A model generated the notes under the pieces. The model was not told the origin of the DNA. It saw only the letters and a program-made list of their open reading frames with translations, and did not search any database. Positions 1-64,000 of a stretch of 64,000 nucleotides of DNA are shown here, in pieces. Source of the stretch: an uncultured Microbulbifer sp. (GTDB lineage: Bacteria; Pseudomonadota; Gammaproteobacteria; Pseudomonadales; Cellvibrionaceae); assembly GCF_947504145.1 (NCBI RefSeq), contig NZ_CANNGQ010000004.1:62001-126000 (forward strand), read 5' to 3'. Within the stretch, counting starts at the first letter, position 1; every line of letters starts with the position of its first letter. A program made the translations under genes and the position numbers.

Positions 1-183
1 GTCCTGAATATCCACCTGGTGGAAAGGCACCGACTTGCCGGTAATCGCCTCGACCCGGCGCAGCGCTTCCTCGCTGCTGTTGCAGAGGTTGTCCACCACC
101 ACGGGTTCGAACCCCGCCGCCAGCAGCTCGACACAAGTGTGGCTGCCAATATAGCCGGCGCCCCCGGTTACCAGAACTTTCAT
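1..183 (-). CDS. galE: UDP-glucose 4-epimerase, N-terminal part (cut by window edge)
   Basis: Only the first 61 codons are present because the gene runs off the left edge. The product begins [20 protein letters not shown], the Rossmann GxxGxxG nucleotide-binding motif of extended short-chain dehydrogenases. The following [18 protein letters not shown] resembles the NAD-adenosine-binding part of GalE, which interconverts UDP-glucose and UDP-galactose. The ATG at 183 is preceded by an AAGGAAG ribosome-binding site five bases upstream. Another nucleotide-sugar epimerase is possible, but the DNL(C/S)NSS stretch favours GalE. The gene points away from prkA and shares its upstream region with it. 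Confidence 0.88.
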
Positions 184-576
184 GATCTTCCTTATTTGTT
201 GGATATACGGTTGCGATCTCGTGGTCCGGCGCAGCGATCATCACGCACAGACTCTGCCATAACATGGTGAAGCGTATTTTACGCCGGAAACGCGCTTCGC
301 AAAACTGACACCTTTTTCAACCCATCTTGTGCCGATCTTCCATTGAAGCCCACAGCGCTGACTATCCTGAAAGTGCGGGACCTGATAGCAGGACCCCTGT
401 TGCGACAGCAGCATCGTCGCGCAATCAATAGGTAATAAAGATAGCGTTCTCGCGCGTCAGCGCTCTTCAGCATTCGTTGCGAGATGTATTCGCGGTCATC
501 ACACGCTGCAGCGCAGTAGGTACTCCACGGCAGGAGGCCGGACACTGACGCGGTACGCTACAGGGAGTCGTAAACC
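184..576. other. Intergenic region between galE and prkA
   Basis: This 393-base divergent region must hold the promoters of galE (minus) and prkA (plus). I see no convincing sigma-70 or sigma-54 consensus, no RNA gene and no credible small ORF. The only clear signals are the ribosome-binding sites next to each start, including GGGAG at 561-565 for prkA. Confidence 0.5.
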
Positions 577-2499
577 ATGTCGATATTCAATCACTACCTG
601 GAACGCTACGAGTCGATTCAGGAGGAAGAACTCACCATCCAGGAGTACCTGGAACTGTGCAAAAACGACCGCAGCGCCTACGCGTCTCCGGCGGAGCGCA
701 TGCTGATGGCGATTGGCGAAGCCGAGCTGATCGACACCTCCCGTGACCCACGACTCTCGCGCATTTTTTCCAACAAGGTAATCAAGCGCTACAAGGCGTT
801 CAATGAATTCTACGGAATGGAGGAAGCCATCGAGCAGATCGTTTCCTTCTTCCGCCACGCGGCCCAGGGCCTGGAAGAGAAAAAACAGATCCTGTATTTG
901 CTGGGCCCGGTGGGCGGCGGTAAATCCTCCCTGGCCGAGCGCCTCAAGGCAATGATGGAGCAGATCCCAATCTATGCGATCAAGGGTTCGCCAGTATTCG
1001 AGTCTCCACTGGCTCTGTTCTCACCATCCGAGGACGGTCAGATCCTGGAAGAGGATTACGGCATTCCACGCCGCTACGTAAACACCATCATGTCTCCATG
1101 GGCGGTCAAGCGCCTGCACGAATACAAGGGCGACATCAGCAAGTTCAAGGTGGTGAAAATCCGCCCGTCGATTCTGGATCAGATCAGCATCGCCAAAACC
1201 GAACCAGGCGACGAAAACAACCAGGATATTTCCGCGCTGGTGGGCAAGGTAGACATCCGCAAGCTGGAAGATTTCCCGCAAAACGATCCGGATGCCTACA
1301 GTTTTTCCGGCAGTCTGTGCCGCTCCAACCAGGGCATGATGGAATTCGTGGAGATGTTCAAGGCGCCCATCAAGGTGCTCCACCCGCTGCTGACCGCCAC
1401 CCAGGAAGGCAACTACAACAGCACCGAGGGGCTGGGCGCCATCCCGTTCAACGGGGTCATCCTCGCCCACTCCAACGAATCTGAGTGGCAGTCTTTCCGC
1501 AACAACCGCAACAACGAGGCCTTCCTCGACCGCATCTATATCGTCAAGGTGCCCTACTGCCTGCGGGTGAAAGAAGAAATCAAAATTTACGACAAGCTGC
1601 TGGAACACAGCTCTCTGTCAAAAGCACCCTGCGCGCCGGATACGCTGCGTATGCTGGCCCAGTTCTCGGTGCTGTCCCGCGTCAAGAATCCGGAAAACTC
1701 CAGCGTGTTTTCCAAAATGCGGGTGTATGACGGTGAGAACCTGAAAGACACCGACCCGAAAGCCAAAACCATTCAGGAATACCGCGACAACGCGGGTGTG
1801 GATGAGGGTATGAACGGCCTGTCTACCCGCTTTGCGTTCAAGATCCTGTCCAAGGTATTTAACTTCGATGCCACGGAGGTGGCTGCCAACCCGGTGCACC
1901 TGTTGTATGTGCTGGAACAGCAGATCGAACAGCAACAGTTCCCGCCGGAGCAGCAGGAAAACTATCTCGGATTTATCAAGGAGTACCTGGCACCGCGCTA
2001 TGTAGAATTTATCGGCAAGGAAATCCAGACCGCCTATCTGGAATCCTATGCGGAATACGGCCAGAACTTGTTCGACCGCTATGTGACCTACGCGGATTTC
2101 TGGATTCAAGATCAGGAATATCGCGATCCGGAAACCGGTGAGATTCTCGACCGCGCGGCGCTGAACGAGGAGCTGGAAAAAACAGAGAAACCCGCAGGGA
2201 TCTCTAATCCGAAAGATTTCCGCAACGAGATCGTCAATTTTGTTCTGCGCGCCCGTGCGGGGAACCAGGGTAAGAACCCGGACTGGAGATCTTACGAAAA
2301 ACTGCGCTCGGTCATCGAGAAAAAAATGTTCTCCAATACCGAGGATCTACTGCCGGTGATTTCCTTCAACACCAAGGCGTCCGCAGACGATCAGAAAAAA
2401 CACGCCGATTTCGTGGATCGCATGGTGGAGCGCGGCTACACCGAAAAGCAGGTACGACTGCTTTCCGAATGGTACCTGCGGGTGCGGAAATCTCAGTAA
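577..2499 (+). CDS. prkA: PrkA family serine protein kinase (YeaG)
   Basis: The 640-residue product is a full-length member of the PrkA/YeaG family. It has an N-terminal AAA-type ATPase region with Walker A motif GPVGGGKS at residues 110-117 and a C-terminal PrkA kinase-like region. In E. coli, YeaG acts with YeaH in adaptation to nitrogen starvation and stationary phase. Here it is the first gene of a plus-strand group with yeaH and ycgB, the usual partners of this kinase. The ATG is preceded by GGGAG at a suitable distance. The 255-base gap to yeaH is unusually long for this module and contains a large inverted repeat. Confidence 0.95.
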   Translation: MSIFNHYLERYESIQEEELTIQEYLELCKNDRSAYASPAERMLMAIGEAELIDTSRDPRLSRIFSNKVIKRYKAFNEFYGMEEAIEQIVSFFRHAAQGLEEKKQILYLLGPVGGGKSSLAERLKAMMEQIPIYAIKGSPVFESPLALFSPSEDGQILEEDYGIPRRYVNTIMSPWAVKRLHEYKGDISKFKVVKIRPSILDQISIAKTEPGDENNQDISALVGKVDIRKLEDFPQNDPDAYSFSGSLCRSNQGMMEFVEMFKAPIKVLHPLLTATQEGNYNSTEGLGAIPFNGVILAHSNESEWQSFRNNRNNEAFLDRIYIVKVPYCLRVKEEIKIYDKLLEHSSLSKAPCAPDTLRMLAQFSVLSRVKNPENSSVFSKMRVYDGENLKDTDPKAKTIQEYRDNAGVDEGMNGLSTRFAFKILSKVFNFDATEVAANPVHLLYVLEQQIEQQQFPPEQQENYLGFIKEYLAPRYVEFIGKEIQTAYLESYAEYGQNLFDRYVTYADFWIQDQEYRDPETGEILDRAALNEELEKTEKPAGISNPKDFRNEIVNFVLRARAGNQGKNPDWRSYEKLRSVIEKKMFSNTEDLLPVISFNTKASADDQKKHADFVDRMVERGYTEKQVRLLSEWYLRVRKSQ

Positions 2500-2536
2500 C
2501 TGCTAAAGGGTTCGTGTCTTTAAGCCCTATGGTGGC

Positions 2537-2648
2537 GGCCCTGCCACCGGTGGAGCTCTTCGAGACACGCCGTGAACCCATCCCTGGGGGCTTGTCCGTC
2601 GGGTCCCTCCGACGGACAGTCTCGAAGAGCTCCACCGGCGCCAGGGCC
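2537..2648. repeat. Long nested inverted repeat, REP/MITE-like
   Basis: A 20-base arm at 2547-2566 is perfectly complementary to 2619-2638. Inside it lies a second perfect 10-base stem (2593-2602 with 2609-2618), directly abutting the outer right arm. An outermost 7-base stem (2537-2543 with 2642-2648) extends the structure. The left side keeps a 26-base single-stranded bulge at 2567-2592. The whole forms one branched hairpin of about 112 bases in the prkA-yeaH gap, with no U-run, so it is not a simple terminator. It looks like a dispersed intergenic palindromic element; copy number cannot be seen from one window. Confidence 0.8.
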
Positions 2649-2753
2649 TTCAGTCAATCCATCCAGCTTCGCGAAAAATGCATCCGCTGGAACAGGTTGC
2701 TGGGCGCGCCGCAAATAGCGAGCGGCACAGCCAAAGCAATATAAGGCAGTACT

Positions 2754-4034
2754 ATGAGTTACATCATCGACCGTCGCCTGAATGGCAAAAAGAAAAGCAC
2801 CGTCAATCGCCAGCGTTTCTTGCGGCGCTACAAGTCCCACATCAAAAAAGCGGTCGGCGAAGCCATGAACAGCCGGTCCATTACCGATATGGGCAATGGC
2901 GAGAAGATCAGTATCCCTACCCGCGATCTCAATGAACCGATTTTTTCCAATGGCCGCGGCGGTCACATGGAGCAGGTGCTGCCGGGTAACAAGGAGTTTG
3001 TTACCGGCGATCGTATTCCCCGTCCCGGGCAGGGCCAGGGTCAAGGCAGTGGTGGCAGTGGCGCCAGTGACAGCGGCGAAGGGATGGACGAGTTTGCCTT
3101 CCAGATTTCCCAGGATGAATTCCTAGAGTTCATGTTCGAGGGCCTGGAGTTACCAAACATGGTGAAGCGCAAACTGGCCGGCAACGATTCCTTCCAGGTG
3201 GTGCGCGCGGGTATCAGTAACGAGGGCACCCCCGGGCGCCTGAACGTGGTGCGTTCCATGCGCTCGGCCAACGCGCGACGTATCGCACTCTCCGGCGGCA
3301 AGCGCCGCAATATCAAGCTGCTGGAACAGGAGCTGGAAATTGAGGAGAACAAGGACGCGGCGTTGCGCGATCAGCGCCGGGTAGATGAGTTGCGCCTGCA
3401 AATTGAAGACCTGAAAAGTCGCATCAGTCGTATTCCGTTTCTGGATGATTTCGATCTGAAATATAACCTGCTGGTGAAACAGCCGCGCCCCAGTTCTAAA
3501 GCGGTAATGTTCTGCCTGATGGATGTGTCCGGCTCGATGAACCAGGCCACCAAGGATATGGCCAAGCGGTTCTTCCTGCTGCTGTATCTCTTCTTGCAGC
3601 GCAGCTACGAATACACCGAAGTGGTATTCATTCGCCATCACACCAGTGCCAAAGAAGTGGACGAGCAGGAGTTTTTCTACTCCCGGGAAACCGGCGGCAC
3701 CATCGTTTCCAGTGCACTGAAAATGATGCGCGACATCATGCAGGACCGCTACCCCGCCAGCGAATGGAATATTTACGGCGCCCAGGCTTCCGATGGCGAC
3801 AACTGGAACGACGACTCCAGCACCTGCCACAAGATCCTGATCGACGACATCATGCCGCACGTGCAGTACTACTCCTATGTAGAAATCACCCCCAGGGATC
3901 ACCAGGCCCTGTGGGACGAATATCGGAGCGTAGAGCAGGTATTTCCAGACCATTTTGCGATGGAGCAAATTATTGATGTGGGGGATATCTACCCGGTATT
4001 CCGTCAATTATTCACACAGAAGGTTGCCGCGTGA
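2754..4034 (+). CDS. yeaH: YeaH/DUF444 family VWA-like protein
   Basis: The 426-residue product matches the DUF444 (YeaH/YhbH) family, which accompanies PrkA kinase. A Gly-rich low-complexity stretch lies near residues 92-110, a charged helical segment at about 185-225, and a von Willebrand factor A-like domain begins near residue 245. The MIDAS-type motif MDVSGSM has its Asp at residue 257. The start is preceded by AAGGCAG. The last codons overlap the start of ycgB, so the two are translationally coupled. The role is inferred from the family: a partner of the kinase in a starvation response. Confidence 0.94.
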
Positions 4035-5596
4035 TGCTCGATACAGCGATCAATAACAAGCAGCCCATTTCCACGACTTCCGAGTGGACCTTCGACCTCA
4101 TTCAGGAGTACGACCGGGAAATTGCGCTGCTGGCCAAGGAATTTGGCCTCGACACCTACCCCAATCAGATTGAGGTAATCAGCTCCGAACAGATGATGGA
4201 CGCCTACTCGTCCGTGGGGATGCCGGTGGGCTACAGCCACTGGTCCTTCGGCAAGCAGTTCATCAGCGTGGAAAACAATTACCAGCGCGGGCGCATGGGG
4301 CTGGCCTACGAGATTGTGATCAACTCCAATCCGTGCATCGCCTATCTGATGGAAGAAAACACCATGACCATGCAGGCGCTGGTCATCGCGCACGCCAGTT
4401 ATGGGCACAACTCTTTTTTCAAAGGCAATTACCTGTTCCGCACCTGGACCGATGCCAGCAGTATCATCGACTACCTGCTGTTCGCAAAAAACTATATCGC
4501 TCGCTGTGAAGAGCGCCACGGTGTGGATGAAGTGGAGGCGCTGCTGGACAGCTGTCACGCGCTGATGAATTACGGCGTGGACCGCTACAAACGGCCCTAC
4601 CCGATCTCCGCACACGAGGAAGAGCGTCGCCAGAAAGAGCGCGAAGAGTATCGCCAGCGCCAGTTGAACGACCTGTGGCGCACCATTCCCAACATGGGCG
4701 GAGCGGAAGAGCACGCTGAGCCCCACCGGTTCCCGGAAGAGCCGCAGGAAAACATTCTCTACTTTATCGAGAAAAATGCTCCGCTACTGGAGAACTGGCA
4801 GCGGGAACTGGTGCGTATCGTGCGCAAGCTGGCGCAGTACTTTTATCCACAGCGCCAGACCCAGGTGATGAACGAAGGATGGGCCACCTTCTGGCACTAC
4901 ACCCTGCTGAACGAGCTGCACGCCCGCGGCAAGGTGACCGATGGCTTCATGATGGAGTTCCTCACCAGCCACACCAGTGTGATTTATCAGCCGTCCTACG
5001 ACAGCCCCTATTACAACGGAATTAATCCCTACGCGCTGGGCTTCAGTATTTTCACGGACCTTCGCCGGATCTGTGAGAATCCGACAGAAGAAGACCGGGC
5101 CTGGTTTCCGGATATCGCCGGCAGCAACTGGAAAGAGACCCTGCAATTCGCCATGCGGGATTTCAAAGATGAGAGTTTCATTCTGCAGTTCCTGTCTCCC
5201 AAGGTAATGCGGGATATGAAACTCTTCTGCATTTCCGATGACGATCGGGAGAAAGAAATCGAGGTAGGCGCCATCCACAATGAGGATGGCTATAGAGAGT
5301 TGCGCGCGAAACTGGCCGGGCAATACAACCTGGGCAACCGCGAGCCGAATATTCAGGTCTACTCGGTTGCGACCCGAGGCGATCGCTCCATCACCCTGCA
5401 CCATACCCAGCATCAGCGCAGACCGCTGGGCAAAGACACCTCAGAGGTACTGCGGCACCTGCACCGCCTTTGGGGGTTTGATGTGCATCTGCACAGCCTG
5501 AATGGTGACGAAATCACCGCAAGCTTCCACTGCCCGGAGCTGGGCAGGGATCGATCGGAAGAAGAAGAATCCATGCTGGTGCCGAAGCCGATCTGA
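4034..5596 (+). CDS. ycgB: SpoVR family protein (YcgB)
   Basis: The 520-residue product is a SpoVR/YcgB family protein, which is of normal length for the family. The preferred start is the ATG at 4034, whose A is the last base of the yeaH stop codon. A GTG three bases upstream at 4031 is the alternative. SpoVR acts in spore cortex formation in Bacillus; in gammaproteobacteria the molecular function is unknown, but the gene is almost always found with prkA and yeaH, as here. A short hairpin at 5587-5603 spans the stop codon but lacks a U-run. Confidence 0.94.
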   Translation: MLDTAINNKQPISTTSEWTFDLIQEYDREIALLAKEFGLDTYPNQIEVISSEQMMDAYSSVGMPVGYSHWSFGKQFISVENNYQRGRMGLAYEIVINSNPCIAYLMEENTMTMQALVIAHASYGHNSFFKGNYLFRTWTDASSIIDYLLFAKNYIARCEERHGVDEVEALLDSCHALMNYGVDRYKRPYPISAHEEERRQKEREEYRQRQLNDLWRTIPNMGGAEEHAEPHRFPEEPQENILYFIEKNAPLLENWQRELVRIVRKLAQYFYPQRQTQVMNEGWATFWHYTLLNELHARGKVTDGFMMEFLTSHTSVIYQPSYDSPYYNGINPYALGFSIFTDLRRICENPTEEDRAWFPDIAGSNWKETLQFAMRDFKDESFILQFLSPKVMRDMKLFCISDDDREKEIEVGAIHNEDGYRELRAKLAGQYNLGNREPNIQVYSVATRGDRSITLHHTQHQRRPLGKDTSEVLRHLHRLWGFDVHLHSLNGDEITASFHCPELGRDRSEEEESMLVPKPI

Positions 5597-5648
5597 AATC
5601 GGCTCGTGGCACCACCCGGCAATCTTGCCCTGTCGGCTTGTCGGCCGG

Positions 5649-6212
5649 TCAGGCATCCAGCAGCAGATTGATACGGCCGATCAGCTCATTGCGATCACAA
5701 CTGGCTGAGACCACTGCATCGGCACCCGCATCCAGCCACCGCTGCTGATTGACCTCACCATTTGGTGCGATCACCAGAACACTCAGTGAAGAAAACTCGC
5801 TGCGCGAGCGCAGGGTATCCAGAATCTGAAAACCGTTGGCCCCTTCCAGGTTGGCATCCAGCACCAGCATCGCCGGCTTACTGGTAACCAGCATCGCCCC
5901 CGCGCTGAAACTGTCACCGGCAATCTCCACTTCCACACCACCTTGCTGTAGCAGCGGGCGGCTTGCGGCCAGTTCCGGTGCCGCCGTCGCCAGCAGTACC
6001 TTGCGGGTGGCGCTGCCCAGCTCCGCAGGCACCGGCATGGCGTTGTCGCGCAGGAAACCGACAAAGTCTTCCACACAGATACGGTGATCACCGCGCCCGG
6101 GAAGCTTGTACGCCTTCAGCTGACCGCGTTCAATCCATCGGATTACGGTACGAAAATTCACTCCACAGTACCGGGCGGCTTCCCCGGTAGTGAGCACATG
6201 CACTTCGCTCAT
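5649..6212 (-). CDS. HTH (excisionase/MerR-type) protein fused to degenerate receiver domain
   Basis: The 187-residue product begins with a winged HTH of the excisionase/MerR type (LTTGEAARYCGVNFRTVIRW) and ends with a CheY-like receiver fold. The candidate phosphoacceptor is Asp119 in the LVLDANLEG strand. The acidic pair normally after the first strand is replaced by Thr-Ala in VLLATAAP. The conserved Thr/Ser of strand 4 and Lys of strand 5 also appear to be missing. It may therefore act as a phosphorylation-independent or atypical regulator. I chose the ATG at 6212 with GGGGGA ten bases upstream; a GTG at 6230 would add six residues. It converges on ycgB. Confidence 0.82.
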   Translation of the reverse strand: MSEVHVLTTGEAARYCGVNFRTVIRWIERGQLKAYKLPGRGDHRICVEDFVGFLRDNAMPVPAELGSATRKVLLATAAPELAASRPLLQQGGVEVEIAGDSFSAGAMLVTSKPAMLVLDANLEGANGFQILDTLRSRSEFSSLSVLVIAPNGEVNQQRWLDAGADAVVSASCDRNELIGRINLLLDA

Positions 6213-6352
6213 CTTATTACTATCCCCCACGAATCGCGCATTTAGTTATTAATTATGCTGAATTAAACCAAATTATCAGGCGTTAATTCTATGCCTATAT
6301 ATGTTTAACGAACCAACGGACATATCCCTCAATAAAAGTTTGATTGCCATGG

Positions 6353-6380
6353 TTGACAGGTAAGGCAGGTTACATAGAAT
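6353..6380 (+). promoter_or_regulatory. Strong sigma-70 promoter of the putative small RNA
   Basis: A perfect -35 box TTGACA lies at 6353-6358. A near-consensus -10 box TAGAAT lies at 6375-6380, 16 bases downstream. The predicted transcription start is near 6387-6389, exactly where a stable hairpin begins. It is the best promoter match outside the rpsU and alginate regions. Confidence 0.75.
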
Positions 6381-6387
6381 GGACAGC

Positions 6388-6564
6388 ATGTTGCATCAGG
6401 TCATTTTACGACCTGCAACAAGCGCTAACGGCCCTGACTCTGTAGGCTTTTGTACGTATCTACGGACATATCGGGGCACCAGGCGCAAACGAGCTTGTTG
6501 GGATTCTCTCTTCACGAATACCCTAAGACCCTGGGCCCCCTTGTATTTTCGGGGCCTTTTTTTT
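6388..6564 (+). ncRNA. Putative small non-coding RNA upstream of cca
   Basis: A consensus promoter points at about 6388 and a strong intrinsic terminator ends at 6564, giving a transcript of roughly 177 nucleotides. The 5' end folds at once: TGTTGC at 6389-6394 pairs with GCAACA at 6415-6420, with an inner AGGTC/GACCT stem. No ORF with a ribosome-binding site fits inside it; the open frame across it runs through the terminator. I do not recognise the family. 6S RNA has a similar length but a different usual context. A long leader of cca with attenuation is an alternative, since cca starts 145 bases beyond the terminator. Confidence 0.65.
6534..6564 (+). terminator. Intrinsic terminator of the putative small RNA
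   Basis: GGCCCC at 6534-6539 pairs with GGGGCC at 6551-6556, and eight consecutive T residues follow at 6557-6564. This is a textbook rho-independent terminator on the plus strand. Confidence 0.88.
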
Positions 6565-6708
6565 ATCTTCCCGCCACCCCAATTTCCTACTATTTACCTG
6601 ACCAAACCCGGTTTTACCGATGTCTCGCTCAGGTTCAGCAGCATTTATGGCCACACCCGCCTCCTTAATTTTCGCTACTATGACCCGGTTTAACCGTGGA
6701 GTCACACA

Positions 6709-7935
6709 GTGAAAAGCTATCTCGTGGGCGGTGCTGTACGCGACCGGTTACTTCAGCGCCCGGTGCACGAGCGCGACTGGGTTGTGGTGGGCGCCACCGC
6801 AGAAGAAATGCAGGCTCAGGGCTTCCGCCCGGTCGGCAAGGACTTCCCGGTATTCCTGCACCCGGATACCGGCGAGGAGTACGCCCTCGCCCGCACCGAG
6901 CGCAAAAGCGGCCACGGCTACGGCGGCTTTACGGTCTACGCCAGCCCGGATGTCACCCTCGAACAGGACCTGCAGCGCCGCGACCTCACCGTCAATGCCA
7001 TGGCGGAAACCGAAGGCGGCGATATTGTCGACCCTTACGGCGGCCGCGCCGATCTGCAAGCTCGCATACTCCGCCACGTTTCTCCCGCATTCAGCGAAGA
7101 TCCCCTGCGCATTCTTCGGGTCGCGCGTTTTGCCGCCCGCTACGCACCGCTGGGATTTTCTGTCGCCAATGAAACCATGACGCTGATGCAGGGCATGGTG
7201 GATGCAGGGGAAGTGGAACATCTGGTGCCCGAACGCGTATGGAAGGAGGTGAGCCGGGCACTGACCGAGCCACGCCCGGACGTTTTTATTCGCGTACTGC
7301 GGGATTGCGGCGCGCTCAAAGTACTGCTGCCAGAAGTGGACCGGCTGTTCGGCGTGCCCCAGCCCGCACTACACCACCCCGAAATCGATACCGGCGACCA
7401 CGTACTGCGCGCGCTCTGTCAGGCACCCGATGCGCTGCCGGTACGCTTCGCGGTCCTGATGCACGACCTCGGCAAGGGGATCACCCCCGATGATGTGCTG
7501 CCCAGCCACCGCGGTCACGAGGCCGCCGGCCTGCCGCTGGTAAAGGAAGTCTGTCAGCGATTGCGCGTACCCAACCCTATTACTGCCCTGTCGCTGGGTG
7601 TGTGCGAGTACCACCTGCATTGCCACAAAGCTTTCGAGCTGCGCCCGCAGACCATACTGAAAATGCTGCGCGCGCTGGATGCGCTGCGCAGGCCGGAGCG
7701 GTTTGAGCAATTCCTGCTGAGCTGTGAAGCGGATGCCCGCGGCCGCCTGGGACTGGAAGATCGGGAATATCCGCAAGTGGACTACCTGCGTGCAGCACGC
7801 GCCGCCGCCGCGAATGTGGACCCGCAAGCCCTGATCACTCAGGGATTTGAGGGCGCGGCGCTGGGCAAGGCACTGGAGCGGGCGCGGCTACAGGCCGTCA
7901 CCGAGCTGAAAAAGACCTACGGCGCACCGGGTTGA
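6709..7935 (+). CDS. cca: CCA-adding tRNA nucleotidyltransferase
   Basis: The 408-residue product closely follows E. coli Cca (412 residues). It starts [15 protein letters not shown] and continues with [24 protein letters not shown] and [10 protein letters not shown], the class II nucleotidyltransferase core. A C-terminal HD domain is present (HDLGKG near residue 248), as in enterobacterial Cca, which has extra phosphohydrolase activities. The enzyme adds or repairs the 3' CCA end of tRNA. The start is GTG at 6709, preceded by GGAG eight bases upstream. The gene stands alone behind the putative small RNA. Confidence 0.97.
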
Positions 7936-8017
7936 CCCCGAACCGCCCACAGCACAGGCTGCCGTGCTGAGCCACTCGATAAAGTCCCAACTCAACCACC
8001 CTGACCGGAACACCACC

Positions 8018-8743
8018 ATGGCCACAGCTCTGATCACCGGCGCCGCCGCCCGCCTGGGGCGCGCGATTGCCGAAGAATTGCACCGCGAACACCGGGTAGT
8101 CATCCACTACCGACACTCAGCGGAAGCGGCACTGGCATTGGTAGAAACCCTGAACCAGCGCCGTGCCGGCTCCGCCGCCGCCGTACAGAGCAATCTCGAT
8201 GGACTCGAGGCCTGCCAGCAACTGGCCGACGCCGCGCGGGCCTGTTTCGGGGAAATCGACGTACTGGTCAACAACGCCTCCGCCTTCTACCCCACCCCCA
8301 TCGGCACTGCCGATGAACACCAGTGGGAAGAGCTGATGGGCAGCAACCTCAAGGCGCCCTTTTTTCTCAGCCAGGCGCTGGCGCCCACACTCGCCGAATC
8401 CAATGGCTGCATCGTCAACCTCGCCGATATTCACGCAGACAAACCCATGCCCAACCACACCATTTACAGCGCGGCCAAGGCGGGGCTGGTGATGATGACC
8501 AAGAGCCTGGCGCGAGAGCTGGCACCACAGGTACGGGTCAATGGGGTGGCCCCCGGTGCGATTCTGTGGCCGGAACAGGAGAGCCAAGGCTATAACAAGG
8601 AGCAGATACTGGCGCGCATCCCCATGCAGCGCAGCGGTGACCCGAAAGACATCGCCCGCACCGTGCGCTTTCTTGCCGCCGACGCCCCCTATATCACCGG
8701 CCAGATCATTGCCGTAGACGGCGGCCGCAGCCTGAACATTTGA
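8018..8743 (+). CDS. folM: Pteridine reductase (FolM-like short-chain dehydrogenase)
   Basis: The 241-residue product is a classical short-chain dehydrogenase. The nucleotide-binding motif reads TGAAARLG, with the Arg typical of PTR1/FolM pteridine reductases rather than the usual Gly. NNAS and catalytic YSAAK are present. FolM reduces dihydromonapterin or dihydrofolate with NADPH. Its location close to folB and folK is consistent with pterin metabolism. The ATG at 8018 precedes the first strand (MATALITG) and is preferred to a GTG at 7964. hpt follows after 34 bases. Confidence 0.85.
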   Translation: MATALITGAAARLGRAIAEELHREHRVVIHYRHSAEAALALVETLNQRRAGSAAAVQSNLDGLEACQQLADAARACFGEIDVLVNNASAFYPTPIGTADEHQWEELMGSNLKAPFFLSQALAPTLAESNGCIVNLADIHADKPMPNHTIYSAAKAGLVMMTKSLARELAPQVRVNGVAPGAILWPEQESQGYNKEQILARIPMQRSGDPKDIARTVRFLAADAPYITGQIIAVDGGRSLNI

Positions 8744-8777
8744 CGACAAACGCCCAATCCAAGCTCGAGGTAACGCT

Positions 8778-9353
8778 GTGAGCGAAAAACTGTTTATTTC
8801 CGCCCAGTCCCTGCTGGACGACTCCTACACCCTGGCCCTGAAGGTGGTGGAAAGCGGCTTCCGCCCGGACTATATCGTCGGCGTGTGGCGCGGCGGCGCG
8901 CCTATCGGCATTGCGGTACAGGAGATGTTCGACTTCCTCGGCTTCCACGCCGACCACATCGCCATCCGCACCTCCTCCTACTACGGTGTCGACCAGCGCA
9001 AGAAGGACGTGAAGGTGCACGGGCTGACCTACCTGATCAAACAGGTGGAGTCCCATGAAAAAATGCTGATCGTGGACGATGTATTCGATACCGGACTGAG
9101 TATTCAGCAGGCCATCAGCGATATGCGCAAGGCCTGTAAAAAGAACACGCCGGAAATCCGCGTGGCCTGCCCCTACTTCAAGCCCAGCCGCAACCAGACG
9201 GATATGCAGCCGGATTACTACCTGCACGAAACCGATCAGTGGCTGGTGTTCCCCCACGAGCTGACCGGGCTGAGCGAAGCGGAAATTCTGGAAAACAAAC
9301 CGGAACTGCGCAAACACGAGGCTCTGCTGCGCAAGTTGAAAAATGGCGACTGA
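8778..9353 (+). CDS. hpt: Hypoxanthine-guanine type phosphoribosyltransferase
   Basis: The 191-residue product has the PRPP-binding signature MLIVDDVFDTGLS near residues 95-107 and the substrate-loop sequence VGVWRGGAPIG near the N terminus. These define a type I purine phosphoribosyltransferase that joins a purine base to PRPP for salvage. Hypoxanthine or guanine is the likely base; xanthine cannot be excluded. Translation starts at GTG 8778. The gene follows the pteridine reductase closely and may be cotranscribed with it. Confidence 0.88.
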   Translation: MSEKLFISAQSLLDDSYTLALKVVESGFRPDYIVGVWRGGAPIGIAVQEMFDFLGFHADHIAIRTSSYYGVDQRKKDVKVHGLTYLIKQVESHEKMLIVDDVFDTGLSIQQAISDMRKACKKNTPEIRVACPYFKPSRNQTDMQPDYYLHETDQWLVFPHELTGLSEAEILENKPELRKHEALLRKLKNGD

Positions 9354-9464
9354 GCAGCCGAGGGTGTATCGAAAATATCAAGTTGCTTTACGCCTAAGAT
9401 AATCCCCTGACTCTCTGGTACAGGTTAAAGTGCTCCGCTTGTATTCAAGCAACCGGAGCCACTC

Positions 9465-10577
9465 ATGAGCCACTCCCTCGACAGCCTGCTGCGCCCCTTC
9501 GAGCATAAATCCCTCAAGCTGCGCAATCGCGTCGCCATGGCCCCCATGACCCGCACCGCCTCCCCCGGCTATGTGCCCAACGACCAGGTAGCCGGCTACT
9601 ACCGCCGCCGCGCCGAGGGCGAAGTGGGCCTGATCATCACCGAGGGCACCTTCGTCGGCCACCCCGCCGCCAACGGCTACGAAAACGTACCGGCCATTTA
9701 TGGCGACGATGCCATGGCCGGCTGGAAAAAAGTGGTAGACGAGGTGCACACCGCCGGCGGCCAGATTATTCCGCAACTGTGGCATGTTGGCGCCGTGCGC
9801 AAGGAAGGCATCGGCCCGGACAAATCCCACCCCGCCCACTCCCCCTCCGGCCTGTTCAAACCGGGCAAGCCCAACGGGCAGGCGATGACCAAACAGGACA
9901 TCGACGATACGGTAAAAGCCTTTGCCGACTCCGCTCTTGCCGCCAAACAAGCGGGCTTCGACGGTGTAGAGATCCACGGCGCCCACGGTTACCTGGTGGA
10001 CCAGTTTTTCTGGGAAGGCACCAATCAACGGGACGACGAGTACGGCGGCTCCCTGGAAAACCGCACCCGCTTCGCAGTGGAGATCGTGGAAGCCGTGCGC
10101 AATGCCGTGGGCGAAGACTTCGCCATCGTGCTGCGCTACTCCCAGTGGAAGCAGCAGGATTACGACGCGCGCCTGGCACAGACACCAGATGAGCTTCAGC
10201 GCTTCCTCACACCGCTGGTCGACGCCGGTGTGGATATCTTCCACGCATCCACAAGGCGCTTCTGGGTGCCGGAATTTGAAGGCTCGGACATGAACCTGGC
10301 GGGCTGGACCAAAGAGCTCACCGGCAAGCCCGTCATCTCCGTAGGCAGTGTCGGCCTCGACGACGACTTTATCGGCGGCAACAACCAGGGCATGGGCGGC
10401 ACCGCCAACCCCACTGGCCTCGACGAGCTCGCGCGCCGCATGGACAACAACGAATTCGACATGATCGCCGTGGGCCGTGCACTGCTGCAGGATCCGAACT
10501 GGCTGCTGAAGGTGAAGCAGGGGCGTGAGGAAGAGATTGTGCCGTTTACCAAAGAGGCACTGGCGAGCCTGAGTTAA
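9465..10577 (+). CDS. NADH:flavin oxidoreductase, old yellow enzyme family
   Basis: The 370-residue product is an FMN-dependent TIM-barrel enzyme of the OYE family. It begins LLRPFEHKSLKLRNRVAMAPMTR, a typical OYE start. It has GGQIIPQLWHVG, the HGAHGYLVDQFF segment with the His-X-X-His substrate-binding pair, and a C-terminal VGRALLQDPNWL phosphate-binding stretch. Such enzymes reduce activated C=C bonds with NAD(P)H; the natural substrate cannot be told. It has its own upstream region of 112 bases, ends at an inverted repeat, and is not obviously linked to its neighbours. Confidence 0.9.
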   Translation: MSHSLDSLLRPFEHKSLKLRNRVAMAPMTRTASPGYVPNDQVAGYYRRRAEGEVGLIITEGTFVGHPAANGYENVPAIYGDDAMAGWKKVVDEVHTAGGQIIPQLWHVGAVRKEGIGPDKSHPAHSPSGLFKPGKPNGQAMTKQDIDDTVKAFADSALAAKQAGFDGVEIHGAHGYLVDQFFWEGTNQRDDEYGGSLENRTRFAVEIVEAVRNAVGEDFAIVLRYSQWKQQDYDARLAQTPDELQRFLTPLVDAGVDIFHASTRRFWVPEFEGSDMNLAGWTKELTGKPVISVGSVGLDDDFIGGNNQGMGGTANPTGLDELARRMDNNEFDMIAVGRALLQDPNWLLKVKQGREEEIVPFTKEALASLS

Positions 10578-10584
10578 TCCGCTT

Positions 10585-10605
10585 CGCGACCGGAACCCGG
10601 TCGCG
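10585..10605. terminator. Hairpin downstream of the OYE gene, possible terminator
   Basis: CGCGACCGG at 10585-10593 pairs with CCGGTCGCG at 10597-10605 around a three-base loop. No U-run follows, so termination is uncertain. It sits eight bases after the stop codon. Confidence 0.4.
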
Positions 10606-10611
10606 GCAAAA

Positions 10612-10628
10612 TTTCACTTCAATTTCAC
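10612..10628. promoter_or_regulatory. Direct-repeat box TTTCAC-N5-TTTCAC upstream of the response regulator
   Basis: TTTCAC occurs at 10612-10617 and again at 10623-10628, an 11-base period suiting tandem binding of an OmpR-type regulator on one face of the helix. The same arrangement precedes the DJ-1/PfpI gene. The sequence CCGGCAGATTGTCAC follows at 10628-10642 and has a near-copy at 12670-12684. Autoregulation is inferred. Confidence 0.6.
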
Positions 10629-10680
10629 CGGCAGATTGTCACAATGTGCGCATGCACGATAATGCGGACAGGCGTCTCCG

Positions 10681-11370
10681 GTGAACAGCCTCAAGATTCT
10701 ACTGATTGAAGACAATCCCACACTCGCCCGCCAGACCGGCGAGTTCCTTGAGGGACATGGCTGGCATGTGGACTTCGCCAGCAATGGGCAACTCGGCCTG
10801 CAACTGGCACTACAGCAGATCTACGACCTGATTTTACTGGATCTGAATTTGCCCGATATGGATGGCCTCGAAGTCTGCCGCGCGCTGCGCCAGCAAGCCC
10901 CCGTTGCCACGCCGATCCTGATGCTTACCGCCCGGGACGCGTTTGCCGACAAAGCGCAGGGCTTCCACTCTGGTGCCGACGACTACCTCTGTAAACCCTT
11001 CGACCCGCGCGAGCTGGCCCTGCGCTGTAGCGCACTGGCAAGGCGGCGCGAGTTGCACAGAAATGATGAGGTTACTATTGGCACCCTGTGTATATCCGCA
11101 CGCCGCCGCGAGGCCGCAAGAAACGGGCAACCGTTAAAGCTCACCACAATTACATTTAATATTTTATGGGAACTGGCCTGCGCCTACCCGGAACCCCTCA
11201 GCCGCAGTGAAATCAGCCATAGGATCTGGGGCGATGCCCCACCGGATAGCGACGCGTTAAAATCGCATATTTACAGCCTGCGGCGGCAGCTCGACAAACC
11301 ATTCCCACGGCCCATGCTGAAAACCATCAGTAATATCGGTTTCAAACTTGAGCAGCCCGGTGAAGACTGA
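10681..11370 (+). CDS. OmpR/PhoB family response regulator
   Basis: The 229-residue product has an intact receiver domain: acidic pair Glu10-Asp11, phosphoacceptor Asp54 in ILLDLNLPDMDG, Thr in LMLTARD and Lys in CKPFDP. A C-terminal winged-helix DNA-binding domain follows, ending in the IYSLRRQLDKPF and ISNIGFKL segments. The start is GTG at 10681. The gene overlaps the following histidine kinase gene, so the two are translationally coupled. A direct repeat upstream suggests autoregulation. The stimulus is unknown. Confidence 0.93.
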   Translation: MNSLKILLIEDNPTLARQTGEFLEGHGWHVDFASNGQLGLQLALQQIYDLILLDLNLPDMDGLEVCRALRQQAPVATPILMLTARDAFADKAQGFHSGADDYLCKPFDPRELALRCSALARRRELHRNDEVTIGTLCISARRREAARNGQPLKLTTITFNILWELACAYPEPLSRSEISHRIWGDAPPDSDALKSHIYSLRRQLDKPFPRPMLKTISNIGFKLEQPGED

Positions 11371-12622
11371 AAGCCCACAGGGAAACCTGAAACGCAAAGT
11401 GTTCGCTTGGTTTGGCGGCTTCACGCTGCTGCTTTGCCTAATTTATTCGGGAATTGGCCTGATGACTGCCTATGTGGTCGAAGACCAGTTAATCGACAAT
11501 CTGATCGACGACGAAATCGCGTACCTAGAGCAATATTTCAAACGGTACGGTGAACTGCCGCCCCCCAGGCTTCCACAATTTACACTTCACACCTCACCGG
11601 AAAATACGCCGAAGGCGTTCACCTCAGCACTGGCGGGTGATCGACGTAAAGCCGAGTATTTTGCCAGCGGCAATCCTCACTACCACCTGCGCAAACTCTC
11701 GCCGGAGTCCGGTGCCATCCTCTCCGCGGAGGTTGGCGACCTGATCACGGTCACCAGGCAATCGGAACGGCTGATCTGGATGGTTCTTTTTGCATTTGTC
11801 TGCACAACGGCAATTGCACTCTGGCTTGCACACCGCCTGATCACCGCGACTATCCGACCAGTGCTTTCTCTTGCCCAGGAGGTGGAAGCACAGGCAACCG
11901 GTGTGCCTGCACTGGCATTGAGCACCAGCACGCGCAATGACGAAATCGGCTTTCTCGCCCGCACCCTGGAACGCAATGTCCGAGAATTGCAGCACGCCCG
12001 TGAAAGAGAAGCGGAATTTACCCGAGATGTCAGTCACGAGCTCCGCACCAATCTTGCGGTAGTATCAAATGCCCTGACCCTGTCTGGGGACCGTGGCCTC
12101 GGCGCAGCGGAGACACGAGAGCTGCGCGGCATACTGGCGAATATGAACCGGACCGTAAGCACGCTGCTGGCACTCGCCAGGTCCGAGTCCTTCGAGCTCG
12201 AAGCGTTTGACCTGCGCGCCCTGCTGGAAGATCGGCTCCTGGCTCGTCCAGAAATATCAATGAAGGATGACTTTGACCTTCACCTGGCATTGCCGGATAA
12301 GCTTTCCGCCTTTGGCAACCCGTCACTGACGGGGATACTTCTGGATATTCTGCTGGATAATGCGATGCAACACGCCTCGCAGCCACGCTTGAGCATTTAT
12401 CAGGTCGACGACACCCTGGTGCTTGAAAATGCCGTGCGGACCACATTGCCTACCGAAGCGTTATTTGACGCAGGCACTCGCGGGGAAAATAGTACAGGGA
12501 TAGGCCAAGGCCTTTACCTCGCAGGCAGAATACTGGCGGCCCAACACTGGAGCCATACGGTTCGCTGCGCTGATCACACCTTTTCAATACGCATCACCAC
12601 TGCACCTGCCGACAGTCAATAA
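11360..12622 (+). CDS. Sensor histidine kinase paired with the upstream regulator
   Basis: The 420-residue product has two membrane segments (about residues 14-40 and 138-158) flanking a short periplasmic sensor. A HAMP-like linker and a HisKA domain with phosphoacceptor His226 in DVSHELRTN follow. The canonical Pro of HELRTP is replaced by Asn. The ATPase part is short but has an N box (LLDNAMQHA) and a G box (GIGQGLYLAG). The GTG at 11360 overlaps the regulator's last codons; an in-frame TTG at 11348 is the alternative. The signal is unknown. Kinase activity is expected, although the H box is non-consensus. Confidence 0.9.
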   Translation: MKTESPQGNLKRKVFAWFGGFTLLLCLIYSGIGLMTAYVVEDQLIDNLIDDEIAYLEQYFKRYGELPPPRLPQFTLHTSPENTPKAFTSALAGDRRKAEYFASGNPHYHLRKLSPESGAILSAEVGDLITVTRQSERLIWMVLFAFVCTTAIALWLAHRLITATIRPVLSLAQEVEAQATGVPALALSTSTRNDEIGFLARTLERNVRELQHAREREAEFTRDVSHELRTNLAVVSNALTLSGDRGLGAAETRELRGILANMNRTVSTLLALARSESFELEAFDLRALLEDRLLARPEISMKDDFDLHLALPDKLSAFGNPSLTGILLDILLDNAMQHASQPRLSIYQVDDTLVLENAVRTTLPTEALFDAGTRGENSTGIGQGLYLAGRILAAQHWSHTVRCADHTFSIRITTAPADSQ

Positions 12623-12678
12623 ACCCACACTCCCATCCACATTTCCTTCCACACCCAACCAAAACACGGCCGGCAGAT

Positions 12679-12695
12679 TTTCACCCGAGTTTCAC
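12679..12695. promoter_or_regulatory. Direct-repeat box TTTCAC-N5-TTTCAC upstream of the DJ-1/PfpI gene
   Basis: TTTCAC at 12679-12684 and at 12690-12695 repeats the spacing seen in front of the response regulator gene. CCGGCAGATTTTCAC at 12670-12684 differs by one base from the copy at 10628-10642. The box lies about 50 bases before the DJ-1/PfpI start codon. It marks that gene as a probable direct target of the neighbouring two-component system. Confidence 0.6.
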
Positions 12696-12741
12696 CCCCC
12701 TGAGTTGAGAATGCTCCTTTTATCAGACAGGGACATTACTC

Positions 12742-13884
12742 ATGCTCAAGAAAATATTCGTCACTATCCTGTGCACCACAGCAACATTGTTTGGCATCGG
12801 ATTCTGGCTAAAAAGCCTGATTCCTCCCGCGCCAGACCACCAGGCACTGGCCCGCACACAGGTAACCGACATTCCCTACCTCCACCAGGCCTCCGAAACA
12901 GAGAGCCGCGGAAAAATCCTGCTTGTGGTTACCAGTGTTTCCAGACTGGGGAATACAGGAAAGGACACGGGCTATGAATTCACCGAGCTCGTGCGTCCGT
13001 ACTACGTCTTCAAAGCGAATGGCTTTAGCGTGGACATCGCCAGCCCCCAGGGCGGAGAACCGCCGGCGGTGATGGACAAGGATGATATGGGAAACTTCGA
13101 GTACGCGTTCCTTAACGATACCGAGGCGATGGAGACACTTCGAAACAGCTTACCCCTGACGCAGGTTAATGCCGGTGACTATCGCGGTATTTTCTTTGTT
13201 GGCGGCAAGGGCGCGATGTTTGATTTCCCGAGAAATCCGGCGATACAGGACCTGATCGTTGCGCTGCATAACAACGGCGGGGTGATCGGCGCCGTCTGCC
13301 ATGGGCCGGCAGCACTGGCCGACATCACGCTGGAGTCTGGCGAGCCATTTATTCAAGGACACCGTATCAGCGGCTTCACCAATGCAGAAGAACTCTTCCT
13401 GATACCCGATGCAGAGAAAATATTCCCCTTTTTGCTCGAAGACCGTCTGCGCAGCAACGGCGCCATCTTCGAGGAGGGCCCGCTCTACCTGAATCAGGTG
13501 AGCGTGGACAACCGAATCATCACCGGACAAAACCCCTGGTCGTCCTGGGAAGTCACAGAATCCATGGTCAAAGCCCTGGGGTACGAATCCTCGCCGCGCC
13601 AGGTGACAGGTACCGAAAGAACCGTAGAAATTCTGCTCATTCTGGAAAAGGAAGGGCATGCAGAGGCGAAAGAAACATTGCTGCAATTTATACATGCATC
13701 CGCAAAAGGAAAGGAAGTAGTCGACCGGCGCCTTTTGGCCATGCACGGAATTGTGGCGGTGATGCGAGGCGAACTAGCGAAAGCAGTGGATATCGTAAGG
13801 CTACTGGCAACCGCCAAATCCGCAATGGCAGGATCCCAACTGGCCGCAGAAAAGGTTCCGTTCGTTATAAAAAGTCTCGCCTGA
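12742..13884 (+). CDS. Membrane-anchored DJ-1/PfpI family (class I glutamine amidotransferase-like) protein
   Basis: The 380-residue product starts with a hydrophobic segment (residues 4-25) that is probably an uncleaved anchor or signal. The DJ-1/PfpI domain covers about residues 57-280. The nucleophile-elbow cysteine is Cys186 with His187 in GAVCHGPAA, as in Hsp31-like deglycases and chaperones. A helical extension of about 85 residues at the C terminus (from about residue 290) has no assignment I can make. It shares its upstream box with the two-component system. Its end overlaps the convergent CocE gene by 20 bases. Activity on glycated proteins is possible but unproven. Confidence 0.85.
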   Translation: MLKKIFVTILCTTATLFGIGFWLKSLIPPAPDHQALARTQVTDIPYLHQASETESRGKILLVVTSVSRLGNTGKDTGYEFTELVRPYYVFKANGFSVDIASPQGGEPPAVMDKDDMGNFEYAFLNDTEAMETLRNSLPLTQVNAGDYRGIFFVGGKGAMFDFPRNPAIQDLIVALHNNGGVIGAVCHGPAALADITLESGEPFIQGHRISGFTNAEELFLIPDAEKIFPFLLEDRLRSNGAIFEEGPLYLNQVSVDNRIITGQNPWSSWEVTESMVKALGYESSPRQVTGTERTVEILLILEKEGHAEAKETLLQFIHASAKGKEVVDRRLLAMHGIVAVMRGELAKAVDIVRLLATAKSAMAGSQLAAEKVPFVIKSLA

Positions 13885-15889
13885 TCTTGCGCTGCCAGTT
13901 TTCCGTATACACCCGACAATCCCCCTCCCACGCATCCAGCTCCGCGTGGATATAAAAAAACTGGCTGTCCGCGGTGAGCACCGTGCGGGTGGTGGTACGT
14001 ACGGACCAGTCGCCGCGGCGGAAGATCCGTTCGGTGCGGGTCTCGCCGCGCAGGCTGTCGAAGTCGTCGCCGTGGAAGCTGTACCAGTTCCAGATACGGT
14101 TGGCGACGGTAGTGTCTATCTCGTCGATGTGTTTCAGCCCTTCGTCCTTAATAACCTCAAGCACGGAGCGGTCCAGAGCCAGGTCCACATGTACCAGCCA
14201 GTTTTGCTCCGGCGGCTCCAGGATCTGGATTGATATGGGTGCAGCGCCTTCCACTTCTTCAAAACAGATTTCGGAGTCTTCCGGTCGCGGCTCGCGCTCC
14301 GGCAGTAGCAGACGGCTTTCCGCCGGGTAGACGGTCATGCCCACGGGCTCCGGGGGTGGCCAGGCCAGGGCCCAGTAGGAGGTGGACAGGCTGAGCCGTA
14401 TGCGATGGCCGGCGGGAAATTTCTGGCCGATAAAATTCATCGGCACGCGCACCCGGTAGACTTTTCCCGGCACCAGTTTTTCCGGCTCGGCATGGCTGCG
14501 GTAATGAGTGAGATTGAACAGGCCGTAGGTGACGCGGGTGGCTTTGCCGTCCGGCGCCACGTCGGACAGGCGCGCGGCCACCATTGCCACGGGCCGATTA
14601 CAGGAGAGCGCCAGCTCCGCCACCGGCGCACCGAGAATCTCCATATCCCGCTGCAGTGGTGCGCTTTCGAACACCAGTGCGCCGCCGTCTTCCTGGCGTT
14701 GATCGTGGGGCAGGTCCGGAGCGTAGGTATAGGAGCACCACTTGCCGGCCATCAATCCCACCGACAGCGGCGACTGCACATGCACGGTTTCATCCGCCGG
14801 ACAGGGTTCGTCGCCGGGGACCAGTATTCGATGGCTATCCAGGTCGTAGGCTACCTCGGCAATACCCGGTGCCGGCCAGACTTCCTCGCCCACCCAGCGC
14901 CCCGGGCGCTGCTGGTAATACGTCGTGGGCGGGACACTGTCCTGCATCCAGGCACGCAGCATGGGTTCGTCCATCACGCCGGTGTCGCGCCCCTTCAGCC
15001 ACAGGTCCCACCAGCGCAATGCCTCCTGTAAAAAGCCGATGGCCGGACCGGGTACCCCCTGATGGGGGTACTTGTGTCCCCAGGGGCCGATCAGCCCCAG
15101 GCGCGGTACCTGCAGGTGTTCCAGCAGACGGAAAATGGCATTGGTATAGCCGTCGGCCCAACCGCCCACCAGCATTACCGGGCACTGGATCGCATCGTAG
15201 TGTTCACTGACGGAGCCGTGCTTCCAGTATTCATCTCGGTACTGGTGGCGCAGCCAGGTATCCAGCCACAGGCCACTGCCTTTCAGGCGCTGCATCCACA
15301 TTTCCCGCCAGCGCTCCCCCACCAGCGCCGGGTCCGGCGGGCTGCTGTTAGCGGTAAACATGGTGGTAGCTTCAGACAGGTTGTCGGTAAGCAGGCAGCC
15401 GCCCATATAGTGCATGTTGTCGAGGTACAGATCGTCGGTGGAGCAGGCCGAGATCACCGCTTTCAGCGCGGGGGGTGCCAGCGAGGCAACCTGAAGCCCA
15501 TTAAAGCCACCCCAGGAAATACCCATCATCCCCACATTGCCGTCGCACCAGGGTTGCGCGGCCAGCCAGGCAATCACCGCGACGCCGTCATCCAGTTCCG
15601 CCTGCCGGTACTGGTCCAGCATCAGGCCTTCCGAATCCCCACTACCGCGCAAGTCCACCCGCACACAGGCGTAACCGTACCCGGCCAGATAGGGGTGTAA
15701 TACGGAATCCCGCAGGCGTGTCATATCCCGCTTGCGGTAAGGGATATATTCGAAAATTGCCGGCACCGGGTTGCGCTCGGCGTTTTCTGGCAGCCAGATG
15801 CGTGCGGCCAGTTTACAGCCGTCGGGCATGGGGATTTCCACATGCTCGAGTGTTCTCACCGTATACGGGAACTCGGTGACGATTTTCAT
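13865..15889 (-). CDS. CocE/NonD family serine hydrolase (X-Pro dipeptidyl-peptidase-like)
   Basis: The 674-residue product has the layout of CocE/X-Pro dipeptidyl-peptidase hydrolases. An N-terminal alpha/beta-hydrolase domain carries the nucleophile Ser125 in MGISWGGF and the preceding VDLRGSGDSEG. A helical cap and a C-terminal beta-sandwich (LALSCNRPVAMVAARLSDV onwards) follow. Such enzymes cleave esters, amides or proline-containing peptides. The gene lies 28 bases after an ATP-grasp ligase gene on the same strand, so a ligase-hydrolase pair acting on related peptide-like substrates is conceivable. The substrate is unknown and no signal peptide is evident. Confidence 0.87.
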   Translation of the reverse strand: MKIVTEFPYTVRTLEHVEIPMPDGCKLAARIWLPENAERNPVPAIFEYIPYRKRDMTRLRDSVLHPYLAGYGYACVRVDLRGSGDSEGLMLDQYRQAELDDGVAVIAWLAAQPWCDGNVGMMGISWGGFNGLQVASLAPPALKAVISACSTDDLYLDNMHYMGGCLLTDNLSEATTMFTANSSPPDPALVGERWREMWMQRLKGSGLWLDTWLRHQYRDEYWKHGSVSEHYDAIQCPVMLVGGWADGYTNAIFRLLEHLQVPRLGLIGPWGHKYPHQGVPGPAIGFLQEALRWWDLWLKGRDTGVMDEPMLRAWMQDSVPPTTYYQQRPGRWVGEEVWPAPGIAEVAYDLDSHRILVPGDEPCPADETVHVQSPLSVGLMAGKWCSYTYAPDLPHDQRQEDGGALVFESAPLQRDMEILGAPVAELALSCNRPVAMVAARLSDVAPDGKATRVTYGLFNLTHYRSHAEPEKLVPGKVYRVRVPMNFIGQKFPAGHRIRLSLSTSYWALAWPPPEPVGMTVYPAESRLLLPEREPRPEDSEICFEEVEGAAPISIQILEPPEQNWLVHVDLALDRSVLEVIKDEGLKHIDEIDTTVANRIWNWYSFHGDDFDSLRGETRTERIFRRGDWSVRTTTRTVLTADSQFFYIHAELDAWEGDCRVYTENWQRKIRRDFL

Positions 15890-15917
15890 GCGCGGCTATC
15901 CATCAGCAGCCCATCCA

Positions 15918-17237
15918 TCAGTAGCGCACGCACTTGAACTGGAACGCCTCGGGCTCGCCACCGTCGGCGAAGCGAAACGCCAGTGCATCTGCCAGCTGGT
16001 GATATGTGTCGAGCAACTGCTGCTGATCCTGTGCGCCGAGCCAGATATTGGCGATCTCGAAGCTGTAGCTGTCGGGCATGGATTGCTCCGACAGGCGGCA
16101 CCCCTCGTCGGCGCTAATCACGATTTTGCTGTCGGGAAAATCCCGCTCGACACTCTCGATCTGCGCCTGTTTCGGTACGCTTTCCAGCACCGTGTCGCGG
16201 TAGCGGCGCAGCATAAATTTGGCAGCAGTTTGATAGTCGCCATGATACTGACTCAAGTCCGGCACACGCCCCAAGGCCAGGTCGATGGGCACCCGGTGGT
16301 TGGAGACCCCGTGTACCTTGATGAACTGGTCGCAGTGAGACTGGGAAATACGGGTGTTGATTTCAAGAATACGAAAACTGTCGCAGCGCTCGTCCCAGAA
16401 GAATTCGATCCCGAATGGAGAGTTGTCGAACCCCATATGTCGCAGCAGTTTTTCCCCGGCCTCGCAAATTTTTTCCTGCGCGTACTGCGGCCAAACAGAA
16501 GGGTATTCGTAGCGGGTGAAACTGAGGTTCTTGCTGTCTTTTACCGTATCGACGATACCGTGCACCCGGTACTCGCCGTCCAGCAATGAACCCTCGATAC
16601 CACACTGCTTGCCGGTGAGAATCTGCTCGGCAATACACCAGTTACCATCCACAGCCTCCACCTCGTTGGGCACCGAGATGTGTGCAAGCGCCTGATTGAA
16701 TGGATCGCCGCAACTGTGCACGGCGCCGCGGATTTTTTTCAAGGCATCGTCGAACTGCTCCGCATTGTCGATGCGGAATCCGAGATAGGACGAGTGTGCT
16801 TTGATCGGTTTGAGCCAGAACGGAAAATCAATAGTGAGCTGCTGAAGCGGTTTCTCCGCAAACGGATCCACCGCACAGAACCCCGGAGTCCACTCCGGCA
16901 TCAATTTTTGCTGCTCGAGCCGGCTCCAGTATTTGTGCTCGCACTTGAGTACGGACTCGAGAGAAGCGGCGCGCAAGCCGAACATTGCGCTCAGGTGTGC
17001 CAGTAACACACTGCTGGGAAAGTCCCAGTGAGCGATAATTCCGGTAATGGGCTCGGGGAAGGCTTCTAGTGTGCGACGCGCTTTTTCCAACATGGCGTCA
17101 TAGTCAAATGTCGCCGGGTTGACGACTTCCTCCAGCGTGAACAGCGGGTGAAAGCGGTAGTCGCTGGCATCCGGCAGCCGCTCGAGGTAAGACTGACGCA
17201 AAGGATCGAGCCCGAGGACAAAAAAGTGCTTGGGCAT
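15918..17237 (-). CDS. ATP-grasp domain protein
   Basis: The 439-residue product has the ATP-grasp fold of carboxylate-amine ligases. The late motif FGIEFFWDERCDSFRILEIN contains the metal-binding Glu and Asn of the family, and Lys/Glu-rich ATP-binding segments precede it (FWLKPIKAHSS, AEQILTG). Members couple ATP hydrolysis to amide or thioester formation via acyl-phosphate. The specific substrate is unknown. I chose the ATG at 17237, preceded by GGGAG; an upstream in-frame start at 17276 would add 13 residues. It is followed closely by the CocE hydrolase gene, and the two are likely cotranscribed. Confidence 0.83.
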   Translation of the reverse strand: MPKHFFVLGLDPLRQSYLERLPDASDYRFHPLFTLEEVVNPATFDYDAMLEKARRTLEAFPEPITGIIAHWDFPSSVLLAHLSAMFGLRAASLESVLKCEHKYWSRLEQQKLMPEWTPGFCAVDPFAEKPLQQLTIDFPFWLKPIKAHSSYLGFRIDNAEQFDDALKKIRGAVHSCGDPFNQALAHISVPNEVEAVDGNWCIAEQILTGKQCGIEGSLLDGEYRVHGIVDTVKDSKNLSFTRYEYPSVWPQYAQEKICEAGEKLLRHMGFDNSPFGIEFFWDERCDSFRILEINTRISQSHCDQFIKVHGVSNHRVPIDLALGRVPDLSQYHGDYQTAAKFMLRRYRDTVLESVPKQAQIESVERDFPDSKIVISADEGCRLSEQSMPDSYSFEIANIWLGAQDQQQLLDTYHQLADALAFRFADGGEPEAFQFKCVRY

Positions 17238-17345
17238 GACGTGCTCCCGTAACCTGAAAATACAGCCTGCAAGCAATGGTTTGCGGCGGTTTATGCGTAG
17301 GTAGGTCGCAGTCTAGTGTGGGGGACTTGAATTGCGTGGCCGGAT

Positions 17346-17837
17346 TTACGGCCAGCGTAAGGCTACTGGCCAGAGTTTCTGGGACGCCTGATCGTAGGAC
17401 TCCCACAACTGTTGGTAGGTTTTGCCCAGTACCGGATGTATCGCATCCGGAGCCAGCTCGGAGAGCGGCAGCAGCACAAAGGCATTTTTAAGGATTTCGC
17501 CTCGCGGCAGTTTGACCCCGTCAACCTCACCGCTGAGGTCGTCGTAGGTCAGGATATCGATATCCAGGGTGCGTGCACTGAACTTGGGGCCGCTGCGCAC
17601 GCGGCCGTTAGCATCTTCGATATTGCGCAGCTGCAGGGCCAGCCCGCCAACGGACAGATCGGTTTCGATGGCGGCGACCAGGTTGTAGAAGTTGTCGCCA
17701 TCGAAGCCCACGGCTTCGCTTTCATACACTTGTGACATTCTCAGGTCACCGAACGCGGCCACCAGTGCGTCCAGACCGGCGCTCAGGTGTTGTTCGCGAT
17801 TGATGTTACTGCCGAGGCTCAGGTAGACGGTCGCCAT
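17346..17837 (-). CDS. folK: 2-amino-4-hydroxy-6-hydroxymethyldihydropteridine pyrophosphokinase
   Basis: The 163-residue product begins VYLSLGSNINRE and contains GPKFSARTLDIDILTYDD, both signatures of HPPK. The enzyme transfers pyrophosphate from ATP to 6-hydroxymethyl-7,8-dihydropterin, the step after FolB in folate synthesis. The length is normal. It follows folB after three bases on the same strand, so the two are cotranscribed, probably with tsaD upstream. Confidence 0.96.
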   Translation of the reverse strand: MATVYLSLGSNINREQHLSAGLDALVAAFGDLRMSQVYESEAVGFDGDNFYNLVAAIETDLSVGGLALQLRNIEDANGRVRSGPKFSARTLDIDILTYDDLSGEVDGVKLPRGEILKNAFVLLPLSELAPDAIHPVLGKTYQQLWESYDQASQKLWPVALRWP

Positions 17838-17840
17838 GGT

Positions 17841-18218
17841 TCAGGCCTCCGCGCTCTGTTCTGAATTGCGGGCGCCACGCTCAATGATGACACCCACATC
17901 GCGGGCGCCGCGCACCGCACCGGGCTTGGACAGGCGCAACCGCAGCCAGCTCACATTGAACTCTTTGCGCACGATGTCCGCAGCCTGCTCGGCCATGGTT
18001 TCCACCAGCAAAAACTCCGCGCCCTCGATAAACGCAATCAGGCGCTTGGCCACGGCTTTGTAGTTGAGGGTGTGCTCGATATTGTCGGTGCGCGCGGCCT
18101 CGCGAATATCAAAGGCCATTTCGATATCCAGGCTTACGGTCTGGCGGACTTCCCGCTCCCAGTCGTAGATACCAATTATGGTGTCGACCTTGAGGTCGCG
18201 AATATAAACAATGTCCAT
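17841..18218 (-). CDS. folB: Dihydroneopterin aldolase
   Basis: The 125-residue product begins MDIVYIRDLKVDTIIGIYDWER, the conserved start of FolB. It has NYKAVAKRL and LVETMAEQ with the catalytic region. FolB converts dihydroneopterin to 6-hydroxymethyldihydropterin and glycolaldehyde. The ATG at 18218 gives this family start; a TTG one codon upstream is unlikely. folK follows three bases later, supplying the next enzyme. In many gammaproteobacteria plsY stands between tsaD and folB; it is absent here. Confidence 0.96.
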   Translation of the reverse strand: MDIVYIRDLKVDTIIGIYDWEREVRQTVSLDIEMAFDIREAARTDNIEHTLNYKAVAKRLIAFIEGAEFLLVETMAEQAADIVRKEFNVSWLRLRLSKPGAVRGARDVGVIIERGARNSEQSAEA

Positions 18219-18275
18219 CAAAGTTCTCTTTCAATCCCAGTCAGTGTGCGGAGCTTTGAGAAGCGCAGTAGCTTG

Positions 18276-19295
18276 TTAAAGCTCCGTCAGGGGCCAGCGG
18301 GGGCGCACGTCTATATCCAGGCCTGCTCGCTGACCCGCCTTCAATCGCAGGCAACCGGCATAGGCAATCATTGCGCCGTTGTCGGTACAGAATTCCTGGC
18401 GCGGGTAATACACGCTGCAGCCGTCTTCGGCGAGGCGCGTTTCCAGGCGCTGGCGCAGCAGTTTATTCGCTGACACGCCACCGGCAATCACCAGGGTTTT
18501 GCGCCTGGCCTGCTTGAGGGCGCGGCGACATTTGATCACCAGGGTGTCCACCACTGCTTCCTGGAAAGCCGCAGCGATATCCGCACAGGTCTGCTCGTCC
18601 GGCAGACCGTCTTCCAGGGCGTGCTTCTGCACCGTGGTCAGGGTGAAGGTCTTCAAGCCGGAAAAGCTGAAATCGAGACCCGGGCGGTCGGTCATCGGGC
18701 GCGGGAAGGTAAACCGCAGGGGGTCGCCCTGCTCTGCGAGCGCGGCGAGGCGCGGGCCGCCGGGGTAATCGAGATCCAGCATTTTGGCGGCCTTGTCGAA
18801 GGCCTCGCCAGCGGCGTCGTCCAGGGATTCACCCAGCAACTCATACCGGCCGAGGCCCTGCACATCCACCAGCTGGGTATGGCCGCCGGAAACCAGCAGC
18901 GCCACAAACGGAAACGCCGGCGGCTTTTCTTCCAGCATCGGCGCAAGCAGATGCCCTTCCATATGGTGCACACCGATGGCGGGCACATCCCAGCCATAGG
19001 CAATGGCGCGGCCGGCGCAGGCGCCCACCATCAGGGCGCCGATCAGGCCGGGGCCGGCGGTGTAAGCAACACCATCAATATCGGCGGGCTGCGTATTGCT
19101 CTGGGCCATTACTTCACGAATCAGTGGCAACAGCTTGCGCACATGGTCGCGACTGGCCAGTTCCGGCACCACACCACCGTAGTCTGCGTGCAGTTTTACC
19201 TGGCTGTACAGGGTATGGCCCAGCAGGCCCTGCTCACTGTCGTAGAGGGCAACACCGGTTTCGTCACAGGAGGTTTCTATTCCGAGTACTCGCAC
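18276..19295 (-). CDS. tsaD: tRNA N6-adenosine threonylcarbamoyltransferase
   Basis: The 339-residue product is TsaD (Gcp/YgjD), close to the 337 residues of the E. coli protein. It starts [19 protein letters not shown] and carries the metal-binding pair His111 and His115 in HHMEGH. With TsaB and TsaE it transfers threonylcarbamoyl to A37 of ANN-decoding tRNAs. The true start is the GTG at 19295; an open frame continues upstream to 19385 but lacks family similarity. It is divergent from rpsU, as in E. coli and Pseudomonas, and probably heads a unit with folB and folK. Confidence 0.97.
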
Positions 19296-19537
19296 GGGCT
19301 TCCAACAATCCTCAACATAATCGTCCGGCGGACCAATAAAACGGACAAATGACCGCTGCCGACCGGGTTTCGGGGGCGCTATCATACTCTCTGGGGGCTA
19401 CTCCCACGAAGTGGAAATCGCCCCAGACCAGTGCCGGGCGGCGGCTGTAATAACGGCCTCAGTGGCGACTATAGTTATAAGCCCGGTTTCGGCCCGCCAA
19501 TAGCACCATGTATATGGAAAGGAATGCGCTGGCAGGC

Positions 19538-19566
19538 TTGCGAAGGCCAGATCATCTGTATAGAAT
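19538..19566 (+). promoter_or_regulatory. Predicted promoter of the rpsU-dnaG-rpoD operon
   Basis: TTGCGA at 19538-19543 and TAGAAT at 19561-19566 are separated by 17 bases, a good sigma-70 promoter. Transcription would start near 19573 and give a leader of about 125 bases before rpsU. I found no LexA-type CTGT-N8-ACAG box nearby. Confidence 0.6.
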
Positions 19567-19585
19567 TTGCGCCCTCGCTGTGAAC

Positions 19586-19633
19586 CGGCCTCCGGATTGC
19601 ATCTGCGAGATGAGCAATTTGCCGGAAAGGCCG
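19586..19633 (+). promoter_or_regulatory. Structured leader RNA of rpsU
   Basis: The predicted 5' untranslated region contains a long interrupted hairpin. CGGCCT (19586-19591) pairs with AGGCCG (19628-19633), CCGG (19592-19595) with CCGG (19622-19625), ATTGC (19596-19600) with GCAAT (19614-19618), and ATCT with AGAT at the tip. No U-run follows, so it is not a terminator. It could be an autoregulatory ribosomal-protein leader or an RNA-stability element. Confidence 0.5.
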
Positions 19634-19697
19634 CCAGGATCCAGATGATCAAAAGCGATACATCTGGCCGAGAGAAACGAATTTTACAGGTAATCTA

Positions 19698-19913
19698 ATG
19701 CCCTCAGTACGCATCAAAGACAACGAACCATTTGACATCGCACTGCGCCGCTTCAAGCGCTCCTGCGAAAAAGCCGGTGTACTCTCCGAAGTACGTCGCC
19801 GTGAGTTTTACGAAAAGCCGACTGCCGTTCGCAAGCGCAAGGCTGCTGCCGCTGTTAAGCGTCACGCCAAGAAAATGCAGCGCGAAAACCGCAAGTTCCA
19901 GCGTCTCTACTGA
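19698..19913 (+). CDS. rpsU: 30S ribosomal protein S21
   Basis: The 71-residue product begins [21 protein letters not shown] and ends in a basic helix, matching S21 over its full length. S21 sits on the 30S platform near the 3' end of 16S rRNA and helps mRNA binding. It is the first gene of the macromolecular synthesis operon. A strong hairpin 70 bases downstream probably lets S21 be made in excess over DnaG and RpoD. Confidence 0.98.
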
Positions 19914-19981
19914 GTTCTAGACTCACACCGAGTCTTCTCTCTCGCTCACAGCACGCTGACGCGAACGCGGTTCGCGGCCAA

Positions 19982-20015
19982 AACGGCGCCCGAGTTTACT
20001 CGAGCGCCGTTTTTT
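19982..20015 (+). terminator. Intrinsic terminator between rpsU and yqeY
   Basis: AACGGCGC at 19982-19989 pairs with GCGCCGTT at 20004-20011, with an inner CGAG/CTCG stem, and a T-run follows to 20015. It probably attenuates transcription within the operon, in the position where E. coli has its rpsU-dnaG terminator. Confidence 0.85.
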
Positions 20016-20178
20016 ATTGCCCGCCTCTTTTCCCGTTGCCGCGGATTATCGCCGCCAACTATGGCGATAAATAACCGGGCAAGCCTTGCAGTTATTAGTT
20101 GAATTCGGGCCTCTTTCCCTCAATATTGGGCATCCATAAGCAGTCCCCCGATAATCCAAAGAATCCGGTACTACCCTA

Positions 20179-20622
20179 ATGAGCACTCTCAAGGAAACCC
20201 TCGCCACCGCCACCAAAGACGCCATGAAGGCCCGCGAGAAAGCGCGCCTGGCGACCCTGCGACTGATCAATGCCGAGATCAAGCGGGTAGAGGTAGATGA
20301 GCGCATCGAGCTGGATGACGCGCGCATCCTGGCCCTGCTGGACAAGATGACCAAGCAGCGCCGCGACTCCATTACCCAGTACGAAAAGGCCGGGCGCCCG
20401 GAGCTGGCGGCGGTGGAGCAGCAGGAAATCGACGTAATTCAGGAGTTCCTGCCGGAACAGCTGTCCGAATCCGAGATCCAGGAAATCGTTGCCGCCGCCG
20501 TTAAAGAGACCGGCGCCAGTAGCATGGCCGACATGGGCAAAGTGATGGCCCTGGTAAAACCGCAGGTGCAGGGCCGTGCAGACATGGGCGCGGTGTCCAA
20601 ATTCGTGAAATCGTCCTTCTGA
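20179..20622 (+). CDS. yqeY: GatB/YqeY domain protein
   Basis: The 147-residue product is a stand-alone YqeY-domain protein, homologous to the C-terminal tail domain of the amidotransferase subunit GatB. Typical segments are STLKETLATATKDAMKAREK, FLPEQLSESEI and GASSMADMGKVM. The function of the stand-alone form is unproven; a tRNA-related role is assumed from GatB. Its place between rpsU and dnaG matches the arrangement in Pseudomonas. dnaG follows after 36 bases. Confidence 0.93.
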   Translation: MSTLKETLATATKDAMKAREKARLATLRLINAEIKRVEVDERIELDDARILALLDKMTKQRRDSITQYEKAGRPELAAVEQQEIDVIQEFLPEQLSESEIQEIVAAAVKETGASSMADMGKVMALVKPQVQGRADMGAVSKFVKSSF

Positions 20623-20658
20623 ACCAGGGCGCGCGATTAGCAGGCTGAAGGCTCCTCT

Positions 20659-22734
20659 ATGGCAGGAAAGATCCCGCAGTATTTTATCGACGACCTGTTG
20701 GCCCGCGCCGACATAGTCCCGGTCGTCGATAGCCGGGTCAAACTGCGCAAGACCGGGAAAAATTATTCCGCCTGCTGCCCTTTTCACGACGAAAAAACCC
20801 CATCTTTCACGGTAAGCCCAGACAAGCAGTTCTACTACTGCTTCGGCTGTGGCGCCAGCGGCAATGCTGTCGGCTTCCTGATGGAATACGACCGCCTGCC
20901 CTTCCCTGAGGCGGTAGAAAAGCTCGCCGCCAGCCTCAGCCTTGAAGTGCCCCGCGAGCAACTGGCCCCGGCGCAGATCAAACGGCAGCAGGAAAGCCAG
21001 TCGCTCTATCAGCTCACCGAGAAAGCCGCAGATTTCTACCGGGAAAAGCTGAAAGACCACAAGATCTCCACCCCCGCCATTACCTACCTGAAAAACCGCG
21101 GTCTGTCCGGCCAGGTGTGCAAGGAGTTTGGCATCGGCCTGGCGCCGCCGGGATGGGACAACCTGCTCAACCAGCTGGGCACCAGTTCGGAAAAAGCCGA
21201 GCAGCTGGAACTGGCGGGCCTCGCTATCCGCCGCCAGGACAGTGACGGCAACCAAGGCAAAGTGGAACCCGGCAAACGCCACCACTACGACCGCTTCCGC
21301 AACCGCATCATGTTCCCGATCCGCGACCAGCGCGGGCGCACCATTGCATTTGGTGGCCGGGTGCTGGGGGACGACAAGCCCAAATACCTGAACTCCCCGG
21401 AAACCCCGATCTTCCACAAAGGCCGTGAACTCTACGGTCTGTGGGAAGCCCGCCAGGCCAATCGCGAGCTGAAACGGCTGATTGTGGTGGAGGGGTATAT
21501 GGACGTGGTCGCCCTGGCCCAGTTCGACATTCGCTGTGCCGTCGCCACCCTGGGTACAGCCTGCGGCGAAGACCACATCCAGCTTGCCTTCCGCCATACC
21601 GGCGAACTGGTGTTCTGTTTCGATGGCGACAAAGCCGGCCGCACCGCCGCCCGCCGCGCCCTGGAATCCGCACTACCGCACATGCAGGACGGCCGCAGCC
21701 TGCGCTTCCTGCTGCTGCCGGAAGGGGAAGACCCGGACACCCTGGTGCGCCAGATCGGCGGCGAGCGCTTCGACCAGCTGATCGACGAACAGGGCCGCCC
21801 GCTGGAAGACTTCCTGTTCGACCTGCTGGGCGAAGGTATCAACATCCAGACCATGGACGGCCGCGCGCGCCTATCCAAAGCCGCCGCCCCCCTGCTCGAC
21901 CTGCTGCCCGCTGGCGTCTACCGCCAGCTGATGTTCCAGCAACTGGCCCGCCGCACCGGTCTCGAGCAGGACATGCTCGAAGAAATCATCGCCGCGGAAA
22001 AAGCCCGCAGCACCGAGCTCGCGCGGCAGTCTCGCCCGCCGGCTCCTCCGGAATCCAGCTCAGCAAAACCCAGACCGGCAGCGAACCCCGCGGCCACTGC
22101 AAGCACACGCCAACCCCCGCCCGCGAGTGAGCACCCACACACCGGCCAGATGCCAGAATTTGACGGCTCACCTCCGGATTACGGCTTCGGTGAAGCACCA
22201 CCGGACTATCCCGATGGCCCCGGATACGACGAATCTGACAGCGGCGAGCCCGGGCAATATCGCGAGAGCCCGCGCCGGCGCAGCGGCCAGTACCGCCTGC
22301 CCGCGGAACGAATGCTGATTGCCCTGCTGCTGCACCACCCGAAACTGGCCGATCTGATCGATGACAGCGCACGCTTTCGCGACAGCAACGATGCCGACTT
22401 ACAGCTTTTCGGCGAAGTTCTGCAGGTTTTGCACAAAAACCCCGGCCTCAACAGCAACCAGCTGTTCGGCCGCCTGCTGAACCTCGAGAGCAAAGAAGCT
22501 CGCGAACTGCTCCCCCGTCTCGCCATGAGCCACCCCATCGTTGGCGCCGCCGGGCAAAGCCTCGAGTACGACCCGCAAACCGAGTTCAGCGACTGCCTGC
22601 GCACCCTGGACATCGCCGCCGAACGCCAGCGCAAGCGCGACCTGGTGGACCAGCTGAAGAGCAATGGCAGCAGCAACCAGCTAAGCGCCGAACAGCTGGC
22701 ACTGCTGGCGCAATTCCGCCGCAAGCAGGACTAA
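20659..22734 (+). CDS. dnaG: DNA primase
   Basis: The 691-residue product is DnaG. The CHC2-type zinc finger uses Cys40, His43, Cys61 and Cys64, the same positions as in E. coli. The TOPRIM catalytic domain includes VVEGYMDVVAL and FDGDKAGR. A Pro-rich, low-complexity linker at about residues 455-545 precedes the C-terminal DnaB-interacting helical domain. This linker makes the protein about 110 residues longer than E. coli DnaG (581). DnaG makes RNA primers at the replication fork. It stands between yqeY and rpoD. Confidence 0.97.
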   Translation: MAGKIPQYFIDDLLARADIVPVVDSRVKLRKTGKNYSACCPFHDEKTPSFTVSPDKQFYYCFGCGASGNAVGFLMEYDRLPFPEAVEKLAASLSLEVPREQLAPAQIKRQQESQSLYQLTEKAADFYREKLKDHKISTPAITYLKNRGLSGQVCKEFGIGLAPPGWDNLLNQLGTSSEKAEQLELAGLAIRRQDSDGNQGKVEPGKRHHYDRFRNRIMFPIRDQRGRTIAFGGRVLGDDKPKYLNSPETPIFHKGRELYGLWEARQANRELKRLIVVEGYMDVVALAQFDIRCAVATLGTACGEDHIQLAFRHTGELVFCFDGDKAGRTAARRALESALPHMQDGRSLRFLLLPEGEDPDTLVRQIGGERFDQLIDEQGRPLEDFLFDLLGEGINIQTMDGRARLSKAAAPLLDLLPAGVYRQLMFQQLARRTGLEQDMLEEIIAAEKARSTELARQSRPPAPPESSSAKPRPAANPAATASTRQPPPASEHPHTGQMPEFDGSPPDYGFGEAPPDYPDGPGYDESDSGEPGQYRESPRRRSGQYRLPAERMLIALLLHHPKLADLIDDSARFRDSNDADLQLFGEVLQVLHKNPGLNSNQLFGRLLNLESKEARELLPRLAMSHPIVGAAGQSLEYDPQTEFSDCLRTLDIAAERQRKRDLVDQLKSNGSSNQLSAEQLALLAQFRRKQD

Positions 22735-22892
22735 AGCCAGTCGCGAAGGCGCTGCGGCCGGGCACCCAGGCTTTTCACGCCCCCACCCCTTGAATTCCCC
22801 AACAGCAGCACCATATACACTGGCCCGCCGACCAAAGCCGGCGGGCACCCAAAGACAAGCGCGCTCGAACGCCCTGAACCACGCCTTCTGCC

Positions 22893-22935
22893 TTGACAGT
22901 CACAGTGGTTATTGCTATCGCAAATACGCTATAAT
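22893..22935 (+). promoter_or_regulatory. Promoter elements upstream of rpoD
   Basis: A perfect TTGACA lies at 22893-22898 and a perfect TATAAT at 22930-22935. They are 31 bases apart, too far for one promoter, so they probably belong to two overlapping promoters, each with a weak partner box. Either would give rpoD expression independent of rpsU-dnaG. Confidence 0.45.
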
Positions 22936-23006
22936 CCCGCGTCTTTGTCCGACGAAAAGCCCAGACAAAACTCCCGACTATCAATCCCCAGAATTCAGGG
23001 TTGTGC

Positions 23007-24863
23007 ATGACCGACAAAACCCAGCAGCAAAAGACCACCTCCCGTATCAGAGAGCTGATCGCCCGCGGTAAAGAGCAGGGCTATCTCACCTATGCGGAAG
23101 TGAACGATCACCTGCCCGAAGACATCTCCGATCCCGATCAGGTCGAAGACATCATCGGCATGATCAACGACATGGGCATCAAGGTGTTCGAACAGGCGCC
23201 GGACGCCGAAGAACTGTTGATGGCTGAAGGCGACAGCTCCGCCGATGAGATCGCCGCGGCCGAAGCCGCTGCCGCCCTCGCCGCCGTAGAATCCGATGTA
23301 GGCCGCACCACCGACCCCGTGCGCATGTACATGCGCGAAATGGGCACCGTGGAGCTGCTCACCCGCGAAGGCGAGATCGCCATCGCCAAGCGCATCGAAG
23401 AAGGCCTGCGCGAGCTGATGGCCGCCCTCGCCTACTGGCCGGGTGCCGTACAGCACGTCATCGACGAATACGCGCTGATCGAGAAGGAAGAGCGCCGCGT
23501 TCCCGACGTGATCGCAGGCTGGCTCGACCCCGCCGATGAAGTGCCCCCGGGCGCCCAGGCCGGTCAGGCGGCAGAAGCCGCCAAGAAGAAAGAAGAAGAT
23601 AAAGACGACGATGACGACTCTGACGATGAGGAAGAGGAAGAAAACGTCGGCGGTATCGACCCGGAAGAACTTGCCGAGCGCATGAACAAGTTGATCGCCG
23701 CGCAGAAGAAAGCCGACGCCGCGATCAAAAAGCACGGCCGCGACTCCAAAGAAGCGGGCGTAGCACTGGAAGCTGTGGGCGATGTATTCCGCTTCTTCAA
23801 GCTGGCGCCGCGCCAGTTCGAGCCGCTGTACAACCAGGTCCGCGATATTCTCGATGACGTGCGTGCGCAAGAGCGCCTGGTGATGAACCTGTGCATCAAG
23901 CGTGCCCGCATGCCGCGCAAGACCTTCATCAAGGAGTTCCCCGGCAACGAGACCAACGTTGAGTGGATCCCCGCGATCATCAAGAAAAAGCGCGATTACT
24001 CCGACGCCCTGCGCCAGGTCGCCGAAGAGATTCAGCGCGCCCAGCGCAAATTGCAGCAGGCTCAGGACAAAGCCCAGCTGGACGTCGGCCAGATCAAAGA
24101 GATCAACCGTCGCATGTCCATCGGTGAAGCCCGCTCACGCCGCGCCAAGAAAGAAATGGTCGAGGCCAACCTGCGTCTGGTTATTTCTATCGCCAAGAAG
24201 TACACCAACCGCGGCCTACAGTTCCTGGACCTGATCCAGGAAGGCAATATCGGTCTGATGAAGGCGGTGGACAAGTTCGAATACCGTCGCGGTTACAAGT
24301 TCTCCACCTACGCCACCTGGTGGATTCGCCAGGCGATTACCCGCTCTATTGCAGACCAGGCGCGCACTATCCGTATTCCGGTGCACATGATTGAGACCAT
24401 CAACAAACTCAATCGCATCAGCCGCCAGATGCTGCAGGAGATGGGCCGCGAACCCACCCCCGAAGAGCTGGGCGAGCGCATGGAAATGCCGGAAGACAAG
24501 GTGCGTAAAGTCCTGAAGATCGCCAAAGAGCCGATCTCCATGGAAACGCCGATCGGTGACGATGAAGACTCCCATCTGGGCGACTTTATCGAAGACCAGA
24601 ACCAGTCTTCGCCGATCGACACCGCCACGTCCACCGGCCTGCACGATGCCACCCGCTCTGTACTCGGCGGACTGACGGCACGGGAAGCCAAGGTACTGCG
24701 CATGCGCTTCGGTATCGACATGAACACCGACCACACCCTTGAGGAAGTGGGCAAGCAGTTCGACGTTACCCGCGAGCGTATCCGCCAGATCGAAGCCAAA
24801 GCGTTGCGCAAACTGCGCCACCCTTCGCGCTCCGAACACCTGCGCAGCTTCCTGGACGAATAA
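23007..24863 (+). CDS. rpoD: RNA polymerase primary sigma factor RpoD
   Basis: The 618-residue product is the housekeeping sigma-70 factor. Region 1.1 is at the N terminus, an acidic insertion near residues 190-215 ([19 protein letters not shown]) lies in the non-conserved region, and regions 2-4 follow. Region 2.4 reads [20 protein letters not shown], and the region 4.2 helix-turn-helix reads [20 protein letters not shown]. The ATG at 23007 is preferred to an upstream TTG at 23001. It is the last gene of the operon, with its own promoter elements and a strong terminator. Confidence 0.98.
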
Positions 24864-24890
24864 TTTCCTATACTGGAAATATTCATATTG

Positions 24891-24916
24891 AAAAGCCCGG
24901 CCTGCCGGGCTTTTTT
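24891..24916 (+). terminator. Intrinsic terminator of rpoD
   Basis: AAAAGCCCGG at 24891-24900 pairs with CCGGGCTTTT from 24905 around a CCTG loop, and the T-run ends at 24916. It lies 27 bases after the rpoD stop codon. Confidence 0.93.
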
Positions 24917-24981
24917 GTGGATTGCGAAATCATTTCAAACAGATTTCACATAGAACCAACCGCGGAGTTTTACAGAGAGCA

Positions 24982-25371
24982 ATGGAAGAGCAGTTTGTGA
25001 ATAAACCCGGAAAAACCGGTATCTCCCGCCTGATCGATGCCACCGAATACTCCCGTCAGGGATTGATCGCCACCTGGCGCAACGAGGCCGCGTTCCGCCA
25101 GGAAGTATCCCTGGCGATTCTCCTGATCCCCACCGCCATCTGGCTGGGAGAATCTGGTGTTGAGCGCGCGCTCCTCATCGGTGTGACCATGCTGGTGATG
25201 ATCGTCGAGCTGCTCAACAGCGCGGTGGAAGCCGTGGTCGACCGGGTCGGCCCAGAGAAGCATCCACTGTCCAAAATCGCTAAAGACACCGGCTCTGCCG
25301 CGGTCTCCATTTCACTATTGCTGTGGGCTTCGACCTGGGCCTGCATCCTGCTACCGCGCTGGATCGGCTGA
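24982..25371 (+). CDS. dgkA: Diacylglycerol kinase, integral membrane
   Basis: The 129-residue product matches the small trimeric DgkA. It has the NEAAFRQE segment, the ELLNSAVEAVVDR catalytic helix and three membrane segments. The enzyme phosphorylates diacylglycerol, recycling the product of membrane-derived glucan synthesis. The ATG at 24982 gives the family length (E. coli 122 residues); the frame extends upstream to 24922 without similarity. It lies just after the rpoD terminator. Confidence 0.94.
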   Translation: MEEQFVNKPGKTGISRLIDATEYSRQGLIATWRNEAAFRQEVSLAILLIPTAIWLGESGVERALLIGVTMLVMIVELLNSAVEAVVDRVGPEKHPLSKIAKDTGSAAVSISLLLWASTWACILLPRWIG

Positions 25372-25587
25372 GCACTCCATATGACCAGCCGGTGACCGTG
25401 CGGGTTTCCCCGACAAAATTTGTGACCGCCGGGCGCAGAGCCCGGTAACCCCCTACCGCTCTACTAAAATTCCCCCACTAGCGTACCAACTGGTGCACGC
25501 AAGGATCTGCGTGCAAACGACCTGTCGCGCCACCGCGCCCTGTCGTCACTACGAATCATCAAAAAGAAACGTACCAGGGACGGAATC

Positions 25588-27555
25588 ATGTGGTATCCCC
25601 GCGCGGGTCGTGCGTTTGACGCCGGCGCCTCAAGGCTTTTCTCACTGGCTCTGCCAGTAATTCTGACATCGCTGGCACCCGCCAGCACCAGCGCCCAGGT
25701 GGTGCTGAGTAGTGGCGATGATCACTACACGCTCAACCACACCAGCCTCGCGCGCCGCAGCCTCAATGGCGCGCTCAATACGACGTTCGACGGTGGCAGC
25801 GGCCACGACACCCTGACGATCCAGGGAGTCAGCCTGAGTAATCCGGCGCGGCTGCGACACTGGGAAACCATTTCGCTGGAACAGGGCACACAGCTGATAC
25901 TGGATACCAACCTGGTGCTGGGCGACGAGGATCGTCGCGCCAGCCACGTTGAAATCAGCACCGACAGCACCCTGCTACTCCCCTACTACAGCGCGGGGTT
26001 GGTCACCAGCGGCGGTCAGCCCCTGAGTGTGATGAACCGCGGGCTGATCGACATGCGCGGCAAAACTGCCAACCGCCTCCTGATCCAGGGCGACTATTTC
26101 GGCGGTAGCAGCAGCACCATCCGCATGGACCTGGTGGCCGGCGGCGACGACAGCCTCTCCGACCGCGTGATCATCGACGGCGGCCACGCCAGTGGCAGCA
26201 CCCAGCTGACCTTCAACCGGCTCGCCGGCAGCGGCGCCAATACCGTGGGCGGCATACTCGTCGTAGAAGCCCGCAACGGCGGCAGCACATCGGCCGGGGC
26301 CTTCTACATGCCCCAGTCCGTTTCCGCCGGCCCCTACGAGTACTACCTGTTTCGCGGCAACGGCGATCTGCAGAACGACGACAACTGGTATCTGCGCTCG
26401 ACCCTGCAAGCCGGTGACACGCCCGCCACCAGCCCTATGGCCGACATGCGCAGAATGGACAACGACAACATCGCGGCCTTCGGTACATCATCGGGCCTCG
26501 TGAGCGCCGGCCCTCTGACTGCCACCGAGGCACAAGACGCAAACCTTACGACACCCGGAGGGCTCCTCGCCGCGGCGCCACCAACCGGCAGCGTACCGCT
26601 GCCAATTTACCGGCCCGAGGTCCCCCTCTACGCCCAGGCAAAATCCCTCGCCCGCCTCGCCTCCCTGCAGGAAATCGGCAGCTATCACAAACGCAGAGGA
26701 GAGCAGCGCAGCTGGTTCGATGGCACCAATAAGGACTGGATGCGCGTGCATCACATGAGCGCCGATTACAACTGGAGCGGCGACATCAGTAACCGCTTCG
26801 ACGGCAGCATCAGCGGCTTCCAGGTGGGCACCAATCTCTGGTCCGGCCCCACCTGCACCGGCGGCGCGCGGGAGCACGGTATCTTTGTCGGCAGCACCCG
26901 CGCCAGCGGCGACGTCACCGGTTTCGCCCGGGGCTTTCGCGACTACGACGCCGGACACAACCAGCTCAGCAGCTACCATCTGGGCTACTACTTTAATGAC
27001 TACCGCCCCGACATGGGCTACTTCGATATCACCGCCAAAGTGGCCTACCTGGAGCTGGAGAGCGAATCTTCCCGCGGTATCGGCGACACCATTACCGGCC
27101 CACAGCTCACCATCTCCGTGGAAAAAGGCTTCACCTGGCAGGCCTCGGAACAGATCAACGTCGAGCCGCAGTTACAGGCGGTGGTTAATTACAGCAATCT
27201 CAGCGCCTACCACGACGAGATCTCCTGGGTAGAACCCGATATGACCCCGGAAGCCAACTTCCGCGCCGGTCTGCGCGCCTACAATACGGACAGCCAGTGG
27301 TTAAATGGCAACCTGCGCCTCTACCTGTTCGGCAACGTCTGGCACACGCTAAGCGGGAACGACCAGCTGCTGTTCGACCTGAACCTGCAGACCAACCTGG
27401 AACGGGAAGCAACCTGGGGAGAATTTGGCGGTGGTGTTGTGCTGCTGGAGAGCAAATTAGGCAGCGCGTTTTTTAATCTGGGCTACCAGCGCTCCCTCGA
27501 CAACCTCGACTGGTCGGGCGGCAACGCCAGCCTGGGCTTTAACTGGGCGTGGTAG
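25588..27555 (+). CDS. Autotransporter (type Va) with pertactin-like passenger
   Basis: The 655-residue product has a signal peptide (to about residue 37). A short beta-helical passenger ends with the family block LLIQGDYFGGSSSTIRMDLV..SDRVIIDGG..GAFYMPQSVSAGPYEYYLFRGN, typical of pertactin-like autochaperone regions. An outer-membrane beta-barrel covers roughly residues 390-655 and closes with an aromatic-rich FNWAW. Autotransporters export their passenger to the cell surface. The passenger is unusually short, and I see no protease or adhesin motif, so the function is unknown. The gene stands alone. Confidence 0.85.
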   Translation: MWYPRAGRAFDAGASRLFSLALPVILTSLAPASTSAQVVLSSGDDHYTLNHTSLARRSLNGALNTTFDGGSGHDTLTIQGVSLSNPARLRHWETISLEQGTQLILDTNLVLGDEDRRASHVEISTDSTLLLPYYSAGLVTSGGQPLSVMNRGLIDMRGKTANRLLIQGDYFGGSSSTIRMDLVAGGDDSLSDRVIIDGGHASGSTQLTFNRLAGSGANTVGGILVVEARNGGSTSAGAFYMPQSVSAGPYEYYLFRGNGDLQNDDNWYLRSTLQAGDTPATSPMADMRRMDNDNIAAFGTSSGLVSAGPLTATEAQDANLTTPGGLLAAAPPTGSVPLPIYRPEVPLYAQAKSLARLASLQEIGSYHKRRGEQRSWFDGTNKDWMRVHHMSADYNWSGDISNRFDGSISGFQVGTNLWSGPTCTGGAREHGIFVGSTRASGDVTGFARGFRDYDAGHNQLSSYHLGYYFNDYRPDMGYFDITAKVAYLELESESSRGIGDTITGPQLTISVEKGFTWQASEQINVEPQLQAVVNYSNLSAYHDEISWVEPDMTPEANFRAGLRAYNTDSQWLNGNLRLYLFGNVWHTLSGNDQLLFDLNLQTNLEREATWGEFGGGVVLLESKLGSAFFNLGYQRSLDNLDWSGGNASLGFNWAW

Positions 27556-27616
27556 ACGCCGCTGGGCGATGTGCAAAGCGTTGATTTAGCGGAGAAAATC
27601 GAGTACTTTCCCAACC

Positions 27617-27638
27617 CGCTCGCAGGTCCCTGCGAGCG
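27617..27638. repeat. Perfect inverted repeat just upstream of the tRNA gene
   Basis: CGCTCGCAGG at 27617-27626 is complementary to CCTGCGAGCG at 27629-27638, leaving a two-base centre. It starts 61 bases after the autotransporter stop and ends eight bases before the tRNA. No U-run follows. It may end the autotransporter transcript or be a processing signal for the tRNA precursor. Confidence 0.6.
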
Positions 27639-27646
27639 CCAGTGCA

Positions 27647-27723
27647 GGGCCCGTAGCTCAGTTGGTTAGAGCATCCGACTCATAATCGGCAGGTCCCCAG
27701 TTCAAGTCTGGGCGGGCCCACCA
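27647..27723 (+). tRNA. ileX: tRNA with anticodon CAU, probably tRNA-Ile2
   Basis: The 77 bases fold as a complete cloverleaf. The acceptor GGGCCCG pairs with CGGGCCC, the D stem is GCTC/GAGC, the anticodon loop is CTCATAA, the T stem is CCCAG/CTGGG, and CCA is encoded. Anticodon CAU occurs in Met and in Ile2, where lysidine changes it. The GACTCATAATCG arm, the TTCAAGTC T loop and the position near rpoD (as E. coli ileX) favour Ile2. Elongator Met remains possible. The top pair of the anticodon stem (U-C) is mismatched. Confidence 0.93.
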
Positions 27724-27791
27724 TTTTTCCTGCACTTCCCTGCTTTCCTGCTCTGCAAAAAACCGGACACACAGATCCATACAGATACGAA

Positions 27792-28907
<1,116 letters not shown>

Positions 28908-28930
28908 GCTTGAAATACCTCATTGATTTA

Positions 28931-28979
28931 AAAACAAAAAACCCGGAGCGGCAGAAAATTGTACTGACACCGCTCCGGG
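28931..28979 (-). terminator. Terminator of the two-CBM PL7 gene
   Basis: CCGCTCCGGG and CCCGGAGCGG (28970-28979 with 28942-28951) form a 10-base stem with an 18-base loop. Read on the minus strand it is followed by a T-rich run (28931-28941). It implies that the downstream lipoprotein PL7 gene needs its own promoter or readthrough. Confidence 0.75.
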
Positions 28980-29053
28980 AAGCTTCCGCTGGGCGACCCT
29001 TCAAAACGACTTCTTGGGGGTTGGGTCACCCGCATCACGCGCTGGCGAGAGTT

Positions 29054-30955
29054 TTAGTCGTGGGATTGCTCCAGTGCATAGAAGGTGACTTCTACGTAGT
29101 CGCTACCACTACCGGTATTGTTCTGGTTGTAAACACCGGCTTTGAAGTACTGGTACTGGTCAGCATCGTCGTAGCCACTATTGGACATGTCCACTTCCTC
29201 CACCACATCGTCCTTGCCATCGCGCATGATGGTGACGGTGAGGGTGTTGCCCACAACCTTGACTTCGTAGCTCCAGATTTCATCCAGCGCAATGCCGTCA
29301 GAGGGATTGGAGGCACTGCTGGAGCGGCTGCCGATCATTTCATACCAGGTGTCGCTGCCACCGTTGGGCTCGTGGGCAATGTAGATGGAGCCTTTACTGT
29401 TACCCGGCAGTTTCCGGTAGTACAGGCGCAGGGGCTCATCATCATTGGCGTGGATCTGGCCTACGATTACCCGCCCAACCTGGCCGCTATCACCGGTGGT
29501 CGTAACATGGTTTACCGCGAGTGTCGCACGCAGCACACCGTCAACGCCGCCTGCGGCGTCCCGTGCGGAGGACGGTGCAGAGCCAAACACCCAGTTGTTT
29601 TCATTTACTCCCTGAGTAGCGACACTGGTATCACCGCGACGCAGCATTTCGCGCAGCTCGGTGCGGGTATAGGAAGTGCCAGACGAGGTCTTATAGCCTT
29701 CGATAGGGCAGCGGAACACCATGCCGCCGTCGTCGCCAGTATAGAAATAGCTGCTGTTCTGATAGCCGCTATTCAGTTCGTCTTCTTTAATGGAATCGGC
29801 CTTGCCGTCGCCATTGTTGTCGCTCGGAACGCTCAGGTACCAGGCGCTCAGGTCGAAGTTGCTAGAAGGTGGCAGATACGGATCCAGGTTGCCACCGGAG
29901 CTGGATGAACCACCGCTGGAGCCGCTGCCGGAGCCACCGGAACTGCTGCTGGAGCTACTGCTTGAGCTGGACGACCCACCGGAGCTCGAGCCGCTACCAC
30001 CATTGCTGCAACCGATCACATCGGCTTCCACAATGCTGTTCCAGTTATTGGCGCTGTTGCCACTACCGGTAATGCGTACGTAGCGCGCGCTGGTATCAGC
30101 CACATCGTAGCTTTCCAGATCGGCACTGGCGCCGCTGGACTGCCCACCACTCAGCACGACGGTCCAATTGCTGTTATCGGTGGATGTCTCAACGCTGAAA
30201 AAGCTCGCGCGCTGATCGCCCTTAAACCAGGCAATGTCCACACCTTCAACGGTTTGTTCACTGCCCAGGTCCAGAGTGATCCACTTGATACCTTGGGAGG
30301 ACCAGCGGGAATCATCGGCCAGGCTGCCATCGAGGACATTACCTGGGCCGTGACCGTCGTTGCTGCCGTCATCCGACGCGGACGCAATTGACAGATTGCT
30401 GCCAGAATTACAGACGCCGCCTCCTGAACTGGAAGAACTGCTGGACGAACTACTGGACGAACTACTGGACGATCCACCGGAACTGCCCGAACCAGCCCCC
30501 AGGTCCTGCAGGTTGAAAGAATCAAAACGGCCTTCGTCGCCATTGTAGGCGCCGAAAACTGTAATACTGCTGGCGCTACCTGAGTTAAATTCTACCTGCA
30601 ACTGATCCCAGTCACCGTCGCTGACGCTGGTATCGAAGGTACTTCCATTAACCACGGCACCAATGGTGCCGGCGCCGTCCACATGGGCGGTGAGGCGGTA
30701 ATTGGTATTGGCGCTGACGGAAACCTGCTGTTCCATCTTACCGCCACTACCTGAAATTTTTGCAGCTTTGCTGCCGCTTTCGGCGACGCCGGAAATCGCT
30801 GACGGATCGGTATCCTCCCAGCTATCCCAGTCGCTTTCGAAACCGGGGTTTTGTATGGATGCGCTGGCACTGGCCATACACATCGACATTGCTGCTGCGC
30901 AGCTTATCTTCATCGCTAAAGATGTTTTACCTGTTGTTTTTGTTTTAGGTTTCAT
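29054..30955 (-). CDS. Secreted multidomain alginate lyase (CBM - CBM32 - PL7)
   Basis: The 633-residue product has a signal peptide (about 1-33). Next come a beta-sandwich carbohydrate-binding module of the CBM4/9/16 kind (IQNPGFESDWDSWED... to about residue 150), a Ser linker, a CBM32/F5-8C domain (about 182-318), a Gly-Ser linker, and a PL7 catalytic domain. Motifs are RTELREM at 431-437, QIH at 500-502 and YFKAGVYNQ at 603-611. It should act outside the cell on insoluble or gelled alginate. The ATG at 30955 has AGAGGG upstream and gives a normal signal peptide; an earlier ATG at 30994 adds 13 residues. Confidence 0.94.
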   Translation of the reverse strand: MKPKTKTTGKTSLAMKISCAAAMSMCMASASASIQNPGFESDWDSWEDTDPSAISGVAESGSKAAKISGSGGKMEQQVSVSANTNYRLTAHVDGAGTIGAVVNGSTFDTSVSDGDWDQLQVEFNSGSASSITVFGAYNGDEGRFDSFNLQDLGAGSGSSGGSSSSSSSSSSSSSSSSGGGVCNSGSNLSIASASDDGSNDGHGPGNVLDGSLADDSRWSSQGIKWITLDLGSEQTVEGVDIAWFKGDQRASFFSVETSTDNSNWTVVLSGGQSSGASADLESYDVADTSARYVRITGSGNSANNWNSIVEADVIGCSNGGSGSSSGGSSSSSSSSSSSSGGSGSGSSGGSSSSGGNLDPYLPPSSNFDLSAWYLSVPSDNNGDGKADSIKEDELNSGYQNSSYFYTGDDGGMVFRCPIEGYKTSSGTSYTRTELREMLRRGDTSVATQGVNENNWVFGSAPSSARDAAGGVDGVLRATLAVNHVTTTGDSGQVGRVIVGQIHANDDEPLRLYYRKLPGNSKGSIYIAHEPNGGSDTWYEMIGSRSSSASNPSDGIALDEIWSYEVKVVGNTLTVTIMRDGKDDVVEEVDMSNSGYDDADQYQYFKAGVYNQNNTGSGSDYVEVTFYALEQSHD

Positions 30956-31089
30956 TAGACCCTCTTTATTTTTTTGTAGGGTTTTATAGGGCACTGCAAA
31001 TACAGTGTGCCGTTTCTCTCGAATGCATCGCCCATGGCGAAGCCGCGGGAACTACCTGACGGCATCCCAACTTCTTAACAAGTTTCAAG

Positions 31090-31145
31090 AAAAAGATCTG
31101 CTCGAAAATGAGCAGAAGGCCGGCGGCATTGTGCCGCCGGCCTTC
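31090..31145 (-). terminator. Double-hairpin terminator after the first TonB-dependent receptor gene
   Basis: A 14-base perfect stem (31115-31128 with 31132-31145, loop TTG) lies just after the receptor stop. A second 7-base stem (31097-31103 with 31110-31116) follows, with a T-run on the minus strand. The hairpins overlap by two bases and could be alternatives. Confidence 0.85.
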
Positions 31146-31154
31146 AGGGTAGGA

Positions 31155-34031
31155 TCAGAACTTCGCGCGCACACCCAATACGAAGCGGCGGTCATTTTCC
31201 ATGATCTGGAATGCAGAGCCGTTAGTACCGGTGTTGATGGTCGGTTCGCCGGTCAGGTTAGTGACGTTACCGATAACAGTAATGTTGTCGGTGACCTCAT
31301 AGCTGGCCGAGAGATCCAGTTGTGCCAGGTCTTCGCGGTAGTCGTTACCCAGAGTTGGGTCTTCCTCTTGCGAGGCTCCCGCCAGTACCAGTTCACCCAG
31401 TGGCAGTACGCGCTTGGTTTCTTCGTTGTCGAGGAAACGGTCGCGGAAGGTGTATGCCAGGCGGATACCAAGGCCTTCGTACTCGTAGTACAGCTGAGTG
31501 TTGAAGGTATTTTTGGAGATATCTTCCAGCGGCGTACCATCGGGGTTTTCGCTGTCCGCGTAGGTGTAGTTAGCACTGATACCCAGACCAGACCAGCGGC
31601 CCGGCAGGAAATCGAACGCCTGCTGGTAACCCAGTTCCAGACCCTGGATTTTGCCGTTTTCACCGTTGGTGATGAAGTCGGTCAGAATACCCATCTCGGA
31701 GATCGGGGTGTTTTCGTTGGCGTACTGGATACCGTTCGCTTGCCACAGACAGATTTTGTCGTAGTCAGAGACGTTGGTTTGAGTGCTGACAACATCTGGC
31801 TGGTTTTCACACTCGTAGGTGCGCGTCAGGAAAGATTCCACGTCCTTGAAGAACAAGGTAGCGGAAACCATGTTGTTGTCCCAGTAGTGCTCAGCCGCGA
31901 TATCGTACTGGGTTGCACGGTAGGGCTCGAGGTCCGGGTTACCGCGGCTGGCGGCGATATACGCATCACGATAGGCGTATGCCGGGCTCAACTCGTTAAA
32001 GTCTGCACGACGCATGACCTTGGCCGCAGCAAAACGCAGCTGGGTATCATCGGTCAGACCCCAGGTCACGTTCAGGCTTGGCAGGAAGTCGTCGTAGCTG
32101 CTGCTGTCAGAAACGATCTCGCCTTCCTGATAAGCGCTGGAGCTGATATCGGTAGCCACATAACGGCCGCCGACAATCGCGCGCACATCACCGAAGTTCA
32201 GCTCGGCCTGCAGGTAGGCTGCGGAGGTGTCTTCGTTGACCTCGGAGTAACCGCCTTCCTGATATTCCAGGTTGTCCGCGAGGCTGCCATTGATTGCCAT
32301 GTTACTACCGGCGAGCAGTTGCTTGACGATATCGAAGGTTGCCGATTGGTTCTGCAGCAGTTTGGCATCGTAAGCAGTGAATTTCGCCAGGTCATAGGCG
32401 CCAGCGCGACCGGAGTGCTCAAAGGCATCGCCACTGAAGTCGTAATTGGTCATGGCCTGCGGGTATTGGCCGACAATGTCTTCCATCCAGATGATGTCCG
32501 GATTTCCGTCCGCATCGGTCAGATCTTGGAAGATGTTGGTAATACGGAATTGTTCACGGCTCTGCTCAAAGTCACGGGTGGTGACACGCACACCGGATTT
32601 AACCGCAGATACCCAGCCCAGACCGAAGGGCTCGGTATATTCCACATCAAAGCGGAAAGCGTCTTCGTTGTTCTTGATGTAAGTGCGGGTGTCTTCGTAG
32701 CGACGGAACGCCTGGTTTTGCTGATCGGTAAATACATAACCATCGGCAAAATCGACCACCGGTGCGCCGCTGTCATTACCTTTATAGGTTACCGGGACCA
32801 GCCATTTGTTTTCACCCTCGGCTCCCTGCCCCTCGAGTGAGCGGTCGATACCACGGAAGCGGAATTCGGAGAAGGGAGTGTAGCTGTCAGCGCTGGCGGT
32901 AGAGTATTCACCGCTGACGCTCAGCTGCTCGGTGAAGTTCCATTCACCACCAAAGGCGTGACTGAAAGAGTCACTGTGACGGAAGCTGGAGCCGGTTGTC
33001 AGCAAAGGCTGAACTTCGTCGTACGTGAAGTTCTGCAGCTGACCGTTGCCGTCTTCGTAGGTTTCACCCGGGATCACGGTGGGATCATCGAGGATGTGCA
33101 GCAAGGAGAATGTTTCCTGGCCGCCGGAGCGCTCAACGGAATTCAGGTCCAGGTAGAACTGGCCCTGTTCGGACGCTGGTGCCCACTGGAATGCCAGGTT
33201 GATCGCGGTGCGTTCGCGATCTTCGGTACGCGGATTGTAAGTATGCTCACGGGCATACACATAGTTGCCGCTCGGTGTATTCTGCGCAGGCCCCATGCCC
33301 TCAACCGGACCCACCTGCAGCTGAACCAGAGATTCATCACGACGCAGGGTACGATCCTGATACGCCAGCGAGGCGATCACACCAAAGGTACCGGCATCGC
33401 CAAGATCCCAGTTGTTGCCAACACCGGAACTGATGATCGGCGCCCAGTTTTCTGCCTTATCGGCATACTCACCCTGTACAGATACGGCTGCCAGCGGCGC
33501 ATTCAGATCCAGCGGACGCGCCATTTTCAGACTGATGGTACCGCCGAGTGCGCCTTCGGTCATTTCCGCAGTCGGGGATTTGATAACTTCCACTTTCTGC
33601 AGGAAGGCAGCGGGGAAGTCCTGGAAGTCGATACCGCTACGGCTGTCGCCGAGGACGGAGCGGCCGTTTACTTCCACGCGGTTTTGTGTGAGACCTCGAA
33701 TAGATACACCGGAACCCACACCAAAATCACGGTTAATGGAAACACCAGTAACACGCTGCAGTGCTTCGGCGATGTTGTTGTCGGGTAGTTTACCAATATC
33801 TTCCGCTACGACGGCGTCGACAATACGGCCGTCATCGCGCTTGGCATCAGCGGCAGCTTCCAGACTGGCGCGGATACCCGTCACTGAAACTTCTTCCAGT
33901 GCGGCGGAGTCGTCGGCCTGTGCGAAAGTCATGGGGGCGAATGCCATAGCGGAGGCGGATAGCATCAGCACGCTGAGGTCCCTCAGTGCGCTCTGCTTAT
34001 CGAACTTCTTGAACTTCTTATAGTTATCCAT
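31155..34031 (-). CDS. TonB-dependent receptor, probable alginate oligosaccharide importer
   Basis: The 958-residue product has a signal peptide (cleavage near AFAPMTFAQA). A TonB box-like LEEVSVTG is followed by a plug domain (IAEALQRVTGVSINRDFG, SIRGLTQNRVEVNGRSV), and a large 22-strand barrel ends in the aromatic FVLGVRAKF. It belongs to the long receptor class common in carbohydrate-using Gammaproteobacteria. Between PL7 lyases and the kdgK operon, its likely cargo is alginate oligosaccharide; this is inferred from context. The upstream region has several TTGGT half-sites. The ATG at 34031 has AGAGGA upstream. Confidence 0.92.
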   Translation of the reverse strand: MDNYKKFKKFDKQSALRDLSVLMLSASAMAFAPMTFAQADDSAALEEVSVTGIRASLEAAADAKRDDGRIVDAVVAEDIGKLPDNNIAEALQRVTGVSINRDFGVGSGVSIRGLTQNRVEVNGRSVLGDSRSGIDFQDFPAAFLQKVEVIKSPTAEMTEGALGGTISLKMARPLDLNAPLAAVSVQGEYADKAENWAPIISSGVGNNWDLGDAGTFGVIASLAYQDRTLRRDESLVQLQVGPVEGMGPAQNTPSGNYVYAREHTYNPRTEDRERTAINLAFQWAPASEQGQFYLDLNSVERSGGQETFSLLHILDDPTVIPGETYEDGNGQLQNFTYDEVQPLLTTGSSFRHSDSFSHAFGGEWNFTEQLSVSGEYSTASADSYTPFSEFRFRGIDRSLEGQGAEGENKWLVPVTYKGNDSGAPVVDFADGYVFTDQQNQAFRRYEDTRTYIKNNEDAFRFDVEYTEPFGLGWVSAVKSGVRVTTRDFEQSREQFRITNIFQDLTDADGNPDIIWMEDIVGQYPQAMTNYDFSGDAFEHSGRAGAYDLAKFTAYDAKLLQNQSATFDIVKQLLAGSNMAINGSLADNLEYQEGGYSEVNEDTSAAYLQAELNFGDVRAIVGGRYVATDISSSAYQEGEIVSDSSSYDDFLPSLNVTWGLTDDTQLRFAAAKVMRRADFNELSPAYAYRDAYIAASRGNPDLEPYRATQYDIAAEHYWDNNMVSATLFFKDVESFLTRTYECENQPDVVSTQTNVSDYDKICLWQANGIQYANENTPISEMGILTDFITNGENGKIQGLELGYQQAFDFLPGRWSGLGISANYTYADSENPDGTPLEDISKNTFNTQLYYEYEGLGIRLAYTFRDRFLDNEETKRVLPLGELVLAGASQEEDPTLGNDYREDLAQLDLSASYEVTDNITVIGNVTNLTGEPTINTGTNGSAFQIMENDRRFVLGVRAKF

Positions 34032-34094
34032 GTATCAATTTCCTCTCATTGTAAGAACGATTTATTTTTATTAGCTCGCAGCATCGTGAGTTAA

Positions 34095-34147
34095 ACCAAT
34101 TACAGAAAACCTGTCAACAACATTGGTCAACCGTATTGGTAAGATGG
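34095..34147 (-). promoter_or_regulatory. Promoter and TTGGT half-sites of the first receptor gene
   Basis: On the minus strand TTGACA (complement of 34112-34117) is followed 17 bases later by a TTAACT-like -10 box. Half-sites ACCAAT at 34095-34100, ATTGGT at 34122-34127 and ATTGGT at 34135-34140 surround it. TTGGT/ACCAA is the core of UxuR/ExuR-type GntR operators, so control by the linked GntR gene is inferred. Confidence 0.5.
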
Positions 34148-34273
34148 ATCAAGGGATTTCAGGGATAACCTGTTGTTTTTTCTTATTATTTTAGTGAAAA
34201 CTCTGGCGTGAGATATTTTCAATTTATTTTACGGGATGTGATTCACCACTAGCCACAACCAAGGGGTAATACA

Positions 34274-34289
34274 CATTGGTATGATGGCT
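34274..34289. promoter_or_regulatory. 16-base motif shared with the gntR upstream region
   Basis: CATTGGTATGATGGCT at 34274-34289 is identical to 47061-47076 upstream of gntR. A shorter relative, ATTGGTAAGATGG, lies at 34135-34147. It is probably a binding site for the same regulator. Confidence 0.5.
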
Positions 34290-34329
34290 TGTGGTCACCA
34301 GAGGGAAACCTGGCGCGAGTTCAGTTTTT

Positions 34330-34376
34330 CCGGGCAATAAAAAAGCGACCGCTGTGGTCGCTTTTTTATTGCCCGG
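34330..34376. terminator. Bidirectional terminator downstream of kdgK
   Basis: A perfect 21-base stem (34330-34350 with 34356-34376) closes around a five-base loop. Its centre carries A- and T-runs on each strand, so it works in both directions. It begins seven bases after the kdgK stop and closes the long lyase operon. Confidence 0.92.
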
Positions 34377-34382
34377 ACAATG

Positions 34383-35345
34383 TCAGACGGAGGCGGCTTC
34401 GCAGCCTTCTGGCATGGCGCTGCGCGCTATGATGGCACCCCGGTGTTGGATCACCGTGGAGGCCAATCTGTGCCCTGCCAGGGCCGCTTCTTCCGCACTT
34501 CCACCTGCCAGGCGGCAAGCCAGGTAACCGGCATTAAACGAGTCCCCGGCCGCTGTAGTATCGACCGGAGTTACACGCTGTGCCGCCACCCGTTGCGGCT
34601 CACGATTAGTGGACGCAACAATGCAGCCTTCAGCCCCCATTTTCAGCACCACTTCACCCACACCCAGATTTTGAATCCGGGCCAGTGCAGCGTCGCCGTC
34701 GGGGTCTGCAAACAGAGCCTGCTCGTCTTCCAGCGTCGGCAGAGCGACGTCGGTAAGGCGATACATCTGCTCATAGGCTTTACGCGTCAGGGTTTCGCTC
34801 CCCCAGAGCCGCGGCCGGTAATTTCCATCGTAAATAACCTGGCCACCGTTCTGGCGAAACTCCGCCAGAAAATCAAACAGACATTCGCGCCCATAAGGCG
34901 AAAGAATGGCGAGTGAAATTCCGGACAGGTAAACCGCGTCAAACGCTTTCAACTGGTCGAACAGCTGACGTGAGGCAGCAGGGTTTTCCAGCAGACGCCG
35001 CGCAGGTGCGCGGTCCCGCCAGTAATGGAAGGTGCGTTCACCGCTACTGTCGGTTTCGATCAGGTAAAGCCCGGGCGTTGCGTTTGCCTCGCGCTTCACC
35101 AGATCACAGCCGATGCCTTCCGCCTGCCATTGCCGGATCATCCAGTCACTCAGGTGGTCGTCACCCAACGCGGTGACATACTCGACGCTGGAGCCCAACC
35201 GGGACATGTAGAGCGCAGTGTTCAACGTGTCACCGCCAAACGACAGGCCCGCGTCCAGGCGGGCGTCGCTGTCGGGACTGCGACAATCGCTGCCCAGGTT
35301 CATTTCCAGCATACATTCGCCGATGATTGCGATGCGCTTGTGCAT
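34383..35345 (-). CDS. kdgK: 2-keto-3-deoxygluconate kinase
   Basis: The 320-residue product is a PfkB-family sugar kinase. The N-terminal part reads RIAIIGECMLEM...GLSFGGDTLNTALYMSRLG, and the C-terminal catalytic motif is DTTAAGDSFNAGYL. KdgK phosphorylates 2-keto-3-deoxygluconate made from alginate monouronate, giving KDPG for the Entner-Doudoroff aldolase. The ATG at 35345 is preceded by AAGGCGG. It is the last gene of the PL6-PL17-kdgF-MFS-SDR-kdgK operon, 46 bases after the SDR gene. No aldolase gene (eda) is linked. Confidence 0.93.
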   Translation of the reverse strand: MHKRIAIIGECMLEMNLGSDCRSPDSDARLDAGLSFGGDTLNTALYMSRLGSSVEYVTALGDDHLSDWMIRQWQAEGIGCDLVKREANATPGLYLIETDSSGERTFHYWRDRAPARRLLENPAASRQLFDQLKAFDAVYLSGISLAILSPYGRECLFDFLAEFRQNGGQVIYDGNYRPRLWGSETLTRKAYEQMYRLTDVALPTLEDEQALFADPDGDAALARIQNLGVGEVVLKMGAEGCIVASTNREPQRVAAQRVTPVDTTAAGDSFNAGYLACRLAGGSAEEAALAGHRLASTVIQHRGAIIARSAMPEGCEAASV

Positions 35346-35391
35346 GGTGATCCGCCTTATTACCTCAGTTACTACGCCGATATTCGTTCGA

Positions 35392-36141
35392 TCAGGTGAA
35401 GAACAGACCGCCGTTGATATCGATGTTGGTACCGGTAATGAAAGACGCTTCGTCGGAGGCCAGGTAGGCAACCGCATCAGCCACTTCCGGCGCCTTACCT
35501 TCACGCTTCAGCGGTGTGGCGTTGGCCACGTTTTCACGCACCGCATCTTTGGTGAAAGTGTCGTGGAAGGTGGTGCTGATCATGCCCGGGCACAGGGAGT
35601 TGACGCGGATATTTTGCGGGCCAAGCTCTTTCGCCATAGAACGGGTAAAGGTGATAACAGCACCTTTGGAGGTAGCGTATGCAGAAGCACCGGGGCCACC
35701 ACCATCACGACCAGCCTGGGAAGCCAGGTTCACAATGGCGCCACCGTCCATGTGCGGAACAACCGCTTTGGTCAGCAGGAAGGTGCTGTTCAGGTTCAGG
35801 GCGATGACTTTGTTGAAGAAATCTTCGTCCATTTCCGCGAGCGTTTTGCGCTCAACCAGGCCGCCGGCAACGTTCACCAGAATATCGATGGACTGACCGT
35901 AAGCTTCCTGGGCCGCAGCAACAACGCTGTCCACGTCTGCTTTTTTGGTCATGTCGCCTTTGGCGATGATGGCTTCGCCACCAGCCGCTTTGATTTCCGC
36001 GAGGGTTTCTTCAGCAGTCTGTGCATTACTGAAGTAATTCACCACGACTTTTGCACCTTCGGCGGCCAGTTTCAGGGAAACGGCTTTACCAATGTCACGT
36101 GCCCCACCGCTGACGATGGCTACTTTACCTTGAAGTTTCAT
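35392..36141 (-). CDS. SDR family reductase for 4-deoxy-L-erythro-5-hexoseulose uronate (DEH)
   Basis: The 249-residue product is a classical short-chain dehydrogenase: GGARDIG cofactor motif at 12-18, NVAG near 90-93, Ser141, and Tyr155-x3-Lys159 in YATSK. In alginate pathways such enzymes reduce DEH to 2-keto-3-deoxygluconate, the substrate of KdgK. The assignment to DEH rests on the operon, directly upstream of kdgK and after kdgF and the transporter. Start ATG 36141 follows AGGAG. The cofactor preference (NADPH or NADH) cannot be read reliably. Confidence 0.87.
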   Translation of the reverse strand: MKLQGKVAIVSGGARDIGKAVSLKLAAEGAKVVVNYFSNAQTAEETLAEIKAAGGEAIIAKGDMTKKADVDSVVAAAQEAYGQSIDILVNVAGGLVERKTLAEMDEDFFNKVIALNLNSTFLLTKAVVPHMDGGAIVNLASQAGRDGGGPGASAYATSKGAVITFTRSMAKELGPQNIRVNSLCPGMISTTFHDTFTKDAVRENVANATPLKREGKAPEVADAVAYLASDEASFITGTNIDINGGLFFT

Positions 36142-36202
36142 ATCTACTCCTAACTGTATTTCTTTAGTCCGATAACTTATCGAAGAAATTTTCAAGTTTG
36201 AT

Positions 36203-37498
36203 TTAGTTCGCTTCTGCAGCGAGTTGCTTCTTTTCCTGTTTACTACGCACAGGTGCGATGCGTCCCCCAACAAACAGGACGGAGATCAACATCAGCGGCA
36301 CCAGAGAAGCACCGAGAATGAAGAAGGGTGGGTAATAAGTGCCGTCGTTGGTGATGATCGGAACCATCTGGATGGCAGTAATTACACTGATTACACCAAC
36401 CGCACCGCTGATACCGGCGAGGCTGGCCACGCTTTTGCCTGAGAAGTAATCACTAGGCAGCGTCTGGATATTGTTGATGGCGGCCTGAAAGCCGAACAGG
36501 ATAACGGTGATCAATCCCAGTGCAATAGCAGGCGTCGCCGCGACGGTGGTTGCAAGCAAAGCCGGCAGCATGCAGCAACCGCCAAACAGTACGGCAAACT
36601 TGCGAGACTTGTTTACGCTCCAGCCAACACTCATCAGCTTGCCAGACAGCCAGCCGCCAAACAGCGCACCGGCTGCGGCGCCACAGTACGGAATCCACGC
36701 AGATGCACCGATCGCCTTCACGTCAAAACCGAATTTATCGTTCAGGTAGAGCGGCAACCAGGCCACAAACAACCACCAGATCGGCTCGATGAAGAATCGC
36801 GCGGAGATCACGCTCCAGCTCTGACGGTGAGACAGCAGCTCGCGCAGGGTGGGAACATACTCGTCTTCTTCTTTCTCCGGGGCAATCTGACCGGAAAGGA
36901 TCAGCTCACGCTCTTCAGCGGAAATCCACGGGTGCGCATCAGGACCGCTTTTGTAGATAATCGCCCAGGGCACCAGCCAGATGAAACCGAGCAGAGCGAC
37001 GACCACAAAGGTGGCCTGCCAGCCGAGAAAGGCGTACAGGAAAGCAACCAGTGGCGGAGCAATAATGCTGCCCGCAGAAGCGCCCGCACCAAAGATACCC
37101 TGAGCCAGTGCTCGCTCTTTAGCCGGGAACCACTCGGCGTTGGCCTTGGTGGCGCCAGGCCAGTTGCCCGCCTCACCGAAACCGAGCAACACGCGGAAGA
37201 TGCTGAAGCTGGCTACAGAAGTTGCCAGCGCATGCAGGGCAATAGAAACCGACCACACCACAATCGACAACATAAAGCCGAGGCGGGTACCGATGGCATC
37301 AAACACTCGACCGAAAACGGCCTGACCGATGGCATACGCGACGAGAAACACACTCATGATGTTTGCGTAGTCGTGACTGTCCATGCCGAGATCGTCGGCA
37401 ATACCTGGCCACATCACCGACAGCGCGGTTCGGTCGATGTAGTTGATGATGGTGGCCAGGGCCACCAGGGACACAATGGTCCAGCGTAAATTCTTCAT
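36203..37498 (-). CDS. MFS transporter, anion:cation symporter (ExuT/DehT-like)
   Basis: The 431-residue product has about 12 membrane segments and the ACS-family features YIDRTALSVMWP in the first helix and RVLLGFGEAGNWPGATKANAEWFP in helix 4-5. These are typical of hexuronate and unsaturated-uronate importers. In this operon it should carry alginate-derived monouronate or DEH across the inner membrane. It starts two bases after the kdgF stop, so translation is probably coupled. Confidence 0.9.
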   Translation of the reverse strand: MKNLRWTIVSLVALATIINYIDRTALSVMWPGIADDLGMDSHDYANIMSVFLVAYAIGQAVFGRVFDAIGTRLGFMLSIVVWSVSIALHALATSVASFSIFRVLLGFGEAGNWPGATKANAEWFPAKERALAQGIFGAGASAGSIIAPPLVAFLYAFLGWQATFVVVALLGFIWLVPWAIIYKSGPDAHPWISAEERELILSGQIAPEKEEDEYVPTLRELLSHRQSWSVISARFFIEPIWWLFVAWLPLYLNDKFGFDVKAIGASAWIPYCGAAAGALFGGWLSGKLMSVGWSVNKSRKFAVLFGGCCMLPALLATTVAATPAIALGLITVILFGFQAAINNIQTLPSDYFSGKSVASLAGISGAVGVISVITAIQMVPIITNDGTYYPPFFILGASLVPLMLISVLFVGGRIAPVRSKQEKKQLAAEAN

Positions 37499-37500
37499 TA

Positions 37501-37854
37501 TTATTGTCCTGATTGATTTTCCAGAAAGTCTTCCCGGTAGGGACTGAAGGTGTCGAGTAGCACTCCGGCCTTTTTACACACGGCACCGTGTTCCAGATGT
37601 GGCGCTATGTAGAAACTATCTCCTGCTTTCAGCAGTTTTTTGCGGCCATCAACCTGCACTTCAAATTCACCGCTCTCCACGTAGCTCACTTGTGTGTGCG
37701 GGTGCTTGTGTACATAGCCGATACTGCCCTCCTCAAACCACACACGTACAATCATCAGATTGTCGTCGTGGCCGAGGATCTGCCGCTTGATGCCGTCGCC
37801 GAGATCCTCGACTTCAACATCCTGCGCTTGAACAAATGCATCAGTAGCGGGCAT
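37501..37854 (-). CDS. kdgF: KdgF, cupin enzyme converting unsaturated monouronate to DEH
   Basis: The 117-residue product is a single-domain cupin. Likely metal ligands are His49, His51 and Gln55 in HKHPHTQVSYV and His89 in PHLEHG. The Gln is characteristic of KdgF rather than of most cupins, which have Glu. KdgF speeds opening of 4,5-unsaturated monouronates from pectin or alginate to the linear ketonised form. It lies between the PL17 exolyase gene and the transporter gene, consistent with acting on the PL17 product. The gaps are 17 and 2 bases. Confidence 0.91.
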   Translation of the reverse strand: MPATDAFVQAQDVEVEDLGDGIKRQILGHDDNLMIVRVWFEEGSIGYVHKHPHTQVSYVESGEFEVQVDGRKKLLKAGDSFYIAPHLEHGAVCKKAGVLLDTFSPYREDFLENQSGQ

Positions 37855-37871
37855 TACTTCCTCCGCGTTGC

Positions 37872-40115
37872 TTAATTGGTAATGTGAAAAAGTTTGGCGC
37901 GGCCGCTGAAACTGTATTCATTGCCGCCGAATTCAAAGGTGTTCTGCACATCTGCTGTCGCTTTGCTGTTGCGGTTGAAAGCCAGCAATTGGGTGGCGCC
38001 GCTCTTGGTACCGATGCTGATCAGCTCGAGATCACCGGAGCGCTGGTGGGCCAGCGCATTGACCTGGCTCTCTGCCTTAAGAGTGAACTCCTTGGATGGG
38101 TTGTACTCACCGTGGGGCTCCAGCACGCTAACAAAGGTATGCGCACTCGCGTTGTCGCGACGGGCGATAAAGCCTTTCTCTGAACGCAAGTTGAAGTTGG
38201 GATCGGTTGCGCCGAGTTCTGTAAACAGCAATTCGGTATCCCCGTCCACCAGGCTCGACTGGGTGTAAAAGCGCCCGTTGTCGTTCAGCCAGGTGACCTG
38301 GGCCAGGCCGGCTTCAGGTTTACCGCGGGCTTTCAGCCACAAGTGCTGGTAGCCGTTATCGGACCCGAGCGCCTGCAGATTATTGGTGTATCCCTGCAGA
38401 TTAAAGCTGGTATCCACCAGCTGGCCACTGTAATGCACGGGCAAATCCAGCTGGTGCTTCTTACTGGACTCCACATCGAATACATCAATAGCAAAGGTGC
38501 TACCGCTATCGGGATTGTTTACCAGAGCCAGGGTGCGCTTCAGTGTGACACCCGGGTAAGCGGAATCGATTTCCGCGGCACTGATCTTGACCTGGTCATC
38601 CGCGTGGAAGAACAGCAACTCGGGGTGATTCTGATTGGCGACTTTCAGGTTGAAATCGAAATGGGAGGTTTCGTCCACAACCAAGGTGTTGTGGGCTACC
38701 GTCTGCTTGGCCCAGGTTTCGTTTTCGTCCAGGTATCGGCCGCCATTTTTCGCTTCCACGTTCAGGAAGCGCGCAGCGCCGTAGTCGGAAACGATTTCCT
38801 CACCACGGTCGTAAAATTGCCAGGTGAGCTTGTCGTAGTGGCCGTGCCCCATACCCTGAGCGGCAGGCTTGAACAGCAGCGCCTGGTCGCCATCGGTCTG
38901 CTGGCGCATGACCACCAGCGCACCTTCGTCGCCGTCTTTACCGTCGCGGAAAGCGAAGGACTTGAATTCGTAAGGCTGCTGGCCACCAGCATCCAGCGCC
39001 TGGGCCACCTTCAGGCCATCCCCGGACAGTAGAATCTGATCCTGCTTGGCAGCGATATCCAGAAATTGTGGATCGCCAGACTCGCCATAAGCGATGGTCA
39101 CACCCAGCACCAGTTCCGCGGTATCGATACCCTTGCTCTTGATGGCATCGTTGATCGGGAAGAACAGGTTGTTGTAGCTAAGCTGGATGGTGGTATCGAT
39201 CGCTTTCATCACGATGCCGTCGCGGTAATCAAAAATACCGCGCTCTGGCTCGTTGTTCTCGATCGCTTTTGCGAAGGTGACAAACGGCATCAGCGCGTAG
39301 CGCTGATAGTAAGGGCCTTCGTTGTAATAGCCATCCGGAGAAAACAGCGTGCTCAGCTGACGGAGGAAACCGCCCTTGCCGGACTTATCCAAATCCAGCA
39401 GTGCCTGCTCCACCCACTCCGGTTCGTCCAGCACATAGCCGGCCATACCCACGCCAGCGGTGAGCCAGGTGCCGTGGTTGTGTACCTTGTTAAAGGTTTT
39501 CGGAGAATCCACAGAAAGGAACTTGGCCACCGGCCGCAGTGCGCCCTGCTCGATTTTTTCCGCTTCTGCGTCACTCAGTGACGGGCGAATGAGGTCGTAT
39601 GCCTGGATGGTGTACACCAGCCACACCGCTTCATTCAGGCTTTGCCAGAACAACTTTCCGGGGTTTTCCGCACCGGGGCGACGCTTCGGGTGCAGCGGTA
39701 GCTCCGGGTACATATCGGCATAGGCCAGCAGCATGTCACGCACGCGCTCGGCGTATTTGGGATCCTCAGTAATCTGGTACAACACACCAGCGTTGTACAT
39801 CAACTGGTAGTTTTTCTTGTGCTGCTCGTGGGTGTAGCCACCGCCGGCATCGGCGGGTACCGGTACCGCTATGGGCGTTTGTAGCGTACGGTCGACAGCA
39901 GATTTACTCGCCTCAAACGCGCTGCGGAAGCGGCCCGGTTTTTCTACCGCGCCCTGCATCGCATCGATATCGGCGGCGCTGATCACCAGATTGGGGTGGT
40001 CGGCAGCAAAGGCAGCTTGCGGATTTACCGTGAGGACTGCGGCGGCAACACCGGCCGCCAGTGCGACACCGGCGACCAGCGCTTTGCGCTTAGTGAATAC
40101 TGGATTGCCAAACAT
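37872..40115 (-). CDS. Oligoalginate exolyase, polysaccharide lyase family 17
   Basis: The 747-residue product resembles Saccharophagus Alg17C (about 736 residues). It has a Sec signal (AFA cleavage near residue 37), an N-terminal alpha/alpha toroid and a C-terminal heparinase II/III-like beta-sheet domain. Catalytic candidates match the family: Asn213-His214 in VHNHGTW, Tyr270 in GPYYQRYA and the His pair in GMGHGHYDKL. PL17 releases unsaturated monouronate from oligoalginate ends, here probably in the periplasm. It lies 29 bases after the PL6 gene and 17 before kdgF. Confidence 0.95.
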   Translation of the reverse strand: MFGNPVFTKRKALVAGVALAAGVAAAVLTVNPQAAFAADHPNLVISAADIDAMQGAVEKPGRFRSAFEASKSAVDRTLQTPIAVPVPADAGGGYTHEQHKKNYQLMYNAGVLYQITEDPKYAERVRDMLLAYADMYPELPLHPKRRPGAENPGKLFWQSLNEAVWLVYTIQAYDLIRPSLSDAEAEKIEQGALRPVAKFLSVDSPKTFNKVHNHGTWLTAGVGMAGYVLDEPEWVEQALLDLDKSGKGGFLRQLSTLFSPDGYYNEGPYYQRYALMPFVTFAKAIENNEPERGIFDYRDGIVMKAIDTTIQLSYNNLFFPINDAIKSKGIDTAELVLGVTIAYGESGDPQFLDIAAKQDQILLSGDGLKVAQALDAGGQQPYEFKSFAFRDGKDGDEGALVVMRQQTDGDQALLFKPAAQGMGHGHYDKLTWQFYDRGEEIVSDYGAARFLNVEAKNGGRYLDENETWAKQTVAHNTLVVDETSHFDFNLKVANQNHPELLFFHADDQVKISAAEIDSAYPGVTLKRTLALVNNPDSGSTFAIDVFDVESSKKHQLDLPVHYSGQLVDTSFNLQGYTNNLQALGSDNGYQHLWLKARGKPEAGLAQVTWLNDNGRFYTQSSLVDGDTELLFTELGATDPNFNLRSEKGFIARRDNASAHTFVSVLEPHGEYNPSKEFTLKAESQVNALAHQRSGDLELISIGTKSGATQLLAFNRNSKATADVQNTFEFGGNEYSFSGRAKLFHITN

Positions 40116-40144
40116 GATAGTTCTTCTTTATCTGTTCTTATTAA

Positions 40145-42415
40145 TCAGTCTTTGACTTCGTTGTTGGCCAGAACCGCAGTGTGCGGACCTTCCGCGACCA
40201 GTTCCTTCACTTCGGGAAGTGGTGATTTGAAGAGCTGATTGTTGGCAATGCGGGTAACCGGTTCGCCCACGGTGTGCTCGACATCAATGCCCGCACTGTC
40301 TTCGATGCGGTTGTCGTGAATGCTGGTCACTTGCACACCGTGCAACTTGATCAGCGCCTGGGCTTTGTTGCGTTTTCCTTTACCGGAATTCGCGACCGTG
40401 TTTTCACTGAAATCCAGGTGCGGACCAAAAGTGCTTTCGTCAGTGCCACCGCGGTACAGATCCACCAGTGCGCCCTGCACATTCTTGAAGGTGTTGCCGG
40501 TTACGGTGACATACTCTGCGTTGTAAACACCCAAGTCGTCAGTCTCTTTGTTCAGTTTGAGCAAGTCGCCGGTAATGTTTTCAAAGTGGTTGTTTACCAG
40601 GGTGATATTGTCAGCAAACGCTCGCAGGCCGGAATCAAAGAAGTGGAAGGAGTGGTTGATATCCAGGTCTTCCACACGGCTGTTGGTCATGGAGAAACGG
40701 TAGTTTTCGAGCATGCCCCACACCGCGGTGCGGATCAGGATATTGCCGGCGTTATCCGGGCTGTTAGCGCCGGAAATCACCAGGCCGTCCAGGGACAGGC
40801 TGCCGCCGTCCTGAATTTCAAACATCACCGGTCGGGAGCTGGCCAGGGTGACCTTGCCCGGCTTCTTCGCCTTGATAGTGAGTGTTTTATTGATGTCCAG
40901 GCGCTTGCCGGCGGTGTAGTTGCCACGTTCCAGCACCAGGGTATCGCCGTCTGAGGCGCTGGCGATGGCATCAAACAGGGCATCTTCGCCCGGGCGCACG
41001 GTGATTTTTTTACCACTATCGAACGGCGTAACCGGTTCGGACTTGGGATACCAGGAAGGACCCGTCATTTCCTTGGTGGTGACAACCAGGTCTTTGCTAG
41101 CACCTTTTGCTGCTGCCGCTTTGTCCACTGGATAGAGCAAGCCGTTTTTCGCACGCTTGAGCTTGCCAACGCCTTTGTCGATACCTTCGTGAATCTTCTG
41201 ATCCACAAAGCCGTTAGAAATATTGTTGGCAAAAGTGATGCCGGAAATGTCGTCAAACACTGAGAACGGGGATTTACCGCTTTCGGTGTAGAAAATATTA
41301 TCGGTGACCGAGGAGTCAACCGGCACTGCACTGCGCTCCTGATCACTGCCCGCTGCCAGGTGGATATGTTCAACGTTGATAAAACTGTTGTTCTCCACCT
41401 TTGCGTTCGCTACCTGGTGATAGCGATTGATGGGAGAGTTGGGAACACCGTTCATCACGGTGAACCCACTCCCAAATCGATAGCCTGTGAGACCCTCGAG
41501 ATAATTGTTGCGCACAGTCTGGTCGGCGTTGATCACGCGGATACCGCCGGTGTGCGGCACGCCATTACCCAGGAATACGTTGCCTTCTATCAGGTTGCCG
41601 TTGCCGTGACGCAGAGTCAGCGTGCCGCGGGATTCGATGAAGGTATTGTTGCGCAGAATGTTTTTTCCGGATTTGACCGAGATGATTTCCACTTCGCCGT
41701 CGCGACGGTCGAATACATTACTCTCGACCACAGTGAAGGAGTCAGTCAGGGAGTAGTGGCTGGTACCGATACGCAGGGTTTCACCGCCATTTGAGCCCAA
41801 CACCGGGCGCGGACCAAAATAGTTGTGGTCGATACGGTGATGATTTTCCTGGCTCGCTTCGCTATTCAGGCGCACCGCCATGGTCACGCCCTTGTTGCGC
41901 TTACCGGCAAGATGGCTGTGGTCAAAGCGATTGTTTTTGCCGTAGATGCCAACCCAGTAGTCTGAGTCCATGCGCTCCGGCTTGCTGAAATCTTCGATGA
42001 CCACTTCGGTCACGCGGGAGTTATTTGCCAGGTGCTCTTTGTTGCGGCGGAAGGCGATCACTTCGCTGCTCGGCGTATAGCCGTCTTTGAACACCAGCCC
42101 GGAGACCACGAGATGCTCGCCGGCCATACGCAGGTTGGACTGGCCGCTCAGGATCACTTTTCCTTTATCTTGCGCTGTCAGCGTGATCGGGTTTCCTTTT
42201 TTACCCTCACCGGTGAACAGGATCTCAAAATCACGCCATACCCCATTGGCCAGCACAACGCTGTCGCCAGCCTCAAGGTCTTTCGCCACCTTGCTGTATT
42301 CCTTCTGGTTTTTCACCAGATACTCCTCAGCGGAGGCCTGAACACAGAAAAGGGAAGCTTGCCCGCAGGTCAGCAGGGTGGCAGCCAGTAAACGATGGAT
42401 TCCTGAAGCTCTCAT
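40145..42415 (-). CDS. Alginate lyase, polysaccharide lyase family 6 (chondroitinase B-like)
   Basis: The 756-residue product has a signal peptide (VQASA, about 1-29) and two parallel beta-helix domains, the architecture of AlyGC-type PL6 lyases. The catalytic Lys248 (ISVKSGKN) and Arg269 (TLRHGN) are 21 residues apart, as in AlyGC. The second half (from about residue 490) is another beta-helix repeat region. PL6 enzymes cleave alginate, often at guluronate-containing stretches. It is the first gene of the operon. The ATG at 42415 has AGGTG upstream; the open frame extends to 42502 without signal-peptide features. Confidence 0.94.
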   Translation of the reverse strand: MRASGIHRLLAATLLTCGQASLFCVQASAEEYLVKNQKEYSKVAKDLEAGDSVVLANGVWRDFEILFTGEGKKGNPITLTAQDKGKVILSGQSNLRMAGEHLVVSGLVFKDGYTPSSEVIAFRRNKEHLANNSRVTEVVIEDFSKPERMDSDYWVGIYGKNNRFDHSHLAGKRNKGVTMAVRLNSEASQENHHRIDHNYFGPRPVLGSNGGETLRIGTSHYSLTDSFTVVESNVFDRRDGEVEIISVKSGKNILRNNTFIESRGTLTLRHGNGNLIEGNVFLGNGVPHTGGIRVINADQTVRNNYLEGLTGYRFGSGFTVMNGVPNSPINRYHQVANAKVENNSFINVEHIHLAAGSDQERSAVPVDSSVTDNIFYTESGKSPFSVFDDISGITFANNISNGFVDQKIHEGIDKGVGKLKRAKNGLLYPVDKAAAAKGASKDLVVTTKEMTGPSWYPKSEPVTPFDSGKKITVRPGEDALFDAIASASDGDTLVLERGNYTAGKRLDINKTLTIKAKKPGKVTLASSRPVMFEIQDGGSLSLDGLVISGANSPDNAGNILIRTAVWGMLENYRFSMTNSRVEDLDINHSFHFFDSGLRAFADNITLVNNHFENITGDLLKLNKETDDLGVYNAEYVTVTGNTFKNVQGALVDLYRGGTDESTFGPHLDFSENTVANSGKGKRNKAQALIKLHGVQVTSIHDNRIEDSAGIDVEHTVGEPVTRIANNQLFKSPLPEVKELVAEGPHTAVLANNEVKD

Positions 42416-42520
42416 GATCACCTGAATAGTTTTTTGGGTTTGTTGCCCTGGCGCCTCATTCCTTGCGCCCCAAAATAGTGCGCGATTACTGCCGATTGCC
42501 AAGGATTTATTATGTTGCCC

Positions 42521-42556
42521 AGCGTAAATTGGTCAAAAATTATTGTCAACCAATTT
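42521..42556 (-). promoter_or_regulatory. Promoter and inverted-repeat operator of the lyase operon
   Basis: Reading the minus strand, TTGACA (complement of 42544-42549) and TACGCT (complement of 42521-42526) are 17 bases apart. A perfect inverted repeat, AAATTGGT at 42526-42533 and ACCAATTT at 42549-42556, overlaps both boxes. The half-site equals that of UxuR/ExuR-type GntR operators. The geometry fits repression by blocking polymerase. A further pseudo-palindrome TTGGCTAACCAG follows. Confidence 0.65.
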
Positions 42557-42668
42557 GGCTAACCAGTTTTTTAGCGGAAAATGCTCCGAAACCGTGCATT
42601 TCGGAAAACATTTGGTTATATTGCACGATAAGTGATCAGGGGTCAGTCCAAAATGTGAAATATTTCTG

Positions 42669-42758
42669 AAAATTGGTTGACTGACTTGTGAGCGGGTGAG
42701 AATTTGTGCAGGCGAGAGAGCGAACAAACGTTCAAAGTAGCCAAAATTGGTTTACAGG
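42669..42758 (+). promoter_or_regulatory. TTGGT half-sites upstream of the second receptor gene
   Basis: AAAATTGGTTGAC at 42669-42681 contains the same AAATTGGTTGAC string as the minus-strand promoter of the PL6 operon. AATTGGTTTACAGG at 42745-42758 resembles AATTGGTCTTACAGG upstream of gntR. These are candidate operators; I cannot fix the exact -10 box. Confidence 0.5.
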
Positions 42759-42853
42759 CGATTAAAAAAAGTCCGCTTTTCCATAAGAGAGATAAGGCGC
42801 CATACGGCGTCCCTTGTTAACATCCACAAACGCAGACTTCCTTGGGGGTAACA

Positions 42854-45800
42854 ATGCGTGATAATAATAAAGGCGCAGATGTAATGGCGATCGAGATAAA
42901 CACTACTAACTCTAAAAACGAAAGCTTTTCCGGAAAAAGCTTCAAAAAATCACTCCTGGTTTCCGCAGTAGCTGCAGCTTCCTATATGGGTATGGCCCAT
43001 GCACAAGAAGCGGCCCCTGTTGAAGCCGAACAGGCGCTGGAAGAGGTTGTCGTAACCGGCACCCGCGCCACCATCCAGACCACAATCGATATCAAGCGTA
43101 ACTCCACTACCATCGTAGACGGCATGTCCGCCAACGAGATTGGTGACCTGCCTGCGCTGTCCATCGGTGAAGCACTGGAAAACGTAACCGGTGCTTCTTC
43201 CCACCGTGAGAATGGCGGTGCCACCGAGATCTCTATCCGTGGTATGGGCCCCTACCTGAGCGCAACTACCATCAATGGCCGTACCGCCTCCAATGGCAGT
43301 GGTGACCGCTCGGTAAACTTCTCTCAGTTCCCATCTGAACTGATGAACAAAGTTGCGATTTACAAGACTCAGGATGCCAGCCTCGTTGAAGGTGGTGTAG
43401 CTGGTCTGATCGCGCTGGAAACTCTGAAGCCGCTGGAGTACGGGCAGCAGCGTATCCAGATCGATGCAAAAGCAAATATCAACCCGAACCAGTTCAACGT
43501 TGAAGACTCAATGTCTGGCGACATGGGCTTCCGCGGTAGCGCGAGCTATGTTGACCAGTTTGAGTTCGACAATGGCATGGCGTTCGGTGTTTCTCTCGGT
43601 CTCGAGAAAAGTGAAATTTCTCAGCCAGAATCCGAGATGCGCTCCTCCAGCCCAAGTGGTACTTCTCTGTGGGCGTGCCTGAACGACCCGAGCAACACCA
43701 ATGAAGGTTTCTACCGTGGTGAGGCTGGTGACTGTGAAGACCAGATGGATGGCTCCAGCAACCAGGGTTACAACACCAACGTAGACCCGGAAACCGGCAA
43801 AGCGATCAGCGACGGTACTCCTTACGCATTCGTAGGTAGCTCTAACGGCTACCGCCAGAACGACACCGTTGACAATCGCGATGCTGTATTCGTTGCGCTG
43901 CAGTTCCAGCCCAATGACAAGACCGACATCAACTTTGACCTGCAGCAGTCCGAGCGCGTTCAGTCCGAGCTGCGTCACGACCTGAACTTCGCCAACATGA
44001 AGCGTGCGACTCCGGGTGTGACTGCAGAAAATCTGGTCGTAACAGACACCGGTGCCGTCACAAGCTGGGCTGGTGAAACAGCCATCGAATCCAACAGCGA
44101 AACCTACGAGCGCGCGGAAGACTATCTGGGCTACGGCCTGAACGTTGCCTATCAGTTCACCGACAACCTGACCGTTTCGGCAGATTACTCTTTCTCTGAG
44201 ACTACTCGTACAGAGACACAGATCCTGCTGCGCACCCAATCCGATGACGTAGATATTTACGGCAATGATGTTGATGGCCGCTATCGCCCATTGGTTTCCT
44301 GGGACTTCGATTCCGGAATTCGTCAGTACACCGTCACTGATTTTGACGTAACTGACCACAGCCTGTTCTCCGATTCCTACCGTATCCGTGTGGACAACGA
44401 TGTAGATCGTCGCAACAGCAACGAAGCCTTCCGTACCGACTTCGACCTGACGCTGGACAGCGGCTTCATCACCGGTGTTAAAGGTGGATTGCGCTTCTCC
44501 GAGCTGCAGTATGTGGATCTGGGCACGGCGCGCGATGAGTTCAGCATCAGCCTGGGTAGTGACCAGGAAAAAATTGCCGAGATCAACGAAGCCTGTGCGA
44601 TCGCCTTCCCTGAAAGTGGATTCCTCGAATCCGAGCGCAGTGGTGACCTGATCACCAATGTTGATGCAGACGGCAATGTCACCGGTGGCACCAACTCCTG
44701 GGCAACCTTCGATACCCACTGTGTCGCAGACATGCTGCTCTCCCACCTGGGTGAAGATTTTGCCTACCCGGAACTGGAGCAGAGGAGCGGCGGCACTACC
44801 GATGTAACGGAAACCACTACTGCGGCCTACGTAATGGCCGATTTTGACACCTCCGTGTCTGATCTGCCGATTCGCGGTAACGTTGGTGTTCGCGTAGTAC
44901 AGACTGAAGTCGAGTCTGTGGGCTACCGCAGTGCTTACAGCATCACCACAAACGATGATGGCACTCTGTCTATTGACGATGTTGAAGGTGCGGAACTCGA
45001 GCGCGTAAGCGCGGGTGGCGACTACACCTCCGTTCTGCCAAGCCTGAACGTGATTGCAGACATTCGTGAAGACCTGATGCTGCGTGGTGCGGTATACCGC
45101 GGCATGTCCCGTCCGGATCCGTCCAACCTTGGCTACTCGCGCACTTTCGAGACCAACGGTTCCGACGAAATCATGGACGTGGCCGACCTGCTGCAGGACG
45201 TGAATGGCGACGGTAACCCGAACATGGAACCGCTGATGTCCTGGAGCTTCGATACCGCTCTGGAATGGTATCCGAACGACGACACCATGCTGGCGTTCGG
45301 CGTTTACCACAAACGCTTCCAGGGTGGCTTTGAAACTGCGCACGTGACAGAAATGCTTGAAGTGGATGGCCAACAGATTCCGGCGTCTTTCGACATTTCT
45401 CGCACTACCGATGACACCAGCACCCTGAACGGCATCGAGATCACCGGTACCCACCGCTTCTCCTACCTGCCGGGTTACTTCAGCGGTCTGGGTGTGAAAG
45501 CGAGCTACAACTACGCCGACACTGACTTCGAGTTCGAAGACAGCCTGTACGGTGACTCTGTTGTACTGGACGACGCTGGAAACATTACTTCCCAGAAAGC
45601 GGGCATCATCGCCCCGGGCAGCCTGCCAGGCTTCTCTGAGAACGTATTCTCCGGTCAGCTGTACTACCAGATCGGTGATCTCGACACGAGCCTGATCTAC
45701 AAGTACCGCAGCGAGTACTTCCAGCCGTACACCGGTAACGGAACCCGTCTGCGCTACGTTGGTGACGTGGGCGTGTGGGAGATGAAAGCCTCCTACCAGC

Positions 45801-45943
45801 TCACCGATGCCGTGAAACTGAGCCTGGAAGCCATCAACCTGTTTGATGCGCCGAAAGAGCAGTACTTCTTCACCCGCGATAACCTGGGTGAAGTAAACAG
45901 CTACGGACCGCGCGTATTCCTTGGCCTGAAAGCCAAGTTCTAA
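42854..45943 (+). CDS. TonB-dependent receptor, probable alginate oligosaccharide importer (second)
   Basis: The 1029-residue product has a long N-terminal extension before the signal region (LLVSAVAAASYMGMAHAQ). A TonB box-like LEEVVVTGTRA, a plug (IGEALENVTGASSHRENGG, ISIRGMGPYLSATTINGR) and a barrel ending YGPRVFLGLKAKF follow. It belongs to the same large-receptor class as the gene at 31155-34031 but is distinct in sequence. It is divergent from the PL6-kdgK operon with shared operator-like half-sites. ATG 42854 follows GGGGG and is preferred to a TTG at 42842. The cargo is inferred. Confidence 0.91.
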   Translation: MRDNNKGADVMAIEINTTNSKNESFSGKSFKKSLLVSAVAAASYMGMAHAQEAAPVEAEQALEEVVVTGTRATIQTTIDIKRNSTTIVDGMSANEIGDLPALSIGEALENVTGASSHRENGGATEISIRGMGPYLSATTINGRTASNGSGDRSVNFSQFPSELMNKVAIYKTQDASLVEGGVAGLIALETLKPLEYGQQRIQIDAKANINPNQFNVEDSMSGDMGFRGSASYVDQFEFDNGMAFGVSLGLEKSEISQPESEMRSSSPSGTSLWACLNDPSNTNEGFYRGEAGDCEDQMDGSSNQGYNTNVDPETGKAISDGTPYAFVGSSNGYRQNDTVDNRDAVFVALQFQPNDKTDINFDLQQSERVQSELRHDLNFANMKRATPGVTAENLVVTDTGAVTSWAGETAIESNSETYERAEDYLGYGLNVAYQFTDNLTVSADYSFSETTRTETQILLRTQSDDVDIYGNDVDGRYRPLVSWDFDSGIRQYTVTDFDVTDHSLFSDSYRIRVDNDVDRRNSNEAFRTDFDLTLDSGFITGVKGGLRFSELQYVDLGTARDEFSISLGSDQEKIAEINEACAIAFPESGFLESERSGDLITNVDADGNVTGGTNSWATFDTHCVADMLLSHLGEDFAYPELEQRSGGTTDVTETTTAAYVMADFDTSVSDLPIRGNVGVRVVQTEVESVGYRSAYSITTNDDGTLSIDDVEGAELERVSAGGDYTSVLPSLNVIADIREDLMLRGAVYRGMSRPDPSNLGYSRTFETNGSDEIMDVADLLQDVNGDGNPNMEPLMSWSFDTALEWYPNDDTMLAFGVYHKRFQGGFETAHVTEMLEVDGQQIPASFDISRTTDDTSTLNGIEITGTHRFSYLPGYFSGLGVKASYNYADTDFEFEDSLYGDSVVLDDAGNITSQKAGIIAPGSLPGFSENVFSGQLYYQIGDLDTSLIYKYRSEYFQPYTGNGTRLRYVGDVGVWEMKASYQLTDAVKLSLEAINLFDAPKEQYFFTRDNLGEVNSYGPRVFLGLKAKF

Positions 45944-46080
45944 GCGCTATCCCTAGGCCCGATGTTTGGGCATAGAGGAGCCTGTAGCTCAGACCCTCGG
46001 AATGGGTTACAGGTTCTTCGGTTTGTTTGATTGGTTGTCTCTTCTCCATCCGACTAGGTGCCGCCTGTCGGAATTTATTC

Positions 46081-46103
46081 GCCCGCCTCGTGCGGGCTTT
46101 TTT
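46081..46103 (+). terminator. Intrinsic terminator of the second receptor gene
   Basis: GCCCGC at 46081-46086 pairs with GCGGGC at 46092-46097, and six T residues follow. It lies about 140 bases after the stop codon; a weaker hairpin (CTGTA/TACAG) lies between. Confidence 0.85.
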
Positions 46104-46139
46104 GTGCCTGTAAGTTATTCCCCGTGAAACGCAGGTAAT

Positions 46140-46175
46140 AAAAAAGGCCATACAACCGCGAGGTCATATGGCCTT
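46140..46175 (-). terminator. Intrinsic terminator of gntR
   Basis: AAGGCCATA at 46144-46152 pairs with TATGGCCTT at 46167-46175. On the minus strand the stem is followed by a T-run (complement of 46140-46145). It lies 18 bases after the gntR stop. Confidence 0.85.
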
Positions 46176-46193
46176 ATGAAAACAGTCGGTGGA

Positions 46194-46982
46194 TCAGAAG
46201 CCGGCAGTCTCGCCCAGGCGGTCGATAGAGAAGCGTTTGCGACGCTCGGATACTTCCCGCCGTACCACCTCTACCGCTTTTGCCTCGGAGGCATCATGTA
46301 GCGCGTTCAGGGAGCGGCTGAAGTGCAGGCGCATAGCCTTGCGTGCGGCACAGGCATCGCTATTTTCCAGGGCCTGTAGAATCGCTTTGTGCTCGGCAAG
46401 GCGCTTCTGCCCATCCTTCTTACACACCGATTTATGTACCGACTGGATATCCGGCGAGTGCTCCTGGATATCCCACAGCTTGTTGATGGTACTGATCATC
46501 ACCCGGTTATGGGTCGCACGGGAAATCACTTCATGGAACTTGCGGTCAGCGCGCTCAGAGGTGAGGTTGCCCTCTTCGTTTTCGCGCACCATGTCCCGGT
46601 AGGCGCCGCGCAAATCTTCCAGCTGCTCCTCGGTGATCATGGTGGCAGCCAGCGCAGCGGCCTCACCTTCCACCAGCACGCGGGCTTCGGTGAGCTCAAA
46701 GGGGCTGAATTCCTTGCTGTCGGTAAATACGCTGACCGGCTCAATCACATATACGCCGGAGCCAGTACGCACAGAAACGCGCCCCATGACCTCGAGGGCA
46801 ATAATGGCTTCGCGGATACTGGGGCGGCTGACATCGAACATCTCCGACAGCTCGCGCTCAGAGGGAAGGCGTACGCCCGGCGGATACTCGCCGCTGTCCA
46901 GAAGGGTCAGCATTTTCTCAACCACCTGCTGATAGATTCGGCGGCCATTTCCAACAAATTCGGTTTTCATAAGAGTCATCAT
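46194..46982 (-). CDS. GntR family transcriptional regulator, FadR subfamily
   Basis: The 262-residue product has an N-terminal winged helix (GVRLPSERELSEMFDVSRPSIREAIIALEVMGRVSVRTGSGVYV) and an FCD ligand-binding domain. Likely metal-binding His residues lie in RKFHEVISRATHN, EHKAILQAL and MRLHFSRSL. Such regulators often respond to uronates or their breakdown products. It probably represses the alginate genes and itself; inducer and polarity are inferred. The start is unclear: 46982, 46979 and 46970 are all in-frame ATGs with weak ribosome-binding sites. An AATTGGT half-site lies in its own promoter spacer. Confidence 0.9.
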   Translation of the reverse strand: MMTLMKTEFVGNGRRIYQQVVEKMLTLLDSGEYPPGVRLPSERELSEMFDVSRPSIREAIIALEVMGRVSVRTGSGVYVIEPVSVFTDSKEFSPFELTEARVLVEGEAAALAATMITEEQLEDLRGAYRDMVRENEEGNLTSERADRKFHEVISRATHNRVMISTINKLWDIQEHSPDIQSVHKSVCKKDGQKRLAEHKAILQALENSDACAARKAMRLHFSRSLNALHDASEAKAVEVVRREVSERRKRFSIDRLGETAGF

Positions 46983-47028
46983 CAACGTGGTATTTTTATA
47001 GCCCAAAAGGCCCGAATACTTACCCCCG

Positions 47029-47076
47029 AGTCTACCACAATTGGTCTTACAGGCAATGCTCATTGGTATGATGGCT
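47029..47076 (-). promoter_or_regulatory. gntR promoter with operator-like sites
   Basis: On the minus strand TTGCCT (complement of 47051-47056) and TAGACT (complement of 47029-47034) are 16 bases apart. An AATTGGT half-site at 47039-47045 sits in the spacer. The 16-base motif shared with 34274-34289 lies just upstream at 47061-47076. This suggests autoregulation. Confidence 0.55.
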
Positions 47077-47282
47077 GATAGTGATAGCTGCCCATTTATC
47101 GGCTGATTAGAACGTTTTCCCCATACATCTCCAGCCCCGAGACTAACTCTGTTAAACACCGGCGGACGGGGACGTGTTGTGCCCATATGGGCAGGGTTGA
47201 AGCGGTGGAAGATCCGCTGATGGATGAGACTCACTATCCGGGCATGCTGGCTGGCGAGCCGGCCAGGGGAAACGCCATAAAA

Positions 47283-47314
47283 AAATCCCGCGCCAGTAAA
47301 CTGGCGCGGGATTT
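47283..47314 (-). terminator. Intrinsic terminator of the metallophosphoesterase gene
   Basis: A perfect 14-base stem (47283-47296 with 47301-47314, loop TAAA) is followed on the minus strand by a T-run. It lies 43 bases beyond the stop codon at 47358. The rest of 46983-47357 holds only this and the gntR promoter. Confidence 0.88.
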
Positions 47315-47357
47315 GAGTAGTCCCGGATTCAAGATTCAGTCAATTCACAGGTTCGAC

Positions 47358-49415
47358 TCAGTTCACGCTGGCGCGCGCCACCAGTGCCAACTCTGCATCC
47401 CGCTGCATTACCGCCCACCACTGATTGGGCTCAGCCGAATCAAAGCCCACCAGCGGTTGCCCATCACAACCGGCGGCGCGCTCCGGTGCGCTGCTCAGAA
47501 AGCTGTCCTGCCAGGATACTTCCAGTACACAGCCCTCCTCGGCCAGAGGCTGCCACTGACCGCCCGACTGAACGGCCAGGATCAGGCTTTCATCGGCGCC
47601 ATCCGGGCCGGTAAAGGCCAGCGCGTAGCGGTCGGCCACCGCCGTGCTGATATCCCATGACCGGGTAGCCGTTTCCGGCAATACCACCGGAGGCTTGGCG
47701 CCGCCGTCCGGTGTGCTCATGGCGAGACCGGAGTCCACTTCAATATCTTTCAGCACGCCGTAATCGTCTTGATAAATGCCCGTCTGATTCTGGGTACCAC
47801 TCACCACCAGAATATCGGACACCGTTTCTTCCGTGGCTGCCAACCAGCTCAGGGTAACGTGTTCTTTCAGGTCGATGGTGGTTTCGGGAATGATCAGCTC
47901 GTCGCTCTCGTAGTCGGGCGCCGCGCGCAACGGACTGTTGAGGTTGGGCGTCCAGCTTTCGTGGTACTGGTACAACCACTGATAGGCGAGACGCATCAGG
48001 TCGTTCAGAGTTTCCGCGCGGGAGAAGCCGGGGGTGACGCCCATATCCCGGGTACGGGTATCGGTGCGGTTGAAGGTTTTATTGCGGCCGCCGATCAACC
48101 GGGCGTAGCCGCCCTGAGGTGCCAGACATTCGTTGCTGCGGTATTCCGGCTGCAACACCAGCGCCGAGCGGGTGCCCTCGGGAATCGCATCCGGGTAGAT
48201 GACGGTTTCACAGCGGTTGGTGGTTCGGGAGAAGCGGTCAGCCAATTTCCACTCTGCGACAAACGCGTAGGACGTGTCGTTACTTTTTGCGGTATGTGGC
48301 GCAAAGTAGGAAACGTAATCCACTCGTGGCCCCTGAAACGTTAGCACTGAGGAGTTTACGTCGTACGCTTCGGAGCCACTGGAGTAAGTGGCATTTTTCT
48401 GCGCCACGATCATCTGCACCAGATCCCGCTCACCGTAACGAAACTCATAGCCCTTGTAGGACGCGTTGCCCGCCATGATCTGGGTATACACATCCATACG
48501 GTAGTTACCGCCGGCGGGGGTGGAGCTGGAGGGCAACGTGGTTAAGGCAGTTTTTGCGGAGATCAGCGAGCGCTGATACTGATGCTCGTGGCCCTGCACA
48601 TAAATGACATCGTGATCGGCGAAGAATTCACGAATTTGTGGCTGTACCTGGTAAACCCAATGGTCGTCTTTGGTGCCCTCTACAATCTGCTCTCGGGTCT
48701 GTCCGTACTTGGCGCCGATCAGGCCGTCGTGGCTGGCAACCACGATATGATCCACATTTTCCCGCTGCTCATAGACCACCTGCTTGATCCATTCGAAGGC
48801 GACTGGCAGGTTGTAATAAGCGAGACCGATCACCAGCACATTTTCACGCACCACGTAATAATTCACCCACTCGTATCCGGGCATATGCACGGCATCCTTG
48901 GGAATGAAATCACGCATATTATCGATCCACTCCACGGTGTAGGCATAACTGGTTTCGTGGTTGCCCATAACTGGCAGAAACTCGATGCCCTGCTCTGCGT
49001 ATCCATCGGCCACCGAGCGCCATTCAGCAAATTCCACTGCGGAACCGTGATCGGTGAGGTCACCGAGGGCGATCACCATGTTCACCCCGGCTGCTTGCTG
49101 ATGCTTCAGCACTTCGCGCATGGGATGCAGGGAAACGTGGGCCTGGCCCTCGCTGTCGGTGCCACCCTGGGTGTCCGGTAGCAGACCAATTCGGAAAACA
49201 GAATCCACGGTTGCCGCCTCCTCTGTCGCCTCCTCGCCTTCTTCTACCGGCTCTTCCTCTTCGTCTGGCTCCTGTTCATTATCCGGCTGTTCAGAAACCT
49301 CGTCTGGAACATCGAGATTATTGGTATTTCCGTTTTCGGATTCACAGCCGGCCAATGCGCAGCAGAATACGAGCGCCACAATCAGTGGCTGCCACACAGG
49401 TTTATTAACAAACAT
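47358..49415 (-). CDS. Metallophosphoesterase lipoprotein
   Basis: The 685-residue product has a lipoprotein signal (CCALAGC, lipid at Cys24 of the chosen start) and a very acidic Glu/Asp-rich linker to about residue 68. A calcineurin-like phosphoesterase domain follows with all metal motifs: DTQ, GDLTDHG, GNHET, SHDG and GHEHQ. The C-terminal 350 residues have no family I can name. It should act at the outer membrane or periplasm on a phosphate ester; the substrate is unknown. ATG 49415 is preceded by GGGGG. It is not obviously part of the alginate pathway. Confidence 0.88.
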   Translation of the reverse strand: MFVNKPVWQPLIVALVFCCALAGCESENGNTNNLDVPDEVSEQPDNEQEPDEEEEPVEEGEEATEEAATVDSVFRIGLLPDTQGGTDSEGQAHVSLHPMREVLKHQQAAGVNMVIALGDLTDHGSAVEFAEWRSVADGYAEQGIEFLPVMGNHETSYAYTVEWIDNMRDFIPKDAVHMPGYEWVNYYVVRENVLVIGLAYYNLPVAFEWIKQVVYEQRENVDHIVVASHDGLIGAKYGQTREQIVEGTKDDHWVYQVQPQIREFFADHDVIYVQGHEHQYQRSLISAKTALTTLPSSSTPAGGNYRMDVYTQIMAGNASYKGYEFRYGERDLVQMIVAQKNATYSSGSEAYDVNSSVLTFQGPRVDYVSYFAPHTAKSNDTSYAFVAEWKLADRFSRTTNRCETVIYPDAIPEGTRSALVLQPEYRSNECLAPQGGYARLIGGRNKTFNRTDTRTRDMGVTPGFSRAETLNDLMRLAYQWLYQYHESWTPNLNSPLRAAPDYESDELIIPETTIDLKEHVTLSWLAATEETVSDILVVSGTQNQTGIYQDDYGVLKDIEVDSGLAMSTPDGGAKPPVVLPETATRSWDISTAVADRYALAFTGPDGADESLILAVQSGGQWQPLAEEGCVLEVSWQDSFLSSAPERAAGCDGQPLVGFDSAEPNQWWAVMQRDAELALVARASVN

Positions 49416-49549
49416 TACTACCCCCACTTTGTTTACAGTTGCTTATGGAATTTTTGCGGAACAGCCGATCTTTGGCAGCTATCGCAATCTATTCAAAAGC
49501 AAAGAAGTGAAGGTTTGGCTTCTGTTTAGTGAATTTTATAAACGGAGTT

Positions 49550-50767
49550 TTATGGTTTGGCCCGAAACTGCAGTACGGCCAGGGCAATCACGGTAATCGC
49601 CAGCGGCGGAAAGGAGGCCCACAATACGGTATTCCAGCCGTAGGCACTGAGGATGCCACCGGAGGCAAACGAGCCCAGGGCCATCAGCCCAAAAACAATA
49701 AAGTCATTCACCGACTGTACTCGCGTTTTTTCTACTTCCGTATGGCACTCCAGCACCAGCGCTGAGGCGCCGAGAAAGCCGAAGTTCCAACCCACTCCCA
49801 GCAGTATCAGCGTCCACCAGAAATGCCCTACGTCCATACCACCAAGACCAACCGCCGCGGAAATACCGATCAACAACAGCCCCACCATCATCACCCGCTC
49901 GGCACCAAAGCGCTGGATGAATTTGCCGGTAAAAAAGCTGGGACCGAACATGGCGATAACATGCCACTGCAGGCCGAGGTTGGACGACTCGGTGGAATGC
50001 CCATGCATATGCATGGCAAGTGGTGCTGCGGTCATCAGGAAGTTCATCAGCGTGTAGGAAATGGCGCCGCAAGTTGCCGCCACGATAAAGCGCGGTTGCC
50101 GAGCGATTGCGCCGATCGGCCGACCACCACGGACTTGGGCCAGCGTCGGCTTGGGCAGGTGCACGCCCATTAAAATAAACGCGGCGACCACCGCCACCGC
50201 GGCCTGCGCAAAAAAAGTGACGATAAACAGGTACTTTGGCCACAGGTCCATGGTCCAGGTCACCAGCTGCGGGCCCACCACACCGGCGGCAACGCCACCA
50301 GCCATGACCATGGAAAGCGCCTGGGCTTTGCGCGCAGGGGCCACGCCATCGGCGGCAGCAAAGCGAAAACTCAGCACCACAGCGGCGTAGGCGCCGCCAA
50401 AAAACGTCGACAGACACAACAGCCAGAAGCCATTCACTCCGCTGACATAAGTCGCGCACATGGCCAGCAGGCCTGACAACACACCCGCCCCGGTACCAGT
50501 CATGAATGCTGCCCTGCGGCCGTGGCGACCGGCAATGGTACCCATCGGCAGAATACACAACGCCATGCCGACAACAAAAATCGACAGGGGCAATGTCGCC
50601 AGTACCGGCGACGGCGCCAGTGCATTGCCCACAATAGCGCCGGTGGCATACACCACTACGGAGTTGGCCCCCGCCAGTGCTTGGGCAATAGCCAGGCGCC
50701 AGACGTTACTGCGCTGTTTACGCTCGCTGAGCGTTAGGGGGGCTTCGCCCTGCAGACTAGCTTCCAT
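49550..50767 (-). CDS. MFS transporter
   Basis: The 405-residue product has about 12 membrane segments and the MFS loop motif GTIAGRHGRRAAF between helices 2 and 3. A less exact repeat lies between helices 8 and 9 (GKFIQRFGAERVM). The central loop is short. The substrate cannot be told. The ATG at 50767 lies inside the last codons of the preceding lipoprotein gene, an 11-base overlap, so the two are cotranscribed and probably coupled. Confidence 0.87.
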   Translation of the reverse strand: MEASLQGEAPLTLSERKQRSNVWRLAIAQALAGANSVVVYATGAIVGNALAPSPVLATLPLSIFVVGMALCILPMGTIAGRHGRRAAFMTGTGAGVLSGLLAMCATYVSGVNGFWLLCLSTFFGGAYAAVVLSFRFAAADGVAPARKAQALSMVMAGGVAAGVVGPQLVTWTMDLWPKYLFIVTFFAQAAVAVVAAFILMGVHLPKPTLAQVRGGRPIGAIARQPRFIVAATCGAISYTLMNFLMTAAPLAMHMHGHSTESSNLGLQWHVIAMFGPSFFTGKFIQRFGAERVMMVGLLLIGISAAVGLGGMDVGHFWWTLILLGVGWNFGFLGASALVLECHTEVEKTRVQSVNDFIVFGLMALGSFASGGILSAYGWNTVLWASFPPLAITVIALAVLQFRAKP

Positions 50768-51572
50768 CACAAGAACTCTCTGTGGTATTGAGATAGGTAG
50801 CGCGAACCACACCCGTCAGTTTTTCCCGCGGCAATGTGAACTCGACCTCCCCCATTGAATAGGGGCCGAGAGTATACACGCCGTACAGCAGCACCAAACC
50901 CGTGTCCGTCAAACGGAAATCTTCGCTTTTGGTGAAGGGCCAGTTTTTGCCAAAGTCGCTATCAACCTGCTGGGTTGCCAACCACTGACGATGCGCGTCT
51001 GCTGCGAGTGCCCAGAAGGCTTTTTCCTGCCCTGGCTCGATGACATCGGCCAAAGTTACCTGCTGATCATCGGCGAGATCCCAGTTCAACCAGCGACTGA
51101 CCGGCATGCCGTGGGCACCGCCGGTATAGAGATAACTATTGACTACAATGGTCAGCAGATTGCCGTAGCGCGCCAATTGTTTGGCATCACCGTTCAGCTG
51201 CCACTGAGCAGCGGAGGTCACTGTGACCGCGGCAGCATCGTCGAGAAATTTCTGCGCGACCTTGTCGAGGGCGTTCAGTGGCGCCGACGATGCATCGTCA
51301 TTGCCCTGCAACTGCTGGAGCATTTGCGCATAAATCGCATCGTTGAGCGCGGGGCGATCCGCAAACACTTCACGTCGAATCATGACCGACGCACACGCAT
51401 CCGGTGAATTACAGCCTGGCGGACGCAATTCCAGGGTTTCCACCTGGGAATCAAGCGCTGCGGGCGCCCCATTCTTTTTCGGCCCACAGCCTGCCAAACC
51501 GAACACCAAAAGCAGGGCCAGTGGCAGCATCCAATGAGAGCGTGATTGAAGTGACAATGAGGTGAACGACAT
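50757..51572 (-). CDS. DUF3298 family lipoprotein
   Basis: The 271-residue product has a lipoprotein signal (LVFGLAGC). The body resembles DUF3298/RsiV-like proteins: NSYLYTGGAHGMPVSRWLNWDL is the typical core, and the end (LGPYSMGEVEFTLPREKL) matches the family C terminus. The domain occurs in extracytoplasmic proteins, including a lysozyme-binding anti-sigma factor; no sigma gene is nearby. The start has GGAG five bases upstream. The gene overlaps the MFS gene. Confidence 0.82.
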   Translation of the reverse strand: MSFTSLSLQSRSHWMLPLALLLVFGLAGCGPKKNGAPAALDSQVETLELRPPGCNSPDACASVMIRREVFADRPALNDAIYAQMLQQLQGNDDASSAPLNALDKVAQKFLDDAAAVTVTSAAQWQLNGDAKQLARYGNLLTIVVNSYLYTGGAHGMPVSRWLNWDLADDQQVTLADVIEPGQEKAFWALAADAHRQWLATQQVDSDFGKNWPFTKSEDFRLTDTGLVLLYGVYTLGPYSMGEVEFTLPREKLTGVVRATYLNTTESSCDGS

Positions 51573-51714
51573 ACATTCTCCATAAGGGTTTGAGGGCGGA
51601 GGACTGCACGAGCATAAGTAGCCGTGCGCGCGCTCGCAAGCGCCTTTAACGTGTTAAAGTGAACGGTTTGACCACAGTGACCCGCCAGAATACTGCCTAC
51701 GCCGGAGCTTTCAC

Positions 51715-54700
51715 TTGATTCCTTTTGCCCTCAAAAATATCCAGCAAATGGCCAACGAGCGCAGTTTTGCCCGGGGTGAGGATTACTTCCTGCGCGGCCG
51801 GGTAGAGGAAGCTTATTGGGATGACGATGCCGAGGTGTATCGCGGCCGGGTCAAGGGCTCTGGGCGCTATGTGTATCGGGTGGAACTGGACGTTGAGCGG
51901 TCGCGCCTGGTGGGCCTCTGCTCCTGCCCGGTATCGCTGAATTGCAAACACGCGGTGGCAGTGGCACTAAAAATCCTGGATCGGGAAATAGGCGAACCGG
52001 CACCTACCGCCGACACGCCATCGAGCGCACAGCAGCCAACGCCCGGCAATCCTCGGTGGCTCGAATGGCTACAGGGTTTACCACATGCCCCCCGCGAAGG
52101 TTCTGGTCCACTGGAATACGGTAATCACTATCTGCTGTATGTGCTGGAAGAAGACGCGCAAAGTCGCCTGAAGTTATCCACCAAAAAGGGATACCTGAAG
52201 AAAGATGGTAACTGGAGCCAGATCCGGAATTTTCACCAGGACACCAAATACCTGAGCTGGAACCGTCCCAGCCACCTGCTGGACGAAGACGTCACCATTC
52301 TGGAACTGCTCCCGCAGGTCAATGCTTCTGGCCGCCTCGGACTGATGGGCGAACGGGGGCGGCGCGCACTGACTTACCTTCTTGAAAGTAACCGCTTCTA
52401 TTTTGATGACACGCTGATTCAACGTGCACCTGCGCGCGAATTGCAATGGCGATGGGAGCCTGACGACAACGGCAACCAGCAACTAACGGCGGTCCTTGAT
52501 GACATGGACAGTGCCAGCCGCTGGCAATTGATTCCGGTAAGCCCGCCCTGCTATTTGGATACCGAAAATATCGCTATCGGAGATATCGACACGCCACTGC
52601 CCACCGACCAGTTGACCCATCTGCTGGAAATGCCGCCGGTGCCCGATAACGATGTTGGTCTGATGTCCGTGCAACTGCGTCAGCAGATTCCCGCCTCCCA
52701 GTTACCTCTGCCTGTAGAACCCAAACTTACTCACACCAGCGAATTCACGCCGCATATTTCCCTGGTGGGTTGCGACTTCGACCACTACAAATTACCCGCG
52801 CTGAAACTGCATTTCGATTATGCGGGGTTAATGGTGTCACCGTCTTACAGCCGCCACGGCGAAGGCCCGGAAATCATCCGGGAAAAAGACGGCGAGTACC
52901 TGCATGTCATTCGCGATATGCAGCGCGAACAACAATGCGTTGACCAGATCTACAGTCAGGGCCTGTACCTGATTCAGGAAAACCTCGGTGGGCAAGAAGA
53001 AGTGTGGGTACTGGACGCCACCAAGCCGGAAAAAATATTCGAGCGCTGGAGTGCCCTGTTGCGGGACCAAATACCCGACTGGCAGAAACAGGGCTGGGTG
53101 ATCGAAACCGATCCCAGCTATCGTTTTGAACTTTCCCATGTGGAAATCGCGGTCGAACTCACCGACAGCGCGGACACCAACGACAACTGGTTTGAACTGG
53201 GGCTGGATCTGACGCTGCCAAACGGCCGGCAGTGGCCCATTGTCGACTTGATTGAACAATGGCTGGAGCAGGATACCCCGGAGCAGCTGAGCATTATTGT
53301 CGATGGCGACTGGATCAGTGTAGACACCAAACCCCTACAGAATATTCGCGGCCTGTTACTGGATTTACTCAAGGAGAAAAAGCTCGCTCGAGCCGTGCGA
53401 CTCCCCGCATTCCAGGCAGCGCAGTTTTCCGAAATCGAAGGCCTGGAGCAGCGCCACGCGCCCATTACCCAAAAGCTGATGGAAACCCTACGGGACTTTT
53501 CCGGCCTGCAACCGATACCCAAGCCCACAGACCTCAATGCCACCCTGCGTCCCTATCAACAAGACGGCCTCAACTGGCTGGCTTTTTTGCAGCAGTACGG
53601 CTTCGGCGGCATCCTCGCCGACGATATGGGCCTGGGGAAAACTCTGCAGACCCTGGCGCTGGTGCAGCACATGAAAGAAACCGGCGCACTGGGCAAACCC
53701 GCACTGGTGGTCGCACCCACCAGCCTGACCGGCAACTGGATGCACGAGGCGGCGCAGTTCACGCCGCAGCTAAAAACCACCCTGGTGCATGGGCCCGATC
53801 GAGATGCCGCCTTCGGCCAGATCAAACACAGCGACCTGGTCATCACCACCTACCCACTGCTGGCCCGGGACCAGACGTACTATAAAGACCGCGAGTTCAG
53901 CCTGCTGGCGCTGGACGAAGCCCAGGCGATCAAAAACCCCACCACCCAAATTGCGGAAGTGGTGCGCAGTCTCCATAGCAATACTCGTCTGTGCCTTTCC
54001 GGCACGCCACTGGAAAATCACCTGGGAGAACTCTGGTCGCTGATGGACTTTGCCTTGCCGGGGTTACTCGGCAGCCGAAAAACCTTCCAGCAGACTTACC
54101 GCACGCCGATCGAAAGCCATGGCAACCACGAGCGCCAACAGGAACTCGCGCAGAAAGTGCGCCCGTTTATGTTGCGGCGCACCAAGTCGGAAGTGGTAGC
54201 AGAGCTACCACCGAAGACCGAGACGATTCAATATGTCGAACTCGGCAGCAAACAGCGCGCGCTGTATGAGAGTGTACGCATCAGTATGGAGAAGCGCATT
54301 CGCGATCTGGTGGAACGACAGGGAATGGGCAAGAGCCATATCGAATTTCTCGACGCGCTATTGAAGCTGCGCCAGACCTGCATTGATCCGCGCCTGGTCA
54401 AACTGGACAAGGCTGCCGGTATTCGCGAGAGTGCCAAGCTCAACTGGCTCGAGGAAAACCTGCCGCAACTGCTGGAAGAAGGTCGTAATATTCTGATTTT
54501 CTCCCAGTTCACCCAGGTTTTGAAACTGATCGAGGAACTGCTCAGCGAGCAGAAAATCGATTACACCAAACTCACTGGCCAGACCCGCAAACGCCAGCAG
54601 GCCATCGACATTTTTCAGAGCGGTGAAGTTCGGGTATTCCTGATTAGCCTGAAAGCCGGCGGCGCCGGCCTCAACCTGACCGCCGCCGACGTGGTGATCC

Positions 54701-54933
54701 ATATGGACCCCTGGTGGAACCCGGCGGTAGAAAACCAGGCCACCGACCGCGCCCACCGCATCGGCCAGGACAAACCGGTGTTTGTGTACAAGCTGGTGGC
54801 TGCGGATACGGTAGAGGAGCGCATTCACCAGATGCAGCGACATAAGCAGGCGCTGTCCGACGCGCTCTTCGACGCGACGAATACCGCGAAATTACCCGCA
54901 GACAGGGAAGGACTACTGTCACTGTTGTCTTGA
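51715..54933 (+). CDS. SWIM zinc-finger SNF2-family DNA helicase/translocase
   Basis: The 1072-residue product has an N-terminal SWIM zinc finger (Cys69-x-Cys71-x5-Cys77-x-His79), a long central region, and an SNF2 motor. Walker A is DDMGLGKT at about 636-643, motif II is DEAQ from Asp734, and the C-terminal helicase motif is SLKAGGAGLNLTAADVVIHMDPWWNPAVENQATDRAHRIGQ. Bacterial relatives remodel protein-nucleic acid complexes, but targets are unknown. The TTG at 51715 is supported by GGAG seven bases upstream and by the SWIM domain starting immediately. The gene stands alone. Confidence 0.92.
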   Translation: MIPFALKNIQQMANERSFARGEDYFLRGRVEEAYWDDDAEVYRGRVKGSGRYVYRVELDVERSRLVGLCSCPVSLNCKHAVAVALKILDREIGEPAPTADTPSSAQQPTPGNPRWLEWLQGLPHAPREGSGPLEYGNHYLLYVLEEDAQSRLKLSTKKGYLKKDGNWSQIRNFHQDTKYLSWNRPSHLLDEDVTILELLPQVNASGRLGLMGERGRRALTYLLESNRFYFDDTLIQRAPARELQWRWEPDDNGNQQLTAVLDDMDSASRWQLIPVSPPCYLDTENIAIGDIDTPLPTDQLTHLLEMPPVPDNDVGLMSVQLRQQIPASQLPLPVEPKLTHTSEFTPHISLVGCDFDHYKLPALKLHFDYAGLMVSPSYSRHGEGPEIIREKDGEYLHVIRDMQREQQCVDQIYSQGLYLIQENLGGQEEVWVLDATKPEKIFERWSALLRDQIPDWQKQGWVIETDPSYRFELSHVEIAVELTDSADTNDNWFELGLDLTLPNGRQWPIVDLIEQWLEQDTPEQLSIIVDGDWISVDTKPLQNIRGLLLDLLKEKKLARAVRLPAFQAAQFSEIEGLEQRHAPITQKLMETLRDFSGLQPIPKPTDLNATLRPYQQDGLNWLAFLQQYGFGGILADDMGLGKTLQTLALVQHMKETGALGKPALVVAPTSLTGNWMHEAAQFTPQLKTTLVHGPDRDAAFGQIKHSDLVITTYPLLARDQTYYKDREFSLLALDEAQAIKNPTTQIAEVVRSLHSNTRLCLSGTPLENHLGELWSLMDFALPGLLGSRKTFQQTYRTPIESHGNHERQQELAQKVRPFMLRRTKSEVVAELPPKTETIQYVELGSKQRALYESVRISMEKRIRDLVERQGMGKSHIEFLDALLKLRQTCIDPRLVKLDKAAGIRESAKLNWLEENLPQLLEEGRNILIFSQFTQVLKLIEELLSEQKIDYTKLTGQTRKRQQAIDIFQSGEVRVFLISLKAGGAGLNLTAADVVIHMDPWWNPAVENQATDRAHRIGQDKPVFVYKLVAADTVEERIHQMQRHKQALSDALFDATNTAKLPADREGLLSLLS

Positions 54934-55057
54934 GGAGCGGAGTCGTTCGTAGCGCGAACTGCAGTGATTGCATAGTGCAAAACGGAGCTCGGCCAGCGCC
55001 ATGCAGCACCACGGACTATGCTTATGCCTCTCAAGGAACGACAGGGAGCTCAGGTAA

Positions 55058-55921
55058 ATGGTCAAACGCCTTGGCGTGATATTATTTTTGCTGTATTCCA
55101 CCTCGGGGCACACAGCCGATGAAGGCGGCGACCTATCTGCCAATGAAGTTAGCCGCCAATTGTCCAACCCCAACACGTCCCTCGCACGCCTGACGTTCAA
55201 AAATCAGTTCCGCTGGTTTGAAGGCAGCCTGGGGGATGCCGACGGCCAACGTGGCTATGAGCTGCTGTTCCAGCCCTCTTTTCCAATAAAGCTCGGCGGC
55301 GGCGATATGTTTTTCGTCCGCCCGGCATTTCCGGTTTTTTTTGATCAGCCGGTATTTGATTCAAGTGAGGGGCGTTTTACCCAGGAGCTGGGCCTTGGAG
55401 ATATCGGCTTTGATATTTCTTACGGTCATACGACAGAATCCGGAGTCAATTTCTCTGTCGGCGCAGCCGGTAGTCTGCCCACCGCAACCTCCAGTGAGCT
55501 CGGCATCGGCCAGATGACCCTCGGCCCGGAATTTCTCATCGCCAAGGTGTCGAAAAAATATGTCATCGGCTTTTTCCCCAATCATCAATGGGATGTGGCA
55601 GGCTGGGGAGAGGAAAACATCAGTATCACCACCCTGCAGCCTATCGCGGTATACCTGCCGGGCAATGCGTGGAGTATCGCTAGCTCTCCCATTGCCACCT
55701 ATAACTGGAACACGGAAACCTGGACTACGCCGATCAATCTCGCAGTCAGTAAAACAGTGATACTCGGTGACACCCCGTGGCGGTTCGGAATGGAGTTCAA
55801 TTATTACACCGAACGCCCGGATGAGTTCGGCCCCCAGTGGATGGTTGGCATCAATGTCGTACCAGTGGTGGAAAATGTTTTTGCGCGCTGGTTCCAGAGA
55901 AGCACCGACCAAGCACACTGA
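55058..55921 (+). CDS. Putative outer-membrane beta-barrel protein
   Basis: The 287-residue product has a signal peptide (LFLLYSTSGHTA). The body is rich in amphipathic beta-strands with Gly and aromatic residues (LGLGDIGFDISYGHTTESGVNFSVGAAGSLPT...LGIGQMTLGPEFLIAK), as in the transporter-like barrel proteins related to MetA-pathway phenol-degradation proteins. A function is not known. The gene lies alone, convergent with the rhombosortase gene, 61 bases apart. Confidence 0.7.
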   Translation: MVKRLGVILFLLYSTSGHTADEGGDLSANEVSRQLSNPNTSLARLTFKNQFRWFEGSLGDADGQRGYELLFQPSFPIKLGGGDMFFVRPAFPVFFDQPVFDSSEGRFTQELGLGDIGFDISYGHTTESGVNFSVGAAGSLPTATSSELGIGQMTLGPEFLIAKVSKKYVIGFFPNHQWDVAGWGEENISITTLQPIAVYLPGNAWSIASSPIATYNWNTETWTTPINLAVSKTVILGDTPWRFGMEFNYYTERPDEFGPQWMVGINVVPVVENVFARWFQRSTDQAH

Positions 55922-55982
55922 GCGCGGGCACAGGCCTTGCTAAAACCTTTGGTGTTTTCACTGACTGCTACACTGCGGCCCT

Positions 55983-56621
55983 TTAATCGCCCGCAACATT
56001 GAATTTTCGCAAGTCGGAATACCAGAAGACACCACCGATTACAGCACCGATCAGGGTTCCCAAAACCGTACCAAGCAGGTGGCTGGACACCGCCACCTCC
56101 GCTTCGATCATGGCCGCTGTCGCCGCACTGGCACCGGCGGTCAGCTCCCAGCCCACTTTCAGAAAACAGCCGATCAGCAGAAGCCCGCCGGACCAGCGGC
56201 GCTGGAACAATTCACTCACCGCGCCGAAACAGAACAATCCATGCAAGACACCGGAGAGGCCGTAGTAACTTTCCACCTCCGGAAACCAGCACCACAGGCC
56301 GAGGCTGATCAGTAGCGAGAGCAATACCACCAGGCCGAGATACGCCTCCACCGGGTGCCGCCGGCCGAGCAACTGGCTCTGCCCGAAGACAAACCACAGG
56401 GCCACAATGCCCGCGCTGTTCAGCAGCAGATGTGCGGTATTGGTGTGGACAAGGTGCCCGGTGAGCAACCGCCACCACTGGCCCTCGGCCAGCAGTGCGC
56501 GGTCGTACATAAACCCGTGCGGGTAAACAGACTGGAGCCACTGCATCAGCATGCAGAGCAACAGCAGCAAAGCGGGGCCGCCAATGCTGCCGGCGAGATT
56601 TTTTCGATCTATATCGAGCAT
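55983..56621 (-). CDS. rrtA: Rhombosortase (rhomboid-family intramembrane protease)
   Basis: The 212-residue product is a six-segment rhomboid protease of the rhombosortase type. The catalytic motif reads YYGLSGVLHG with Ser123, and the partner His is His181 in SSHLLGTVLG. HTNTAHLLLN near residues 59-68 matches the conserved HxxxxHxxxN region. Rhombosortases cleave proteins carrying a GlyGly-CTERM tail during surface sorting. I find no such tail among the proteins of this window, so its substrates must be encoded elsewhere. Confidence 0.88.
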   Translation of the reverse strand: MLDIDRKNLAGSIGGPALLLLLCMLMQWLQSVYPHGFMYDRALLAEGQWWRLLTGHLVHTNTAHLLLNSAGIVALWFVFGQSQLLGRRHPVEAYLGLVVLLSLLISLGLWCWFPEVESYYGLSGVLHGLFCFGAVSELFQRRWSGGLLLIGCFLKVGWELTAGASAATAAMIEAEVAVSSHLLGTVLGTLIGAVIGGVFWYSDLRKFNVAGD

Positions 56622-56737
56622 CTTCGATATGTGCGCAGCGCGCCATTAAAAATGGGAATGCCGCACTATGGTTGAAAAGCCCGGGTTTGGCAATTTCACA
56701 GTCACCGAAGATGTCGAGCAAACTGCTGTACGGCTAG

Positions 56738-58777
56738 TTATTGCAAGTCCAGCTCATACACCGCTTCGTTGCGCTCGTTCACTTCCAGAAATACCGCTTC
56801 CGGTGCCTTGGTGGCAACAAAGTTGGCTACCCGGTCCGTATTCGGCACGCGAAAAACCACCTGTAGATCCGTAGCACTCTCGATGGGCGCGAAGGACCAG
56901 TTGCCATCGGCAGTGGGCGTAACCGGGCTGTTGCGTTTGATGTAGTTCGACAGCACGGTGCGGTTCTCATCCGGCGACTCGATCACAATGTGCTCGCCAC
57001 CGGTGCCGGCAAACTTGCCACCGCCCGCGCGGTAATTGTTGGTGGCCACCAGGAATTCATCGCCCGCGTCTACGGCCTCGCCCTGATACTGCAGATCGAC
57101 AATGCGCTCGCCCTCGCTGACTTGCGCGCAGTCGCGGTCGTAACGTGCGGGCTGGGTCACATCGATCTGATAGGTGACACCGTCGATCACGTCGAAGTTA
57201 TAGGTGGGGAAACCGCTGAAGTTCACCAGCTCCTGACGGGCGCTGGACTGGGTATCGATCTGGTTGAATTGCGATGCGGAACACTCCAGCCACTGCGCCA
57301 GTTCTGCACCGGACAGCTTCACCGCCATCAGGGTATTCGGATACAGGTAAAGGTCTGCGGCATTCTTCACTTTCAGTTCGCCTTTGGCGACGGTGGTAAA
57401 GCTGCCTTCATCGGCACAGATACCGTCGCGGGTACAGGCCTTGAAGGGTGCCGCTGCCGAGAGTACCGGCAGGTGCTGCAGGTTCACATCGCCCTGAATC
57501 AGGTTTTCCACGTAGGCCTTTTGCGCATCGCTGACGATCTGGATGGAAGGGTCGTCTTTCACCAGGGCCAGGAAACTGAAAATATCATCGGAAGACGCGC
57601 CGATGGGCTGATTCATATAGTCGATGGTGGCCTGGTGATCGTCAGCCACCAGGGTTTCAAGCAGCGCATCCGCTTCCACCGCCGGGGCATCGTCGGCAAA
57701 AATCGCCGGGGTGGATACAGCACTCTCCACAATGGTCCAGGCATCGCTGCCGGTATCGTAATCCAGCACCAGATCAATCACCCCCAGGTGGCTGCCCCAG
57801 TAACCGGGCATGACCGCGGGCACACCCTTGATGGTGCCGTTTTCAATATCCACTTCTGCGGTATCTGCATAGTTGGCAGACGGGAACAGCAAATGGCTGT
57901 GGCCGAACATGATCGCGTCGATACCTTCCACATCCGCCAGGTGCCAGCTGCTGTTTTCTTCAAGGCTGTTCTCATCGTAGGCGGTGGTACTGATGCCGGA
58001 ATGGGGAATGGCCACCACGATGTCGGCACCCTGCTCGCGCATCTCCGGCACAAAACGTTCCGCCATGGCCCGGATATCGCGGGTCTTTACCTTGCCTTCC
58101 AAGTTGTTTTTATCCCACTGCATGATCTGCGGCGGCACAAAACCAATAAAGCCAATGGTGATACCGCGCGCATCGCCGTTGCGGTCCAGCAGGGTTTTCT
58201 CGATCAGCCGGTAGGGTTCAAAATACAGCGCATCGTTGCTGTCATCGCTATCACCGTCATCGACAAAAATGTTCGCACTGATGTAGGGAAAGTTAGCATC
58301 GTTGATACTTTCCGCGAGGAATTCCAACCCGTAATTGAATTCGTGGTTGCCGTAATTGGCCACATCGTACTGCAGCTCGTTCATCACCTTGAACACCGGG
58401 TGTACCTCACCGGCGGCAATGCCCTGTGACTGCCGCCAGTCTCCCATGGGGCTGCCCTGAATCAGATCGCCGTTATCCACCAGCACACTGTTCTGCGGAT
58501 TCTCCAGCTCCGCGCGGGCATTTTTAATCAGCGTCGCCGTGCGCACCAGGCCAACCTTGGGGTCATCCGCATCGCCGTAATAGCTGTAGTCCATTACGTT
58601 TGCGTGGATATCGGTGGTTTCCATCAGGCGCAGATCGGCCTGCACCGTCTCGGCAACGACTTCATCGACAACCGGCGTACTGAATCCGCTGTTGCTATCA
58701 CTGCAGGCGGCTAAGAAAGTGGCACCGGCAACGGTCAAACCGACGGATGCAAAAATTGATCGGGAAAATAACGGCAT
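56738..58777 (-). CDS. 5'-nucleotidase / 2',3'-cyclic-nucleotide phosphodiesterase, lipoprotein
   Basis: The 679-residue product has a lipoprotein signal (TFLAAC). An N-terminal metallophosphatase domain (DIHANVMDY, NGDLIQGSP, GNHEFNYG, GHSHLLFP) and a C-terminal 5'-nucleotidase substrate-binding domain (FSGFPTYNFDVIDG, NNYRAGGGKF) follow. This is the CpdB/UshA architecture; the DxHxxxxDY motif and TNNYRAGGG favour CpdB-like 2',3'-cyclic phosphodiesterase with 3'-nucleotidase activity. It should release nucleosides and phosphate outside the inner membrane. It follows the OB-repeat protein gene on the same strand, with a hairpin between. Confidence 0.9.
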   Translation of the reverse strand: MPLFSRSIFASVGLTVAGATFLAACSDSNSGFSTPVVDEVVAETVQADLRLMETTDIHANVMDYSYYGDADDPKVGLVRTATLIKNARAELENPQNSVLVDNGDLIQGSPMGDWRQSQGIAAGEVHPVFKVMNELQYDVANYGNHEFNYGLEFLAESINDANFPYISANIFVDDGDSDDSNDALYFEPYRLIEKTLLDRNGDARGITIGFIGFVPPQIMQWDKNNLEGKVKTRDIRAMAERFVPEMREQGADIVVAIPHSGISTTAYDENSLEENSSWHLADVEGIDAIMFGHSHLLFPSANYADTAEVDIENGTIKGVPAVMPGYWGSHLGVIDLVLDYDTGSDAWTIVESAVSTPAIFADDAPAVEADALLETLVADDHQATIDYMNQPIGASSDDIFSFLALVKDDPSIQIVSDAQKAYVENLIQGDVNLQHLPVLSAAAPFKACTRDGICADEGSFTTVAKGELKVKNAADLYLYPNTLMAVKLSGAELAQWLECSASQFNQIDTQSSARQELVNFSGFPTYNFDVIDGVTYQIDVTQPARYDRDCAQVSEGERIVDLQYQGEAVDAGDEFLVATNNYRAGGGKFAGTGGEHIVIESPDENRTVLSNYIKRNSPVTPTADGNWSFAPIESATDLQVVFRVPNTDRVANFVATKAPEAVFLEVNERNEAVYELDLQ

Positions 58778-58802
58778 GGTTGTTACCTGTTCGGTCTTGA
58801 AA

Positions 58803-58840
58803 AAGTACTTGGCGGCGAAGTTCGAGATCGACTCGCCGCT
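58803..58840 (-). terminator. Probable terminator after the OB-repeat gene
   Basis: GCGGCGA at 58813-58819 pairs with TCGCCGC at 58834-58840. On the minus strand a T-rich run (complement of 58801-58805) follows after seven bases. It lies between the OB-repeat gene and the 5'-nucleotidase gene. Confidence 0.55.
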
Positions 58841-58871
58841 CAGAGTAAATTGTGATTTTGAGAATGAATCT

Positions 58872-60779
58872 TCAGGGGCAGTTGGAAATCTCGGTCAGCG
58901 CACTGACAGACTCCACGCTGGGATAACTCATATACAGATCGCGCACCCCAACCACTTCCAGCGTCTTGCCGACGATGGAGGGATTGTTGACCGGGCTGAA
59001 TTGCGCGCGCTGATCAGATTCCAACTTGACGTACACCGTTGTATTGCTGTTCAGGTCACCGAGCTCCAGCGCGTAGGGGCCGTTAATGCCACCGACGACT
59101 TCACCAATCACAGTCACTGTCGTTCCCTGATTGCTGGCATACACGGTATCGACGGAAACTGCCTGTGAAGAACCGCAGGAACCCCCTCCGCTGCTACCGC
59201 TGCTGCTTCCTCCAGCGGCGGTTACCAGTTCCATATGGGAAACGGATTCGATACTGGGTTCAGACATGTAGTTGTCGCGGCTACCGCTGACTTCCAGCGT
59301 TTCACCGATGACAGACGGATTGTTTTGCGGGCTGAACGCGCTGCGATACTCGCTTTCAAGTTTGACGTAGAGGAAGCTACCGTTCGCCGGGTCCTGGATT
59401 TCCAGCGCGTAAACACCGTTGATCCCCTGGGTAATTTCACCCTGCACGGTGACCGCAGTGCCCACCGGAAGAGACAGCGCCTCACTCACCGTCAGCGAAT
59501 TCCCACTGCCTCCGCCGCTGCTGCTACCACCGCTACCATTCTGCGGGCCCGTCGGTGCGCCGTAGGCGCCGTAGTCAAAGGTGCTCGGGTCCCAGGGGTT
59601 GTAGCCACTGGAGGGGGTACTCCAGGGCTGACCGTTGTCCGGGTCATCCAGTTCTTCACTGGCCATTGGGTTGGGTGTGGCGGTTCCCGCCGGGTGCGCA
59701 CTGCTGTTGAAGTGGGTATAGCTTTCCGGGGTTGCCAGCCAGTCCACCAGATTCAGGCTGAGCTGGGCGGCATTTCCGGCATCGGTCCAGCCGGGGTAGG
59801 TACTTTTGGTATTGCCATTGTCCTGGCGTTTGTATTTGGGAGAGTTGTCTTCGATGGGGCTGGAATCCCCAATAAATGCCGCTTTACCGGGGCCCGACTT
59901 GGCGATGGCGACATAAGGCCCTTCCGCGGTACCGCCGAAGTAACGGCCGGAATCAACCGCGTGCGTCCAGTCGCTGGGATTGTCATTGGGAGAGAAGTAC
60001 ACCAGCCCTTTGGCACGGCTCGGATCGGTCACCGCCAGGGTAGCGCCGCCGGCCATCAATACCGGGCCCACACCATCGGTGAGCCCCTCTACATCCGCCG
60101 CCGGTACAATACCGCTGGCGCCACTGTGCCAGTCGATTGCATTGAAGCGGAAGCGAATACCAAACTGCTCTGGCAGCCACCCAGCGGTGGCAGAACCGGG
60201 GTTACGCAGGTCGCCGTAGCTGCCGCCGACATTAAATTGCAACAAAGTGGAACGGTTGTAACCGTTAAAAACCTCGGTGCTGTCCCAGCTGTTCAGGTTG
60301 CGGTCGGCGTTGTAGTGATCGCCGATAAAGAAAATGCCCTTGCCGTCGGCAACAAAATCTTCCAGCGCCTGCAGTTCATTTTGGGTAAACGGCCGGTTAC
60401 TTTCTGCCAACACCAGCACATCCCCATGGCTGATGCCGGAATAGGTGATGACCGTTTCATTGGCGTTGCTGTTGGCTGTGGTGGGATTGGTGTAGTCATC
60501 CACAAACTGAATGATTCCATCACCGTTTTTATCTACCCCCCGGTACTCTTCGACCGTGTAGCCGGCCGCCACCAGCGCATCGGCAAAATCGGAGAAGGCA
60601 CCATCGACGACCCAGTCCGCATTGCCTTCGGTTCCCCCATGGGAAACATCAAACAACACCACCTTGCCATTGTCATTGGCACCGGGGGATTTAACGGGCG
60701 CGGGATAATTCCAGTCATAAGCGGCAGCCTCGGCGAGGCCGCTGGCAAGCAACAATGTTGTCAGAGCTATTCTTTTCAT
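58872..60779 (-). CDS. Secreted protein with amidotransferase-like domain and two OB-fold-like repeats
   Basis: The 635-residue product has a signal peptide (about 1-19). An N-terminal domain (about 38-330) resembles class I amidotransferase-like folds (VVLFDVSHGGTEGNADWVVDGAF, LEDFVADGKGIFFIGDHYN) but shows no clear catalytic Cys. A Pro/Gly-rich segment and two homologous repeats follow (about 430-515 and 545-633), joined by Gly-Ser linkers. Each repeat has TVxGEIxxGINGxYALEI, YVKLES and SIESVS, as in OB-fold modules of secreted nucleases. A role with extracellular nucleic acid or sugar is possible but unproven. Confidence 0.65.
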   Translation of the reverse strand: MKRIALTTLLLASGLAEAAAYDWNYPAPVKSPGANDNGKVVLFDVSHGGTEGNADWVVDGAFSDFADALVAAGYTVEEYRGVDKNGDGIIQFVDDYTNPTTANSNANETVITYSGISHGDVLVLAESNRPFTQNELQALEDFVADGKGIFFIGDHYNADRNLNSWDSTEVFNGYNRSTLLQFNVGGSYGDLRNPGSATAGWLPEQFGIRFRFNAIDWHSGASGIVPAADVEGLTDGVGPVLMAGGATLAVTDPSRAKGLVYFSPNDNPSDWTHAVDSGRYFGGTAEGPYVAIAKSGPGKAAFIGDSSPIEDNSPKYKRQDNGNTKSTYPGWTDAGNAAQLSLNLVDWLATPESYTHFNSSAHPAGTATPNPMASEELDDPDNGQPWSTPSSGYNPWDPSTFDYGAYGAPTGPQNGSGGSSSGGGSGNSLTVSEALSLPVGTAVTVQGEITQGINGVYALEIQDPANGSFLYVKLESEYRSAFSPQNNPSVIGETLEVSGSRDNYMSEPSIESVSHMELVTAAGGSSSGSSGGGSCGSSQAVSVDTVYASNQGTTVTVIGEVVGGINGPYALELGDLNSNTTVYVKLESDQRAQFSPVNNPSIVGKTLEVVGVRDLYMSYPSVESVSALTEISNCP

Positions 60780-60990
60780 GGAAACCGTCCTTGATGAGGG
60801 TGTAGCCCACAGCCTGACGGAAGGAAAAGAATTTTTGACTAAGGTTTGATAACACTTCAGTTACACCAACCAACCCGGCATTGGCGCAAATTTGTTCTAC
60901 GCTTACTGGAGATACTAAGCTCACACTCTCTTCGCCCGAGCCGCCCTCTCGGCCGGGCCGTAAATACACAGTCAGATTCGAGGTTTGAAC

Positions 60991-62097
60991 ATGACTGCAA
61001 AGCTATTCACACCCGCTACCTTTTTCGCATTTGCCCTGGCGCTGAGTGCGGCACCAGCAATTGCCGACAAAACCCCTCTGCTGACCCTGGACGAAGTGCG
61101 CAATCTGGAAACTACGCTGGTGGATAAAAAGGATGTGTCGGTAACCCGACACAACTACGCGCTTGCCAATCTCGATATGGCGATGGAACGCGAGGCCGAG
61201 CTGGGGGCAGTCAATCAGTTCTATCACCACCGCAAGCCCATGGAACTGGATAAGCAACCGGCAGTGCTGATGAACCGGGATACGCTCTACTCCTTTGCCA
61301 TTATTGATGCGTCTCATGGGGCAAAAGTCACGGTTCCCGAGGGTGATGGCCGCTATGTGTCGGTGCATATCATGCAACACGATCACGTGACCGATAATGT
61401 CTACTACGGAGCCGGGGAGTATACGATCGACCCGAAAACCGTCACCAATTTTCTGGTAGTGAATATCCGTACCCAGGTCAATCCGAATGACCCGAGCGAT
61501 ATCGCCAAAGCGAACGCCCAGCAAAATCAGTACAAAATCACCTTTCCCGATGGCTATACACCCAAAAAATATCAGGTCATCGACTGGAACAAGGCGCAGC
61601 TCAAGGCGTTGACGGATGAGTACATTAAGCAGGCGGATTCACGTGGGGTCAGCAAGACCATGGGGCCCCGCGGCACCATTCCCCAAAATGACATCAATGT
61701 GGGGGCTGCCGTTGCCACCGGATTACTGCCGGATAAAGATGCCTGGTACTCTTTCAACACCTACAAAGTCAGCAAAGATACCTGCTACACCGCAGACTAT
61801 CCGATACCCGGTATGACGGACCCGAAACTCGGTTTCTATTCCATGACCATTTATGGCGACGACCTCTATCTGAAAACCGAGGAGGGTTCGAGCCTGTCCA
61901 ACCACGAAATCAAACCCAATGCGGATGGCCAAAGCTTCACCCTGAAGTTTGGCACCGAGAAGACCTGCGGCAAAGATACCAAGAATCTGCTGATCGCACC
62001 GACCGACAACTGGACTCTGGCGTTTCGGGTATACATGCCGGACCAATCGGTGCAGAACAATGAGTACAAACTGCCGGAGCCCAAACCTGCTCCCTAG
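60991..62097 (+). CDS. DUF1254/DUF1214 domain secreted protein
   Basis: The 368-residue product has a signal peptide (LSAAPAIA, about 1-25). A DUF1254-like N-terminal region (VNQFYHHRKPMELDKQPAVLMNRDTLYSFAIID, GRYVSVHIMQHDH) and a DUF1214 C-terminal region (GFYSMTIYGDDLYL...NLLIAPTDNWTLAFRVYMPDQS) follow. The biochemical function of these domains is unknown. The ATG at 60991 is preceded by GAGG. An intrinsic terminator lies 87 bases after the stop codon. Confidence 0.87.
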   Translation: MTAKLFTPATFFAFALALSAAPAIADKTPLLTLDEVRNLETTLVDKKDVSVTRHNYALANLDMAMEREAELGAVNQFYHHRKPMELDKQPAVLMNRDTLYSFAIIDASHGAKVTVPEGDGRYVSVHIMQHDHVTDNVYYGAGEYTIDPKTVTNFLVVNIRTQVNPNDPSDIAKANAQQNQYKITFPDGYTPKKYQVIDWNKAQLKALTDEYIKQADSRGVSKTMGPRGTIPQNDINVGAAVATGLLPDKDAWYSFNTYKVSKDTCYTADYPIPGMTDPKLGFYSMTIYGDDLYLKTEEGSSLSNHEIKPNADGQSFTLKFGTEKTCGKDTKNLLIAPTDNWTLAFRVYMPDQSVQNNEYKLPEPKPAP

Positions 62098-62183
62098 CCC
62101 GGTATCGATTTATTCTGGCGAAACGGGTGACGGAATCGCCCGTTCGCTTTGCCGCACCCGCGCTGACAAAGCGCCGAGTACGG

Positions 62184-62213
62184 CTGACGTCACCAGTGAT
62201 GTCAGGATTTTTT
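62184..62213 (+). terminator. Intrinsic terminator after the DUF1254 gene
   Basis: CTGACGTCAC at 62184-62193 pairs with GTGATGTCAG at 62196-62205 (one G-U pair), and TTTTTT follows at 62208-62213. Its right arm overlaps the stop codon of the 31-codon ORF on the other strand. Confidence 0.8.
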
Positions 62214-62297
62214 CAGCACACATACCTGATCACCGTAGTAATTGTCGTCGTAGTTGCACTCCGCACCGACAACCGCCTGCCTATTGAAAACCTTCAT
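62202..62297 (-). CDS. Putative 31-residue small protein
   Basis: An ORF too short for routine gene calling starts with ATG at 62297, preceded by GGGAG seven bases upstream. It encodes 31 residues beginning MKVFNRQAVVGAECNYDDNY, with an acidic/Tyr-rich middle, two Cys (positions 14 and 26) and a basic Lys-Lys-Ser end. I do not recognise the family. There is no signal peptide or membrane segment. The good ribosome-binding site and the otherwise empty intergenic space support it; a chance ORF cannot be excluded. It lies divergent from xylB. Confidence 0.4.
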   Translation of the reverse strand: MKVFNRQAVVGAECNYDDNYYGDQVCVLKKS

Positions 62298-62425
62298 ACG
62301 TTTACTCCCTGACTGATTGTTGAAAACAGGTGCAGGATAACCAGCGCCATCAAATAGCTTAAATCAAATAAATCTTTCGCCCTGATTATCAATGGCTATA
62401 CATCGAGGATACCCATGACCCGAAA

Positions 62426-62434
62426 TGTAAACGT
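62426..62434. promoter_or_regulatory. LacI-type operator half-element upstream of xylB
   Basis: TGTAAACGT at 62426-62434 matches, on the opposite strand, the right part of the operator at 62504-62517. It could be a distal site for looping. Confidence 0.4.
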
Positions 62435-62503
62435 CATCATTTTTAACGCGATTACCACCTAGCTCTAGAATTTATCATGCACGTTAGGCAAACTAAGACA
62501 AAA

Positions 62504-62517
62504 TGAAAACGTTTACA
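62504..62517. promoter_or_regulatory. LacI-family operator in the xylB promoter region
   Basis: TGAAAACGTTTACA is a 14-base palindrome with one mismatched pair and a central CG, the form of LacI/GalR-family operators. It lies 59 bases before the xylB start codon. The regulator is not in the window. Confidence 0.6.
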
Positions 62518-62575
62518 TAATAGTGGATAGACTCTCCACACCAGTAAAGCGACCGATGGGAAGCTGATAACAATC

Positions 62576-64000
62576 ATGGACAAATTCAGTCAGTCGCAGG
62601 CAAAAGCCGGCGTGATGAGTAGCGAACAGAACGTCTACCTGGGTATCGACGCCGGCACCCAGAGTCTGAAACTGCTGGCCTACGATGCGGGGCAGAAAGA
62701 AATCCTGCACGTGAGTGCCGCCCCGCTGGAGCTGATCAGCCGCGACGACGGCAGTCGCGAACAGATAGCGGATTGGTGGCTGCACGCGCTGCGCCAGTGC
62801 ATGAACGAACTGCCGGCGGAAATCAAAAAGCGCGTACGCGGTATCGGCGTCTCCGGCCAGCAACATGGCTTTGTGCCTTTGAACAGCGCGGGCGAGGTCA
62901 TCGCCCCGGTGAAACTCTGGTGCGATACCAGCACCATCCCGGAGTGCGATGAAATCACCGCGCGCTTTGGCGGTGCCGAACGCTGCATTGATGCGGTCGG
63001 CAATCCGATTCTGCCGGGCTATACCGCGCCAAAAATTTTGTGGCTGAAGAAAAACAGCCCCGAGGCTTACGCGGAGCTCGCGCATATTCTTCTGCCCCAC
63101 GACTACCTGAATTTTTTCCTCACAGGAAGAATCTACACCGAGTACGGCGATGCCTCCGGCACCGGCTACCTGAATATTCTGCGCCGGGAATACGACCGCG
63201 CAATGCTCGCCGCCATAGACCCGGATCGCGATTTGCTGCCGCTGCTGCCACCGATCTACGAAGCCGGCAGCACCGTTGCACTCTCCGCAAAAGTCGCCGG
63301 CGAATTCGACCTGCCGAACGAGGTACACGTCTCCACCGGCGGTGGCGACAATATGATGGCCGCATTCGGCACCGGCTCGATTGCGCCCGGGGTACTCACC
63401 ATGAGCCTCGGCACCTCCGGCACCCTGTTTGCTTACAGCGACAAACCGGCCATCGATCCCAACGGCGAGCTGGCCGCCTTCTGTTCGTCTAACGGCGGCT
63501 GGCTGCCCCTGCAGTGCACCATGAACTGCACCGTGGCCACGGAAACCACGCGCAGGATGCTGGGCAAATCCATCGCCGAGTGCGAACAACTGCTGGAAGA
63601 ATCCCGGCCCGGCGCCGATGGATTGATCAGCCTGCCGTTTTACAGCGGCGAACGCACCCCCAACTTGCCCCACGCCCGCGCCAGCCTGCACGGCATGACC
63701 GACAGCAATACCACCGCGGCCAACCTGTGCCGCGCCGCCATGGAGGGGGCCACCTTTACCCTGCGCCGCGGCTTGGATGCGCTCAATCGCGCGGGTCAGC
63801 AGTTTACTGCCATCCGTCTCACCGGCGGCGGCGCCAAGAGCCCGCACTGGCGGCAGATGATTGCCGACGTATTCAACCTGCCGGTGGAAGTGCCGGCCCA
63901 GCAGGAAGGCGCGGCCTTCGGTGCCGCGATGCAGGCACTGTGGAGCTGTGGCGGCGCCGGTGAAGATCTCTGTGCTCTGACCGTAGAGCATCTCACCCTG
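62576..64000 (+). CDS. xylB: Xylulokinase (FGGY family), cut by window edge
   Basis: The first 475 codons are present and the frame is open to the right edge. The FGGY-kinase features are VYLGIDAGTQSLKLLAYD (ATP-binding strand), GIGVSGQQHGFVPL, LPHDYLNFFLTG and the C-terminal IRLTGGGAKSPHWRQMIADVFNLPVEVP. The QQHG and HDYLN segments point to xylulokinase, which phosphorylates D-xylulose in xylose use. Glycerol or gluconate kinases are less likely. The ATG at 62576 gives a short extra N-terminal leader; an ATG at 62615 nearer the domain is an alternative. LacI-type operator sequence precedes it. Confidence 0.92.
   Translation, partial: MDKFSQSQAKAGVMSSEQNVYLGIDAGTQSLKLLAYDAGQKEILHVSAAPLELISRDDGSREQIADWWLHALRQCMNELPAEIKKRVRGIGVSGQQHGFVPLNSAGEVIAPVKLWCDTSTIPECDEITARFGGAERCIDAVGNPILPGYTAPKILWLKKNSPEAYAELAHILLPHDYLNFFLTGRIYTEYGDASGTGYLNILRREYDRAMLAAIDPDRDLLPLLPPIYEAGSTVALSAKVAGEFDLPNEVHVSTGGGDNMMAAFGTGSIAPGVLTMSLGTSGTLFAYSDKPAIDPNGELAAFCSSNGGWLPLQCTMNCTVATETTRRMLGKSIAECEQLLEESRPGADGLISLPFYSGERTPNLPHARASLHGMTDSNTTAANLCRAAMEGATFTLRRGLDALNRAGQQFTAIRLTGGGAKSPHWRQMIADVFNLPVEVPAQQEGAAFGAAMQALWSCGGAGEDLCALTVEHLTL

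Follow-up and report, generated by a model that had tools for sequence, protein, structure and literature searches.

A candidate regulatory small RNA family of Cellvibrionaceae encoded opposite a BldC-like response regulator

Introduction

CsrB, RsmY and RsmZ are small RNAs that stand under the control of a response regulator and serve as multi-site decoys. The alpha-R8 sRNAs, as far as the accessible part of their description goes, have a short conserved motif before the terminator and occur in some genera in several copies, either adjacent or dispersed; one of them, MmgR, is Hfq-associated (PMC12559287). Amongst DNA-binding regulators, BldC of Streptomyces is described, in the portion of the source available to us, as binding 9-bp direct repeats head to tail (PMC5859096).

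In the accessible text of the genome paper on Microbulbifer strain HZ11, sRNAs are only counted (14). Our literature searches, one of which yielded mainly papers that do not name the family, returned neither a description of the RNA reported here nor an sRNA study of Microbulbifer or Cellvibrionaceae. A literature text search did not find CCCUAAGACC in print, and ACCCTAAGACC, an 11-mer of the RNA's core, appeared in seven works, which by title are animal studies.

Here we analyze a window of 64,000 nucleotides from an uncultured Microbulbifer sp. (assembly GCF_947504145.1, contig NZ_CANNGQ010000004.1), in which an earlier note, made from the letters of the sequence, had pointed to an unassigned small RNA gene framed by a promoter and a terminator. 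Gene signals, conservation, structure, regulator co-occurrence and repeats were computed for this locus and its relatives. Comparison of genomes supports such a gene, and the RNA is a family in nine genera of Cellvibrionaceae. It is probably a regulatory RNA under the control of the regulator encoded divergently from it. The explanation that we favor, at a probability of roughly 60%, is a non-coding, trans-acting sRNA that has its own sigma-70 promoter and intrinsic terminator and is controlled by this divergent, BldC-like regulator.

Results

Promoter, terminator and predicted fold

A promoter scan recovered the sigma-70-type promoter named in the earlier note (6353-6380, forward strand), with a -35 box TTGACA at 6353-6358 and a -10 box TAGAAT at 6375-6380, spaced by 16 bases and giving an 11/12 promoter match. 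Because 2 kb of sequence held two promoter-like sites, against 1.1 ± 1.2 in shuffles, this match taken alone is unpersuasive, and the case for an RNA gene is carried by the conservation of the signals rather than by any single promoter match. The box CCCTCAATAAAA lies farther upstream on the same strand (6327-6338) and may be a UP element or an activator site. Transcription would start near 6387-6389, which gives a small RNA gene of about 178 nt on the forward strand (6387-6564).

The predicted fold of the 178-nt RNA has an energy of -60.5 kcal/mol, compared with -46.7 ± 4.05 in shuffles (z -3.4), with 1 of 200 being equally good. All its elements lie on the forward strand. The 5' hairpin (6389-6420) pairs 6389-6395 with 6414-6420, in agreement with the stem that had been proposed from the letters, and is followed by a central stem (6422-6486), which has GCGCU paired with GGCGC at its base, encloses an inner hairpin and is backed by both fold and covariation. 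The conserved heart of the RNA (6516-6556) consists of a core and a terminator hairpin. The core, GAATACCCTAAGACC in the window and GAAYACCCTAAGACC in its family form (GAAYACCCUAAGACC), covers 15 bases at 6516-6530, is unpaired and almost frozen, and is the presumed seed. The intrinsic terminator (6534-6564) pairs 6534-6539 with 6551-6556 and ends in eight T at 6557-6564, just where the earlier note had ended the unit.

That note had also drawn attention to the string ACGGACATATC, once inside the RNA and once just upstream of its promoter. Both copies are present, but the string is no part of the element, and we rejected it as such on its near-chance copy number (four exact copies in the genome against about two expected, by a rough estimate) and its absence from other loci: amongst 47 Microbulbifer loci the inner copy occurs only here and the upstream copy in just two others.

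An Rfam search, which had been suggested as a check, assigned the RNA to no family: none of 4227 families, 6S RNA included, reached its gathering score over the RNA in the window, and no match fell over the RNA in 30 other stretches, some of them from the same place. Weak matches in the window (ZEB2_AS1_2, TtnuCD26, suhB and others) fell well short of gathering and were put down to chance. In one of the other stretches (L138, 1463-1603), the Helicobacter antisense RNA HPnc0260 scored above gathering; this match overlaps a tRNA on the opposite strand and is probably spurious.

Conservation within Microbulbifer

By DNA search, the element was found in 47 of 48 Microbulbifer genomes, in all 46 genomes of the genus with a completeness of 90% or more and a contamination of 5% or less, and in none of 21 genomes of other genera. 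Each of the 47 loci possesses TTGACA, a -10 box (TAGAAT in 34, TAAAAT in eight, other forms in five), the motif CCTCAA in the 45 nt that precede the -35 box, and a hairpin with a T run. From the presumed start to the T run the loci measure 78-199 nt. The 5' body of the RNA has diverged, as judged from the many members of the genus that match the query only in the 3' part, and 42 of 63 columns are invariant in the 37 distinct 3' modules. Directly 3' of the T run, past the expected RNA end, the stretch ATCTT, then C or G, then C (6565-6571) is unchanged in these 37 modules. The sole Microbulbifer genome without the element (G007; 2.8 Mb, 80% complete) has kept the regulator and, judged by eye, cca; all that stands between the two is a relic T run with ATCTTCC behind it (L274).

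Covariation, which the earlier note had advised seeking in related genomes, was found in the alignable subclade (14 of the 47 sequences). Nine of 31 pairs were changed on both sides, including pairs of the 5' hairpin, and the covariation score was 0.235, compared with 0.165 ± 0.012 in shuffles that leave the relatedness of the 14 sequences in (0/500) and 0.05-0.10 in slid structures. A further hairpin, GGGAUUC with GAAUACCC over the 5' half of the core, was predicted in many of 17 folded Microbulbifer sequences and was left out of the mechanism because it is unseen in other genera. By hand tally, the 48 Microbulbifer genomes have about 13 copies of ACCCTAAGACC that do not belong to the RNA, few in comparison with the roughly 120 copies of a reversed control; in-frame stop codons may lie behind this rarity.

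These data also bear on whether the stretch codes for a short protein. A frame of 104 codons does exist at 6379-6693, but it has no Pfam match, the length of the RNA differs from species to species (78-199 nt), and conservation lies in the promoter, core and hairpin, with pairs that covary. No coding pattern is seen, and a short protein, being largely refuted, is highly improbable.

Distribution across the Cellvibrionaceae

The 11-mer ACCCTAAGACC was sought in 144 Cellvibrionaceae genomes. In 60 stretches around matches outside Microbulbifer, which are a part of all such matches, the core was followed by a hairpin and T run in 24 and the rest were without; 23 of these 24 were identified by script, and L096, owing to its T-rich loop, was recognized by eye. 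An exact core scan of named genomes gave 30 loci, 20 of them in Microbulbifer, with the other matches in Pseudoteredinibacter (four), Exilibacterium (two), Pseudomaricurvus (one), Aestuariicella (one) and two Cellvibrionales MAGs.

Using a covariance model built from 14 modules and a cut-off of E<=1e-6, the module was detected in 69 of 144 family genomes and nine of 32 genera, i.e., in 47 Microbulbifer genomes and 22 genomes of eight other genera. Amongst 390 genomes of the order, none outside Cellvibrionaceae carried it at this cut-off, the best match having an E-value of 2.6e-6. At E<=0.01 the tallies were 119/144 family and 153/390 order genomes, mostly short hairpin and T run matches. Model matches below about 30 bits, whether in or outside the family, resemble ordinary terminators and were not accepted; amongst 23 that were looked at, two of them without sequence, only L055 was syntenic.

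Between genera, the terminator stem changes in step: 70 of 70 cells were paired, ten with both sides changed, and the core was constant. The complete pairing is partly due to selection, since the 14 rows of this alignment were picked for stems aligning in one register, and so is the invariance of the core outside Microbulbifer, since it was the 11-mer of the core that first led to the members there. TTGACA lay 94-335 nt before the core in all 20 regulator-linked stretches outside the genus, which come from 19 genomes (G372 twice). A link to phages was considered and rejected: five IMG/VR contigs carried an 18-base core pattern, but by eye it was followed by a hairpin and T run in none of them.

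Copy number and a seven-unit array

At E<=1e-6, genomes of the Pseudoteredinibacter group carried one copy (G401), three copies (G399, G400, G403) or four (G402), and G408 carried two. Copies away from the regulator adjoin unrelated genes in the two loci tested, these being a flavodoxin-fold gene and a solute-binding protein gene at one locus, and a Gcw_chp gene and a PAS chemotaxis receptor gene at the other. In G390 (contig 30; L091/L293), seven tandem units of core and hairpin, about 77 nt each, stand behind one promoter (TTGACA-16-TACAAT); units 1-6 end in six T and unit 7 in eight. Together with the 78-nt and 199-nt forms, this array points to the core and terminator as the working part.

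An array of this kind would suit an RNA whose core and hairpin form a protein-binding unit, and which titrates an RNA-binding protein as CsrB and RsmZ do for CsrA, more units providing more sites. The core is, moreover, both longer and more strictly conserved than a seed for pairing would require. On the other side, there is one unit per RNA elsewhere, there is no candidate protein, and no GGA motif occurs amongst the invariant positions, which makes CsrA itself an unlikely target. We regard titration as unlikely on balance, and a trans-acting sRNA controlled by the divergent regulator remains our preferred explanation.

The divergent regulator and the gene neighborhood

The regulator, which has an HTH_17/MerR-like DNA-binding domain and a receiver domain, is encoded on the reverse strand (5649-6212). 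Its frame is open to 6230, and the ATG at 6212 is the start common to relatives. A SpoVR family gene, which is a conserved neighbor (4031-5596, forward strand), and a cca-like gene with a poly A polymerase head domain (6709-7935, forward strand) are also present; the latter lies directly downstream of the RNA in Microbulbifer and only there. Many stretches, though not all, have SpoVR and, farther off, cca nearby; some are too short to include these genes.

At E<=1e-50, an orthologue of the regulator was found in 71 of 144 family genomes, including all 69 that carry the RNA; the next-best match below this set had an E-value of 3.6e-43. The two genomes with the regulator and without the RNA are G007 and G384. 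In all 47 Microbulbifer loci the regulator stands divergently beside the RNA, and in 22 of 22 genomes outside Microbulbifer it lies about 0.2-0.45 kb from an RNA copy, divergent by coordinates. Owing to this near-perfect co-occurrence (69/69; 69/71), operator, regulator and RNA are jointly testable with two deletions.

Just downstream of the RNA, 10 of 11 non-Microbulbifer loci have a receiver-histidine kinase gene, the exception being a lipase gene in G340. The RNA might therefore be a cis-acting leader, in which core and terminator attenuate the gene behind them, namely the kinase in most genera and cca in Microbulbifer. The proximity of the kinase gene to the terminator keeps a cis role alive outside Microbulbifer, and by reading of the sequence the kinase directly faces the regulator where the RNA is absent; in G384 and several more distant homologues, likewise by reading, the regulator and a receiver-type gene face each other and no RNA lies between the two. 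However, the module is kept in Microbulbifer even though the kinase has disappeared from the locus and cca or other genes follow, the extra copies in Pseudoteredinibacter-type genomes adjoin unrelated genes, and there is no conserved alternative antiterminator fold. A leader is thus quite improbable as the general explanation, and action in trans is the reading that we retain.

In an alignment examined by eye, the receiver has lost the acidic pair and the lysine in all six Microbulbifer rows, and most other rows keep them. The DNA-binding domain was modeled at a pLDDT of 87, and its top PDB fold match was BldC (6ama, E 0.015); with 6amk_B the rmsd was 1.0 over 51 columns, and the BldC matches as a whole had E-values of 0.015-0.04. 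Fold matches to NmlR, RacA and phage Xis came close behind BldC, and none was under 0.001. The sequence-profile ranking placed phage Xis (0.0012) and a cobalamin-binding protein (0.0046) ahead of BldC (E 0.005). Furthermore, the regulator stays below the cut-off of the NCBIfam model HTH_BldC NF033787 (23.3 bits against 77) and exceeds that of the excisionase-family DNA-binding domain TIGR01764 (34.2 bits against 28.8). It is BldC-like in fold and repeats, yet is not classed as a member of the BldC family.

Direct repeats over the promoter

The promoter of the RNA is overlapped by three 9-bp direct repeats, TGACAGGTA AGGCAGGTT ACATAGAAT (6354-6380, forward strand), which we presume to be the operator of the divergent regulator. 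A 9-bp period recurs in the regions divergent from the regulator, with TGACANNNN in the near group and TTCATGWTA in many distant homologues. Across 51 such regions, best scores at lag 9 averaged 15.7, both with and without the RNA (L045, which has the RNA, being counted with those without), compared with 11.0-13.1 at other lags from 4 to 20, except for lag 18, i.e., twice nine, which reached 14.2 in the group without the RNA.

From these, 24 regions were hand-picked to reduce relatedness and compared with order-1 Markov resamples. The lag-9 score was 16.09 in the 11 regions with the RNA (12.01 ± 0.47 in resamples; 0/300) and 15.85 in the 13 without it (12.24 ± 0.44; 0/300); lags 8, 10 and 11 were at background. 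Some regions have no clear repeat set, with L273, L291 and L287 scoring 12-13. In a wider family (L275-L292), receiver proteins carry an excisionase/BldC-like domain, their divergent promoters often have 9-bp repeats, and the genes facing them are mostly of receiver type.

Search for mRNA targets

No conserved mRNA target emerged from a search for complements of the core in four genomes or from the 41 gene starts of the window. The former gave 26 matches, six of which are RNA modules and 20 others. In G398, the core was predicted to pair with the start-codon region of a TolC-like gene (L321, 1501-1512) at -25.3 kcal/mol; this candidate was rejected, as the pairing is absent from the 10 homologues found, which gave -5.2 to -14.0 at the nearest start and -16.1 at best over all possible starts. 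Amongst the 41 gene starts the best value was -14.7, and 28 of 30 shuffled seeds did as well or better.

Discussion

We propose that a sigma-70 promoter belonging to the locus would drive its transcription, which would stop at the intrinsic terminator, and that the working part of the RNA would be the 15-nt core, which is unpaired and almost frozen and directly precedes the terminator hairpin, with the 5' body as a fast-changing structured part. The core would base-pair with mRNAs in trans, and the hairpin and U tail would provide a handle for a chaperone, as in alpha-R8 sRNAs; in view of the outcome of the target search, we infer base pairing from this layout. Transcription would most likely be controlled by the divergent response regulator, through binding of its BldC-like domain to the 9-bp repeats over the promoter. 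Repression is the simpler guess as to the sign of this control, because the promoter is already near consensus.

A fuller history can be suggested tentatively, at somewhat less than even odds. In one clade of Cellvibrionaceae, a new regulatory unit may have formed when the sRNA gene arose between the genes of the BldC-like response regulator and of the receiver kinase that is its partner, the sRNA promoter overlapping the 9-bp-repeat operator. In Microbulbifer it would have outlived the kinase, which is gone from the locus, where the receiver has decayed; in one genome it would have grown to a seven-unit concatemer that either functions as a decoy with several sites or is processed into seven separate sRNAs.

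We know of no earlier sRNA under a BldC-type, filament-forming regulator, and the present one, if our reading is true, would be the first. It would also give marine and other Cellvibrionaceae a new sRNA family that is missing from Rfam.

Of the known systems, the alpha-R8 family (MmgR of Sinorhizobium and SisA-D of Caulobacter; RF00519) shares with this RNA, according to the accessible part of its description, a short conserved motif before the terminator and multiple copies in some genera. The motif of alpha-R8 differs from the core motif seen here, however, and the hosts are Alphaproteobacteria there and Cellvibrionaceae here; against the alpha-R8 model (RF00519, suhB) our RNA scores 16.3 bits, with gathering at 41. 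CsrB, RsmY and RsmZ resemble it in that the RNA lies beside a response regulator, which probably controls it, and in that the seven-unit array of one genome recalls multi-site decoys, but they differ in that no GGA occurs amongst the invariant columns here, no Rfam match was obtained and the regulator is of a different type. In comparison with BldC of Streptomyces, the regulator is fused to a receiver domain and misses the HTH_BldC cut-off, and the repeats in its divergent promoter regions contain TGACA or TTCATG where those of BldC have AATT; the two nevertheless have in common a winged-helix, MerR-like domain (top fold 6ama/6amk) and 9-bp direct repeats.
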